Shown here: piece by piece, positions 1 to 64,000 of the stretch
How positions within the stretch are numbered: position 1 is the first letter of the stretch
Layout: the number at the start of each line of letters is the position of its first letter
Notes under the pieces: generated by a model
Databases searched by the model: none
Told to the model about the DNA's origin: nothing
The model's input: only the letters and a program-made list of their open reading frames with translations
Source: Filobasidium wieringae
Taxonomy: Eukaryota > Basidiomycota > Tremellomycetes > Filobasidiales > Filobasidiaceae
Assembly: GCA_001600055.1 (NCBI GenBank)
Contig: BCIV01000009.1
Coordinates: 434,001 to 498,000, forward strand
Reading direction: 5' to 3'
Length of the DNA stretch: 64,000 bases
Program-made: the position numbers and the translations under genes

Positions 1-1998
1 TGTCCAGTCTTTATCCGACGTGGGAGTGGCGCATCGAGACCGTTACTCAAGGGTGCGAACTGCTCAGAACGATGACAGTGGATCTATCGGCTGACTATGT
101 CGCAGACCGACCCTCGGTCACTACCTGCTGGAATCTCCTGAAAACTTGGCGGGACAAGTTCCGCCTGCCAGGGACGGAATTTGATGACCCGTATAGCTCT
201 TTGATCAACCAAGCAAAGGCTTTAGCAGGGAGGATCAAACTCATTCGTCCCTTACCAGATCCAAGCAAAGTCAAAGGCGAAACCAAAGGACCCAAGAAGA
301 AGGGAAATCTCCCAGAGGTGATCCGTAACTGTATCAAAGTCGGTTTTAGCACCATAAACTCTGCTGCCTCATCTATGGTGGTTCCGCTCTTTAAAAGGCA
401 CCCTTTAGTGATTCTCGACGAAGGTATGGCGGTTTCACGTCATTTGCTAGCACACGACAGAAGCGCTGATACAATCCTTTGATCACAGCTAGTCAATGTA
501 TCGAGCCGGAGATTATGATTCTCCTTCACCCTGAAATCACTGGTCTTGTTGCGATCGGAGATCCACAGCAGCTACCTTCTGTAGTCATGAACAAAACGCT
601 CGAGCGAAAGGGACTCGGTCGCTCGCTCTTCCAAAGGCTGATAGAAGGGAAAAGCCCCTATCATATGCTCAGCACACAATATCGCATGTGTCCTAGCATC
701 TCACAATGGCCGTCCGGGCACTTTTATGGTGGTAAGATCACAAATGGGCCAAATGTTATGCTGCCTGCTCGAGCGCCGACTTGGCAAACGAAAGGCAACA
801 TTTTACTCTGCCCGTACACCTATATCAACGTAACAGGATTGGAGCATCGGAACGATATGACTCAAAGCTTCAGTAATCCAGTTGAATGTGACGTGGCTTA
901 CGAGTTGGTGAAAGAGTTGATGCGTCAAGCTGCACGAATTTCGTTTTCGGGACTCATCGAAGTCGGATGCGTCACTGGCTATACTGAGCAAGTCAAAGCG
1001 CTGAAAGACAAGCTGTGTACCCTCGAAGGTGCTATTGCGGTTGAGACTGGGTCTCGTATCGAACGTGTTCTCGTGAGGATCGCGCCTCTGTGTCAGTTAG
1101 GTCTCGACATCGCATCGGTCGACGCGTTTCAGGGTCAAGAGAGGGATATGATCATTTTTTGCACCACTCGCGCCAATGTGGGAGGTGGAATCGGATTCTT
1201 GAGTATGTGCATAAATTATGGATAAGCCATATTGGTTACTGAATGCATAATTTGTCCTACGCAGACGATGGCCGCCGATTGAACGTCGCGCTCACACGCG
1301 CGCGGTTTGCGTTGAAAATCCTGGGAAACGCTGCTACGCTCGCCTCATCACCCATGTGGTCCGATCTGGCTAAGGACGCAAAGGATAGAGATTGCTACCT
1401 AGAGGGTGCTGCATTGTTCCCAGATTTGGCTTTGCCCCCCGCATCACGCAGCGATCCGTACAAAAATAAGGGTTCGATGAAGCAGGATGCGCGCTTCAGG
1501 GAACTCGTCGATTATGACGTTGAACATTCCTCAAAGTGGAGGGTCGTTCTGACTAAGAGCGCCTTGAGCGATGTAGAGGGTCTCGTAATCGACAAGCAGC
1601 TCGCTTTACGTAATTCTCTTGCGGCATTTGCTGGTGGTTACAACGGGGCACAGCAACAAAAGACAGACGGTATTAAAGGATGTCCGACCTTCATCAAGCG
1701 CTTCAAATTTGGAGACCGTTTCATCATATGGACCGTCTTAGTTGTTCCTAAGAAGCCCAAGCTCGGCGTGGATATTACAGACGCTAATCAAGCAACGCTA
1801 TATCACTATCAACAAGTGATCTGCGTATGGAGCATCTCCACTGAGAAAAGCGCCAAATATATGGTTAGGGCCATTCGAACCGCATGCGAGGAACTTCAGC
1901 CGGAATACTTGACATTCTGTGAACAGGTCGAGATAAGGAAGAAGAAGGCTCTGCCCGTTTTCTTTAGTACGTCTAGACCACTGACACCCGCTTTGTAG
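1..1998 (+). CDS. UPF1-like SF1 helicase, C-terminal part (5' end outside window)
   Basis: This is the C-terminal part of a superfamily-1B (UPF1/ZNFX1-like) RNA/DNA helicase; the Walker A half lies upstream of base 1. Exons read 1-423, 489-1202 and 1265-1998, entering at base 3 in frame. Visible motifs in order are ILDE|A (motif II, split by the first intron), GDPQQLPS (III), QYRMCP (IV), DAFQGQERD (V) and RLNVALTRAR (VI, just after the second intron). It is a paralogue of the next gene: the same intron positions split LDE|A and precede the RLNVA motif, and the linker (WEWR versus WNWR) and post-helicase region also align. It stops after about 250 codons past motif VI, where the neighbour continues into a second helicase. 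A 32-nt GTACGT..CTGAC..TAG stretch at 1967-1998 could be an intron that would move the stop to about 2060. Substrate and pathway are not evident. Confidence 0.85.
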
Positions 1999-2951
1999 CA
2001 GCAAGACGAGACGATCAAGGGCAGAATTTAGACTATATAGGTGTGACCATACGCTCGACCTGAGAGATCCTGAGATACGCGAACGTTGTTTCCGTTTGAT
2101 TTCGGACGAAATAAGATATCCATTTATGCATCTTCATTTCTGTAGAACGAAGATGCCCGATATGGCTCATTGCCCCAGTTACCGTAGTTACCTTGAAGCA
2201 GTATCGGAGGATTTACATCCATATATGTCTTTGTATTTGGCAATCAGGTGCTTCCGAATTCAAACGAACCTGTAGACTGTAGACAAGCAAATGTCGTTCG
2301 GTGAGAGGCTGACATCTTTTTGTGCACGGTATGAAGATGTAGATGTTAGATAGCAGTCGGACTAAGCCGTATGCAGTCCCTATTCATACCACCACTCACC
2401 TACTCTAATAGTAGCGAACACTAGTCTACACTGTTCTCGATATCGCTAGATGGATATATACACATACAGATTCCTAGGCGGCTCTATAGCAGATCATTTC
2501 ATCGATCATACCATTTACGCAGCCAGGTCCCGTGTCGCAGTATGAGACATCGACGACAGCAAATCTCACGCTATGACTGGGGTTCAAGAAGCAAAGAGAA
2601 AAGAAGCGTGAAAGAAGCGGCAAGAAGCGCCGAAAGAACAAGTCTGGGATGATGATCTTCTAGATCTGGGACAAGACATCAGATTCGCTGTTGTGAAACA
2701 CGTCGAAAGGAAGTTCTAAGCCGTAGATCCACAAAACAAGGGTCAAGCGATATTTAATGTCCCGACAAGAATCATGCCGATTTTTGGGGATGTAAATGTG
2801 TAAAGGAAGGGACAGGTGCTTAGCCCTGACATCCAGGCCATTTGATGTATGTATAAGTCACATAAGAGTCAGATTTCGCGTAAGAAGAGACGGCGTCGAA
2901 TTGACATATCGTGTTTCTCCTTGCAACCAACGGAACGAGCGTGACTTCAAT
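1999..2951. other. Region between the helicase genes, with coding-like remnants
   Basis: Bases 1999-2570 hold no gene I can support. From about 2574 to 2780 one plus-strand frame looks coding: a Lys/Arg/Glu-rich start, then a run with WDDDLLDLGQD and VPTRIMPIFGD. It carries in-frame stops (a TGA near 2613 and a TAA near 2717). A good intron (GTAAAT..CTGACATCCAG, about 2790-2832) follows and would join a short ATG exon starting near 2759 to the helicase frame downstream. So the true 5' end of the large helicase gene may lie here, or this may be an eroded 5' exon left by the duplication. Confidence 0.4.
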
Positions 2952-5900
2952 ATGACTGCATTCGAGCCCGTCGGCGGAAACGAAACCCACACGGGAGAAC
3001 TAATCACCACTATTCTTACCTGGACACCTGAGATCCTGAAAGATTGCGATTACTATGAAGGCCTGGTTCTTGACCTTCCTCATTTACCCGTTCTAGATAA
3101 CGATATGGAGCGATACAAGCAGGCATATCGTCCTGCTGTTCTCATAGAGCTGCATCAAGGTCTGTATGCCGCTTTGGACCGTCCCGACAAGTCCACCCGG
3201 CACATCAAGAGCACCTTGATCGAGGAAATTAGTACCCGCTCGAAGATTGAATGCCGGGCTTCAAGAAGTGTTATGCTTCGTTTGCGTATGCAGCAAGATC
3301 CTCTGGCTAGATCGCTGGACTTCGTATTTATTTCCCCCTCTTCAGAACCCTGGTTGGAGACAAGCGTAGTTTGTGCTACGGGAGTGGTAGCGTTTGTGCC
3401 GAAGCTTGAACGCGCAGATGGAAATATAGACGATCCGCCGGCCTGGTACGAAGTTCATGTGGAGGTGCCAGTCAACTATGCGGAATACATTGAGATGCTG
3501 GGAGATGCAGGGAAACTTCGTATGACAGTGATCGCATCGATCGCTTCAGGATTCCGTATCTTTGAGGCTCTATGCGGGGGAGATCATTCCGAACTGCTCA
3601 GTCATCATATCCTCAACCCTGGACCTTCACTCGACGCGGAAAGAGCGACTCTTAACCCTCTGCACGCTGACTTGATCGAGCATGTTGCTTCGTAAGTACA
3701 AGAGACGCTCTCGTCCCAAATAGCAAGCCTGACGTTCTTCCGATGGTTTTGTAGGGTGAACAAACCATTGAATCATGCACAAAAGCTGGCCATCCTAGCA
3801 GCTATGAGGCCTGTCTCTGAAGTGTGTCGTTACCCCATCCTCATTCACGGTCCACCCGGTACGGGTAAAACTCACACGCTTTCCAGCATGATCTTATCGA
3901 TTGCCCTGCTCAAGCCTAAGCAATTGATACACGTCGTGGCACCGAGCAACGCCGCGATGCGACAAGTAGCGGTTAGGCTTCTCCGCGACATAGAACGGAC
4001 GGGAATTCTTCATACTTCCCAATTAGCTCTACACGGACATGAGGATAACATCGATGTAGCGGATGGAATCGAGGGCATCTATCACAACATGCGGGTGAAA
4101 CGCTTGAAAGACATTCGTCGAAGACTATACAGTTTCAAGACAGATACACAGAACTTCTACTCGACGATTAGTAAAGAAGCGGGCTCGGAACTTCCGTTGG
4201 TGCTGACCTGGAATTGGAGAAAGGAGACGATTGAAGAAGGCTGCCGTATAATGTTCGCTCTTCGCAAGGATCTTGGCCCTACGTTTGTCAAAGGGTATCC
4301 TGAAGTAGATCGCGCGTTGTCGTTGATGCAGCAATGGCTGTCTCGAATCAAGCCTTCGTCGAAGTCACTAGTCGACCTGAATGAGAATCTGTTCGAGCTT
4401 GCAGCCACTTCGATTGCCAGCATCAGCTTGAATTCGTTCGATGATGAGGCACTTGCCAAGCATGCAGTCGTCTGCTTCAGCACAGTCAACGCTGCCGGCA
4501 ATGCCGGTATGAGACAGTCAGCTTCTCGCCGACCCTTAGTTGTATTGGATGAAGGTAAGCTGTTGGCTTCATCACTTTGTTAGATCATGTACTGAACCTC
4601 GACGAAACTCAGCGACGCAATGCACAGAGGCAGAAATGAATATCGTGTTGCGCCGCGGTATCGTAGGTCTCGTAGCGATCGGAGATCCGAAGCAGCTGCC
4701 TCCTGTTATCCTCAAACAAGAGCTTAGACCCAGACAGTATGCGATCTCCCTATTCGCTCGCCTCTTGTCTGCATGCACCCCGCACACCCTACTCAATGTG
4801 CAGTATCGCATGCATCCCGACATATCGAGTTGGCCCTCCCGGCAGTTTTATGACGGCAAGGTCGTGAATGGCCTCAATGTCGTCGCAGCGTCCAGAAAAC
4901 CGCAGTGGCAAGAAGAGGGACAACGGCTCTTATCGCCGTATTCGTACATATCCATACCGGGCGTGGAAGAAAGGAATGAAGAGACTCGTAGTTATAAGAA
5001 TTCGACCGAGGCCGACATAGTGGTTGCTTTCATCAAGCAACTCGTAATGACTTTGACTACTACCAATCATGTCGGAACTGTTGAAGTTGGGTGTATCAGC
5101 GGATACACAGAACAGGCGCAGCTGATCCAGCGGAAGCTTGGATCAATGCAACAGGCATCGTTCTGGGATACCAAATCCCGCATCGTTCGAGTTCAAATCC
5201 GAGTGTCAGAAGATTGCGCTATTGCGATCGATATAGCATCGGTCGACGCGTTCCAAGGGCAGGAACGCGATATCATCGTGTTTTGCACGACGCGGGCCAA
5301 TCCTCAGAAAAATATCGGATTTTTGAGTGAGTTATATTTGGTTTGATCTCGTCGAATCTAGTAAACAGTCACACTCATTTTATGCTCGAATAGGTACCGT
5401 TGAGAGATTGAACGTGGCGATAACTCGCGCTCGGTTTGCATTGAAAATATTGGCGAACGTTACAACTTTAGCATCTTCCCCGACTTGGGATGGGCTTGCC
5501 AAGGATGCACAGGCTCGGGGATGCTTCTTGAAGGCTTCAGAATGCCTAGCGCAACTGGACCTTCCTACAAAGAAATTGGAAAGTGCAAAATTCGCGGAGA
5601 AGGTATCACACCTCCGGGTTCCGATACTTGAAGTGCGGGTCAGACCGAGCGATGGTTTGCATACTGCATCTGACTTAGAACTAGAGCTAGAGTCTGTCTG
5701 GCGTATCGTATTCACCAAGACCTGCAAGCAGGAAATCCAGCAGCTTGACAAAGCTATGGCTAGCAATATCGTGCAATGCTTCGGTGTCTTTGCGAAAGGT
5801 TACCCAGCGAAGGCCTGCAGAGTCGGTCACGACATTCGGGAACGGACAAATTTTGTTAAAAGATTGCCTATCAGAGATCGTACGCTGCTCTGGAGCGTGC

Positions 5901-8900
5901 GAATGCTCTCAGTCCCTGACATAAGCCCGAATGCCCAGAGATCATACACCTACAGTCAGGCTATTTGGATCTGGGCCTTTCCTCCAAATTCCGATCTCGA
6001 GGCAATGATCAGGAGTATTCGCAACGCTTGCGAGGGCTTCACGGACGAATATATGGATTTGTGTAGTGCTCAGAATTGGATAGAGCGAAGAGTTCTGCCA
6101 TTGTCGATCACTCGAGAGGAAGCCCTTGTCGAAAGGCGCGTGCTACATGCGGAGGCGAACTTTTCAATCACGGCTGGCAGCAATGAGCAGGATTTAGCCA
6201 AAGCATATGAGGTCACGCCTCGTGTAGAAACGGCACTTGTCAAGGGGTTCTTGTCAACGGTAGAGCTGCCATTCGTCACGTCTGCTGAAGAGACAGCCTT
6301 AGTGCACAGCACAAAAAGCGCCTTTGTGATAGGACGGTCAGGTACTGTGAGTTTTTGTTGCATGAGCTGAACCCTCTACCAAGATGACTGATTGATCAAT
6401 ACGTCTTGTAGGGCAAGACAACTGTAATGCTGGCTAAAATCTACGTCAAAGCTATGAGCACGGAGAACACTCGTTGCGCTCAAATACTGTTAACAGTCAG
6501 CCCTAGGTTGTGTTCTGCTATTTCCGAGCATTATCATCGGCTTAGTAGCAGCTGGAGAAGCGGAGATGGCGCCCCTGGAGCTATGGCGCTGATGACTACT
6601 AGAGATATTGATGAAGCTCTTGTTGATGAAGAGGAGCTTCCCTCGCTTACAGACATCTCAAATGAACAATTCCCACTTTTCTGGACGTTTGCTACACTCT
6701 TGAAAGTCCTTGACAAGTCGCTTCCAGACCCATTCTGGGCGTTCAATACCGGATGTACTGGCCGTATATCGGTCGAGGTGGATGGCGATCGGTTCAGAAC
6801 ACATTACATGCACCGTATGCCTTCATCAGCTCAAAAAAGATTCCAAGGAGGGGCAGCCCTGTTTGGAGAGATCCAGACCGTCATTAAAGGCTCGTTACAA
6901 GCCCTACTGCAGGGCAAGTTCCTGTCTCAGAAGCAATACCTGGATATCTGGAACAGTCGCAATACGGTTTTCACTCTGGCAGAGATGGAAACTATCTATT
7001 CTTGTTTCCAAATCTATCAGAACTCCTTGACCGAGAAGAGAGAATGGGACCTCAACGATGCGGTGCAGAACATCTACCAAAGATGCACTATCTCGCCGGA
7101 AATCTGCCAACCCTTCATACTCGAGACACTGGCCATAGATGAGGTGCAGGATATGGTATGTAGAAGTCCGGTTGTCAATAACGAAAGCTGAGCTGAATAA
7201 CTTTCGTTCACCTAGAGTCTGGCGTCTCTGGCTCTACTTAAATTCCTCCTAAATGGTCCAGGCGCGCATGAGGCCATACACTACGCTGGGGATGCTGCTC
7301 AAGTCATCAATTCAGCTGCGAACTTCCGCTTTGCGGATTTGAAAGAGCTTTACTTTTCCGTTTATCTCCCTCATTTTGCCAAGACAGATGGAGAGATCGC
7401 CAGCATTCTTGAGAATGCATCTTCAGCCGGACATCTTGTTCCTGAACTCGAACCTCTTACCATGAACTACCGTTCGGTTCAACCTATTGTTGCTCTTGGA
7501 AATGCGGTCATTCAATACATCACAAGGTACTTCCCGAACAGTATCGATCGGTTGAAGCCAGATTACGGACTGGCACAAGGTTCCTTGCCTGTGTTCTTCC
7601 AAACAATGAGCGTGGAAGCCTTCTTATCAAGGGTGATTGGATCGGAGAGTCGTGTTGAGTTCGGAAATATCGAGCTTGGTGCTGATCAGGCAATCATCGT
7701 ACGTAACTCTGATGTGAAGAAAGCAGTGCAGGCGCTGCTCGGTCCGATTGCGATAGTTTTAGATATTAGGGAGTGCAAAGGTCTGGAATTTGAAGTGAGT
7801 ACTTGCCTAGCTAGAAGCCATCAATCTGAACCTCACCGGAAGTCCCATTGACCGTCACGACCTTCAGGATGTTATATTATTTAACTTCTTCAGCGACTCT
7901 CCTGTGTCCCGATGGAGAGCGTTGGACGAGAATGCTTTGGGAAAAGGGGTTTTCGACCCTTTGATCGATCACGGTCTCCTTTTTGAACTGAAGCAGCTGT
8001 ACGTGGCCGTTACCAGAGCCAGAAGTAATCTGTGGATCTATGATGAGAGTACGCACGGCGCAACAATGAACGAGCTGTTAGAAAAGCAAAGCCTCGTTAC
8101 AAGCTTGGGCGAGTCAGATTTCGGAGACGCAACGGGACTTGCAAAGCGCTCCACATCTGAAGAATGGCTCAATGCTGGACAGCGTTTCATGACAAGCGAG
8201 AACTACTCAGTAAGTTCCGGTAGCCCTATGGAACACGGGACGAGACTAACTGTTGGTCCGGGCACCCAGCAAGCTGTGTCATGCTTTGTCAAGGCAGGCG
8301 ACCGGCCCAATGCACAGAAGGCACGTGCTTATGTACTTGTTCAAGCCGCAATCGCTCTTGAAGGCGTAGGAAAAGCTTGTGACATTAAGGAAGCTGCAAA
8401 GCATCGATCTGAAGCAGCCTCGCTGTTTTCAGAAATCGGTTCTTGGAGAAATGCTGCTGGGCAGTATGAGCTTGCCGCCTCAGCATTGTCGCGGAACGGT
8501 CTCTTCAAGAAAGCGGCAAAGTGTTGGGCGCAGTGTGCACCTGCTCCATCCGCAGGCAGGGCCTTGTTGCAATGCTTGCAGAAAATTGGTCCCGCGGGGT
8601 ATATCGATGTGATCGATGCTCTAGAATTGTCCTGGATCGCAAAGGATGCGGAGTATCAAGTCTTTCGCGAGACATTCACGTTCCGAGTTGCGGATGACCT
8701 GAAGGACTTGGAGATAGCTCGCTTAGCGGCTTTGTTCCCTGAAATAGACGAGGGAGTTCAGTTTCTGCAAGACCAAGGTCGTTGTGCAGTTGTGGACATA
8801 CTTCTTCGAAACAAGGGTGAGTGGGAGCGATTAGCTGTATTTTATGAGGGCACGGGACAGCTACCTACAGCACTAGAGTATTGGGAACTCGGTTATCGGA

Positions 8901-11460
8901 ACGACAGAACCGCCGATATCAAGCAAACCTATTTGATGCTGGACAATTGGTTAGATCTGCACAGCATGATTCTGAACAATGCTTCCAATTCGGGGCACCC
9001 TACCAAGACGTCAGCTGTCAGTACGCGACTCCTTCTGAACCCCTACTACAAGCTACTGCGATCCTAACACACGTGCCAGAACATTCAATTCCCCCATTCT
9101 TGGGATGATATCAAGGTATCTCTCGACGATCCCCGTATCATCGATGCTGCATCCGATTGGAATGAAAACGTGGATCGTTTAAGCGATTTTGCATCCTATT
9201 TACAAACCGGTAGCTTTCCAAAAGGATATCATGTAGTCGATTTAGGAATATACCGTCTCACAAACGACGAGGATCTTTGCCTAGTGACTGATTCTCAAAT
9301 CGAGTTATGGAGAGAGCCAGAGTTGGCCAATCTGTCCAGAACAAGCCAGTCGTGGCAAGCCATCACCACAACAAAGCTAGCCAGGTTGATTGGTCGGTAT
9401 ACTGCCAGAATCCTTGCGCACATCGAGCAGATCGTTTCTAACTTGTTAATAAGCTATATACAAGCCATGGACAAGCTGACAGGCCCTACGAAAGAAACTA
9501 TATCAAAGCGTTTGCGATTTGAGGTTAGTAACCAGCTTTCAAATATTAGCTAGATACTAACGATTCTACTTACAGACAATTTACGGAAAGCAACTTCTTC
9601 GTATGAATTCCGAAACCGAGTACAGGCAATCGACGCATATATGATGCGTATGGACGAAGTGTTATTCCCCTTGCAATCCGATGAGCTCGATGTGGTCCGT
9701 ATAGCCTGGTCATCGCAGGCAGTCAATATGGGCCTCTTGAGACGCCTCTTAAAGCGTCGACAAGGATGTTCGATGGAGGTATCTCCCAATGTAGCTATGA
9801 TCGCTCTTAGATGGACTGGCCAGGGAGATAGAGTGCTGCGGTTGGAACCGAATCGTCCGGCTATCAAGCTGGTTTACGAAGCTATAGAATGGAGCACCTG
9901 TGACGAAAACCGCCCGTTGGCTAATTCAGTGGAGCGGCTGAACGATTTTTTCAGGAAGCATCTACCGAGTCTGGTTCCACAATCCCCATCATGTGATATA
10001 GACCAAACATCGGAATCAAGAACTGTGAACGAGAAATCACTCCTTTTTATACTGGACAAGTTACTTCTTGGTACCTTCGCGTTATCTACCAGATTTTCGG
10101 AGATCGTGCTACCTCAATCTCTAGTAACTTCAGAATTGATGGGAGCGCAAAGTCGCGCGATCTCTGCTCTACTGGAACGCAGACCAATAAAAGGCAAACG
10201 TACATCTGGCACTGTCGACTACTTAGACGGTTTCAACTACAGATGGTATTTTAGCAGGTTTGGTGATGAGCTTCGTAGCTGGCTATTAGGTCAGGTTGGA
10301 AGTCCTGGCAATCTTGCTCGGTTGACACATACCATCCCGTCATGGCGTCGACTTGCCTTCGTCGAGCATCTCATAGTCCTTGCCATCTGCGCTTGTTGCA
10401 ATCAGGCCTTTTCAGGAAACCAAAATAACACGAGCCGATACAATCTCTTCAGATTGACTTGTCTGCCTTTGTTGGCAAACGACCTGCAATATGCCAGCTT
10501 ACGGCCCATACTACAGACACTCGAAACACATCAGAACAGCGTGCCACTTTTCATCGCGAAGCTGAAGGATGTTGCACGATCGCTGAAGCAGCCTATCACA
10601 ACTGTTATCGACCCTAAGTGGTGGCGAAATGATACACCCGGTTATCACTCGCTTAAATCGATACCCAAGCTGTACATCCAGGTGCATACGAAAAAATTGC
10701 AGCTATCAGAAGATCTGCATTTTGAGTCTCTTGTCAGGGAGCTACCAGCTAGACAGCCCGTTGCTGAGGAGAACACGCCCTTTTTGCCAACGGTCAAAGA
10801 GCAGGAACCGACAGCTCTTCCAGCCGATCCGACGGAGATGGGTGAGACGAATGAACCCGAAATGGAGGTCGACGCCCCGGGAGTGCAAGAAATGTTTAAA
10901 TCGTCAGTTGAGAATCTTGCGGATGTTCAGGCTAGAGCTATGGTGAAATGGAATAGTCCTGTCCTCACACGATGCATCCGAAATTGGGTTCGGAGACCTA
11001 TCGCGTTCCGCGACTTCGCGAGGGCGCTTGACGAGATCGACAAGGATGCCTTCCGAAAGCTATATCGTCTAAGTTTGCGGCGCGAGTTGTTTGGTGCCTA
11101 CTCTGCACACGCTATCTCTGCCTTGTCTCTTCTGGCTTCTTCTTGCTTTGAAGATGGGAGGCAGGTACTTTTATCGGCAAAAAAGGACAAGGGAGCGGCC
11201 ATCGTAAAGAAAGTCGTTACAGGAGCAGGGAAAGGCAACAGGACAACATGGCTGAGAGATTTTAGAAAGGCGCATGCCGGAGTGTCAGCAGAAGTGAAGT
11301 GTTACGCAAATATATCCGACAAGAAGAGACGGTATCTGCCCCTATGATCATAAGACAATCGAATGATCTACAGGAAAGCCTTGATGCTTTTGAGAAGAAC
11401 TACGGTCCAATGGTTCAAAGCATTATGAAGAAGCTAGTGGATAACAAGGCATCAGAATGA
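2952..11460 (+). CDS. Double-helicase protein: UPF1-like plus UvrD-like (TRANK1-like)
   Basis: Eleven exons join into about 2,631 aa: 2952-3691, 3755-4554, 4613-5326, 5394-6346, 6412-7155, 7216-7794, 7868-8209, 8270-9016, 9080-9527, 9576-11298, 11355-11460. The N-terminal helicase shows GPPGTGKT (about residue 279), LDE|A, GDPKQLPP, QYRMHP, DAFQGQERD and RLNVAITRAR. A second, UvrD/TRANK1-type helicase follows: GRSGT|GKT (about 1065, split by an intron), DEVQD, GDAAQ, NYRS, KGLEFE|DV and YVAVTRAR. About 1,000 residues of helix-rich, TPR-like sequence follow. TRANK1 (tetratricopeptide and ankyrin repeat protein 1) is the nearest family I can name for the second half. Both ATPase sites look intact. 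The start is uncertain: 2952 is the first ATG followed by clearly coding sequence, but the frame is open upstream and extra 5' exons are possible. The biological role is unknown. Confidence 0.85.
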
Positions 11461-11624
11461 GAAGCCGTTTGCAACCTGCCCATTACAGCTACGTAACGGC
11501 CTCAAGATCGCTTGCATTGCGGAGACAAGCGAGGCGCTCTGTCGCAAGCCTTGTTCAGATCTACGTTTCGTTATGTTTATTATGCAAAGAGTATACGTGT
11601 TATTCCTGTGTGATTGCGAAGTCA

Positions 11625-13240
11625 TTAACTGTTGGTCACAGTGTGAGGCGAACCAGCTGCAGAAGTGGGAGTGCCTGGTGCTACAGGTGAGACAGCTGTC
11701 GCCGGTGAAGCAGCGCCGTTCCTGAGCTGCTGCTGTCTCGTAAGAACGCCAGCTAAAAAGTTCAGCTGTTCCGGATTCAAAGCTCGTGGCGTCCTACATG
11801 CAGGTGTCGTATGTCTGATCAGCTCGCATTACGAACAAGATAAGACCATATCTCCGCACGTACACTGATAGGATGATGAACTTCATGTCATCTGACGTCC
11901 GTAGAAGTCGAGCAGGTGTGGTCGAATCGTTGTTGACTGGATTGTCACCAGGTTGTAAGTTGATGATTTTCAGCCTTGTCAACTCGCTATGAAGCGCTCT
12001 GAGATTCATAAGGGCGAGCGGAATCAGACTCTGTCCTCTTCCCCTCCATGTGTGGCAGACTCACATCGGCACGTTGACCATGATCGGTTGGGTTCCCTCA
12101 GTGGGTGGTCTTGTATTAGCGCTACCTCCTGGGGTCCCAGCTGAGGCGCCTGATCCGCTTCCTGTCCGACTCATAGTGGGTGTCCCTATAGGTCTACCTG
12201 GTACTCCAGGTCTCGCTACACCAGGTGTGCCAGGATAAAATGAAGTGCCCAGAGCCCTCTGTCTCTGCTCTTCTTCTTTTCTCCGTATTTCATTGGTGAA
12301 GTTACCGTAATCCATCCGTCTATCTCGAAGCTCCGTTTGCAAGTGGACGTGAGAATCGCGTATTGAAGCAACAACGGAATTCAGTAGTTGTATTTTGTCC
12401 GGTCTCGATTCCGACTGAGTAGGAGGTAAAAGAATCAGCGACAGACTCAACGTATCAGCATTGAATTTCTGCAAAACGCACGTCGTCTGCCCGAACCTGC
12501 GCTTTCCTTAACCTCTCCATCAGAGCGATCTTCCGGGAAACCAGTTTCGTGGTAGCTACACGTTCTGAGTGTTTGATTAACGTTCAGCCGAGGCAGTACA
12601 ATTAGCAAGGCTGAAGCAACGCACCGCTAGTCTTTCGTTTTGTATCCTTTTTCACGTAATCTAGATCTTGGTCATGTATCTGCCATATATGAAACGGCAG
12701 TAATCGATCAACGATATCTTTTGCCGATTCGAAAGGATGTGCCGGGATATAATTCTCAGTCAGCATCGAGATGTCCAGCTCTCGGATCTTTCTCAGACTG
12801 TGTGTGAATGTATAAGTGTGAGTATAAGTGTATCGTTCACGAGCATCACAGGAATAGTCCGGGACGTACACTACATCTGCTCTATGTATGGCTTCTTCCT
12901 CTTCAACTGTCCGTTTTCGCTTCCCCAACGCTTTCGCACTCATTCCAGCCGTATTGTTCGCTGTCGTATTCACATTTGCTTGTCTCTCGACGACATGGTC
13001 CAAGTTGACTCCTCTACGGGCAAATCCTCCATTTGTGCTAGACGAAGAAGCTGTTTGTTGTCGGGAAGGGGTAGATGGAAATGTGCCGGGTCTGAAAGGG
13101 GCAGATATTTCTGATGGTACGGATAGCTGGATGCGTTTAGGTTCTAAAGGACCGGAGTATGGGGTTGGGGTAGGAGGTAATGTTTGACCTGTCGGAACAG
13201 TCCTTGATGACGAAGGCACTGCTGGGGTTACCGAGGTCAT
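11625..13240 (-). CDS. GLTSCR1/BICRA-domain protein
   Basis: Six exons give about 426 aa: 12870-13240, 12625-12797, 12482-12564, 12065-12414, 11864-11998, 11625-11793. The N-terminal 120 residues are Ser/Thr/Pro-rich and disordered, with a basic GKRKRT stretch. The middle contains HPFESAKDIVDRLLPFHIWQ, which fits the GLTSCR1 signature (hydrophobic helix ending in LLPYH), then a basic helix. A PGTPG-rich linker and a C-terminal segment (LQPGDNP, ALNPEQLNFLAGVL) follow. In animals GLTSCR1/BICRA is a core subunit of the non-canonical BAF (SWI/SNF) complex; a chromatin role in fungi is inferred from that family. The last two exons are separated by GT..AG introns of 66 and 70 nt and restore a long coding frame, so I prefer this end to the stop at 12061. 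Confidence 0.72.
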
Positions 13241-13585
13241 TCTCCTCACAGCCCTCTACGTGTACCGTTTCTTGTATTAGGTGGACTTGAAGCCTGAGCC
13301 TCCGCTTCAGCCCTGGGTTTTGTATATGTGTGTGGTTGATGTATATCGGGGCTTTAAGCCTTTCAAGCGTTCCCGGCTTTGATTTTGGTTGAAGCTGATT
13401 CTCGCAACTTTGGAATTCGACTTTCGGGAACGCCGGCGTCGTTCAGCTTTTGATATAGGCAGAATTTGATTCCGCGTTTTGGGTCGGTCACGTCGAGATC
13501 ATCTTAGCATGGACATCGACGTGGCTCTATATTCTAAGTTACAACTTCAAAGCAATATCATTATAATGGAGGCGAGATTAGGTGT
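13241..13585. other. Intergenic
   Basis: This lies between the start of the GLTSCR1-domain gene and the 3' end of the C2-domain gene, both on the minus strand. It should hold the GLTSCR1-gene promoter and the C2-gene 3' UTR. I see no gene or clear element. Confidence 0.6.
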
Positions 13586-15522
13586 CTAGTGTAACAACGA
13601 CTTGAAATCGCGAGCGAGCGACTTGATCTCCTTCTTTGGCTCTTCCAGCAGACCCGTCCCGGTCGTAACCTTTGTCCTCTTCTTCCTCTTCTGATCGGCT
13701 TTGTCGTGATGGTGATGTACATGAGAATGACCGGTTTCGTTATCAGGATCCATCCTAGAATCAAAGCTTGAAGCATCAGATGAACTGATACTGTCGTTAT
13801 CGCTATCGCTTTCCTGCATATAAGCCATGCCGCTCCCTTGTTTCTCCTTGGCAGCCTTTTGCTGCTTCTTGATCTTGTCCAACCGTTCGTCCGTGCAATC
13901 ATAGAACGAGACTCTAAGTCCTGGGAGACATTTCTGCATATAAGATTGAAACTTTTCCCCTAGTTCCTTTTTAGGTCGGTACGTTCCAGAGTTGTTGTCG
14001 ATGATCAATTCGTAGTGTTGTGGATCTTTGGATGGTTCCACATCCGAAGAACCGCCGTTCCCATTCGAACGCACTGGCTCAGCGTCCCTCCTGCGCCTGA
14101 CCATGAATTCTCCTGACCAAGCGATATAAACGTTCACGTCGGAATGCATCATATGCTTGCTCAGCAGATCGATCGAAAACTCTTCCCCAGTCTCGGTGAA
14201 CCTGAACATGGCGTCCAGAGTGAGAACGAAGGTAAAGACCCTTCCTCCTTGATCGTAATGAGCCAGCTCCAAGAACTTCCTGGTGACTTCCTCGTCCGGT
14301 TGATCAGGCTGTTCAAACTCCCCTCGAGCTGTACGCTTATCGTAATTATAAATTCGGGCGTGTTGGTGATGTAAAGCTCTATTGAGGAGTCGTCCTCGTA
14401 ACCCCGAGCCAAGGAAGAGTCCGTTGACGAACCATTTGAAATTGACGAATCGATGATATAGCTCAGAGGGCGTTGGGCCCTTGAGTTGAATTTGATTTGC
14501 TTGGAAGCTATCGGAGACAACCCTTCCTAGTCAATCATCTGTTACTAAAGAACGACCGCGGAAGCCTGTACTCACTCATACCGCTCCACTCTTCCCTTAC
14601 TATCCTCCTGCTTCTTGATCTTTTCGTGCTCATTATCATCCTGCCCCTTTCCCTCCTCCTTATCATCTCCCTTAATCCCAGTCATCCTTCCCAGAAGTGG
14701 TGAATAATGTTGCAACCATCTGCACGGTCCAAGCGTATGAGGTCTTCCTACATTCCCTTCATCCCCAGGTTTATACTTTCCGACAATCTCAATGGAGATC
14801 TCAATCTGGTCTTCCACGTGATCGCGCTTATCCCGGAAGACGTCGAGGGGAGAGATGACGCTTCTCAACGCTCTGGCTGCGTTGACTCGTTTACTCGCGC
14901 GTCGTTTCTTGATATCGTACATTCGACGATCGATACTTGTCCAACTAGAACTTCCTAAATCGTGGAAATCAACTTTGAGGCTTCCTAATCGATCGTCCTT
15001 CCCCATATAGTCCTCATCCATTATAACAATCTTGAATTGTCCGCCCTCTTTGGGTACTCCTCCGATAGTCCATGACTCCTCCCACTTAGGTTCCCTAGTG
15101 ACTCTGTGAGTGGTCCCTCGGAACCTCAGAGGAGGGTCTTCTTTATGCCTCGGAGGAATGGTTGGAGTGTCGAGTTGAGCGAGGATATAAGGATCCGCAG
15201 CCAGATTATGTAGATCCGCAGTAGGTAAGCGGGTAGCAGAGTGGAAGGTTATCTTGATGATATAGGTTACTTCGGAAGCAGGAGGTAATGGCGTAGGATC
15301 CCATCCACCTTCAGGTTGATCATCATCGCTACTACTATCACTACTAGATCCATCGTTCTGCTGTCCGTTACTCTTCTTACTTCTCCCGTTCTGGTGATTC
15401 GAATTCTCCGGACGTTCAGCTAGAGGAACGGCAGCTTCGGCGTGGTGACCGTTTCCCAAGACTTTCTCTTGGAACGCTGACATCCCCGTCGCCCGGTGCG
15501 TGTTGCCTTGTAGTGTAGACAT
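13586..15522 (-). CDS. C2-domain protein
   Basis: Two exons (14576-15522, 13586-14507) give 622 aa. After a disordered, acidic Ser-rich leader (about 90 residues), a C2-like beta-sandwich runs from about residue 85: YIIKITFHSA, LPTADLHNLAADPYI, then DEDYMGKDDRLG, the usual Asp-rich calcium-loop region. The second half contains ELIIDNNSGTYRP, a segment I associate with a fungal C2-protein family, and ends in a charged, His-rich region (HSHVHHHHDKADQ) and a basic tail. C2 domains usually dock proteins to phospholipid membranes, often with calcium, so peripheral membrane binding is inferred. The exon-2 acceptor was chosen because nearer AGs lead to a stop. Confidence 0.75.
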
Positions 15523-16057
15523 GGCAGGGAATGAATTAGGTGGTTGCGATCGATGATAAGAGGTGAGGAGATGATGAATCTGTGATCTGGTCTGAAAGAA
15601 AGGGAAGTTGCTTGTTTGAACTGCGGACTGCGGGAGCTTGATTCAATTATGATATTCGATCCGTGTATGTTATCGTGAGTGATTAGTGGTAGGCGGTGAG
15701 AAGCTGAGAAGTGGGGAGTGCACAAGGTATATAGCAGTAGAGGCCAAACTACATGATGAACCGCTTGAACAAATATGACGAGCTCGTTGAAATCTTGCTC
15801 GACTGCGCATTTGATAAAGCTTCCTGCCTCAAGCTGTACGTAGACTCTGCCTGAGCTGATAGGCGCTAAACGCAGTCACGTGCTCCCTTTTCCACAAATA
15901 GATACCGCGGGCTACTAATAACACAGCCGGCTTTGGATCCCTCTTGGACTCTTGACTCCTGTCTGAATGACTGACATGCATTGTACCCATATGGTGCACA
16001 TGGTGACTACGGTGTAACTCATCTACACGGCTTCAATCTGCTCGCCCGACTTTCCCT
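15523..16057. other. Intergenic
   Basis: Upstream region of the C2-domain gene and downstream region of the CDP-diacylglycerol synthase gene. No gene or convincing element seen. Confidence 0.6.
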
Positions 16058-18769
16058 TCATGCTCCGACCGTTCCAGAACCCACACCGGAGGCTACCACC
16101 TTGACACCCTGCCCATGCAAGTATTTCTGCAAATCATAAAGCACCTCCAACTGTTCTTGCGTACTAAGCGAGTTCACTATGGTCTGTAGCACAGAGCCCA
16201 CGGTGACGTGGTGTACCCTGATAAGACTGCTATAGTAAACCGCACTAAAGATTCCCATGATAAACCTATTTCACCCAGAGTCATCATCAGTATCAAAGCC
16301 CACTGAGCTCGGTCCAATCCCGTTATTTGCACTCACTGGCAATCCATCCTATCGGTCATACCTCCATGACCAGGAATACTATCCCCGAAATCCTTGATAT
16401 CGAAAGCCCTCTTGAACCCACTTGCGAAGAATCCTCCAAAGGGTGCAACGAGCGATCCGAACGCTGCCATAATAAGGCAATGGATCTGGAAAGGTGCGTA
16501 CGGGATGGAAGGGATCGTCCTTCCAATCTGATCACATCGCGATAAACAGATCAGTCTCCACGGCTGTCATTACCTTTACACTCAGATACTCACAAGTGAT
16601 TCGACACCAGCTTGAACAAAGCCAGGCCACTCGAACGATCTCCACAAAAAGGTCGGGTTGGGGGAACACTTAATATCAGACCAAGCGCTCACACCTAGAT
16701 CTTGAGCGGGGCAGATCATGTATGGGAACCTCATGAAGAAAGTTCCCCACTGTTGTTGTGATATCTTGTTCAGTTCTGAATTCAATGGAAAATCCGCAAC
16801 TAAAAGTTGTGCTCACCACGACAGCAAAGATCAAAGTACAGAAAAAGGCTCCAACGAACCCTTCCACGGTCTTTTTCGGGCTCAACTTGAAAAGAGGAGT
16901 CTTTCCGAAAGTTTTGCCTGAGAAGGACGATACCCATTCAAGATCAGCATGATATCTCGGCTTCCCGATGTGACACGGCGACTCACCACAAATGTAAGCA
17001 AAGATATCGTTGCAGATGACGAGGGAAGCAGGGACGAAGAACCAGATCATTCCTTCCAAAATGTTGTTGACGATGAAGTGACTGAATACGCAAGGACGGT
17101 GGGTCGGACATTAAGGCTTGCGAGTCGAACAAAATCTCTTACCTCGAGACCACGATCAAGAGGAGGGTCATGTGTACCCAACAGAACAATCCGAATTGCC
17201 TCCTGAGGTATTGCTTTTGCAGGTTCATGACGAAAGCCATGAATCCTATCAAGCGGCAACATCCGATCGTTAAGCTCCAATCTAGAATGCGGTTGTGCTT
17301 GGAACCGTACGTACCGAACACATAGAGCATGAAACTGATGAATCGATGGTTCTGGGCAAATGGCAAGAAGTAGGCATCGACGAAGACAATGTGCTAGAAA
17401 GACAGATCACTGAGTCTCGGCGCTAGTTGATGGTAACCTTGCTTATAACTACTCACCTTGAAGTAGTAAATTATGCTCTCTCCATATAAGAAATAGTTGG
17501 CCACAACGAAGAAGTACCAGTTCAGAGTTTTGCTCCATTGATCACCCGCTTCGGTCGTCGTCTTCTCCGAGGGGTCATTCTCTGTGCATAGCAATGAGAT
17601 TAGCATTCGATCATATGACGGGGTAAGACACGATACATACTGAATGACAGGTCGAACAGTGCGGTAATCTCCTTGTAAACCAAACACTGGCAGACGAAGA
17701 CAAGCAAGATCATGTAAGGTGGACCGAGCAAGAGTAGAGCTGTGGTGATGGAGGACGGATTTAATACACCGAATTGCTACGGAGACATGACTGAACGTAC
17801 TGATAAATCCTCCAATCATGATCAAAGTCCAGATGGTCCTCTCGAAAACGTTGCTGTTCTTCTTGGCCTCTACAGCTTGAACCACCGCCTTGGCTCTCTC
17901 AGCCACCTTCTGCTCAACCATCTTCAGTTCCTCAGCAGTATATCTTCCGATACCTGGTATCACGGTCTCGCCCTCTTTACCCTGACCAGGACTCAACCCG
18001 TCTTCGAATTTGACACCCTTGGCAGGAGGCGTAAGCACCCCTTTAGTATCCAGGTTAAACTCCGAGGGAGCAGGTCGCTTGTGGTTAGAGTTGAATCGCT
18101 CGTTATCTGGGGTCTGAGGTCGAGCAGAAGGAGAGGAGGGAACGGGAAGAGATTCCGGAAGTTCCGGGGAGAAAGTGGTCGAAGGGAGAGAAGCAGTTTC
18201 GTTTTCCGCTCGAGCTTGAGACTTGGCCTTCTTGCCCTTTTTGGGTTTGGGAGTAGGAGTGGAAGGGATGGTTACCGCTTCCTCCATTCGAGCCATAGCA
18301 GGCTCAACGACAGAGTTGATCTGCTCACTTGCTTGGGCGGAGACCTCCTTTACTGTAGCTGAAACACTGTCGACAGCATTTTGGATAGTGCTACCGAGAG
18401 CGGGAGCTAGCTCGCTGGCTGACGGCGACTCTTCTACTTTTTGGGACACCTCTTCAGCTTTCTTCTCTACAGTAGCCTTCGTCTCGCCAGCCGCGGATTG
18501 AGCAGTCTCAGCTAGTTGAACAGCATTGGCATTGGCTTTCTTTTTTCCTGAGCTGCTATCAACAAGCAGTATATCAGAGCCATATCCCCACTCAGCTTGT
18601 TCGCCATGCATACAGCTAATACTCACTTCTTTCTGGAAACAACAGGAGGGGGAGCAACCTTTTCCTCTACTTTAGGCTGAATCACCTCGTCTTCGCTTTC
18701 AGAACTTGTCCCTGCATCTTCCATGCCCAGGATGTCGAAACGACCTTGAGTGGCGAATCGGGGAGGCAT
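16058..18769 (-). CDS. CDS1: Phosphatidate cytidylyltransferase (CDP-diacylglycerol synthase)
   Basis: The enzyme converts phosphatidate and CTP to CDP-diacylglycerol, the precursor of phosphatidylinositol, phosphatidylserine and cardiolipin, in the ER membrane. Eleven exons: 18627-18769, 17801-18555, 17641-17739, 17457-17581, 17315-17393, 17143-17245, 16987-17081, 16817-16917, 16594-16749, 16337-16527, 16058-16265, giving 684 aa. Evidence includes many membrane segments ([26 protein letters not shown]), [33 protein letters not shown], and the family signature [20 protein letters not shown]. Yeast Cds1 is about 457 aa; here some 250 extra residues precede the first membrane segment, rich in Ala/Glu/Lys then Ser/Pro, likely disordered and cytosolic. 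Exon 1 encodes [20 protein letters not shown] and joins in phase. The promoter holds an E-box. Confidence 0.93.
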
Positions 18770-19192
18770 TGCTGAGGACGTCTGATTCTGCTTTGTAGTC
18801 TCAACTAATTCACAACCAGATCTAGAACAGTCGGCAGAACCTAGGTCAGACGAATCAACATTCCCTCTTTCGCGCTGGAAGGTGAACTCTGGACCGCCAG
18901 CTCGATCACGTGATTAAGTCTGACTTATGACGTCGCATCGTTGATCCTCGAGGCTTGGGTGGTATAGATGGCCTGAGGCCGCGGAACAGAAACGCTACGG
19001 GCGAATTTTATACTTTCATAGAACGAGACAGACCTCCTGGCTCTTCACAGACACCTCAATCCGATAGATCTACATGGGCTCGACCAGAACAATATAACTC
19101 TCAGATGAGCTCCTTTTGAAAACCTATAGCAAACGGTTGTTCCGGTGAGCCGTTTGATGACACTGGCAGTGGGCAGTGATGAACTCTTTCCT
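18770..19192. other. Intergenic with CDS1 promoter
   Basis: This contains the CDS1 promoter, including the E-box at 18906, and the 3' region of the small gene that ends at 19193. No further gene seen. Confidence 0.6.
18906..18913. promoter_or_regulatory. E-box palindrome TCACGTGA upstream of CDS1
   Basis: The 8-bp palindrome TCACGTGA sits about 140 bp upstream of the CDS1 start codon. In budding yeast, phospholipid genes are controlled by bHLH factors at related E-box (UAS-INO) elements. That this one is used is inference. Confidence 0.35.
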
Positions 19193-19844
19193 TCACTTGA
19201 TCGTCACGCGGACTTTGTCGATTTGCAATTTCAGCAAAGCGGACCTCCAGGCAGAATCCATCAAGGTTATCCAACCCTTGTCTCCTCCCAGCGAGGCAGT
19301 ATGAACCATAAGCCTCAGGGCATCGTGATCGTACTTTCTGAGGCTAGGGAACCCTTCTTTGATGATGGTAATAGTAGACTGAATTGTTGTGGGATCAGTC
19401 GCATATTTAGCTGTTACCTAATGGCTTACAGCTTTATCTGTACCCCTCAATCCATATGCGATGAAGGTGTTGATTCTACCCATACATTCATCCTGATAGT
19501 GATATTCCATGAATTCAAGCGAAGCACAGGGCTCTACGTCCCTTATATATTCAATCTTAGGGACGTCTCCGATTGCCCTATTCATATCGAACTCCTTACG
19601 TTGTATCATATGTCGATGTGGTTGTGAATTCGGCAGGTAACTTACCTCGAGCGTTGCAAAGACATTACGTTGTGTGACAGAGCGAAGTCGGTTGTCACGA
19701 AGTTTAGTTGGACCAGTCAGACGCTGTTCAAATCAATACCATTGATCTTAGTCAAGTATGTAAGAGATGGAATGGTTTGATTCTCAGCTCGCTGGCTCTT
19801 GATCGCGCGAGATCTGAGACACGGCACGGAAACATCCGCGTCAT
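19193..19844 (-). CDS. Small conserved-looking protein of unknown function
   Basis: Likely exons are 19646-19723, 19430-19594 and 19193-19378, plus a short first exon starting at the ATG at 19844 whose donor I cannot fix (a possible end is 19821). The product is about 150 aa. Coding signal is clear: three exons keep one frame through 51-nt GTAAGY..AG introns. Segments include NRLRSVTQRNVFATLE, EYHYQDECMGRINTFIAYG and GFPSLRKYDHDALRLMVHTA. The N-terminus is Arg-rich with few acids, as in a mitochondrial presequence, but that is weak. I do not recognise the family. Confidence 0.6.
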
Positions 19845-19959
19845 ACCTCCTTTAGAGCTTTAGATCTTTGTAATCTGTATGCAATCCACAGTTCACGAAA
19901 TCGGGGTATCAGACTACTACTGTACACATATAGAGCGGCACCGTTCTCACACGACGGTA

Positions 19960-20786
19960 TCAGGTTGTAAAACGTTTAGCATAAAAATAAACTCTGCCTG
20001 GATTAACCATATAACTATCAAGTGGCTTGACTTGCGCTGAGATCTCCTCATTTCTTTTCAGCCAAGCATAGATTAGCACCAGGAAGCCAATAAGCAAGAG
20101 AGCACCGATGACATCTTTGCCAGTCGAACCCTTCGAACCTTCTGCCTTGACAGGCACTCTCAGTAACCCTGCTAATCCACTACAAGCATTAATCTCCCTT
20201 GAGAGGAAATCCGCAAGAAAACATCCATCGACTTACGCATTGTTCGAGGTGGATTGGTTGTTAAAGATGGATTGGTCGCTGAAGATGGATTGATTATCGT
20301 GCCGGTTGCTGTAGGTCGAACACCAAGAAGTTCCACCTTGATCTCGGGTATCGAACACTGCTGAATCACATGGTCCCATGCCTGGTCCGTAAGCGTCATC
20401 CATTCTTCCTCACCTCCTCGGCGGAGAGAAAACCGTAGTCGATTTTCGGCGAAAGGTCGAAGTATAGGATGCGCTATATGAGTTTTTGGTACGAGATCCT
20501 GTCGATCGAAACGTCAAATCAGCCACGATCCAGTCGCTGTCCAAGGCTCATGTACCATCCTATCGATGGGTTTCAAACCGATAATCCGTTGAGTCTGGAA
20601 TCTGTAGATCGTTAAAGATTCCGCGTTGAGAGTCGAAGGAGACATCTCTACCCAATCCTCGGAGTCCTCGGCTCTATTACACGTTGCTCCTGGTCAGCAT
20701 GTACCGAGGGTCTTTCGATCGTAGTTCACATACGTGTATGCAGGTGGGTCCGGCAAACCTGCACTGGATGAGAAGTGGAATGGCAT
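19960..20786 (-). CDS. Single-pass membrane protein of unknown function
   Basis: Four exons (20705-20786, 20556-20671, 20237-20498, 19960-20171) give 223 aa. The first intron is only 33 nt (GTACAT..CTGAC..TAGAG), but the frames on both sides are strongly coding: YTYVNYDRKTL joins AEDSEDWVEMSP. The rest reads through TIYRFQTQRIIGLKPIDR and EEEWMTLTDQAWDHVIQQ. A Thr/Asn/Pro-rich linker follows, then one membrane segment (VIGALLLIGFLVLIYAWL) near residue 175, and a basic tail ending YAKRFTT. No signal peptide is seen, so it may be inserted by its C-terminal segment. An ATG at 20399 is in frame and would give a 124-aa version. The family is not recognised. Confidence 0.62.
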
Positions 20787-21205
20787 TCTGTCTGACAGCC
20801 GGAATTGTCTGGCCAAACTGCCAGACCTGATCGTCTGTCTGAATAGAGTTGAAAGCCTTGGAAGTTTCAACAGATAAAGATTGAGTTGAATTTGATCAAT
20901 TGTGATCTTGCGGATCTTGCATTCGCTGATCAATTGCAAATTAAGGTTTGATGGGACCGGTCGACTCTGAAACGTCCTTTGGCTCGCGATGCGCGATCCG
21001 CGGTACGCCCAATCGGTTATTGCCGAGGGACGGTTGACATAATCTCGACGGGTGCTGACGCATCGCTGGGGCGTTCGGGCGAGGCTAAAGTAGCTCACTC
21101 TCCCTTTCATATTCGCTCATCTTCAGCATCCTCCAGTTCAACATACCTATCATCCACCCTACACCACTCCAAACTAACCACCAAAACTTAAATCAAGCTA
21201 TCAAA
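20787..21205. other. Divergent promoter region
   Basis: This separates the minus-strand membrane-protein gene from SOD1. A CCAAT motif occurs near 21009. The 50 bases before SOD1 are C/A-rich, a typical fungal 5' leader. No gene assigned. Confidence 0.55.
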
Positions 21206-22011
21206 ATGGTCAAGGTATGTATACCGTCCAGCCGCTGGTCATGGCGAATCCCGGGCGCCATGACCTTTCAGCCCGACCTGGCGCGGTCATATAACCTTTC
21301 TGTGCTAGTCGAGCTGACTATTTGCTCTTATCTTTTCCTTAGGCTGTCGCTGTCCTCAAGGGAGACTCTCCCGTTCAGGGAATCGTTACTTTCGAGCAGG
21401 CCGAGTCTGGTGGCCCCGTCACCGTCTCTGGAGAGCTCAAGAACTTGGACCCTAACGCTAAGCGAGGATTCCACGTCCAGTACGTTCACAACGAGGATCA
21501 TTCTCCTACCGAGGCGGTATTCCTGATACTACTCGATTTTCACGCTTGACAGCCAGTTCGGTGACAACACCAACGGATGCACTTCCGCTGGACCCCACTT
21601 CAACCCCTTCGGAAAGACCCACGGTGGACCCAAGTCCTCCACCAGGCACGTAGGTGATCTCGGTAACCTCGAGACCGACGGATCTGGTGTTGCCAAGATC
21701 TCCATCACTGGTAAGTCCTGCATCACGTACTATTAGACTGACGAAACGAATGGCTGATGTGACCTCTGCGTGATTGAACAGACGACCAGCTTTCCCTTGT
21801 CGGACCTCAGTCCATCATCGGACGAACCATCGTTGTTCACGGTGGTACTGATGATCTTGGTGAGGGTGGTAACGAGGAGTCTGCCAAGACTGGTAACGCG
21901 TAAGTCATCCATACCTGCCGTATCCTCAGATTTGGCTACTTATACCTGTCCAATATCTCATTATATAGCGGTCCCCGTGCTGCTTGTGGTGTCATTGGTA
22001 TTGCCGCTTAA
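21206..22011 (+). CDS. SOD1: Cu/Zn superoxide dismutase
   Basis: The enzyme dismutates superoxide to oxygen and hydrogen peroxide in the cytosol and mitochondrial intermembrane space. Five exons (21206-21214, 21343-21479, 21553-21710, 21782-21899, 21969-22011) encode exactly 154 aa, the family length. Exon 1 is just MVK. Ligands are visible: GFHVH (copper His pair), GPHFNP (bridging His), TRHVGDLGN (zinc ligands) and IVVHGG..DDLG (last copper His and active-site loop). The disulphide cysteines are in NGCTSAG and AACGVIGI. There is no targeting signal. The first intron (128 nt) is the longest in this gene. Confidence 0.98.
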
Positions 22012-22558
22012 GAAAAGCGATCAAGTTCTCACCGAGTTAGTTAGATCATACAATGTGGAGGCTTCAAACAAACGCCATGCAAGCAAATGAAATCGAAATT
22101 TTGAAAGCTCATGCCGCAAAACGTCTGTTGGTTTCACTTGACCAGAATCAAGCGCTCTAGATCCTGGACCATAGCTCAGTCTTTAGATATTGTAAATGCG
22201 TCATTGAGTTGAGATCGCCCACTTCTGCTAGTGATGGTAGATTGACCGGGAATACAGAATGGGCTCTGGTAGCAGCTCACATTGGATTTTCGGCAGCTTG
22301 GTGAAGCCGTAAATGGCATCAGCGTATCTACACCACTCAGTAACCTAAGAGCTGTCTGGCATGTCTGGACTAGTTGGACTAGTTGTGGGTTCACGAGCAA
22401 GCCTAAACAAATGATCCAGATTTCAATCGAGATCCCGGACGACAGGTTTCCGCGAGAACCAGGACTCGCATTGTAACTCTGGTATCTGCGACTTTCGTGA
22501 ATGAACAAGCAATTACAAATTTCCCTCACAGCGGTCCTCAAACGACGGAGCCTGGCCA
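22012..22558. other. Intergenic
   Basis: SOD1 3' region and MED6 promoter. A 158-codon minus-strand open frame crosses this stretch and the MED6 first exon but has no recognisable content. I assign no gene. Confidence 0.55.
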
Positions 22559-23723
22559 ATGGATCAAACAGATGAGCCTCGATTGGTACCAAGTCACAAT
22601 GGCTTGCGCTGCTCGGACGAGATCTGGATACAGGTAAGCAATAACGAAGCATACTAACGGCTACGGGACTAAACCTCGTTTTCTAACAGACGGTAAATGG
22701 GGGTCATCCACTGTATTCAGAAGCTCAGGCGTAAGCTGAACAACTCGAATCAGCTTAAGAAACTCTTCCCTGATAGTCTTCCTGCACAGATGGGCTTACT
22801 TCGTGCACCAAAACTTGATCGATACGGAGTCGGACAATTGGAATTTATTCGCTCAATTCAGCGATGACCCCACTTTCACGTATGATAGGCTGCAACAGTA
22901 CGAGATCCGAGCCTTTGTTCCCGATATAAATGTGGGCTGAATTACCTCTTCCTATTTCACCAGAGAGTTGCGAAAGATGCAGGGCAAACAATATCATTTC
23001 TCCCTGCAACATAGCGCACCTCCAAACTATTGGGTTTTGCAAGAAATCGATCAGCAAAGTCTCGTTATCCTTGAAACCTGGGTCTTTGTTGGGATAGAGG
23101 TGTACAAATGCAATACAATTTACGATTTGATCCAGTCTAGGCTCGTAAGTCGACCGGTATGATACAGAGGCTACATTCGCTTACAAATGCCGTATCCCCA
23201 GTTAAGCGTCACGGAGCATCTTTCATCTTCTATGAAGCAGCTTGAACTGTCTGCGCCACAGCCGTCAATAAGGGAGATCAAGTTCTGGCAATCTCAACCA
23301 GTTCAACTTCCCGGAGAGGACGAGCCTAAACCCGCCGGTATGGCTAAACTCGCAACGGCTACGAATCCCCAAGAGGTCGAATCGGAAGTGCAGACCGAAC
23401 CGCAATCCCAATCCCAAGCAACAAGCGTTACAAAAGCAAAGGCAAAGCCTAAGAAACCAGTCGAATCCGACATGGCCCTGTTATGGGCCATACAGACTAT
23501 GCAACAAGCTTTGCCGGACATCATGAACGACTCGATCGGAAAAGGAGACGACAGAGCCAAGACCAGTGAAACCGCTCGGGCTGATGAGTTCCTTAATCTT
23601 GGGGCAGTGCCAACGATAGCAAGACCGGGTATAATCGTACCACTCGATCCCGTTAGAGGGACAAAGCGAACATTACAGGAACCGACAAGGGAGACTGGCA
23701 AACAAGCCAGATTTGCATCATGA
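22559..23723 (+). CDS. MED6: Mediator complex subunit 6
   Basis: MED6 is a head-module subunit that links Mediator to RNA polymerase II. Five exons (22559-22633, 22690-22730, 22790-22879, 22964-23144, 23202-23723) give 302 aa. The core matches the MED6 pattern: a divergent N-terminal helix region (AWAYFVHQNLID), ELRKMQGKQYHF (family LKMQ..GIEY), an APPNYWVLQE strand, then GIEVYKCNTIYDLIQSRL (family G.IYQAPDLYSVL.SRL). The C-terminal 170 residues are Gln/Glu/Lys-rich and disordered. The 57-nt last intron removes an in-frame stop after QSRL. The N-terminal exons are less certain because this region is poorly conserved. Confidence 0.8.
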
Positions 23724-23870
23724 GATGGTGCCATGATACGATATAACGAAATCTAATGACTCTGTAACGTCACATGCTAGAGTAAAATACAATTATACAA
23801 ATTCGATGGGACACGAAAACATCTATGCAAGTACTGTGTATATACAGTCAAGGACATTCGACCCTCTTGC

Positions 23871-26800
23871 TTAGTTGCCGAATAGGCGCAAAATAAGGTA
23901 AATCAAGGCTCCAAGGAATCTCAACAAGGAGGTTCCAGCGACAAAAATAAGGATGAACAGCATGTAGATGGTCGTTCGATTCGAGTTTCCCGAGAACGAG
24001 CTGCTTGCATCGTTACCTCTCAGAATGAGCGAAGCTAAAAGGGCGTTGCTCAAAGCATAGCAGAGGAGAACGTTTGTACTATATAGCGAGAAATATACTG
24101 GTTAGTTCAGGTTCGTTGGCTGGAAGGTTCTCGCTTGCTTACCGAACATTCGCCTACAAATTGCAGAGTCATGCCGGGTCGATCAGTTCACAAGATATCC
24201 TACATCTACCCTCCAAGACAACTCACGTAATAGTCCTTTCGCTCTTGCTCTTCTTCGGATGCTGACACCTTCTTTACCACCTCCAGCGGTTTTCTCACTC
24301 GAAGGTTGTCAAGCGCATCGCTGTAAGCAGCGTCTACATCTCGCTGATTTGCGAGTAATTCGACTTCCACTTCTTTTCCGTTCCCTTTGACGGCGCCGAG
24401 ATCGTCTTGCATCGTGTCTGCCCCCTTCGTCCCCCAAGAAAGATCGTCAATGTTTGAGAACGCGTAGACATTGAGGATGTTGATACTCGCTGAAACCCCG
24501 GGATGTCAGCTCTCAATCTGCTGGGGCATGGAAGGGCTCAACTCACAGGCTTGGAACAAGATATACTGGCCCGCCGAGGTCAAAAGATGGAACGGGTCCA
24601 GGGCCAAGATCGACGCCATGACGTAGACTCCATAAGTGGCGACGACTGAAACCAGCATACGGGCGAAGATTGGATCGCTGGACAGTTTGAAGGCGCGAAC
24701 CATACAGATTACTGCAGCTACCAGCATGTAGATGGTCAAGACCGCGAAGATGGCTATGGCGGACATATACTTCCAGACAGACCTAAAAGGTAGGGCTCAG
24801 AAGGTGAGTCTCCTTATCAAGCAGGTTCACTGAAAGGGCCAGGCTCTCACCCTCGAGGACGATTGCCCATACTGAATAAGAAACAAGCAACGACCGTTCC
24901 CAGGTAGATGTATTGCATGATAGCGTTCAAGATCGAAATCTTAGGCACCCCAAATGCTGGATCCTCAAGCGAAGAAGTCAAAATCACCTGTGAAGAACAA
25001 GACGTCCGTTAGTTGCGTTTGGAACAGCTGGCCATGGTACTCACGAAGAAGATGTAAAAGTTGGCCAAACTAAACCATGAGAAGAGAAGCATGATGGCGT
25101 TATATAATGCTTGGACAAGCAGAATAGTTTTACGGAAGATGCTATGATCTGTCTTGAACAGCTCGAAAACGTGCAGCAACGCATAGACCTTTGGGTATAA
25201 CGGGTTTGAGCTGGTGTATATATGCCTGCGGGAAGATTGTGACTTACAGCAGCAAAGAACGACCCATTCAACCACCTTCGGATATGACGGATCAGCCACG
25301 AAGTTCTGTGATCGAAAATGAGGTCCTCTTACCTTCGCCGCTGGCTGATGAATTCGGGTACCGCCTCAGGCGCATCCGTCTCTCCAACAGCAGCACTGAC
25401 ATACTTCAAAACGTAGTTATGTTTGGGTTTCGCGCTATTTCATCGGCAAAGTAAGCGAAAATGCAGAGATGTAGCGTGTCGAAACACTTACACAATCTCC
25501 CAACACAGGATTCTTCAAGCAGAAAATCATATCAGCTATAGAAACGTAGACAGGATACGCCTAGCTTACCGATCTTCCGCCAGATACATATTCGCAGTGA
25601 ACGTATCCGCATCTCTTCCATGCAATACTTCTCCCTTGAAATAACTTGCCAGGGGTCCTTTCCCGGATGCATCATTTTGCAGGGCGATCCACTGATTGTC
25701 GACCGCATCAATCAGCTCAAGCCGCATTCAGCAAGAAGAGCTGGTCAACTGGCTTACTCTATACGCAGAGAACGCGCCAGGTAGAACGGCACAGTACCCA
25801 AAGACACTTTCCGTTGTTTTGTCGAGTACGTTCGAAATCTACAGGACGCGAAAAGAGCGTCAATCGCGCGTACAAGAAAGACCTGACTATCCTTTGAGCT
25901 AACCTTGTATTCGAAATTTTGGCAGGCCACTACACCAAGTTCATTCACGGTCAGCAGACATTTCTCAACGGTCCCATCTTGAAGTCCAACTCACCCAGAG
26001 GGTTGAGTAAACTTCTCCAAGCTCTGCCTTTGTAAACGGCGATCTCTCCACAAGCTCCTCCGACACTGGAGTTCTTGTCGAATGCTTTCCACAGGTGGTA
26101 CAAGGACTTTGGAGCAGGACGAGTTCCTACATCGAGCAAGATGCATACTTTTGGCTAGAGCAAGGGTGAAGCTGATTAGCGAGAGTCTATGGTACAAGTA
26201 GAGGCGAGAGCTTACATCGAGCGACCGACAAAAGGCATTGAAGAACCATCGATGACTGTTGATCTTCCTACATCGCGATGAGAAGTGTCATGAATGACCG
26301 AACCGAAACGTTTCCGTGTCGACGATCAACTCACTTGGCGTTCTTCTCTTTCAAGCAGAATATGATTTGAGTGGGAACCATTCCCTTATCCGCACTGGCA
26401 AACTTGAATTTCAGGTCAGGTGTGAGTCCCATCGTACAGGTATACTCGAACAGATGAGCCTGAACTGGTTCGTCCTGTACCGAGTTCTTCATCGCGCCTA
26501 GAATATGGGATTCTAATCAGCCCTGATCCGGATAATAGGGGAGGCAAGAGTATTTACCCTCTTGATAAACCCCAAGAGAGGCTAGACAATCAAGAACACG
26601 TGGGTTGATGTTTTTCCTGCCATCCGCAACTATACATACAACCACCTGTTTCGGAATCGCTCGTCTACTCAGTTCTAACCAGTGACTTATCTGAGGAAAC
26701 GACATACCTTCTTCCAACTGCCTGCACCCCATGTGCCCGAATTCTTCCTTCCTTCTAGATGACTGATATTCCTCATCACCCCATAAAGCGTTCTCAGGAA

Positions 26801-28283
26801 CAAGACCTCGTCCTCGTTATACATGGTGATGACGATCATCAACTCCGTCTCCCTCTCATAAAGAGTCTGACGGAGGGTGAAATTCCGGGCGATAAAGTCA
26901 TCCGGAGTGGAGGTGACCGCAGAGTACCTATCGTCATCCCGGATCGAACCGAGGTGAGATTTCCCTTCGATCTGCGATGGTAGGCACGGCTTACCGAGTG
27001 GACAAGACCTCTTCCCCCTGTTCCCCCATCCTGCCTCTACTCCAAGTGGGGAGAAACCCTTCCAACCTCGTCGGGATCTTCAAATCGATGACCAAGTTCC
27101 CTTCGGTCAATTCCACGACCTTTTTGGCTTTCTGTTGTTTATGTCGACGCATCACCCTTCCTTCTGGAGCAGGACCGAAATGCGCGGTAGAAGAGGGTGG
27201 GAAGTCGGAGGCCAGTTGAGCCTTTTCGTCCTCGTCTAGATCGGATTTGTCAGAGGGGGAATAAGGGTCGTGGGTGTGGTAAGAAGCTAGATCCGTTTCT
27301 CCGTTGTTGTACCCCCTGTCGTATTCGTAGGACGGGACCAGGTCGATCTCCCCTACGTCCTTCTCGTCCATTCCCATCGTCGTTTCTGCATCTCTATCAA
27401 CAAATTCCGCAAATCCTCTCCGTTGTTGAGATCTTTCACGTTCCAGAGCTTGATCGTAAATCTGATTCAACTCCACCCTCTCATCCCGTCTACTCAGATC
27501 AACCTCGATCGCTCCAAAAGGATCCCCATCGACCCTCGTCATGGTATCTCCCATGATCTCCTGCCCCTCATCCTCGTCCGGAAAAGGGGTCGGACTTCGA
27601 CTCCTCCTAGCTCGTCGACGAAGAGGTCCACTGACGTTCCGTTTCCCACCCGTCCCCGAACTGATTCCCAGTCCGGTAGGTTTCTTAGGGTTTATGGATA
27701 CGGGGAGGGGAAGTCCGGGGGAATGAGTGAGAGGTGGGTCGGGGATGGTTTGGTACATCGTTTGATGATGAGGAGTGATAGGTACAGGTTGAGGGATATA
27801 ACCGGGGGTCTTATGGAATTGGAAGTTCGTTGGGTAATTAGGATCGACGGGTGCGGCTGTGTCTGTAGGATTCAGAGCGATCGTTCCTCCTTGAGATCTC
27901 GTGGTATATCTCGGACTTGGGGCTGCAGTGGGATTCCTAGGGGTCGGCCCGGTAGCTCTTAAAGCTGCTACAGCAGCCTCAAAGTTGGTCAGAGCTTGAC
28001 CCTGACCCTGGCCTTCTCTAGTAGGCATAGGGGAAGCGATCAATCCGGTTCCTTCTTCCACACCAACATCCTCCTCCCTCATCTCCTCGTCATAGCTGTC
28101 ATACTGGTTGGCATGTTGCGATGGTGGGCGGGAGAGGATAGCTTCACTCGACGGACGACTGCGGGAAGCTCCCCATGCTATCGGTCTTCCTTGTTCATCA
28201 TGGCCTGTATGCAGGGAAGGCGCGCGGCCCATCCTAGGAGGTGGTGAAGTCAGGCGTGGTGGTGGTTTACGATTAGGTGCCAT
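23871..28283 (-). CDS. Chitin synthase (division 1)
   Basis: A plasma-membrane glycosyltransferase that polymerises UDP-GlcNAc into chitin. Eighteen exons give 1,116 aa; exon 1 is 26995-28283 and the last is 23871-24078. Residues 1-430 are disordered, Pro/Arg/Gly/Asp-rich. Then come [89 protein letters not shown] and the diagnostic [11 protein letters not shown], followed by about seven membrane segments. Two exons are very small: 25492-25512 (21 nt) and 24143-24153 (11 nt, within DYYANVRTNVLL). Every junction was checked in phase. The motifs fit classes I-III; I cannot settle the class by eye. Confidence 0.95.
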
Positions 28284-28637
28284 GGCAACCAATCTCGGCA
28301 GGTTGTTGAGTGGTCGAGGAGTGTGCTGTGGGATCTCTGACTGAAGAATCGAAGAGAATCTAGAATCTCGCTTGATTTGTTGTTTCGGCAAGTTTCCCCG
28401 TGATCTTGTTTACTTTGTGTGACCACAACAACAACCGATCAGGCACAGAAGCACAGGGCGGATGCAAATCGCCGCAAAAAGCAGGTCAAAATGATCAACA
28501 CCACACGTCCGGTTTCGAATCCTACGCTTTGAAATGTTCCAGTCGACTGCTACTTGACATACCTTTGCTGCCATATCTCTCAGTCAACTCAACAGCTCTG
28601 AACTTGGTCGTCCTGTACAACTACAGGGATCGCCATC
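28284..28637. other. Divergent promoter between chitin synthase and TMEM242-like gene
   Basis: 354 bases shared by two genes that start in opposite directions. No distinct motif picked out. Confidence 0.55.
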
Positions 28638-29697
28638 ATGAGCCAGCCATCCACCTCCATCCAGTCCAGTAACGATGAACCAGCTCCCCTTATACCCAAA
28701 AAACTATTCATCGGAACGCTCTCAGGCGTGAGTCTCGCCTTTCCTTTATCGATTACAGAAGATCGCTGCCGCTGATTGAGATCCGACCTCCTTCTAGCTC
28801 GCTTTCGCAACCGGTCTCACAATAGCGCTCATCCCTGCGTTCAAAAGGAACAGGCAACGTACCAGCACGACCCTCAAGAAAGGTCTTGATCTAGGTACTC
28901 AACCGGTCCGACCCAAAACGTTCAGTCCGAAAAAGGTTCTTTTACCTGAACACCCCTCCTCGATATCACCCAATTCCGCTCGAAAACCTACCCTTGGGCC
29001 TTTAAGCGGACTAGACCATCCGCAACCCGTTACCGTGAAAGCCCCAGCGGAGCCTATAATACAACAAGCTCTCCCCGTTACTTCACAAGAAGAACAAATC
29101 CTTACTCCCTCCGACCCAAGCATCTCCTATTTCTCCCTCCAACCCGCTTCTCCTTATTCAGAGGAAGAAGATTCCCACGGCTTCCCTCTCGAACCCAACG
29201 ATCCGGATGGGGTACGGTCGGGGGAGCTTCAAGAGGGACAAGAAGCTGAAGGAAATGCGGATCCGTTCTTCGCTATAAAGGCGTTTGGGATCGCTACGGG
29301 TCTTGTGGCGGGGACCGCTGGATTGGGGGTTTATATTATTGGGAAAACCCTAGGGGTGGAGGATGTGAGTCTGAGCCATAAAACTACTCCCTGCTTGGGC
29401 GGACACTGACGATCTCAACCCTTCTTCCTCCAGATGACCCAATTCACTCAAAAAATGCGTCTCTTAACCACGCAAAAACTCCCAACCTTGACGAATTCAA
29501 TATACTCTCCACTTCCTTCCTCCTCCCCCTCCCCCTCATCTTCATCTTCCACCGAATCCGAGCATCCAGCACCTTTTAGGGAGACGGAAGAGCGAAGAAC
29601 GGAGAGGGAAGAAGAAGAGAGGATAGTCAAGGGTTGGTGGAGTGAGGTCGTCGATGGTGCGGAGGAAGAGAGGAGGGCCGTCCTAGGTGAACGTTGA
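28638..29697 (+). CDS. TMEM242-like mitochondrial inner-membrane protein
   Basis: Three exons (28638-28727, 28798-29364, 29434-29697) give 306 aa. Two membrane segments are visible: KKLFIGTLSG|LAFATGLTIALIP near residue 25 and AIKAFGIATGLVAGTAGLGVY near residue 190. The second is followed by GKTLGVEDMTQFTQKMR, which fits the C-terminus of human TMEM242 (GVHSMNDFRSKM). TMEM242 is an assembly factor for respiratory complex I and ATP synthase. Between the two segments is about 150 residues of Pro/Ser/Glu-rich sequence that the 141-aa human protein lacks. The same frame reopens after the TGA at 29695 and runs to 29982; a 45-nt GTGAAC..CTAG intron at about 29689 would add it. Confidence 0.72.
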
Positions 29698-30516
29698 TGC
29701 AGCGCACGAACGTCAGGGATCCGACGTCTAGGCCGAATCTTGGAATTGTCGGTCTTGAATGACACACGCCGAAGAAGACGATCGGGGTCGTCATCAGGGA
29801 CTGAGTCCTGGTTGATCCCACTGTACTCCGCTGGAAAGCAAAGAGACGAGCCCTATTGCGAGGCGACTTCATCGTCTTCAAGGATATACCCACACATTTA
29901 CTCTGAAGAGCGCTATAATCGTTATACCCCGATGACCTGGGAGGCATCTAGGATAGCTCGCAAGGTCTTGACCAACCCGTAATGGACGTCTTATGTACGA
30001 TCGGAGCAGACATTACGTCCACCTCATGTCGAAAATCCGTTTGCAACATAAATCACCATCATTCGATTTACAATGGCCTTCTACATCCAATGCGGGACAC
30101 TGATTCTACCCTATCACAACGGCTTGTAATCAGTCTGACCTGTTCCGTTCCCATACAATGTTCACTGACCTTCTAGCACTATTGTTATTCATCAAAAGGT
30201 CTGAATATTTAAGGGGAACGACGCGTCCTGCCACGACGCTCTTTTACTATCCTACCCTTCCTGAAGTGTTTATTGCAGAAATCGACATGGGATATCGTCC
30301 GCTTGTAAGGCCAGAGACATCAAATCAGCAGGTTGAACGATCAGAATTCGTATCTAATCTTTTACGCTCGAGACTGGGGGATATAACATGGCATTGAATA
30401 AGAATAGGTACGATGAAACCCAAAAAAAGATACCGGGCAAACAGAAAATAGCGAATGTGAAACACTAAAGCACGAAATTTAGACACGAAAACACGATGAA
30501 AGTGAGCGTCGCACTC
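29698..30516. other. Intergenic, with a possible 3' extension of the TMEM242-like gene
   Basis: Bases 29698-29982 are open in the frame of the preceding gene and encode an Arg/Ser- then Tyr-rich stretch; it may be an extra exon or 3' UTR. Bases 29983-30516 hold only short unconvincing open frames and should include the 3' UTRs of two convergent genes. Confidence 0.4.
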
Positions 30517-31567
30517 TTAGAAAGCGGCGACGACAGCGGCGCCCAATCCCAAAGCTCCAGCGACCCATCCTCCAGTCTGAGCGCCCCCCCTAGCGGCCCC
30601 GGTAGAAGTCGCGGCAGCAGCGGAAGTCGCAGCACTAGTGGTAGTCATACCGGCCGTGCTGGCCGCGGTACCGAAAGATTGACTGGCGATGGTCCCTGCA
30701 GAGACGAGCGAAGAGACACGGGAAGAGATGGAGGATGCTACGCTTGAGGCGGAGGACCTGATGGAGGATGCTACTGCAGCTGAGGTCGCGCTATCGGTTT
30801 CGGTCGCGGTCGCGGTGACGGAGGCGAGAGAAGAGGAGAGGATGGAGCTGACTTGGCTCGCCTGTTAAACGAAACCAGAAAGGTACTTGATCAACGCAGG
30901 AAGCAGGCTGAGAGTAAAGCAGAACTCACGAGAGAAGAAGAGATACTAGCCGCCTCGGAACTGGGTAGGGCGATACTGGAAACCTGAGTCAAGATCGAAG
31001 TAGGGATGAGGCTGGTGACTCCAGTAGGGGTAACTAGTTTGTATACAAATAATGTTATATCTGCCAAGATTAATGAGATATCGGGAGGGATGACTTACTG
31101 GCTCCGCACAAAGCGGACTGGAGGCTCAAGGCGGTAGCCTGTTCAGCTGGAGTACAATTGGCGACCAAACAAACTTGAGCGGCGCCTAGAGATAGCAAGG
31201 TTTCACGTTAAAGGCCTCTTATGCGTTGTATACACCGGTGTGGGATATCGTAGACTGACTTTGGAAAGTAGCACTCGAACAGACACAAGTAGCATCCGCA
31301 CTTTGGTCCGGAGCCACCAGATCAGTTTGATGGACGTCTCTCTGGGTAGCGTGTTGATTTACTCACAAACTAAGACAGCCAGCAGTAGCTGCAGCTTGAG
31401 TGGAACAGTCAAGGACACATTGGGGAATACTAGAGGAGATAAAGGAGGTACGGTAAGACGTACAGCCTCGCGGTTGATGACAGGTAAATGACTTGCCCTT
31501 GAGTCTGAGCGGCAGCACCGGTGAAAGCGGCAGCGGCGAGAACGGTGAGAGCAGAAACGAGCTTCAT
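30517..31567 (-). CDS. CFEM-domain GPI-anchored protein
   Basis: A predicted secreted cell-surface protein of 260 aa. Exons: 31464-31567, 31367-31429, 31260-31339, 31099-31185, 30930-31033, 30517-30861. A signal peptide opens it (MKLVSALTVLAAAAFTGAAA). A CFEM-type cysteine pattern follows: IPQCVLDCST..AGC, ATCVCSS, QVCLVANCT and LCGA. A long Ser/Ala/Thr-rich stalk comes next, and a hydrophobic C-terminus (GWVAGALGLGAAVVAAF) typical of a GPI-attachment signal. Fungal CFEM proteins bind haem/iron or structure the wall; which applies here is not shown. Two introns needed to keep the frame are only 34 nt (31430-31463) and 27 nt (31340-31366), so these junctions are the least certain. Confidence 0.85.
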
Positions 31568-31845
31568 TGTGTTATATTGTCTTGGGGATAAGGCAGTTCA
31601 AGTGTTAGAAATCGAGGAAACGAGGGGAGAAAAGATGAGAACGATCCTTCGAATTGTTGATGGTTGGCCTGAACTGAACGGTTATCGTCCCCAAAATTGC
31701 TTCCGCTCCTGCTTTCCCCGCAAAATGGACGGAACCGAATGAGAGTCGCCCGAACCAGAAGTCCGGACGCAAAACCCTGCAAAACACATACGAAGATTGA
31801 CAAATTGCATATAAATGGCGTGAGATGACAACGGGTCGACCTCTT

Positions 31846-33876
31846 TTAATCCCTCTTCCCACCTCGACGATCGCCCCTGCCACGACCGCCTCGTCCACGA
31901 CCACCGCCTCGGCCGCCTCCCCGACCACCACCCCGACCACCTCCACGTCGATCTCGTCCGTTCCCACGCTTCTCCGACTCTTCCTCGGCCTTTGAGGCGT
32001 CCAGCTCGTTGGCCTCCTGAACAGCCTTGAGGGCTGCAAAGTTGGCTCGAGATAACCAGAAGGAACGTTCTTCCTCCTCTGTATGAGATCGAGCATGCGC
32101 ATTGTCAGCCATCTCATACGTCTGAACGATTGACGGTCACACTCACCGGTAGCCCGCTTCCACTCGATAGTGTTCTCTCCCAATTTCAGACCGAGCCCCT
32201 TGATCTTCTCCACCTCCTCATCCGCAAAAGGCTTGTTACTCTTCTGACTGACGCTTCCCGCGGTCGCACCCTTGGGGTAACTCATGAAGATGTCATCGTA
32301 ACCCTTTTCGGCGAGGGAAGATTTGAGGTCCTTCCAGAACCCGTCCTCGGGCAGGTTGCTGAATTTGAGTACGGTCTGACGGGGGAAATCGAGGGAGGAT
32401 GGGTCGACGAGGGTAGAGTTGGAACGATCGATCTCGTACTCCTTGTCGAGGTAGGTGATCTTGATGTTCTCCAGCTGTGTCGCAGAGTAAAAAACGATCG
32501 ATCAATCTCTCATCTTCCCGCACATCAACGCTCGAACACACCTTCTTCTCCTTCTTGCCAGCCCTCTCACCGTCATCCCCATCATCCCTCTTTCTCTTCT
32601 CCCTCGCATTCCTTCCACCCTGCCTGGCAGCGCCATCCCTGTCCTTTGCGTTGAAAGCGTTGAACTTGAACTTGGCTCCGCTCTGACCCCCACCGGCACC
32701 GGTAGTACGGGTGATGGTGCTTGGGTCGATCCCCTTTTCCTTTGCTTTCATTACAACGTAGTCTTCCCTGAAAAAGGCGTCAAAGGATGTATCATCAGTG
32801 ATCGTTCGACGTTGAAATTCTTCACTGAGCAACGAACGACTCACTTGGACATGATGACGACCTTCTCCCCCTCAAAAGTCAACTCCTTCTTCAAGATCCC
32901 CTCCAAATCCGCCATCTCTGCAAACTCCACAAAAACGCTCCCCTTGAATTCCCCCAACTCCCTCTTCTCCCTCTCCTCGGGCTTGGTCTCGGTCTCGGTC
33001 TTGACCTCCGCGGCCTTTCCTTCAGCGTCAGTGGGCTTCTTACCGATGGGTCGACTGGAAGATGGGTGGGCGATCTGTTCTCGTCTCATACGGAGGGCGT
33101 TGATCTTGCCATGAGGTTTGAAAAAGGCTTCGAGTTGTTCTTGACTGTTGTGTGGGGTGGAACCTGTTCCGAATCCTTTCTACAAAAGAGAAATAAAAAA
33201 AGAAATGAGCGTAAGGATCGAGAAGAGGGATCTCGAATATCCTCCGGACGTACGGCATAGATGGTACGTTCCCAAGCGGTACTGTCCCTGACCAACTCCT
33301 TCTCCCTCCTGACCCTAGACCCATCCTCGCTGATCTTGACCAAACTCTTGCCTTGCAAACTGATCTCCCTCTCCCTGATCACACCCTTGATGAACTCGAT
33401 CCCGTAGACGGAAGTGTAGGGTTCCTTCATACGTTTGAAACTGCAGAGGACGGAGAGATCGATAAATCCGAGAGGGTCGCGTTGGGAGAGGGTGAATAGG
33501 AATTTATCGAATGGGAAGTTGGCGTCGGAGAAGTAGAACTCGACTGGAGAGTAGGTGAATATCATAGTGATCAGTGATCTGTATCTTCCTGTCTCAGGCG
33601 GAGGTGGACAAAACGTGACTTACTCTGCTCGATGATGGATTTCTTCACCTCTGCTACCTCCTCGTCAGTCTTCCCCTTGAGCTCCTGGGGGAGTTCTTGA
33701 ATGACAAGTTCCCCATCTTCCTTCTTCTGAGGAGCGAATTCTTCCAATACGGACTTTTGGGTGACAGTCGATTCTTCCTGCTTTACTTGATCTTGTTCTA
33801 CCTTGGTGGTGGTAGAGGCGTCCTCCATGGTGATATCGTCCAACTTTGGTTTCTCTTCTACTTTGACGTCGGACAT
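31846..33876 (-). CDS. LHP1: La protein (La motif, RRM, C-terminal RRM-like domain, RGG tail)
   Basis: La binds the 3' oligo-U ends of RNA polymerase III transcripts and protects and folds them in the nucleus. Six exons (33624-33876, 33254-33543, 32845-33179, 32542-32767, 32147-32474, 31846-32078) give 554 aa. An acidic leader precedes the La motif (IEFYFSDANFPFDKFL, RMKEPYTSVYGIEFI). RRM1 follows (TIYAKGFGTGST, GSVFVEFAEM), then a Lys/Arg/Asp-rich linker. A second RRM-like domain (VLKFSNLPEDG, GENTIEWKRA, EEERSFW) resembles the xRRM of La-type proteins. The tail is Arg/Gly repeats. It shares a 410-bp promoter with NDC80. Confidence 0.92.
31858..31950 (-). repeat. Tandem RGG-coding repeat in the La gene
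   Basis: About 90 bases of near-identical 9-12 nt units encode GGGRGGGRGGGR-type repeats at the La C-terminus. RGG boxes bind RNA and are usually arginine-methylated. The direct DNA repetition makes length variation between strains likely. Confidence 0.7.
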
Positions 33877-34286
33877 GATGAATTGAGGTATCGCAGAGAG
33901 AACGAGAACGAGCGTGAGGAAGAGAAGGAAGAGTCGACCAAGAAGATTGGATCTAGCGAAGTTGCTTCAAATCGACGAGAGCAAGTTGTCAGTTTCCCAA
34001 CTTTTTTAAAAGGCGAACCGCGGATTCCACGATTTATTCCAAACCAACTCGAGCGAGAAAGTAACAAAACAAACATGTAAACAAACCATTCTGTTCGCTC
34101 GAATACGGATCTCCTCTGCATCCTCAACAGCTACAACAGCTCATTCAGTACCTCGAGCGTCATCCACACACCTTCGTACACTCCCTGGCAGTGTAGATAG
34201 ACGTCTTACCGACCTGACGTTCGAAACCCGGTCGAAAACGCGTCAACACAACGTCTTACAACTGTCCCGAATCCGACCTCCATCTT
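33877..34286. other. Divergent promoter between La and NDC80
   Basis: 410 bases separating two start codons that point away from each other. No gene seen. Several short GA-rich and TC-rich tracts flank each start. Confidence 0.55.
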
Positions 34287-36919
34287 ATGGATACCAGAAG
34301 ACGGACCCTAGCACAAGACAACAACATCATAAACCTCCCCGTCAACATGAATACCAACAGCCGGATTCCCACTTCCGCGTCCAAACCTCAAGGAGGTGCT
34401 CTTCGTTCATCCTCCTCCAACCAGAACTTACGGATGAGCATGGCAGGTCCAGGTCGAATGAGCGTCGCTGGACCTGGAATGCTAGGTGGTTCTCAGATGG
34501 GAATGAGCATGGGCGGAGCGGGGGATCTTTATGGGAGTCAGATGAATAGGAGAAGTACGATGTTACCCATGGGTAACAGTCAGGGGAGAGGAGGGGAGAT
34601 GCCTCCTAGTGGTGGAAGAGGGGATGCGGGGATGTACGCTAGGACTCCGGTCGGTAGGCAATCCGTCATGAGGTACGTCGGGACCGGCATCCTTTTCTTC
34701 CTAACATCCACTGACTGAAATTACTACCACTCACAGTGCGAGCGCAACCAACCGTCGTTCCTCCTCCTTTGCCTCGGCAGGTCGTCAATCCCTAGCCCCC
34801 CTATCTTATCATCAACAATCTTCAAACCCAATGTCATCCTCTTCCTCCGCTCCCTTCCAAGACCCCCGTCCCATCCGAAACGCGACCTTTCAAAAGCAAT
34901 GCCGTGATCAACTCCAAGAGTTCCTGCTCCAACAACGATGCGGCGTTCCGCTCACCCCCAAAACACTGATCTCCCCAACGACTAAAGAGTTTCAATCCAT
35001 ATTCCGCTGGCTCATCTGTTCCCCCGAAGCCCTCGGGTATTTCTATCCGTTGGAAGTGGGCGCAAAGGGGTTCGAAGCGGAATGCGTTCAGGTGTTGAGG
35101 GATCTGAGGTACCCGACTGATGTAGGCAAAACAGCCTTGGGAGCGCCAGGTAGCCCCACGAATTGGCCTACCATCTTGGTCATGCTCGTTTGGCTCGCCG
35201 AATTGGCTCGAGTGAGTACCAAATTCGGGATCGTGATGTCCAAAGAACCCATAGCTGAATCATTTTCACTTCAGGCGCTAAAACAATGGTCAGCACCCGA
35301 TTCCACCGACCCCCTCATCCGTCCGATCTCCTCCATGTCACCGGAAGAACTTCAAGAGGAAGGGGGAGATATTGTATCCCGTTTGGAAAAGGAATACTTT
35401 AGCGAAGCTTATGCCGCTTGGTGGAGCCAGGACGACGAGGCGGGGGATAACTCTTTCGAAGGTCCGAATAGGGCTTTGGTCGCTCGGTTCGGTGAGTCGA
35501 CTGGTTGAAATGCAGGGTTTGGATGTTGGATTTGGAGGAGCTGATTTGAAACGTGTATGGCTGTAGAGGCGATCGAGGCGGCGGATTTACAGAGCTTGAG
35601 TCAGTTGAGCGAGGAAAAGGAATTGGCCGACAAGGAGTTGTTGATCCTCAACAACCAGCCCGTGAGTTTCACACATCGACCGGGACCACCCGGACTTGGG
35701 GAATTGATTTCCGATCCTCTCGATTTCTCCAGAACCCCCTGACGGAAGCCAAGAACAAGGAGATGAACCTGCTCAAACATAAACAGGATCAGTTGAAGTA
35801 TATCGAGACGTATAGGGAAAAGGCGAAGAAACATCAGACGGCTATCGAGAATGGGAAACAGGCGCGGATCAACGTCGGTCAGTCGGTCTCGTGTGTGTTC
35901 TCATTATCAGGCGGGAAATCGCTGACGACCCCCGTGTGATCGATATTTTTAGAGGAAGAGATTCAGGTCTTGGAACAAGAACGAGCCGAGCTCGAACGTC
36001 AGGTCGCAGAACAGAACCTATCGGCAGAGGAAGTCGCGAGGATGAACAGCGAAAAATCCACACTGAGCGAATCTATCCGGGAATTACAAGCAGAGCTTAA
36101 CAAGAAGAAACGTGAACTTGGGGAACAAGAGATCGCGGTTAATCGACGGATGGACGAGATCGATTCGCTCGTCTTGAAGTATAATCACGGCAAGGCCGTC
36201 ATCGGGCTCAACACGGACGCCGTGCAGCAGCAATACAATATCGACTTTAATATCGATGTCAACATGGCTTCCTCCGATCTGACCGCGGTCAATATCGTCG
36301 GACAGAGGATCAAAGAGTCGATCAGACCCGGTTTACAATCGTTTGGTGAAGGGCTACGCGTCGAGGAACATGAACAATCCAACATGAAAATTGAAATGGA
36401 TGATGAGCTCGACAGGCTCAATTCCGCTCTGGAACAGCGTCGTCACCAGGTTCAGACCCTGGAACACAAGCTGCGTGGATTGGATAACGCTGCCGAGATC
36501 GAGAAACAGGTAAGCATTATCCCGCCCTTCTTGCTTGAATACCCACCCACGACTGAGCCTCATTGAATTGAACAGAAATTGCAAGCGCAGACTCAAGAGT
36601 CTAGAGCTCGGGTCGCTAAATTGGAAGCGGATGTCGCGAAAATGTCCATGTCCAGCGACCAGGAACTGATCGCTGTGGAAGGCGAGATCGAAGAGCTTAA
36701 TATCGCGTGAGTCCTGACTGTATACTCGCGCTCGAGGCAGAGGTCTGATCTCGTTTTCATATACTCAGACGACAAGAGATGATCCACTCGTCCAACGCTG
36801 CCAGGGAAAAGATACAGCAAGATATAACCTTCCATCTGGAACAGATCATCAACGCTAGGAAATACGCCACGGACAAGCTGAACGAGTTGACCAAATTCGC
36901 TCAGACTCATCATCCTTGA
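34287..36919 (+). CDS. NDC80: Kinetochore protein Ndc80/HEC1
   Basis: Ndc80 is the microtubule-binding subunit of the outer-kinetochore NDC80 complex. Eight exons (34287-34672, 34737-35211, 35275-35491, 35567-35661, 35733-35877, 35953-36509, 36576-36706, 36769-36919) give 718 aa. The first 190 residues are basic and disordered, with a Gly/Met/Ser-rich stretch (residues 50-100) like the Aurora-regulated tail of Ndc80. The calponin-homology head follows: DPRPIRNATFQKQC, TKEFQSIFRWLI, ALGAPGSPTNWPTIL, LVWLAEL. The rest is heptad-repeat coiled coil ending QTHHP. The middle motif IVGQRIKESIRPGLQSF lies in the loop and Nuf2-pairing region. Confidence 0.95.
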
Positions 36920-37203
36920 GTGAGAATCGGTAATGGACGTGTTTTGTGTTATAATGGTTCTCGACTGTCGGACGGCCTCGGCGTCTGCTACCTAATTCGC
37001 TTTCGCTCATTGGTCAATCCGTTTGTAAGGTGCTTGGAGACTGCTAGCCTCAATTTGTATAGGATCATCGATCGGATTGAATGCTATTCGTGAATGGATA
37101 CTGGTTCATCAGGATATTGGCGATTACAAAGATCTCGCTACGGAAACTGATCGTGATAGGCGTTAAATCGAAAGTGCTCATTTGACAAACGTTACTCTCT
37201 GCT

Positions 37204-40200
37204 TCATGCCTGATCAGTAAAAAAGACGCGTCAGTACAGCGCCCTAGAATCGAATAGGGTGTGGGAGAACTCACAGCATACATAGCCAGACGACGGACAT
37301 GCGGTACTGGCAAGTAAGCTGGTACATCTGTATATCGACAAGAAGACTGATCAGCTGGATCAACACTTATAGTTTGCTGACTTCACTCACACGTCTCGAT
37401 GTCCAAAATCTCTCGGATAGGAGGTTGGGTGTATCTAAAGAGAATTTAGAAGTCAAGTTCTGACCTTTATCGACTGCTCTCGTGTAGACCTACGGCATCG
37501 CTTCTTCCCCTTCAGGAGGCAACAAAAGGTGGTCTCCCTTGTCGTTTGTGTTCACTCGGGCAGACACCATCTTCAAAACATCAGGGGCAATGGGAGCCTA
37601 CGAAAAGTTAGGAGTTAGCCGATGCGCCTCCAACGCTTGAAGTAGGTTCAACTCACCTCGAAAGCTGCAACATGGTACTGGCTAATCAGTTTCTGTATTT
37701 GTGAAGGCGACAGGATCCAGCAAACATCAAACAAGATGTCGATATCTGCGGCGGTGGCCTGAGTATATATATTTCGTCAGTACAGAGGGCACGTCGATGT
37801 ACCCGCCAACGCGCAGCTCACCTTCTTCAGCTGCAGAAGCTTCGTAGCTTGCATCAAACCTTCCATCGACAAGGTACCATCGGAAACATCATTCGACTTG
37901 CACCATTCTTCCAGACGAGTGATGTTGTACTGGATTTGCATCGCTATGACGCAACACCATTCTCAGTAAAGACGTAATGTATACATGATCGTTTTGATTC
38001 AACATACCTCGCTTCCATGAGCAGAAATTTCTCCTCATCAACATGTCGTTGAAACTGTTCACACCGATTAACTTGAGAAGATCGCTGATGAAAACTTGGC
38101 TGATAACGTCATCGTGGATATGGTAGCTCTTCATCGCCTTCATGACCTTGTTCATCAGCTCGAGTAGCTCTTCCATACCATACAGAGGAACCTTTTCAGG
38201 CTGAGTGATGAATCGGTTGAGGAGACGACCAGAAGTTTCTTGTGTGACGAAACCGGGGAGTGTTTGGCTCTCGATCAATGCGGGAACAATCATCACGTTC
38301 AAACGCTTCTTGATCTCAGTGACAGTGCTGTGATAGATGTTGTACTCGAGAGACTCGAGATCGTTTCGAGCCACAGAGACCAATCGCTCGTAATCTGCCC
38401 AGACGTGGGGCTCTGAAGTCTCCGAACCAGGACCAACTCCTTGCAAAATATCGTGCTGCGCTAGGTCCACAAATGAGAGCAGCTCGTGAATATTAGCAAG
38501 CCAGAAGAATCCTGGGATGATGATATCTTCCCCGGAGAAACTCTGTCATAACAAGTCGATCAACAGATCAGTCATATGCGCCTGGAATCTAAATACCAAG
38601 TCCGCAAAACTCACCATGACATGCTGTTGTATAGTTTGCATGACGTTGGCAAGGAAGCGTTCGCTCTGCTTGATCATGTCTTGTTTCCACATCTCATTTG
38701 CAATCAGGCTGATCAGATGCGAAGGGAACATGACTTCGTTGAAGATCGGCGGGTTCGCCGAACTTGGGGGAACGATCTTCAGCTGCGTGATCATGCCATT
38801 GAGGACGTCTTCATCTAGTGCTGCACTGTTCTCGAGAAGACGAGTGATAGCCTCCCTTGTGTTTTCGATTGAAACAGGCATTCCTTGCGAATCGCGATCA
38901 TTAAGTACCCCGTTGGTCGGCATTGCCATGGACACCGCTCGGAATTGCGAGATGTCCTTTTTGCTATCCATCATACGTTCATCGGTGGAAGAGCGCTTGT
39001 TATCGTTGGCGTGCAATCCGGTCATGCTGTGCCTTCTGACCCGGCGTGTACTGGGCATATTTGGGGCCGGGTCCAAACCACGGATGCCTCCGTTCAGGTG
39101 AGGAACGGTAGGAGATGGAGGCGGTTGCGGCTGGCTGTTTCTCGTCAGCGCTGACAACGCGTTGGCTCGGTTGATCTGCTCTCTCAGGCTCGCAAGATCA
39201 GCTCGCAACCCGCTAATGGTAGATTCGTCCGAAGCTGTTCGCGCAGTTGCCTCTTCCAAAGCGGTCTGGCGTTCATGCGCCGCTCGAGCTCCAAGGGCAA
39301 GCTCATCGCTCATACGTTTGATATCCGCCTCTTGCTTTTGTATCGTCGAAATCGCTTCCTCCATCTTGACGTCCGCTACTCGTTTGGCCTCCAAAAGTTG
39401 TTCGAACTGGGACATGGGAACTGTTGGTTTATTCAGTTCCGCTGAAAGATCCCTAGATTTAGCTTCCGAATCTTCATGTCTCGTCATCCAGCTTTGAAGT
39501 GATTGTTCCAACAGGAAAACTTTCTCTTGCAGTTCTTTGCGCTCAGCGGTACGCTTTTGCAAAGTCTGCGTTAATTCTACTACCTTGTTCTCCAGCTTGT
39601 AAGATATCTCCTTGAACTTGTTTGCGGATTTAGCTTCGTTCTTCAAGCCAACCAGCTCTTTCTTGGCCAGACGCCTTCGATGTAAGTTTTGCAGCAATAC
39701 AACGCTTCGAATATAAGCAATGTATTGTTTACGGGCAATCCTGAACGAATCCCGTTGTCTCAGCACCATACAAGAATCATGAAAAGGGGACCCAACTTAC
39801 GATCCCCGGATCAAACTCTGTAGTCGTTCAGCTGCAAATGTCTTTTGCGCCTCCTTGTATTGTAGACGAGCTCGATACCCTCTCAATGCTAGTGGACGAA
39901 GCTGCTGGGTGAGCTGGATTCTCAACAAAGACTAATTATCGAAGCTTACCTGATTGTATCTTCACTACGGCTTGGCGAGTCTCCTGATAAGCTTTGCGAG
40001 CAAGGAACATTCGGCCTACCGATTGTATCGAGACGGCTGCCTTGTCTTTGCGCATTTGCTCGGCAAGACGTCGGACTACAGTACCTCTTCGCCACGACTG
40101 GATCTTGATTGTAGCCATTCGCAAGGACTGATAGTGCTTCTGAGCCACATGTCGACGATAATTCTTCTGAACGATGGTCACAATAGCGTCCAAACGCTGC

Positions 40201-43106
40201 TTCTTGAGACGGTCCAACGTGCTGACCATACCCGGACGGAAAAATATCTTTGTGAGACCGATTTGATATTTGTCTGTCTCAGCCACGCTATTCTCGAGGA
40301 TCGCCGTACAAATCGGCCGTAGATCGCTTATACCCTGGAACTTCTGCCATTGGCTTGGAGGTATGAAAATCTCGTATCTCTCAGCAAATTCACCAAATGT
40401 CCATCTGTTGGGATAGCCTGCACAACTGATCTTGATGGTTTCGAGGACACCACATGCTCGTAACTGCGAGAGGACCTGCTCCGAGTCGAACTCCCAGGCA
40501 TTTTTCGCTTCGTTGGGCTTGATGCATCGAATGTAGTGGACATTGGTGTTGTTGATGGTCTCCATCAGGTTGATCAACGAGTGCTTGAAAATCGATCCCA
40601 AGGTAGGTTTTCGGGTAGATGCAGCCCCGCCTGCTCTCTTAGGACCTGTTGGCGTACCAGCTTTACTTGGAGTAGTAGTGATCTCTTTGGCTGCAGTTGC
40701 GGCTTGTAAAGCTGCTTCCAAGCAGTCTTTTAGGAGCGAGTTGGAGGAGTTTTGCAGCAAGGCAAGATGCTCATCAGGTACTGTGTCTCTATTCTTCTCG
40801 ATGAAACCATCAACGTCGTATGTAACATCGTGGGCATAGTGAGAGATGGTGAACGCATTCTGTCCGAACCTTGGCTTCTTGAAGACTGCCTTTTGCTCGG
40901 GCTTGTTGATTTGCTGGAAGAGTTTGCCTGCAAAAGACAAGTCCGCCCCTGCTGGCAACCGTGATTCTTCGTCCAATAACGTCAATATTCCCATCTTCCC
41001 TTCGATCACATCGATACACATTTGGTTATCGGCAAAGTCGATGAATGTCCAGTTGATCTCTTCTCGGACGTATTCTTCCTGCTCAAGCTTGAAAACATGA
41101 GCATTGAACTCTTGTTGCAGCTTCTCGTTCGCCCAATTGATGCAGAATTGTTCGAATGAATTCTTCTTGAAGTGTTCGAAACCGTAGATATCCAGCACAC
41201 CGATAAATTTGACTGCACGATCGGCCGCACCTCCTCCAGCTAAACTCTCGTTGATCACCGCTACCAACCAGTCGAATAGGCAACTGTAGATGAACTTTGC
41301 GACCGAGTCCCTGACGACCAAAGCCTGAGCGGCGTTTAGATTCGTGACGATCTTTTCGCTTCGAGTGATAAGCTGCTTCTTCACCGTCCACTTCTTGAAT
41401 TCCTCTTTGTCCACTCCAAGCAATTCTGTTGCCAGTGACATGGACGCATCATCGGGATCTATGCTGGCCTCGTTCCTGCTAGCCTTGACCTCGACATTTC
41501 CGAGATGCAATAGTGCTGCGAGCAAGCGGAAGATCTGCCATTGCCTCTCGACTGCGATTCCTACCGTGCTCAAGGCCTTTTGGGTAAGCTCGAACTCTAA
41601 TTTGTCGTCTACTCCTCTGATAGGGGTAGCTGTAGGGCCTCCTCCGACAAGGTATGCGAAGTCCGCTGGCGCCCGGTCTAGACCAAGATCTTTGCGTTCC
41701 TTTCCAGGCGCACCTGCCAATAGCTGGTAGAAGATATGGTAATTCCTCTCAACTTCAGGTTGATAGACTAGACGTGACCGTTCAAGAAGATATGTTCGAA
41801 CTCGTGCCCCAACGATATCATGCTCTTTGTCAAACAATACCTTTTATATAAAACAGGAATTTCATCAGTTTTGGATCAAGGAGCGCCAGAGGTAACGACT
41901 CACCTCGATATACTTTCCGAATCGCGAACTGTTATCGTTCCTAGTCGTCTTGGCATTTCCAAAAGCTTCCATGATAGGGTTACTAGCCAAGATCTGTCTC
42001 TCCGTCTCGCTCATTCCACCCTCCTCTGTCGCTCCTGCTCGGGCTCGTTGTCTTCGCGCAGCGTCTTTCGATTTGGAGGGATCGTCCACCGAAGCGAAGT
42101 AACGTAGAATGTATTTCGCCGAGACAGTCTTTCCCGCTCCACTATGAAAGTGACAAGCCCCGTCAAAAAACAAGTATGATACGTCATGAGAAGTCTTTGG
42201 ACACTTACGACTCTCCACTGACCACGATAGTCTGATCACCTGCACCGGTAGCGTCAGTCCCACCACCTCCAGCACCTCTTCGCATGCACTCTAAAGCATC
42301 TTCAGCAATAGCGAAACTAGAGGTGCACGCGCCGTCAGTACGTTACAACAGGCCTGAGTCAATCTCCAAAAGCTTACACATGGGGACTTAGATCTCCCTT
42401 CTTCTTCCCCGAGTAGGACTGAATCATATCCGGTCCATCTGATAACCGCAAAATGACCTGCAGAATCAGCAACGCGTTCGCATAACATTCTCGATCGAGA
42501 CGCTTACAGATGTTTAGATTCGTAAACGGATTTAATGCCACCTGAAAACAAGAACGAGATGGGTCAAAACACGGAATACGGATCCTGTATTATCGATACT
42601 TACGAGCACAATACCGGAATAAGTATAAGGTTCTTTAAGCTGATATCGCTCCTTCAAAGCATGTAATACTATAAGATGTCGTATCGAATCAGAACAAGAA
42701 CGATTATTCAGCCTTATCGAAAAGACATACCACTTGGTTCATTCAGATTGCTCAAATCCGCCAAATCCTCCGATCTCTCCAATTCATCTGGGTTTCTCAA
42801 AGGGGGAAGAGGTACCGGTTTCCCATCGGCATCCTTCCCCGAGAAAACTTGTCCACCCGGTGTCGAGCTTGTGGTGCTAGTCGGGCTGGCGGGGGCGAAT
42901 TGGGATTGTCCAGCTGCTAACAAGACGCTGAGAGGGTAAGAGTATTCGAGGGTGGTTTGATCAGGACCATAGGTGATTTTAAGGGTGATATAGGTTTCCG
43001 GAGTAGCATCTGCTGGTTGGTTTACGGAAGTGACTTCTCCCTTTTCCCAGTTGGAACTTCCATTGGGAACCCAGATCTGAGTGTCTTTGACGTATGGATG
43101 CGACAT
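37204..43106 (-). CDS. Class V myosin
   Basis: An actin motor for polarised transport of vesicles and organelles. Sixteen exons give 1,650 aa, the class V size. The N-terminal SH3-like region ([15 protein letters not shown]) is followed by the motor: [11 protein letters not shown], the P-loop GES|GAGKT split by an intron, [24 protein letters not shown] (switch I), [16 protein letters not shown] (switch II and relay) and HYIRCIKPN. Six or so IQ motifs ([22 protein letters not shown]) precede coiled coil. The cargo-binding DIL domain follows ([35 protein letters not shown]), with [19 protein letters not shown] near the end. The last exon is only six bases (37204-37209); without that splice the frame runs to 37065. 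Confidence 0.94.
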
Positions 43107-44246
43107 GGTAGGTGATGCGAAATAGGAGTCGATGTGGTGTCGATATGAAGGGGAATGAAATCTATTCGTCGTTATTCGTTCAGTTTCGTATATGATATTG
43201 TCGATCTCGACCGTTATAGATTCGTGAGAGGTTCGGAACGGGTGATCTTGTCGACCCAGTGACCAGCCGGTATTCTCAAAGATCGATCACGTCCTCTGGT
43301 TAAAGTTCCGGAATGAAGTCGAGCTTCTACTGTATCGTCTGAACACTCCGAGATCTCAAACTCGAGTGGTCAAACGCGGTGTTCTAGTTCAAGACCTAAT
43401 CAAGACGATCAGACAGTATCCTCAAGACCTGTACACGCTGTCAAGGTGCAGGAGGGCTGGTCCAAACTTGTGCTGTCGTTCTGTTATTGTTGTATGACAA
43501 CGATGAACCTTGACTGGAATGTGTGAATGAGCGGAGAAGGATGTCTTTTGTGTGTCCGTTGGGCCGCACTCCTCAGGGCAGGCACGCTAACGCGTTTCAA
43601 GTGCGACAAGTCTGACATCTGATTACCATCAACGCGTTCGGATAACGATCCTGGGAGATCCTGTAGGTGAAAGATCTGACAGGGTCTCAGGGTACCAGCT
43701 GTAGACTGTCATAGGAGCAAGACGAGCTCGATATACCAATAATACGATCAATCCGAACTAGAGCAATAACAGAAGAGCAGGCCGTTGCGCCGCCGAATAC
43801 CCTTCGTTGCTCGATCATTCGAGAGTTGAATCACGACGTGATGTTACAAGACCTCCAGGGTTGCATGACGACACCCTGACAAACCGCCCTCGTAGTCGTT
43901 GACTTGATTCCCAGTCATCTCCATCAAAGCATGATCTATGAACGAATATTGCCTCGATGTTGCCTCATCACCGAAAATGTAAAGCGGGCGTTTCAGGTTG
44001 GCAAATTAGAACAAAATGACGTAAGGCGGAAGCGAATTGATCTGGAGCATCCTTTAGATCTTTCGTACCCGGATCGTTGGTTTTCTTCCTTTGTTCGTCA
44101 TCTCGAGCTTCAAATGTGAGAACGTTCGTCAAAGATATTATACTCTTCCAAGACCTCTCTGCCGGTCGATGGCTTGACACACCGTCATCCACACACTCTG
44201 CGTCCACACACTTGCCCCTATTCCGCGATAGACTACCGCCGCAACC
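43107..44246. other. Divergent intergenic region
   Basis: 1,140 bases between the myosin start and the next plus-strand start. Only short, unrelated open frames are present. It is the second-longest gene-free stretch in the window and presumably carries both promoters. No structured RNA or repeat recognised. Confidence 0.5.
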
Positions 44247-45979
44247 ATGTTCGGAATGGGCATGATGGGAGGTCTACCTCCTCCAATGATGATGGGCGGT
44301 CCCATGATGGGCGGGATGGGGATGCCTTTTGGTCGGATGCCTAATCCTCGATCCATGCCTGGCTGGTTCGGGAGAGATCTACTAGGTTTGTTTCATGTAC
44401 TGGAAGCTTGGAGTGATACTACGGCTTATACTTTCGATCAGGCCGAGAGTTTTCTGGACCAGGAGGTGCCGGTAAGCTCTTCGATCGTACCCTATCCTCT
44501 TGAAAGGCTCTTCTGATAAATACTATGATGCCACTTCTCCCAGGCCATTCGAACGTTAGTACAACTTCATTGTCTCCGTTAGGAATGTAGCTGATTCATG
44601 ATTCGCAATAGCCGTATCGACCGCCCGACCCTGGAGTTCTTCCACCAATGCCCACAGGGCTCCCCATAATGGCTAGACGTGAGCATGGATGTTTCCTAGC
44701 GTCTAACGTATACATGTCCTTATCATCCCGTTGCGTTTCAGCTCCTAAGAAAGGTTTGGACGCTTACGGTCGCCCGATCCCTCCACCGTTACCTCCAGGT
44801 CAGTACTAATTGATTGCGAACTTTGGCCTGAGAACCAGTTGGTATTGAATCCAATGTACGGGTTCTCAGGTATCGATGGCTGGGGCCGCCCCATTCCAGG
44901 GCCAGACGGTCAGTTCCCCTATCCCCCCGGTCCGCCTGGGATGATGCCAGGACCTGGGGGTATGATGATGCCTAATCAGGCTCAACAGATGCCTCAAGCG
45001 ACGCCTCCCCCTCCTCCAGCCAATCCACCGGTAGAAGAAGTGACAGGTAGTGGTGGCGCTGATTTGGGGGTCACGAGCGATTCTGGAAGACCCGAGGAGT
45101 AAGTCTAAATCTTCCAAGCTCTGGATACCCCGCTATGGATATCCAATCGATTCTGCTTGATTCAGACCACCAGCATTCCACCGTCAACCCAGTAAAGACG
45201 ATCACAATGATTTCCGCGATTTCGCAGGTTTCTCGTTCCCCAGCACAGCTCTAGCTCATATTCATCGTCTTCGCCGCCCACCCGAGTTGAAGCATTGCGA
45301 CGTCAGATCGGACGAGTGGGCTTATTTCATCGAGGGGTTGGAGCTCGAGACGTACAAATTTGCGGATAAAAGTCACTTGAGTACTTATGGGAGTTATAGT
45401 GATCAGGACAAGGCGTTATTGACGGAGGATGTACATCGTTACTTAAGGCAAGTCCAAGGGGAACAGGCGCATCTTCACACGCTAATTGTATGTTCGGGAT
45501 ATGTAGGGCTTGGCAAGTAGGTTATTTCGGTCCAAGAGGAATCAAGATCTACCCAGCAAAGGAAGGAAGAAGACTTTTCGCCCCTGGTCTGACGGTCTCC
45601 TCCCATAGAGGGTACGGCAATTTAAAGAGCACAATCACGACCATCGATTTCTCGGATGAATCGTCATCTGACTTTTCGGACGACCAGTATGACCCGCGTG
45701 AAGATGCCCAGTATTCCGCAAGAGAGAGACTATACCGAAGAAGACAGAGGAAGCTTCTGAGGCGAGAAGATAGGGAGAGGAGGAAGAGAAAAAGGTTGGC
45801 TACGGATGATTGGGAAGTTCACTTTGCCTGGATGCAGCCCACGCCATGGAAAGCCAGGATGAAGGTGAGTCACGAAGGCCGATCATCTTGGTGATGCAGG
45901 TACTGATTCGACTGTGAGCTTTTAGCCAATGCAATACGGCGAGAAGAGACCCGCTTTTGAACGTCCTGATGACTACTAG
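44247..45979 (+). CDS. Pro/Met/Gly-rich protein of unknown function
   Basis: Exons 44247-44471, 44612-44678, 44742-44798, 44870-45098, 45166-45447, 45507-45864 and 45926-45979 give 423 aa. The N-terminus is Met/Gly/Pro repeats (MMGGLPPPMMMGGPMMGGMG). Two similar YGRPIPPP and WGRPIPGP segments follow in a proline-rich middle. The C-terminal half looks folded: LAHIHRLRRPPELKHCDV, ELETYKFADKSHLSTYGS, WQVGYFGPRGIKIYPAKEG. Next come an acidic Ser/Asp run and a strongly basic RRRQRKLLRRED helix. The intron at 45448-45506 has a GC donor (GCAAGT). Between exons 1 and 2 an 11-nt piece could be an extra micro-exon but breaks the frame, so I left it out. No known family recognised. Confidence 0.68.
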
Positions 45980-46184
45980 CCTTGCTCCTGCCTTTTAATC
46001 ACCTGTCTTTGCGAAGTTTGATTGTACATCGTATCCTATCCTGCATTAGCATAGATACAAGATACACAATGAATTACATCTTCCGTCTCCCACCGATAGA
46101 TGACGGTCAGGAGAGGAGCGAGGGTCGGTCGTGAAGTGAAGCGTCATGAAGGCAGCGAATATGCGAAGGTTGACGTGAACATGT

Positions 46185-47610
46185 CTAGTTGAGGTTGATA
46201 TCGTTCAATGCGCAGCAGACGGCAGCTCTACATCGCCAGTGACGGAAGTTAACTAAAGGCTAGAAAGTCTGAGATTGGAAGACGACTAACCTATGGTGTC
46301 CACTGTACTGCCGCACTGTAGCCCCACTATTCAAATCCCACAATCTAGCCACATGATCCGAAGAAGCCGTCACTAAGTAGGCCGAGTCTGCACTAAACGC
46401 GGCGTCCCAAACCCATCTCTGATGACCCGAGAGTACCCGTTCTAATCGATAACTGAAATCCTCTGTGGACCAGATCTTAACGGTCGTGTCGGCCGAACAG
46501 GTCGCAAGATGTTTGCTGTCGGGCGATAGGAGGCATCGAGTGAGGTACTTTGGGTGCGCATTGAACATTGTCACTGGTTGGAGGTCGACGAGATCGTTCC
46601 CTTGTCTGATCTTCCACACGTAAACGTTTCCCTAATCCGCATAGAAGCCGATTGTCACCTCAGCTTCCACCTCTTCGGTTTGAAGGAGAGATGATAACGA
46701 CTAACCTTATTATTCCCCGCAACCAAAGTGCCACCATCCCCGGCGATACTGACGCTCCGAATCGGAACGTCTTCCGCTGGTACCAATTCATGCGTACAAC
46801 TATTCTCGCCCAGATCCCAGATCTTGACACTTCCGTTCTGGTCACAAGAGATAAGTTCCCCCTGGTTAGGATGGACTACTACATCATTGACTGGGGAGTT
46901 GTGATAATATTCTCGTTGTGTTCCAGAAGTACTGCACAGTGAGGTTAAAGTTTTCAGCTCGCATGAAGAGATAAGATTAAAGAGATCGGGCTTACCGCAT
47001 GTCCCAGATCTTGATGGTCCCGTCATCACTGCCTGTAGCTAGCCATTTACCTTCACAGTGGAATGCTACTGCCGTCACATTGCCTGTATGCGATTCCAGA
47101 GTCGCTATCTGTTCAGGAACAATGTATCAGCTTTGATCGGAGTTGGGCGTTGTAGAAGATGCCGTTCAAGCTTACTGGGTTATTACTGTTTCGGTCCTGA
47201 ATGTCATACAGGCTAATCGGAGGAAGAAATCAGTAATTCTGCTTTACTGTTTTCAGCTAGCTACATACCGCACAGCGTTATGCCCCGCAGCTGCTAGAAT
47301 CCTCTTGTCCGGGGAGATAGCTAATCTATTTACTTGTTTCTGTCAAGTTGCCCTTCCTTTTCAGCGGGAGTTGGAAGGGCACAGTTTATTCTAAGACATA
47401 CCCAATGTGGTTGTTGATTTATCGTTCGTGCGCAGATTCCACTGAGAGCTTCCCAAAATCTAATGGTATGATCATCTGGGCGCCCCCATGAGATTTCGCT
47501 AAGTTATCAGTTGTCATTTAGCAAGCCAGGAAGGACTCACATCCAGCTGTGACTAAGATGACGCTCATCTCCTCTTGCGTGTGTTGGCCTGACTGTCCTC
47601 CATTTGACAT
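46185..47610 (-). CDS. LST8: LST8, WD40 subunit of TOR complexes
   Basis: Lst8/mLST8 is a seven-bladed WD40 protein that binds the TOR kinase domain in TORC1 and TORC2. Eight exons (47541-47610, 47402-47475, 47269-47339, 47176-47212, 46996-47108, 46706-46931, 46291-46631, 46185-46227) give 324 aa, the family length. It opens with SVILVTAGYDHTIRFWEA, the typical Lst8 first blade. Later come VNRLAISPDKRILAAAGH, LATGSDDGTIKIWDMR, NQGELISCDQNGSVKIWD, HLATCSADTTVKIWS and LVTASSDHVARLWD. The last exon adds the short end AAVCCALND. It is divergent from the HDDC2-like gene with 237 bases between starts. Confidence 0.96.
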
Positions 47611-47847
47611 CTTGGTGTAGCTTTCTAGCGGGTATTCAATTGAAATGCAACGGGCTGTATCTAACGAGCAGCAGAGATATCTTGAACTGAGTAAAGTCAA
47701 GGTTAAATCATCTTTATCATTAGTCGAATCGTCATTCAGGTCAGGTCGACCCTCCGGCTGAGGGCGGAAGCAAACCGTTCGATAACGCATGTATCTCGGT
47801 ATTCGGCCCATGCGTTCTCAAGTTGCACTAGATCGTTTGTTGACAAA

Positions 47848-49260
47848 ATGGCCTCCGAGCGATTCCAAGATTTCAAGTCAATCGATAATTTTGACGAGAG
47901 GACAAGCTACCGTAACTGCATTAGACATCTATATCTAGCTTCTGCAATTGTCATGACTGCTACCATCCCCAAATCGACTCAAGGATCTCCCTCAGTGACG
48001 GCTAACGGCGGCTCGCTACCCAAACAATCAAGACTAGGCGCCGGGGGGAAAGAGCTACCGGAACTTTACAAGTGAGCTTCTTGAATCACGATCACGATTG
48101 TCAATAGCAAATTTAGACATACTTACGGAATATGATGGTTCTTTTGGACGTCAGATCTAGCGGAAATGAAATGCAAGATCGTCTAGCCTTCTTGCACATG
48201 CTAGAACAGCTCAAAGTTCGTTTGTCCTCAACGAGCTGGTTGAGCCATACCTCATATCTCTAATCACAATCAGATCCAAAAACGTTCAGGATGGATTAGA
48301 GAAGGAGTGAAAGAGGCTGAAAGGTAATTAAACGACTGCTAAAATGAAAATTTAGATTTCGTAATTGATGTGATATCTCTTAGCGTCGCGGATCACATGT
48401 ACCGAATGGCAATGGTCGCTATGATGATTCCTACAAAAGGAACGGACCGACCATTAGATATCGGTCGATGCGTTCAGGTAAGCACGTCACGTTTTCCCCC
48501 TTTTCGTTTGCACGAGCTAATAGAAGGTTAGTGCAGATGGCTCTGGTACACGATCTCGCTGAAGCTCATGTAGGAGACATCACCCCTGTCGAAGGCGTTT
48601 CCGCCCAGACCAAACACCAGGTCAGCTTGTTTAGACCATCACCAGAATGAGAAACTTGGGGTTGATTGGTTGCTGCTTGTTAGTTGGAGGAAGAAGCCAT
48701 GCATTCTTTCATGAATGAAATGCTAGGCGGTCCAGGTAACAAGGAAGCGAGAGAACGAATCTGGTCTTTGTGGGAGGTGAGACTTTTCCCGGCATCTCCG
48801 AGCTATCTCGGATCTATAAATCTGACCATGGCTTTGTGCTTTGCGATGTATTTCGCTTGAAATAGGAGTACGAAGCAAGGGAAACTCCTGAATCGAAATT
48901 AGTCAAGGATTTGGATCGACTGGAATTGATTTTACAGGCGGTTGAATACGAGAGATGTGAGATCAGATTGATCCATTCGAAAACGAAAAGAAGACTAATT
49001 GCTGTTGTGGTATACCGTAGCACGAGACGTCCGAACTCTAGCCCCTTTCTTCCGCGGTTCGATGCGTAAGTATATCCTACTCTAAGCCGGAGATATTACC
49101 GGACTCATGCTCTGTGTTTGTGATTCCAGCTCACCTAGAGCATCCTGCGGTAAGAGAATGGGCAGAAGCGCTTTACGCAGAACGACAGTTATTGTGGCAA
49201 GAACGCGGTATGGGTGAACAGGCAGAGCAGGAATTGGGAGACGTGAAAATTGGGAAATGA
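47848..49260 (+). CDS. HD-domain 5'-deoxynucleotidase (HDDC2/YfbR-like)
   Basis: A metal-dependent phosphohydrolase expected to dephosphorylate (deoxy)nucleoside 5'-monophosphates. Nine exons: 47848-48071, 48155-48215, 48274-48323, 48384-48477, 48537-48620, 48684-48776, 48866-48956, 49021-49065, 49130-49260, giving 290 aa. HD-domain residues are in place: SVADHMYRM (first His), MALVHDLAEAHVGDITP (His-Asp pair) and KDLDRLELILQAVEYE (distal Asp). MIPTKGTDRPLDIGRC lies between. A second in-frame ATG at 47953 would give 255 aa, nearer the family's usual size; the first has the better context (AAAATGG) but adds a leader I cannot explain. Confidence 0.9.
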
Positions 49261-50549
49261 TTTGATGCTTTGACGAATATACGACTGAGACATGATGTAT
49301 CGAAGATTGTTGCATTGATCACGAGAAAACCAGCAGGCGATCGACATAATCGGCTGGTTTCCTTCGTTCGTCGCCTGCGTTTTCCTCCGTAATCGACATG
49401 GCCCCTCGAGAAAAGATCGCGTACAGTACTCAAAGATGAACAATCACCTGAATGTCCTCATGGTTGACAAGTACGGGCTACCAAAGGCTACTGGCATGGG
49501 TATTCCGCTTACCCCGTACTGCAGTTACAAAGCAAAACTGCCTCAGTACACGCTCGAGAGCAAGGTTGGCTCGCCGAGCGTCAGTGGAGCGGGTATGAAC
49601 TGATGTGCCAATCGGTCGAGAGACTAAGCAAGGTCGCAGTACATATTTCCCCGCTCTTATATGATAAGCCTTGTGTTTATAGTTGTTGAAACGAGTCACA
49701 ACTCTTGTTACAGTCGTACCAAAGTGACAGGCATCATCTCCTGTAGAGCGACTGACGATTTCTGGGAGAGATCGACCCTCATCGCTCGGCATCTCCACAT
49801 ACTGGCCTCCTTGAGATCTTCTAGAGTCGTACAGTCATGGACTTCCATATGCATCGGTTCTGAAACAGACGGCATCCAATCGTCAGAATGCGGGATGAAG
49901 CAAGGATGACCGCAGACATATCCTTCAATGCCACACTGCTGCACTTCGACAGATACGGATGGGTTGTTCATTGGGCCATGCAATCGTCAATGCCCTAGCT
50001 GATACGTTGGCCCCAGGGGCCCCTGCCCAGACCGCCTCCTTTGAAGTCCTGGAACTGCTTTCTCTGCAGCATTTGTTCCAAGAATTCGTCCTTCCTCACT
50101 CGATATTTCCTTCTGCTGATCGCGCCGGTTCCAATGCCGCTTCGTATCTTCGGTATGTTCCGCAATGATAGCTCTGAAACAAGAAGCTGACTTCTTTGCG
50201 GAGACACCGAGCATGGTGGAAGTACGCATCTCGATCCCACGCGCTTCATCGTGTAAAAGATTGGTAGCTGTGACGCAGGACTACCTGAACAAGGTGGTTG
50301 CTAAGTTGTTCTGATTGAGGCACATTCAGCCTGGATCATCAACAGCCGACATCGCCAAATTATTCACCCATATATGTAGAGAGGCTGTCCCAAAATTTGC
50401 CTGTCTACATGTATATTATGGTGATTCACACTTCCCGGCAACCATTATCGCTCCCCATCGCATAAGAGATATTCTGACTTGGATGTAACGATATGATCGA
50501 TATACTTTATGCGCTATGCTACACCCTTTCCTGTGCCAACGACGATAAC
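49261..50549. other. Long gap between convergent genes
   Basis: The gap holds the 3' UTRs of the HD-domain and MCD4 genes and one possible small minus-strand gene (49708-50249), described separately. The rest has no coding signal I can support. Confidence 0.45.
49708..50249 (-). CDS. Possible small gene, unknown product
   Basis: One minus-strand frame opens with ATG at 50249 and is basic and helical (RRKYRVRKDEFLEQMLQR, DFKGGGLGRGPWG). A 62-nt GTATCA..GAAG intron (about 49944-50005) could join it to a second open frame to 49708 containing CGIEGYVCGHPCFIPHSDDW. Joined, the product would be about 160 aa with a loose Cys/His cluster. No family is recognised, and overlapping frames are open too, so this may be chance or a decayed gene. 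Confidence 0.25.
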
Positions 50550-53500
50550 CTATTCATTCTTCATTGCACGAGTTGTTGTTGTGCCCCGCATCACGTATTC
50601 TCCTATTCCATAAAGGAACACGTTGTATGCGATCAGAAGCGATGCTATTGCAAAGTGACTGATCGAAGAACCGATTTCTAGCCATGAGCCCGTTGTCTGC
50701 ACTTGACGAAAGAAGAACAGGCAGATCGCTGTTGGAAAGGACACATACGTCAATTGACGCTTGCAGTGGCAGAAAAGGTTGTGGGTTCTCACGTTCGCTC
50801 ATGACTAGCGTCAGCAATATTAGCGCGAATGGCGGTAATTTCTGTTGAGCGCAAATGCTGGCGAACGCCGCAGATAACAGAATGAAGGGTATGACGATCT
50901 TGAACATGAGTAGTGTCGACATGATCGCCGGCTGGAAGACCGGAACCAACCGGTAGACGGGGGCGAGGTAAAAACTCCTGAAATCGAGAGATACGTTCAG
51001 TCATAAGGAGGATATAAAGGCACACGCAAGTACTCACGAAATGCTCGCGACGTTACCAGTGCAGAAGAACCCCTATCGAAGGAGTAGGGTGTAAGCATTA
51101 GGACAGCCTAGGGTAGCGCGAACACTAACTGCATGGACGAGGAATAGAAATAGGAGCGCTCTAGCTGCATCCGAAGAATCGATCGATCGGTGTGCTTGTG
51201 TGGATGAAGGACGAGTTACCACAACGTCCGCCTGAACCCAGATTGCAACAACGGCAGCGTAGTTGAAGAGGAAAATTAGCTCCCAAGACTGCGAGAGCAG
51301 CATGTAGCTGGCCGAAAAAGTGTTGTATAGGATGGCGAGCCTGAGGACTGCACTTTGACCAGGCTTAAATCCGGTAGCCAGCGGGAAAATCACTGAATAG
51401 GCTGGTGAATAAAGGCGTACGATTAGAAGCATTATACGAGGCGTTAGCTGATGCACCCTCACCAAAGAGGATCCAACCTGCGCCTCGTTCCAGAGATCCA
51501 AGTGGGATTTTCTGCCTTAACCGCACAATAGCCCAGATAGTATATACCGCAACCGCAGCCTGGAAGTATAGTTGTACGCCAAAAGTACGCTTCACGTCTC
51601 TCCAAGCGACGTCTTTACTGTTGCAACTTCTCCAGAAGCAGTGTATGGTGAACCCATAGTTGAGGAGGAAACCAAGGATCCTTTTGAGATGACGGCTGCA
51701 AGTCAGCATGCGACAATATGTGGGTTTACGGGGAGGTCACGCACAGCAAGGTCAAGCTTTCATCCCGCTCCACCGGTAATAAGGCCCAGCAGATGGAAGT
51801 GATGCAAGGCAACAATGTCACAACCGGCAGGCTAGTTACTCTGCGTCGCATGCCGGTAAACAATATCCAAGTCAGTGGAAAGAATCCGACCGACCAGACT
51901 GCTCGATGCTTGTAACCCAACTGTGTTACCTCATAGGACGATCAGGACACTTGCATAGTGTGATAGCGAATTTTACTGACCGCCATTCCGATCAATGCAA
52001 CACAGTAAACAGCGGTTCGAGCAATCTGCTTGAACCCCGTCAAAATTCGATGATTGCCGAGGGTCGAATACGAGAACGAGAACCATCCATAAGTCAAAAC
52101 GGTTCTGCAGAGGTATATCGGTAGAGCAGCGTAGAGCACATGCCACGGCGTTTTCTCCACAATAGCGCTGATGAGTACGATCAATCCAACAGCCATACAG
52201 AGAGCGTCAATCGCGAAGATCGGTCTTGATATAGTTGCTGTCCCGGACTTTGCGCCGTAAGTTTGCCAAACGTATAACAAAGTGTAGATGGCGAATGAGG
52301 CATAGCCGATGGTGACCATCGTTCGCAACCTGGTTCGATCGTAGGTATCATAATACGTCAAACCATCAAGGCCAAGCGCGATCATTTCGCGCGCTCGTGA
52401 ACCCGCGGCCAAGTGATCACCAATAGTCTGGAGTTGCTCGATCTGCTTGAAGCCGTCCTGCTCCCCTAATCGATTCAAAGCCGAGTATGGCTCGAAGAAG
52501 AGCTTCCTACTAGCGATTCTCTCTGTTAAAGCTAGATCAGCGATATCGATATACGTAGACCTTGGGATGAGACTCACGGTGTTTAGCGTTGAGTTGCTCC
52601 ATGACGCTCTTGGCATTTCCCACCAGCAGCTCAGCCCTCGTTCTCTTTTCGTCAGCTCCAGGCCGTAGAAGATCATCAGGCAAGATCCCCACGCTATTCT
52701 TAGGCCAATTGGTCCCAATCAGAGCGGACATCAACATTGTCAGGTCGACCTGATCGACGTCCCTACGCAGAATCGATCCTAGTTTCCAAGGCGTCGAGAC
52801 TTCATCGTGTGAGGAGCTCGAGGTATCGGCTATCGGTCCTCGAATGCCAGAACCCCAGGCAACGTAAGGTGTGCGGGTACTATCGGGGTCTATCCTTATC
52901 GTTGAATTTTAGACTCATCAATCATTTCGATTTCTCTTTCAGGGCAGACTCACGACCGTCCCCATGATTCCCGATGTTACTCATCCCATGGTCGGCACTA
53001 CCAAACCAAAATCCTCAAACCTTGCCGGATTCATCAGACCCTCGACACTCACGTGAAAAGAAAAGCCGTCTGATTGTCTTGATAGAACTCTTCAATCTCC
53101 TTCTCAACCTGTTGAACAAGCTTATCCACCGCCTGAATGTTTTTGATATATTCCTGCAAGTACCGAGAATGAAACATCCGCCTGACTACCTGAATCTGAG
53201 TACTCACGACGGAATGAGGACCGTACCCATGTCCGGTGGTATCCAGCCCCAAGAGGTGTAAGAAGAAGACAACACCCGGAGCTCTTAACCGCCGATTGAG
53301 TCGAGGGTCCGTTCTTCCTTTTCTGAGTAGGTCTCGAAACTTGTCGAGTGAGAAAACATCTAGCTTGTTCGCATCTGGGATTAGATATATTGTATGAGTA
53401 TACGAATCCGCTCCAATTGAAAGTCAATGGAAAGATGTACCACTAGTGAAATCCTCATCCTCCTCCCTGTACATCCACATCAGGACCTTCCTCTCCACAT

Positions 53501-54279
53501 CAACCGGATCATCCTCTCTTCTCCCTTCTGGCGGTCTATCTCCAAAGATGGGCAAGATGTCAGGAGACCCAAAGGTAAACGAGGTAGACGATTGGTTCAG
53601 TACTGAATCGAAATTGACCGGGTTGTGTTTCCAGCCTGTTCAAGTGGGACAAGAAGGATCAGGTTGCGAGTCAGGGATACGGAAGAGTGGAGATACCTTT
53701 AAACACTGCGCTTGGGTCTTCCCATAGCCCGCCTGTTTGAAGATATATTTAGCTTCGTGGTCTGAACTATTTGTGCTCAGACTTCGCATACCGACCTATT
53801 AGAGCAACATCTACCACTGAAAGTTAGCTTTGACGTTGGCATATAGCCAAGCAGGATTGCGCTTACGACCCGGCCGACTCTCCGTGGGGACTCTTGCATG
53901 TGATAGTCCGAAAGCTCCTTTGTGTTGAATGATCGAACGGAGATGAGGAGCCATGATCTCCCCTTCAGGTAGTGGGACACGAGGTGATCCAGAAGGAGTA
54001 AAGACCAGGTCGGCGCGAAGGCCGTCAGCTGGCGAACATCTGATTCAGCTACTTCGTAGATCCCTCATGTTGACGGGAGATCGGTAACTACTGACCAACC
54101 AGAAGGACCAGCCTATGTGCCAAAGGTTTTTGTGATTCGTCATTCAGGACGGCATGCGACTTTTCTATATGAACGATAGGCGAGTGAAAGTAGGTATCGA
54201 ACATGGCCAGCAGGTAAGTCAGGTGGAGCAATAGCCCCAACCCGACCACCGTCTTTGGCGACCTGGGAAACAAGGCCAT
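50550..54279 (-). CDS. MCD4: GPI ethanolamine phosphate transferase 1 (Mcd4/PIG-N)
   Basis: An ER-membrane enzyme that adds ethanolamine phosphate to the first mannose of GPI precursors. Sixteen exons give 940 aa (yeast 919). The first is 54096-54279 and the last 50550-50728; exon 3 is only 15 nt (53796-53810, in HVALIG). After an N-terminal membrane segment the lumenal phosphodiesterase domain shows ADGLRAD (metal Asp), PTESRPGH (catalytic Thr), [25 protein letters not shown] and [35 protein letters not shown] and many membrane segments (PigN domain) follow. Near the end are [18 protein letters not shown] and [19 protein letters not shown]. All junctions keep the frame. Confidence 0.95.
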
Positions 54280-54660
54280 CCTTGGTATTTGAATGTCTGT
54301 CCAGACATTTCAATCTTTTATGATGTGAACGAGAGCTTGTCAGAGATCCCGACTTTAGGTTATCTGACCGGAAGCAATTATCCGCATTGCATATTCGTTA
54401 TTTACATCCGAAACATGGATTGTTGACTTTGAGACAGTCCGACTTGTCTGACGTCTTGCTTCTTGTTCCTCAAATTCTCATCAACGGCGATAAGCAGGTT
54501 ACCGCAAGGATACGACTGAGCTGTTCGGTATTGAAAAGATCACTGAATCTCGATACGTAAAAGTAAATGGTTGTGGAAGCGCCACGAATCTGAACGAGCA
54601 GGTTACGAAAGGAAACGAAAGCAGGATCTTTCAGGACAAGAATCGAGGACCGCAGCCAGA
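54280..54660. other. Divergent promoter between MCD4 and Gfd2-like gene
   Basis: 381 bases between opposing start codons. The right part is open in the frame of the Gfd2-like gene from an ATG at 54571, so the leader may be coding. No clear motif. Confidence 0.5.
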
Positions 54661-56930
54661 ATGGCGACCATCAGCTCCCCTTCTCCCCGGTCGATAGCGG
54701 CTGAATCTAATGAAGCTGCAGTTATAACATCCCAACACAAAAATCCCTTGAAATCCAGTAACGCACCAGAAAAAAGTGGCTACAAGCTCGTCAAGGGGGA
54801 AGATGCGTTTTATCGCTTCTCGGATATCACCTTTGAGGTCCGTAGCCATGGCCGGGCCACCCAAAGCTACTGATCGCTGATCCACCACCTGATGGTGATT
54901 TTTAGTGGCACAAACACCTGACAGCATACCAAGCGAACGCTCTGAAATCCTTGTTAAGCTTGGAAGCGCTTGTCTCTCCTAAACATCCTCTTCGACAAAA
55001 GCTAGGGAATGAAGAGGGCGTCGTGTTTCAGATTGGTGAGTCGCATTCCTCGGATCGCGTCAAGAATTTGCGCTCGTACTCATATAGTCTCAAACCCAGG
55101 CATGTGTAAGGACGGGAAACCACGTCTTCTCATCAGTTATCGACAGGTAGAATACCTTCGATATTGGATCCGTCAGATGAAGTTGGTCAAGGATGACGAG
55201 GAAGCATTCATCCCATTGCCCAGTACAACTTCTTTGATCTTTGAAGCGGACGTGAAAGATCTCGTCAGTCTTGTTTCTGAATTTCTCAGGCTTGAACTTT
55301 CGCTGAAGGAGTCACCCTAGGTCCCTATGATGCTGAACGATCCGAGACTGATTAAACGAGCGGTCAATAAACCGAATCAGATCTATATCAATCTGAAAGA
55401 AGGGAAGACCGCTGATGGTCTTTCCAAACAAGACCTTCAACTAAAAGAAGAGAGAGATCGAGCTTCTGCAGGAGAGCCAGACGAGAAAGAAACCGAGATG
55501 GACAAGGAAACTGGGGGTTCGCCGACTAAGGTTGATCCCAAAGATACAGTGACCGAATCCGGAGAGGTGGAGTGTGGCGAGATCCAAGAGATTGGTCCCG
55601 GTGAGCACATCTCGTCTAACCTTCGAAGTTCTGCACCTACCGACCTTCCCACTTTCAGCCGAGAGAAGAGAACCCGGTCCGCGGGCTACCTATTACCACG
55701 CAGAACAAGCATTCATCATTGCATCCTCCGGCGGGTGCGCCCCCGCTTATGCGCCCAACAAGGCTCCTTCCGGAGCGCAAATCAAACCTGCAGGGAAGGG
55801 GACGTTCTTGTCCATCGATTTCGATTGCTGGGAATTGGAAATGGGACGCGTGCTAGATATCGGTTGGGCTGCAGTCTGGTTCGAGGAGAATGATGAAGGG
55901 GAGTGGGACGAGAAGAAGGATCAGGGTCATTGGATGTAAGTGTGCTTGCTTCTTCCGCTACAATGCATGATGCTGAGATTGCCATTTCGTTACAGCGTAA
56001 AAGAGCACATGGAACTAGAGCTTGTTCCGGAAACACGATCAGAATATCTCTTTGGATCTTCGGAAGTCTTTGCTCTCGATCGAATATACCAACGAGTTTC
56101 CAATCTGATAAGCGATATTCACAAGCGATCTGAACCGGATGCGGGGCCTCTATGTGAGTACCTTGTACTGGGCGCATCAGTATACGACCGCAAGTTGATG
56201 CATGTTTCTTCGTAGATCTTATAATCCATTCCACTCACAAAGAGCTGGATCTCTACGGACTTCTGGATCTTCCGGTAGAGACTTTCGAGAAAGACTTATG
56301 GCCTAAAGACTATATCGCACCAGCTTATGCTACAAAAAAGGCCGACGGTAAGGTTTTCGTCATTGTAAGTGGATTTCTTTGCGTCTATAGGTCAACCAGT
56401 TGACTTCTACTTGCAGGACACCTCCGAGCTCGTGGATGCTCTTTCGGATGGTCAGCTGGGCGACCTCAGCTTAGAATCGATCAGTCAGAGGCTACTGAGC
56501 GGTTCAGGAGAAGACATCATAGGATTCGGCAATAGCGGAAACAACGCCGTTGTGAGCAGCATTTTTTCTTTTTGCAAATAAAGCCATCGTGCGTACTGAA
56601 GTAGATACATTCAATCTATCACAGTACAACCTAGAATCGTTCTTAACCAGTAAGCTTTACTATCGGTCTCCCGAGATGCGCTTTCGCTTACGCTTGTGAA
56701 GTACAGTGGTGTACTGGAAGTTTGACATTGCCAAGACGTACATCGAACTAGAGGCTAAATTGAGTGAGGGCGATTCGGACGCAGAGGATGACATCGAGAG
56801 GTACATGAGGGATATTGAGGGTGTGGGGCTAGATACCGAGGATGTCGAGTTCAATTTACGAGATCTGGAATACGATATCGGTCCCGGCGGTCCAGAGGCT
56901 GGCGACTTCGACAGTGAGGACGAAGAATAA
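54661..56930 (+). CDS. Gfd2/YDR514C-like DEDD nuclease family protein
   Basis: Ten exons (54661-54837, 54906-55035, 55100-55263, 55321-55600, 55659-55935, 55996-56153, 56216-56364, 56417-56551, 56625-56649, 56707-56930) give 572 aa. The central domain has the RNase H-fold layout of the Gfd2/YDR514C family: TFLSIDFDCWELEM (first acidic pair), VKEHMELELVPETRSEYLFG, YLIIHSTHKELDLYGLLDL (middle Asp) and VFVIDTSELVDAL (last block). Yeast Gfd2 is linked to mRNA export through Dbp5. Whether this protein cuts nucleic acid is not shown; the DxE pair appears as SIDFDCWE. The N-terminal third is a separate folded region (DGKPRLLISYRQVEYLRYW), and the C-terminus is very acidic. The start could instead be the in-frame ATG at 54571. 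Confidence 0.75.
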
Positions 56931-57112
56931 CGTATAGCGCGCGCTTGTTTAGGAACAGAGGATATCTCAATCGTGTACGATACAGGTGTATTATGACAAC
57001 AAATTACGCTACAAGCTCTCAAGCCACTCTAAGATCGTGCAGTCGTGAAAATCGTATCGTAAGTAAGCGAAAAGCTTCGTTCGTGTCTGCTTTTGGCAGC
57101 TCGCTGCAAACA

Positions 57113-60057
57113 TTACAATCCGGTGTTGTTCTCTGTCAACAGCGGCAGCGGTATCGCTGGCAAGAGTTCGCCATTGGGATCGAGATAATCTGAGAGTCAA
57201 ACCTGTCAGAAAGACTGAAAAACCAGCATTCACGGACAACGGCTCACCTCGGGTCCACGTCTCGCCCGACTCGGTGTGTCTTCCGATACTGTTATCCTGC
57301 TCTGAGGGAAATCCAGGGGCAACTGATCTAGCTTCAGTAGCTAGATTATTCCGACTGACATGAGCTCTCCAATGCTGCTGGATTTGAGTGACAGCTGGTT
57401 CGAAAGCTCCCAGCCAAGCTACCGATGATGTGCGGGTAGTTTCTCCCTGAGATCCAACTGGGTTTGATACAGATGATTCCGCCTGGCGACTAGCACTTTC
57501 TGTTCTAGGCACTCGCCCGGCAACTAAGGCCTCCATGTTGCGTACTGCCGCGTTCAATTGTGGCACTCTAACAAGCGTGACCGAGCGGTCATGCAAGTCA
57601 AATCTAGCGAAATCACCAGCATTCATCTCTCCAAGTCCTCGGATGGCCTGTCTGACGTGTGCGCTCGTTCCCCATCTAGCCACGGCGGGATCGTGAGGAA
57701 ACGGTGATGTCCTGACACGAGAATGCATCCACGGACCCATGTGGCTTCGAAGCCTTGTTCGCGCGGTATGAAACTCAGCTTCGTCGAATCGCAGAAATGC
57801 ATCGTCCTCAGGCGGCGTTACACAAAAGTCAAAAGCGATGATGCGTGGCATACTTCTTGTGTCCAAACGTCTCTGTCTTGGCTGCTCCACTTCATAAAGC
57901 TGCTCAGAAATCCAGCGTACCCAATACCCAGCCATGCTGCCCGCTCGACGGTGACGTGCGTGACTGTCGCCCGTCAAACGCATCCAACGAGATGGCGTGT
58001 CTTCTCTCCCTCCTGGCATCATCGATAAACATCTAGCAATCAGTTCGATGTCTGGCTCTCGTCGAGCGATTGGCCTGAAGACGATGTCACCATCGAGTCG
58101 GATCTCGAAGCTGTTCGCATTGTCGATATTAATTATAACAGCAAGTGGATCCGGACCGACCACAGGCCTATGATGGGGATGTAGCGTGTTGTTGACGAAC
58201 GGATAGCTCGGTCTGCGGGGAGCGAGACGTGACGATGTTGGGGCTATTGTAACGTCGTTACGAGTCCTACTGCGGCCGCTCGCATGCCGGAGAAGGGGAA
58301 CCGTCAAGTTTTCGCTGCGAAGGTCAGAGAGAGCTGGCGTATTGTTCATGAAGCTCGCAGAATCTCTCAAACTGGCTCGGGCATTGTCTAGACGTCCGTG
58401 TAAGCCCTGAAGCATTTCGTGCAGTACGAGCAGTTCAGACAAGCTGTGCATAGCAGACTCCAGGGCGGCAAGACTCAGGGTACGGGCCTCAGAAGCAGGA
58501 AATTCGGTATCAGGAGGGTCGGACCTAGCCTCGCCTAGTGAAGAGGGGATACCCAGCGCGGTTTGATGATGCGTTCTCAAATCAGCCAGTAGTCGACGTA
58601 GTCGATGTACATTCTCCGTCAACTCTTGCTGCCCGGATGCTGCAGCACCTGCGCGTGGATCATTGGAAGCAATCGCAGGATCAGATGGAGTGACGGTACT
58701 ACCGGTATTGTCGACCTGTGAGTCAGGTCCGGAAACAGTCGCCGAACTTCTGCCAACGGGGTTTTCTCCTCTGAGCGATCTTATTGTCGGAGCAAATCTT
58801 CCTTCACGGACAGGCGGTGGCACCTCCCGGTTCATGAGAGCGTCCCTGTAGCGTCTATCAGCACGCAACGTCTGTAGGCCCCTCATTACAGCTTGATGTG
58901 CTTCTACATGGCTTTGTACTGCAACTGATTCTCCAGGAGTAGGAGAGATCTGTCGTGCGTTGATACGATCCAGCATATTGGTCACTCTCACCCCTCTAGC
59001 CGTCAGGCTTGGATCTTGGCTAGAGGCAGGTACGCCGCCCGATAAGGTAGCCCATGATAACATCGCAGCCGGAGCCGGTACCGGTAGTCTGGAAGTCGCT
59101 TCTGGTCTCTCAGCTCCAGCGACCAGATGCCGTTCCGCCCGCTCATCAGTAAGGATTGGTGGTAGGCGAGATGTGTCGTAAGAGCTATTCATTTCCCTGT
59201 TGAAGGCAAGCCTGAGTTCTAACTTGGCCTGCGAGTGAAGCATGGTAAATCTTTAGGTGCTGTAACGGCGCAATCCTGCTCACATTGTTCTTCCTCATTT
59301 CTGCGAGACGCTGTTTCCGTCTCTCTTCTTTTGACCCTTCAATCTCAGCGCTACCAGAACCTTTTTCAACATCGTATGTCTTGCTTAGTGGGCTCTCCGT
59401 CTCCTCTCTTCGACCGATAAGTGGTTCGGTCTCAGTTGAAGTTGAGGTGGTCTCGTCTCTTCTTCTTCTGTTGGCCGCAAACCCGCTTTCCAGTTCAGCC
59501 GCCCTCCCTCTCAGCCTTTCAACTTCTTGTCCCAGTGCCATAACCCGTTCGTGCAATGCTTCCCGTAATCCTTGTATAGAAGATTGAAGGCGCTGGACGC
59601 TACTTGTCGAAGGGTCAGCCTGGTTTGATGTGCCTCGACCAGCTAGCATATTGGAAAACTGTTCCCCGCTCGTATTCTGCCTCGCAGAAACCTGTAGATC
59701 CGTGTTAGAATCTTCCACCCCTTCGAGAGGGAATTGTAAAGGACTGTCCGTTCGGGTCACGTCTTGCATCAATGACGTATAGCTTGTGCCAGCTTGAGGT
59801 GCATCTGCAGCAACACGAAGCTCTGCCAGTGCGATAGCTGCTGATTCGAGCATAGGAGCGGTATCTGAGATTACCGAGATACCTGCATCAACTCGATTCG
59901 TAGAAGTTGCATCTGTCGAACGAGCAGGTCGGAAGAGGAAGGGTGACGTTGGTCTCGCAAACGGAGCGGGATGCTCTGGGGTTTCGGTTGAGGTAACGAT
60001 CACTTCTATAGGTGGCGTAGGATCTAGAGAGCTGTCACGGTCTTCATTCGTCGACAT
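57113..60057 (-). CDS. Large disordered coiled-coil protein, unknown function
   Basis: Three exons (59284-60057, 57248-59228, 57113-57189) give 943 aa. Most is Ser/Thr/Pro/Arg-rich. Coiled coils are likely near residues 155-195 (LQSSIQGLREALHERVMALG) and 240-260 (KEERRKQRLAEMRKN), and again around residue 470 (VHRLRRLLADLRTHHQTALG). A more ordered part near residue 630 reads DPLAVIINIDNANSFEIRLDG and PRIIAFDFCVTPPEDDAFLRF. The last intron's acceptor at 57190 was chosen because it gives a clean end (DYLDPNGELLPAIPLPLL); another acceptor would continue to 57009. No family recognised. Confidence 0.7.
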
Positions 60058-60400
60058 GGTGGTCGGCCTGATCTCCACAAATCAAGCCCATGTGCCGTAT
60101 TATTACCGATCAAACCAATCCAGCTAGAGTTGCGAATAGTTTGGATGATCCTCAGGTTCGGGTAGGATACTTTTCCTCAATCAGTATCGAATTCGGTTGG
60201 CAGAGAGTTCGAGATCGTGAAGCTTAGAGAGAAATCGGAGAAAGGAAGTGCGTATCGCATCTCGACGTAGTGTCATTCTCTGATAATCGGGACATCTGCA
60301 TCACTCGCGCCTGCCGCAACTGCCGGCACAACCTGACTGATTTCGGCCGGACTTCATACCTCAACGAGCTTGGTAACATTATATGATTTGTAACATCGCA
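60058..60400. other. Intergenic
   Basis: Upstream of the coiled-coil gene and downstream of the thioredoxin-PITH gene. No gene or distinct element seen. Confidence 0.55.
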
Positions 60401-61987
60401 TCATAGAACCCAATCAAAGACCGTTGTAAGGCCTGCCGCCACGCTCAGAATGACAACTACAGCGCAAGATATGACAATCGCCATCATTTCCGAACTATCA
60501 GGTCTTTGAAACCCCATCTTCGCCAACAAACCTTCTGGGTCTGATGGGGTATTTGTAGAGGTACTGTTACGGTTGTTCGTTTCCAAGAGTGGATCGGTAT
60601 CCTGTGAGTCATGAGCTCCATCTTCTCCTATCGCCCGGTCAGATGTACCGCTATGCAAGAAGGCGGGTGATACGTCATTAAAAGTCGAGCAGTAGCTTGC
60701 AGATTCAGCATACCTACCAGTTCCGAAGATGTCAAGCGAATCAATCCTCGTTGTTTCCTCGTCACCCTGGTTATCCTTGATCAAGATCTACAAGAGAAGA
60801 TCCCAGTCAACACTTAGGAACGAACATAACATATTCAGCTCGCTCACATGTAAGCTGTTGACATTCTGGAATCGTACGAAACGAAGGTCGATCCTGTTGC
60901 CCTTGATATCGCTTTCTTTCAGAACCAACTCCTGTGTAGGCTCGTGCGAATCTGCGTCTGCGAAGTCAAACTGAGGCTGGTTGATGTACAACTGAACGGT
61001 CTTAGGGCCTTGAGAAGGGGAGATGCCAGAAAAGATAGAAATGGATTTGATCTTGACCGGTTGGTTGAACTGTTTGTATTCCATGTAAAGGTCAGCTTTC
61101 GTGACTTAAGGGTAAGCGGTGAGCTGAGACATACTGGCAAGAATATCAACAACTCAGGGTCTACTTCACTCTCCAAGTAAGAAGACCCTTTGGGTCCAGC
61201 TCCACTACCGATAATCGTCTTGATCCCGTGTTGTGTACTCTCGTTCAAACAGGTTAGTTGAGCGGTGTGCACTTCTGGCAACAAGGAGGACTAATGTAGA
61301 AAACTAGTAAATTGGAGGAAGACTGAGAATCGCAATGAAAGATACACACAACACCAGGCTCAGAGGAAGAAGATCCAGAGCCAGAGGCTTCGGAATTCGC
61401 AGCGGGTGGCGACCCAGCGTGCTGCTTGATAAGAGATGAGAGTCCAGCAGGATTGGCTCCCATCATCTGGGTTTGTATTGTTGAGGTCAGCTCACGTTGA
61501 TGAGTTCGATTTCGAAGACTACTTACCTCGCCGACCTCCTTGCCTCCTTTGACGACCTTAAAGGTAGGCATTGCTCGAACCTTATATCGAGCTGCAACAG
61601 CCTGAAGACGGTCGACATCGACTTTCTAGATTCTACGAGTCAGCATTTTGCGGTATTTCGGGTGGAATGAGCCTCGAATCTCACCAGGAATTGAGCGTGG
61701 GGGGTCTGTCCTGCAATCTTCTCGAACACAGGTCCAATCATCTTGCCTGTTCGGTGTCGAAGTCAGATGGGCTTGAGTACATGACATGCAGACATCGCGG
61801 CTTACAGGGAGGGCACCATGTCGCAGTGAAATCGATGAAACATGCCTTGTTCGGTGGCAAGCTGTTGAGTATACTGTCGAATTCTACATACATCGTCCAA
61901 TCAGTTCGACATTTTCTCGTCAAAGGCTGAGGTTGCCAATGACATACCACTGACGCTTTGGACGTCTTTCAAATTTGGTCCGGGCAT
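60401..61987 (-). CDS. Thioredoxin-like PITH protein (TXNL1 family) with C-terminal membrane segment
   Basis: TXNL1 proteins reduce disulphides and associate with the 26S proteasome through the PITH domain. Eight exons (61948-61987, 61806-61883, 61685-61746, 61527-61625, 61350-61466, 61135-61290, 60848-61069, 60401-60787) give 386 aa. The thioredoxin domain has FIDFTATWCPPCKMIGPVF, its CPPC site split by an intron, and RYKVRAMPTFKVVKGGK with the cis-Pro. The PITH domain has LPEVHTAQLTCLNES, FLPFNQPVKIKSISIFSG, VQLYINQ and TTRIDSLDIFG. TXNL1 usually ends soon after this. Here about 110 residues follow, closing with a 27-residue hydrophobic segment (AIVISCAVVVILSVAAGLTT) at the C-terminus, as in a tail anchor. 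An unseen splice in the last exon could change this end. Confidence 0.88.
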
Positions 61988-62619
61988 GTTGAGAGGATGG
62001 CTACTGTTTCTGAAGATGACTTTGAATTAAGGCTGGTAGATTACTGGTTGTTGAAGAAAGTTTGGCAGCGTTGATGAGGGTATTCACTCGATATACAAAG
62101 GAGAAGCTGCCTCCCTTGGAAGTCGCTCCCTCTGAATTGCTGAGTCACGTCACGTCAGTCACTGATGACGCGTCGGATTTGAAATCCTACAAGGGGGTAT
62201 GTACAGGTCCAAGCTCCAGCGATATATCTACCAACTACTATGAATGATGGACATCTGGGCAAGCCCGAGCACGACAACGAATGATATGATATATGCGATG
62301 GCATGAAAGCGAGACAGCTTTTCAGTCGATGTCGACCGAGGAAGCTGGATGCGATGCTGGTCAACGATTCGGGCAAGTCAGTTACAACTCGTATGGCGAG
62401 AGACACGAAAACCTGGCTAATTTCGTAAATTCGTAAGGGAGACAGCTTCGATGGTGTCGTATGCTTGATGTTATAAATGAAGGAATAATAAAAATCCTCC
62501 TGGTTCGGCGTTGTGGGTTTTTACGTGTTTATTTGTGTTGGGACAGGTTCCGGAATTGGTCGGTACAACTGGTGACGGGGAGGACGAAAGGGTGATTGAG
62601 GTAGTCGCTCGATCCGGGG
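61988..62619. other. Intergenic
   Basis: Promoter of the thioredoxin-PITH gene (with the bZIP-like cluster at 62141) and 3' region of the partial gene on the right. Short open frames here show no recognisable content. Confidence 0.55.
62141..62175. promoter_or_regulatory. Cluster of AP-1/CRE-like motifs upstream of the thioredoxin-PITH gene
   Basis: About 155-190 bp upstream of the start codon, 35 bases contain TGAGTCA, two overlapping TCACGTCA-type half sites and TGATGACGCGTC. These fit bZIP (Yap/AP-1, CREB-type) recognition sequences. Fungal thioredoxin-system genes are classic Yap1 targets, so oxidative-stress control is a reasonable inference. Confidence 0.45.
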
Positions 62620-64000
62620 CTATGTTCGCAAAGGAGATGCTCGAGTTTTGTTTGAATCTGCTGCCGGTTCGGCTTCCTCGTCGAGCCCTAGCGCGACTCG
62701 TCCGACCCTGCTTGTCAGTTCGTCGAGAGCTTTGAAATCCTCCTTATCATCGGCTTGAGTAGCCGCTGAGCTCTGCGCTGGCGAGGCCTTTCCGGAAGCC
62801 GACATACCCACTGGTCTCGAAGCGGGATAAGCTGGGAATGGGGACACTGAAGGGAGACTGGAGGGATTGGTAGGCTCTGGCGACATCAAGGCTGCCGGTG
62901 AGAGATAGGATGGGTTCCCTTTCGAGTCCCCAGGTGGAGCGGCCAGATTAGTAGACCCACTGATCGGGCTGTTGAACGGCTGGAAACCAGGCAATTGGTG
63001 AGATGATCCGTTGATGAGGGCCAACTCGCTAGGCGAGGCATTATCGGGAGTCATGGTAGGAGGAAAGGCGTTCTGTGCGGAAGGACCGGCAGAATAAGCT
63101 CTTCGGTTCTGCTGCGAGCCGTAGCTTCCCGCAGGGGAGAACCGATCGGTCTGAGGTACACCGGCAAATTCCGCACCGTAAGATGGGCCTCGAGGGTTTC
63201 GGCGGTTCATCGAATCAGAAGGACGTCGACTTTGAGGCCCAGTGTTTCCCGCCATCCTAGGTGCGTTGAAAGTAGGTAATCCTCGTTGAGCTTGACGTGG
63301 CGAAGGTCCGGTACTCCAAGTTCCGCTATAGTTGCGTGAGTCGTTGTGCAGTCCACTAGCTGACTTGACTGGAGAGATAGGCGCTGATGCCGATCCTGCT
63401 GCGTGTCCCATACCGCCTGACGCGCCTTCGCTGAAAGATCCAGCTCGTGAATGCTGTTCGTCACCGTATCCTCCGTACTGCGAGCCTCCTTCCTGGCCTC
63501 TGACACCCATGTCTCGCCCTCGGAAAGAATCAGACCCATATCGACCATTAAAGTTCTGTCCGCCAGCTTGGTCCATGCCTAGACCTTGTTGCGACAACCA
63601 GGTATCCTGAGCCGAATAAGGTCCCGAGTCCCCATTTTCTGAACGCCTCCCGCGTCGCGCGCCACCTTGACTGGAGAACGATCGACGACCGAAGTCATCG
63701 ACCTCACCTGATGATGGAAGGATACCGTTCAGTGTTTGAGAGACCCGGTCAAACGGTCCAATGGTCATGTTGTTGCTTTTCCAGCCAGTCGCACTATAAG
63801 CACCTCGTCCAGGCATCGATCGTGGCGCAGGAGACGAGGATCGAGGTGCGCGTGCAAGTTCGTCTTCTCGCTCGATACAGAGTTCTGCCAAAGCCAGGAC
63901 TGCGCGTTCCGGTCGTGCAGTCAAGATCTATTAGGGTAAACAATGAGCATCGTTGCGATGGCTTGATCATCGCTATGATTACTTACCCTGGTCGCTCGCA
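62620..64000 (-). CDS. Disordered Ser/Gly/Pro-rich protein, partial (5' end outside window)
   Basis: The C-terminal 436 or so residues of a longer protein. The final exon is 62620-63927. A 58-nt intron (63928-63985 or so, GTAAGT..TAATAG) separates it from the tail of an upstream exon at 63987-64000. A short helix (LTARPERAVLALAELCIERE) opens it, then low-complexity Ser/Gly/Arg/Pro/Gln sequence with many SP sites (ASPSEL, SPEPTNPSS). It ends with a likely helix, KEDFKALDELTSRVGRVALG. With the N-terminus missing I cannot name it. Confidence 0.7.

Follow-up and report, generated by a model that had tools for sequence, protein, structure and literature searches.

SEN1/senataxin and UPF1 are the closest solved relatives of the first of the two helicase motors that we describe here, whereas the second motor is of the type found in TRANK1. 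A publication on human TRANK1, a susceptibility gene for bipolar disorder, describes the exact functions of such genes as largely unknown (PMC8278099). Motors of both types are combined in plant proteins annotated as "TPR and ankyrin repeat-containing" or "UvrD-like helicase ATP-binding domain" proteins, which have a size of about 2,700 aa and contain DUF6469, AAA_11/12 and UvrD. This UPF1-UvrD arrangement is shared by land plants, green algae, Allomyces and the chytrid Phlyctochytrium. The literature matches listed included no functional study of a plant or other fusion, and the fusion relatives in plants and early fungi are largely unstudied. A working analogy is provided by RecBCD, which pairs two SF1 motors of opposite polarity that act together; we claim no kinship with it.

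Here we analyzed a stretch of 64,000 nucleotides from the yeast-like basidiomycete Filobasidium wieringae, referred to as the window, at the start of which lie two adjacent genes, gene 1 and gene 2 (Table 1). According to the gene model, gene 2 contains ten introns of 48-80 nt, all of them GT-AG (10/10); the last intron, the 48-nt intron and the 63-nt intron at 9017 are choices made among alternatives. The first motor contains GPPGTGKT (aa 279), LDEA (511), GDPKQLP (537), QYRMHP (577), VDAFQGQE (724) and LNVAITRARFAL (757), and the second GRSGTGKTT (1065), DEVQD (1312), GDAAQ (1342), MNYRS (1400), CKGLEFEDV (1504) and VAVTRARSNL (1556). With these assigned to what we take to be the named helicase motifs, the motifs are intact in both cores and the UvrD SF1A set is complete. 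The four Pfam matches (AAA_12, AAA_11, UvrD-helicase and UvrD_C) exceed their curated cut-offs and are therefore well beyond chance. The first-pass annotation had described one polypeptide with two full sets of SF1 motifs of different subfamilies, the second of the UvrD/TRANK1 type, had named both P-loops, the LDEA and DEVQD boxes and motif VI of both motors, and had recommended a profile search. All of these motifs are found in the gene 2 protein, the type of the second helicase is borne out by its motif set and its two Pfam matches, and the end of the locus at 11460 agrees with our model. It could be argued that the UPF1-like and UvrD-like halves are two separate genes. However, the joining exon is a single open frame that runs from motif VI of the first motor through GRSGT of the UvrD P-loop, and because one exon thus spans both halves, separate genes are very unlikely from the sequence, and we reject this possibility. 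No second core of the UvrD/TRANK1 type was matched in the genome besides that of gene 2. As for the affinities of the genome, a telomere repeat of the Tremellales type was not found, the top PDB entry for Prp8 comes from work on the human spliceosome, and the acetyl-CoA synthetase exons are closest to chain 5ifi of Cryptococcus neoformans (526 against 447 bits), which suits a basidiomycete near Cryptococcus.

Table 1. Positions in the window of genes 1 and 2 and of their predicted parts.
Feature	Positions	Strand	Remarks
Gene 1, part in the window	1..1998	+	UPF1/SEN1-like helicase and RelE-fold domain, 1,007 aa; gene model
Predicted RelE-fold domain, gene 1	1528..1944	+	aa 852-990
Gene 2, two-motor protein	2952..11460	+	11 exons, 2,623 aa; model from sequence alone
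N-terminal extension, gene 2	2952..3767	+	perhaps DUF6469-like; hhalign against plant N-termini
UPF1/SEN1-like SF1B helicase core, gene 2	3768..5458	+	aa 252-773; AAA_11 2.5e-30, AAA_12 1.8e-50
Joining exon, gene 2	5394..6346	+	open frame: UPF1 motif VI, RelE-fold domain, first half of UvrD P-loop
Predicted RelE-fold domain, gene 2	5693..6076	+	aa 852-979
UvrD/TRANK1-type SF1A helicase core, gene 2	6272..8077	+	about aa 1045-1580; UvrD-helicase 2.3e-9, UvrD_C 8.4e-7
TPR-like region, gene 2	8135..9158	+	about aa 1600-1900; SNAP family 0.0014, below cut-off
C-terminal region, gene 2	9161..11460	+	no recognised family

Judging by sequence comparison, SEN1 and UPF1 are nearer relatives of the first motor than ZNFX1 is. 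Firstly, its matches to PDB sequences are far stronger for SEN1 (6.9e-49) and NAM7/UPF1 (3.4e-45) than for ZNFX1 (1.6e-18). Secondly, no NF-X1 zinc finger, a feature of ZNFX1, was found in the scanned frames, which cover gene 2 up to its last 28 residues. The kinship with ZNFX1, SAD-3 and Hrr1 suggested in the first-pass annotation is thus not supported. SEN1/senataxin and UPF1 themselves differ from gene 2 in forming separate clades and in having separate genes in this genome. In a tree built without a ZNFX1 row, the first motor falls in a clade with the plant and chytrid fusions, apart from UPF1 and SEN1/SETX/MAA3; the UPF1 clade (100/97) excludes gene 2; and a SEN1-like gene (C12:363k) and a UPF1-like gene (C1:844k) are present elsewhere. 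Neither the UPF1 CH domain (PF09416) nor SEN1_N (PF12726) was listed for gene 2 residues 1-800. This kinship also bears on the role in genome defence, that is, in RNAi or in virus or transposon control, that had been proposed for the locus. Such a role would suit a genome with RNAi genes (one Argonaute locus and four RdRP loci), and conflict systems repeatedly contain parts of the RelE-fold and UvrD kinds. However, besides the greater distance to ZNFX1, the Pfam-named neighbours of genes 1 and 2 look like housekeeping genes and no tie between the two genes and the RNAi genes was found, and we regard this role as very improbable.

The sequences retrieved indicate that the fusion is not unique to this fungus and is widespread outside Dikarya, a point missed earlier. 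We are highly confident that gene 2 has the predicted architecture and belongs to a family in which an N-terminal extension is followed, in a fixed sequence, by the UPF1/SEN1-like motor, the RelE-like domain, the UvrD-like motor and the TPR-like region. The plant fusions have the same parts in the same order, including the RelE-like bridge, but they are very divergent from gene 2: in the first 28 rows, the alignments cover 48-59% of the query and show 27-31% identity. The fusions of Phlyctochytrium arcticum (P0241) and Allomyces (P0242, P0243 and P0245), fungi distant from basidiomycetes, show 29-37% identity by half. A single chain carries AAA_11, AAA_12, UvrD and UvrD_C in P0241 as well as in P0242, and among the matches listed P0241 is top both for the UPF1-side search and for the UvrD half (2.7e-85). 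These searches considered the best 120 of 152, 768 and 568 proteins, and one of them scored 7,993 candidates. In the trees, the closest partner of the UPF1 half is the Phlyctochytrium fusion (95/90); both belong to a clade that is made up of fusions and DUF6469 helicases (97/89) and leaves out a Naegleria DUF6469 protein. The nearest neighbour of the UvrD half is also the Phlyctochytrium fusion (84/72). The UvrD half lies in the fusion clade with support of 85/94 and, in the tree with bacterial rows, of 91/92, but the alternative of fungal TRANK1-only kinship keeps an AU p of 0.258. The root of the bacteria-rooted tree is unsafe because two Oscillospiraceae rows fell inside, with a branch of 5.94. 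As for the terminal regions, the N-termini of genes 1 and 2 aligned with plant N-termini in hhalign (prob 73, E 3e-5, 194 columns), with a prob of 25 against Phlyctochytrium and 1.8 against Allomyces, and Pfam gave no DUF6469 match in gene 2. The TPR-like region matched the same repeat region of the plant fusions by BLAST (best 1e-9). The C-terminal region contains no Pfam family above its cut-off, and aa 2051-2623 gave no BLAST match at E 0.1 among the matches listed.

The presence of the fusion in a basidiomycete could be explained in two ways. On the one hand, it may have been gained horizontally from a non-Dikarya donor; there is no named Dikarya fusion among the matches listed, and a chytrid is the nearest kin in both half-trees. 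On the other hand, it may have been kept from an early ancestor: all fungi as a single clade is not rejected (p 0.425), the introns are short and the chromosomal setting is ordinary, and since the search requires shared exact words and covers the best-listed matches, further Dikarya fusions may exist. Grouping of gene 2 with land plants has a p of 0.062, and we set transfer from land plants aside. Overall, we consider horizontal gain rather unlikely.

The bridge between the two motors is a conserved feature that the first-pass annotation had missed. Two structure models, both of genes in the window, predict for this domain a RelE/ParE fold (beta-alpha-alpha-beta-beta-beta), as in the bacterial toxin RelE. 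The likeness to the RelE/ParE superfamily lies in this predicted fold; the bridge differs in being embedded in a helicase chain and in its conserved columns (W, G, D, Q and W), and no sequence-profile match to the superfamily was found in the members compared (five with Pfam and four with NCBIfam). A profile of the RelE-like domain detected it in gene 2 (4.5e-29), a member of the profile, and in gene 1 (6.2e-17), which is outside the profile. Of the 94 TRANK1-type proteins examined, 80 have the domain ahead of their UvrD core (60 of 74 when the profile's own rows are excluded), among them all five animal TRANK1s. Among proteins with a UPF1 part and without a UvrD core it was found in 9 of 245, gene 1 included, and in none of the 16 tree rows of SEN1, senataxin, MAA3 and UPF1. 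In profile comparisons, the bridge matched the plant fusions (prob 98, E 2e-13) and fungal TRANK1-only proteins (prob 97, E 1.3e-10), with controls at a prob of at most 3. Animal TRANK1 and Dikarya TRANK1-only proteins have a RelE-like domain followed by a UvrD core, as gene 2 does, but they lack a UPF1-like motor, and no UPF1 remnant was found in the N-termini of the nine fungal TRANK1-only proteins checked. A CCCH-like motif that is common, exactly or nearly, to all ten rows of one TRANK1 set (A2) was not found in gene 2. No title among the literature matches listed names a RelE fold in TRANK1; in one search "RelE" also matched words such as "release", and the matches listed for whole words contained no TRANK1. 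If true, a RelE-type fold before the TRANK1 motor would provide a structural handle on the family, including human TRANK1, and the bridge may hint at the role of this little-understood protein.

The predicted fold makes it conceivable that the protein acts in ribosome or mRNA surveillance, with the RelE-fold domain docking on ribosomes or mRNA like RelE and Cami1, the UPF1-like motor pulling RNA, and the UvrD-like motor working on structured RNA or only regulating. However, a common fold proves no function, and the conserved columns of the RelE-like domain include neither a basic residue nor a tyrosine. Furthermore, UvrD-type motors are known mainly as DNA helicases, as passages of one publication have it (PMC12511879). 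We judge this role to be unlikely.

Gene 1 starts upstream of the window, at C9:432785 (L009:8785), which is why only its later part had been seen earlier. Its introns at 424-488 and 1203-1264, together with a third one upstream of the window, have the phases and places of the first three introns of gene 2, and its protein is 37% identical to gene 2 across gene 2 residues 15-996, the UPF1-like part, with an AAA_12 match (1.3e-38) at window positions 470-1225. The earlier statement that two adjacent genes carry the same UPF1-like helicase holds. On these comparisons, gene 1 is a duplicate lying in tandem with gene 2 that has the front motor and the RelE-like domain but lacks the UvrD motor. As it ends just after the RelE-like domain, it resembles a fusion whose second motor was lost, and this is what it looks like to us. 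That gene 1 represents the unfused ancestor is disfavoured because its end is a domain typical of TRANK1-type proteins; an ancestor already carrying the RelE-like domain is conceivable. A tblastn search of window positions 1901-3000 found no UvrD remnant behind gene 1. The tandem also matters for the view that the protein is a DNA repair or replication-fork motor, in which the UvrD-like motor acts on DNA, the UPF1-like part aids loading and RNA has no special role. The complete UvrD motif set and the existence of fungal and animal TRANK1-type proteins without a UPF1 half are in line with this view, as is a Y-family polymerase gene upstream of gene 1, which is weak evidence in a fungus. However, it leaves gene 1, with its UPF1-like motor and RelE-like domain but no UvrD part, unexplained, and we find it improbable. 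With a two-motor gene and its one-motor copy lying naturally side by side, the locus offers a direct test of the role of each motor.

How might two such motors work in one chain? Published work states that SF1a and SF1b motors travel in opposite directions (PMC8469786) and links PcrA/UvrD (PMC8318588) and SEN1 (PMC12511879) with R-loops. We infer that the SF1B motor, being of the UPF1/SEN1 group, would run 5' to 3' and the SF1A UvrD motor 3' to 5'. The strands of an RNA:DNA hybrid are antiparallel, so that motors of opposite polarity would both move the same way: with the first motor on the RNA and the second on the template DNA, one chain could split the hybrid, much as a DNA duplex is split by the two oppositely directed motors of RecBCD. 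Unlike gene 2, RecBCD consists of separate subunits, has a nuclease and acts on a DNA duplex. The RelE-fold domain would grip RNA or serve for docking and, given the conserved columns described above, not as a nuclease, and the gene 1 product would be a helper or competitor on the RNA side. Taken by itself this mechanism is tentative, and we consider it possible but doubtful. The explanation that we favour overall, which combines the fixed-order family, the RelE fold, the splitting of hybrids on both strands and gene 1 as a helper or competitor, has in our estimate a probability of roughly 0.45. If the motors do cooperate on RNA:DNA hybrids, gene 2 would represent a single-chain design for hybrid removal; to our knowledge, no other hybrid-removing helicase has such a two-motor design.

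Relatives of the second half extend to bacteria. A prokaryote scan gave at least 591 stretches, nine of them confirmed. Proteins of Candidatus Obscuribacterales (L051-L053) are collinear with the eukaryotic RelE-UvrD part (623 columns, E 2.9e-30). In L051 and L053 the UvrD part is followed by TPRs, giving the bacterial order RelE-UvrD-TPR; these proteins of 1,187-1,225 aa differ from gene 2 in lacking a UPF1-like motor. It is tempting to speculate, though it is an unlikely scenario as a whole, that TRANK1-family proteins, from bacteria to animals, consist of a UvrD motor that is steered by a RelE-fold domain, and that early in eukaryotes a second motor, of the SF1B type and with the opposite polarity, was joined to their front, yielding a single-chain machine for both strands of RNA:DNA hybrids that was duplicated here, one copy shedding its DNA motor to become an RNA-only partner gene. 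The N-terminus of the bacterial protein L051 matches YoeB at 0.005.

Gene 2, the two-motor gene of the locus, and gene 1, its tandem one-motor copy, were modelled on the 19.76-Mb assembly (33 contigs), in which the window covers C9:434001-498000. Both gene 2 cores contain motifs I to VI, and the exon at window positions 5394-6346 has no stop between the first core's motif VI and the GRSGT in the P-loop of the second. The first-pass annotation, which described two adjacent UPF1-like helicase genes, one with a second UvrD/TRANK1-type helicase, was accurate as a reading of the sequence. The HMM check it proposed gave hits above the curated Pfam cut-offs to AAA_11 and AAA_12 for the first half, and to UvrD-helicase and UvrD_C for the second. 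Based on the sequence, we put the probability of this architecture (the parts, their order and the intact motifs) at about 90%. Gene 1 shares 37% identity with gene 2 across nearly all of its length, and the coordinates of its three introns match the first three of gene 2 in place and phase.

Locations of the features discussed (G000, this assembly; L009, region upstream of and including the start of gene 1; L051-L053, bacterial loci)
Feature	Location	Strand	Details
Gene 1	C9:432785 (outside the window) to window 1998		1,007 aa; model from sequence
Gene 2	window 2952-11460		ten GT-AG introns of 48-80 nt; 2,623 residues; model from sequence
Bridge	gene 2, about aa 795-1000		between the motors; counterpart at gene 1 end
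Y-family polymerase	L009:5786-6082	minus	upstream of gene 1; IMS + IMS_HHH
RdRP, four loci	G000:C3:500941, C5:228000, C15:158732, C4:613112
Piwi/Argonaute, one locus	G000:C19:241608
Obscuribacterales proteins	L051:2491-6099, L052:2470-6144, L053:2077-5637		RelE-UvrD-TPR, order as in eukaryotic TRANK1

Two points are new: the bridge between the motors, predicted to have a RelE fold, and the second gene copy without the UvrD motor. The bridge matched the stretch preceding UvrD in plant fusions (10 rows; probability 98, E 2e-13) and in fungal TRANK1-only proteins (9 rows; probability 97, E 1.3e-10), with four controls at 3 or less. The gene 1 piece alone matched the fungal set (probability 92.9, E 3.7e-7), the plants (probability 91) and, weakly, Phlyctochytrium (probability 21). 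Three protein searches, in which a match needed shared exact words, gave 353 proteins (best 120 of each), or 355 proteins with the two window genes. Among these matches, 94 of 355 have a TRANK1-type UvrD core, and 80 of the 94 carry the RelE-like domain, always upstream of the core; outside the rows of its profile (gene 2 and 19 matches) the count is 60/74. Ten of the 14 lacking it have at most 22 residues ahead of the core and look truncated; the others are P0031, P0032, P0069 and P0070. All five animal TRANK1 rows have the domain, one being in the profile. Among the matches listed, it is present in 9 of the 245 proteins with the UPF1 part and no UvrD core, namely gene 1 plus eight proteins that each show DUF6469 in the Pfam line, and in none of the 16 tree rows for SEN1, SETX, UPF1 and MAA3. 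Because of this distribution, we take gene 1 to be a fusion that probably lost its second motor. The conserved columns of the domain are W, G, D, Q and W, and it is therefore expected to bind rather than cleave. Separately, the ten aligned TRANK1-type proteins share, exactly or nearly so, a CCCH-like motif near the C-terminus (residues 1550-1568 in P0054), for which a pattern search of gene 2 was negative.

The UPF1-RelE-UvrD fusion is a widespread kind of protein: by profiles, all three parts occur together in 53 of the 355 proteins (among the matches listed), from gene 2, land plants, green algae, Phlyctochytrium arcticum, three Allomyces species, one metagenome and one EukProt entry. It seems rare within this fungus's own branch of fungi; no named Dikarya among the matches of the exact-word search has all three parts by profiles; those listed either contain a TRANK1-type UvrD core or are further helicases of the UPF1 group, SEN1 for example. 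None of the papers listed in our literature searches was a functional study of the fusion.

In the tree of the UPF1 halves (59 rows), genes 1 and 2 pair (100/100) and are joined by Phlyctochytrium (95/90), nested in a clade (97/89) that consists of fusions, helicases with DUF6469 and two proteins from chytrids. This clade is separate from UPF1 (100/97) and from the SEN1-MAA3-SETX group (90/87). One DUF6469 protein, from Naegleria, is placed elsewhere. By BLAST alone, some SEN1 proteins equal the chytrid in their match to the first half of gene 2. In the tree of the UvrD halves (44 rows), 17 TRANK1-only rows (12 named Dikarya, 5 metagenome) form a single clade (100/97), and gene 2, on a long branch, lies among the fusions (85/94), adjoining Phlyctochytrium (84/72). 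Thus, both halves have the same nearest neighbour. AU tests did not reject two alternatives: gene 2 grouped with the 17 TRANK1-only rows (p = 0.258), and a single clade of all fungi (p = 0.425). Placing gene 2 with the land plants gave p = 0.062.

A prokaryote scan with the ten aligned TRANK1-type proteins confirmed at least nine loci, three of which, in Candidatus Obscuribacterales MAGs, match along the entire UvrD core; for the remaining six, no profile-scan E was better than 0.47. The N-terminal stretch of L051 matches YoeB at 0.005 (PDB, NCBIfam), and Pfam finds UvrD and then TPRs in L051 and L053, the two scanned. Jointly, the three align collinearly with the RelE-UvrD region of eukaryotes (623 columns, probability 99.8, E 2.9e-30), the RelE part alone matching weakly (probability 13; controls 0.1 and 0.2). 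It is possible that these proteins represent the bacterial root of the TRANK1 family.

UPF1/SEN1 motors have 5'-3' polarity. SF1a motors move along their strand in the direction opposite to that of SF1b motors (PMC8469786). On an RNA:DNA hybrid, the two gene 2 motors, one per strand, would move the same way and split the hybrid, a mechanism that we consider less likely than not. A role in genome defence had been speculated; RNAi genes are present elsewhere in the genome (four RdRP loci, one Piwi/Argonaute), and we saw no link between them and genes 1 and 2. Six of the ten neighbouring frames scanned have a Pfam family: the Y-family polymerase lies upstream, and those downstream are GLTSCR1, C2, myosin, Ndc80 and PIG-N. 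By sequence comparison, the fungus fits best as a basidiomycete close to Cryptococcus. Upstream of the gene 1 start, short repeated TCTCAGATC-type units are visible by eye (L009:8535-8575).

Within its own genome, the UvrD half matched only the gene 2 exons; another UvrD_C locus lies at C7:909k. Separate SEN1-like (C12:363k) and UPF1-like (C1:844k) genes are present, as are further UPF1-group loci. For Ustilago maydis, the UPF1-like group in a published list comprises Sen1, Upf1, Hcs1 and a single protein that is putatively specific to basidiomycetes (PMC12511879). Of the further loci at C9:603213-604280 and C1:1352316-1353629, one resembles Panaeolus and Moniliophthora proteins (P0204, P0216) and one has stops in the matched stretch.
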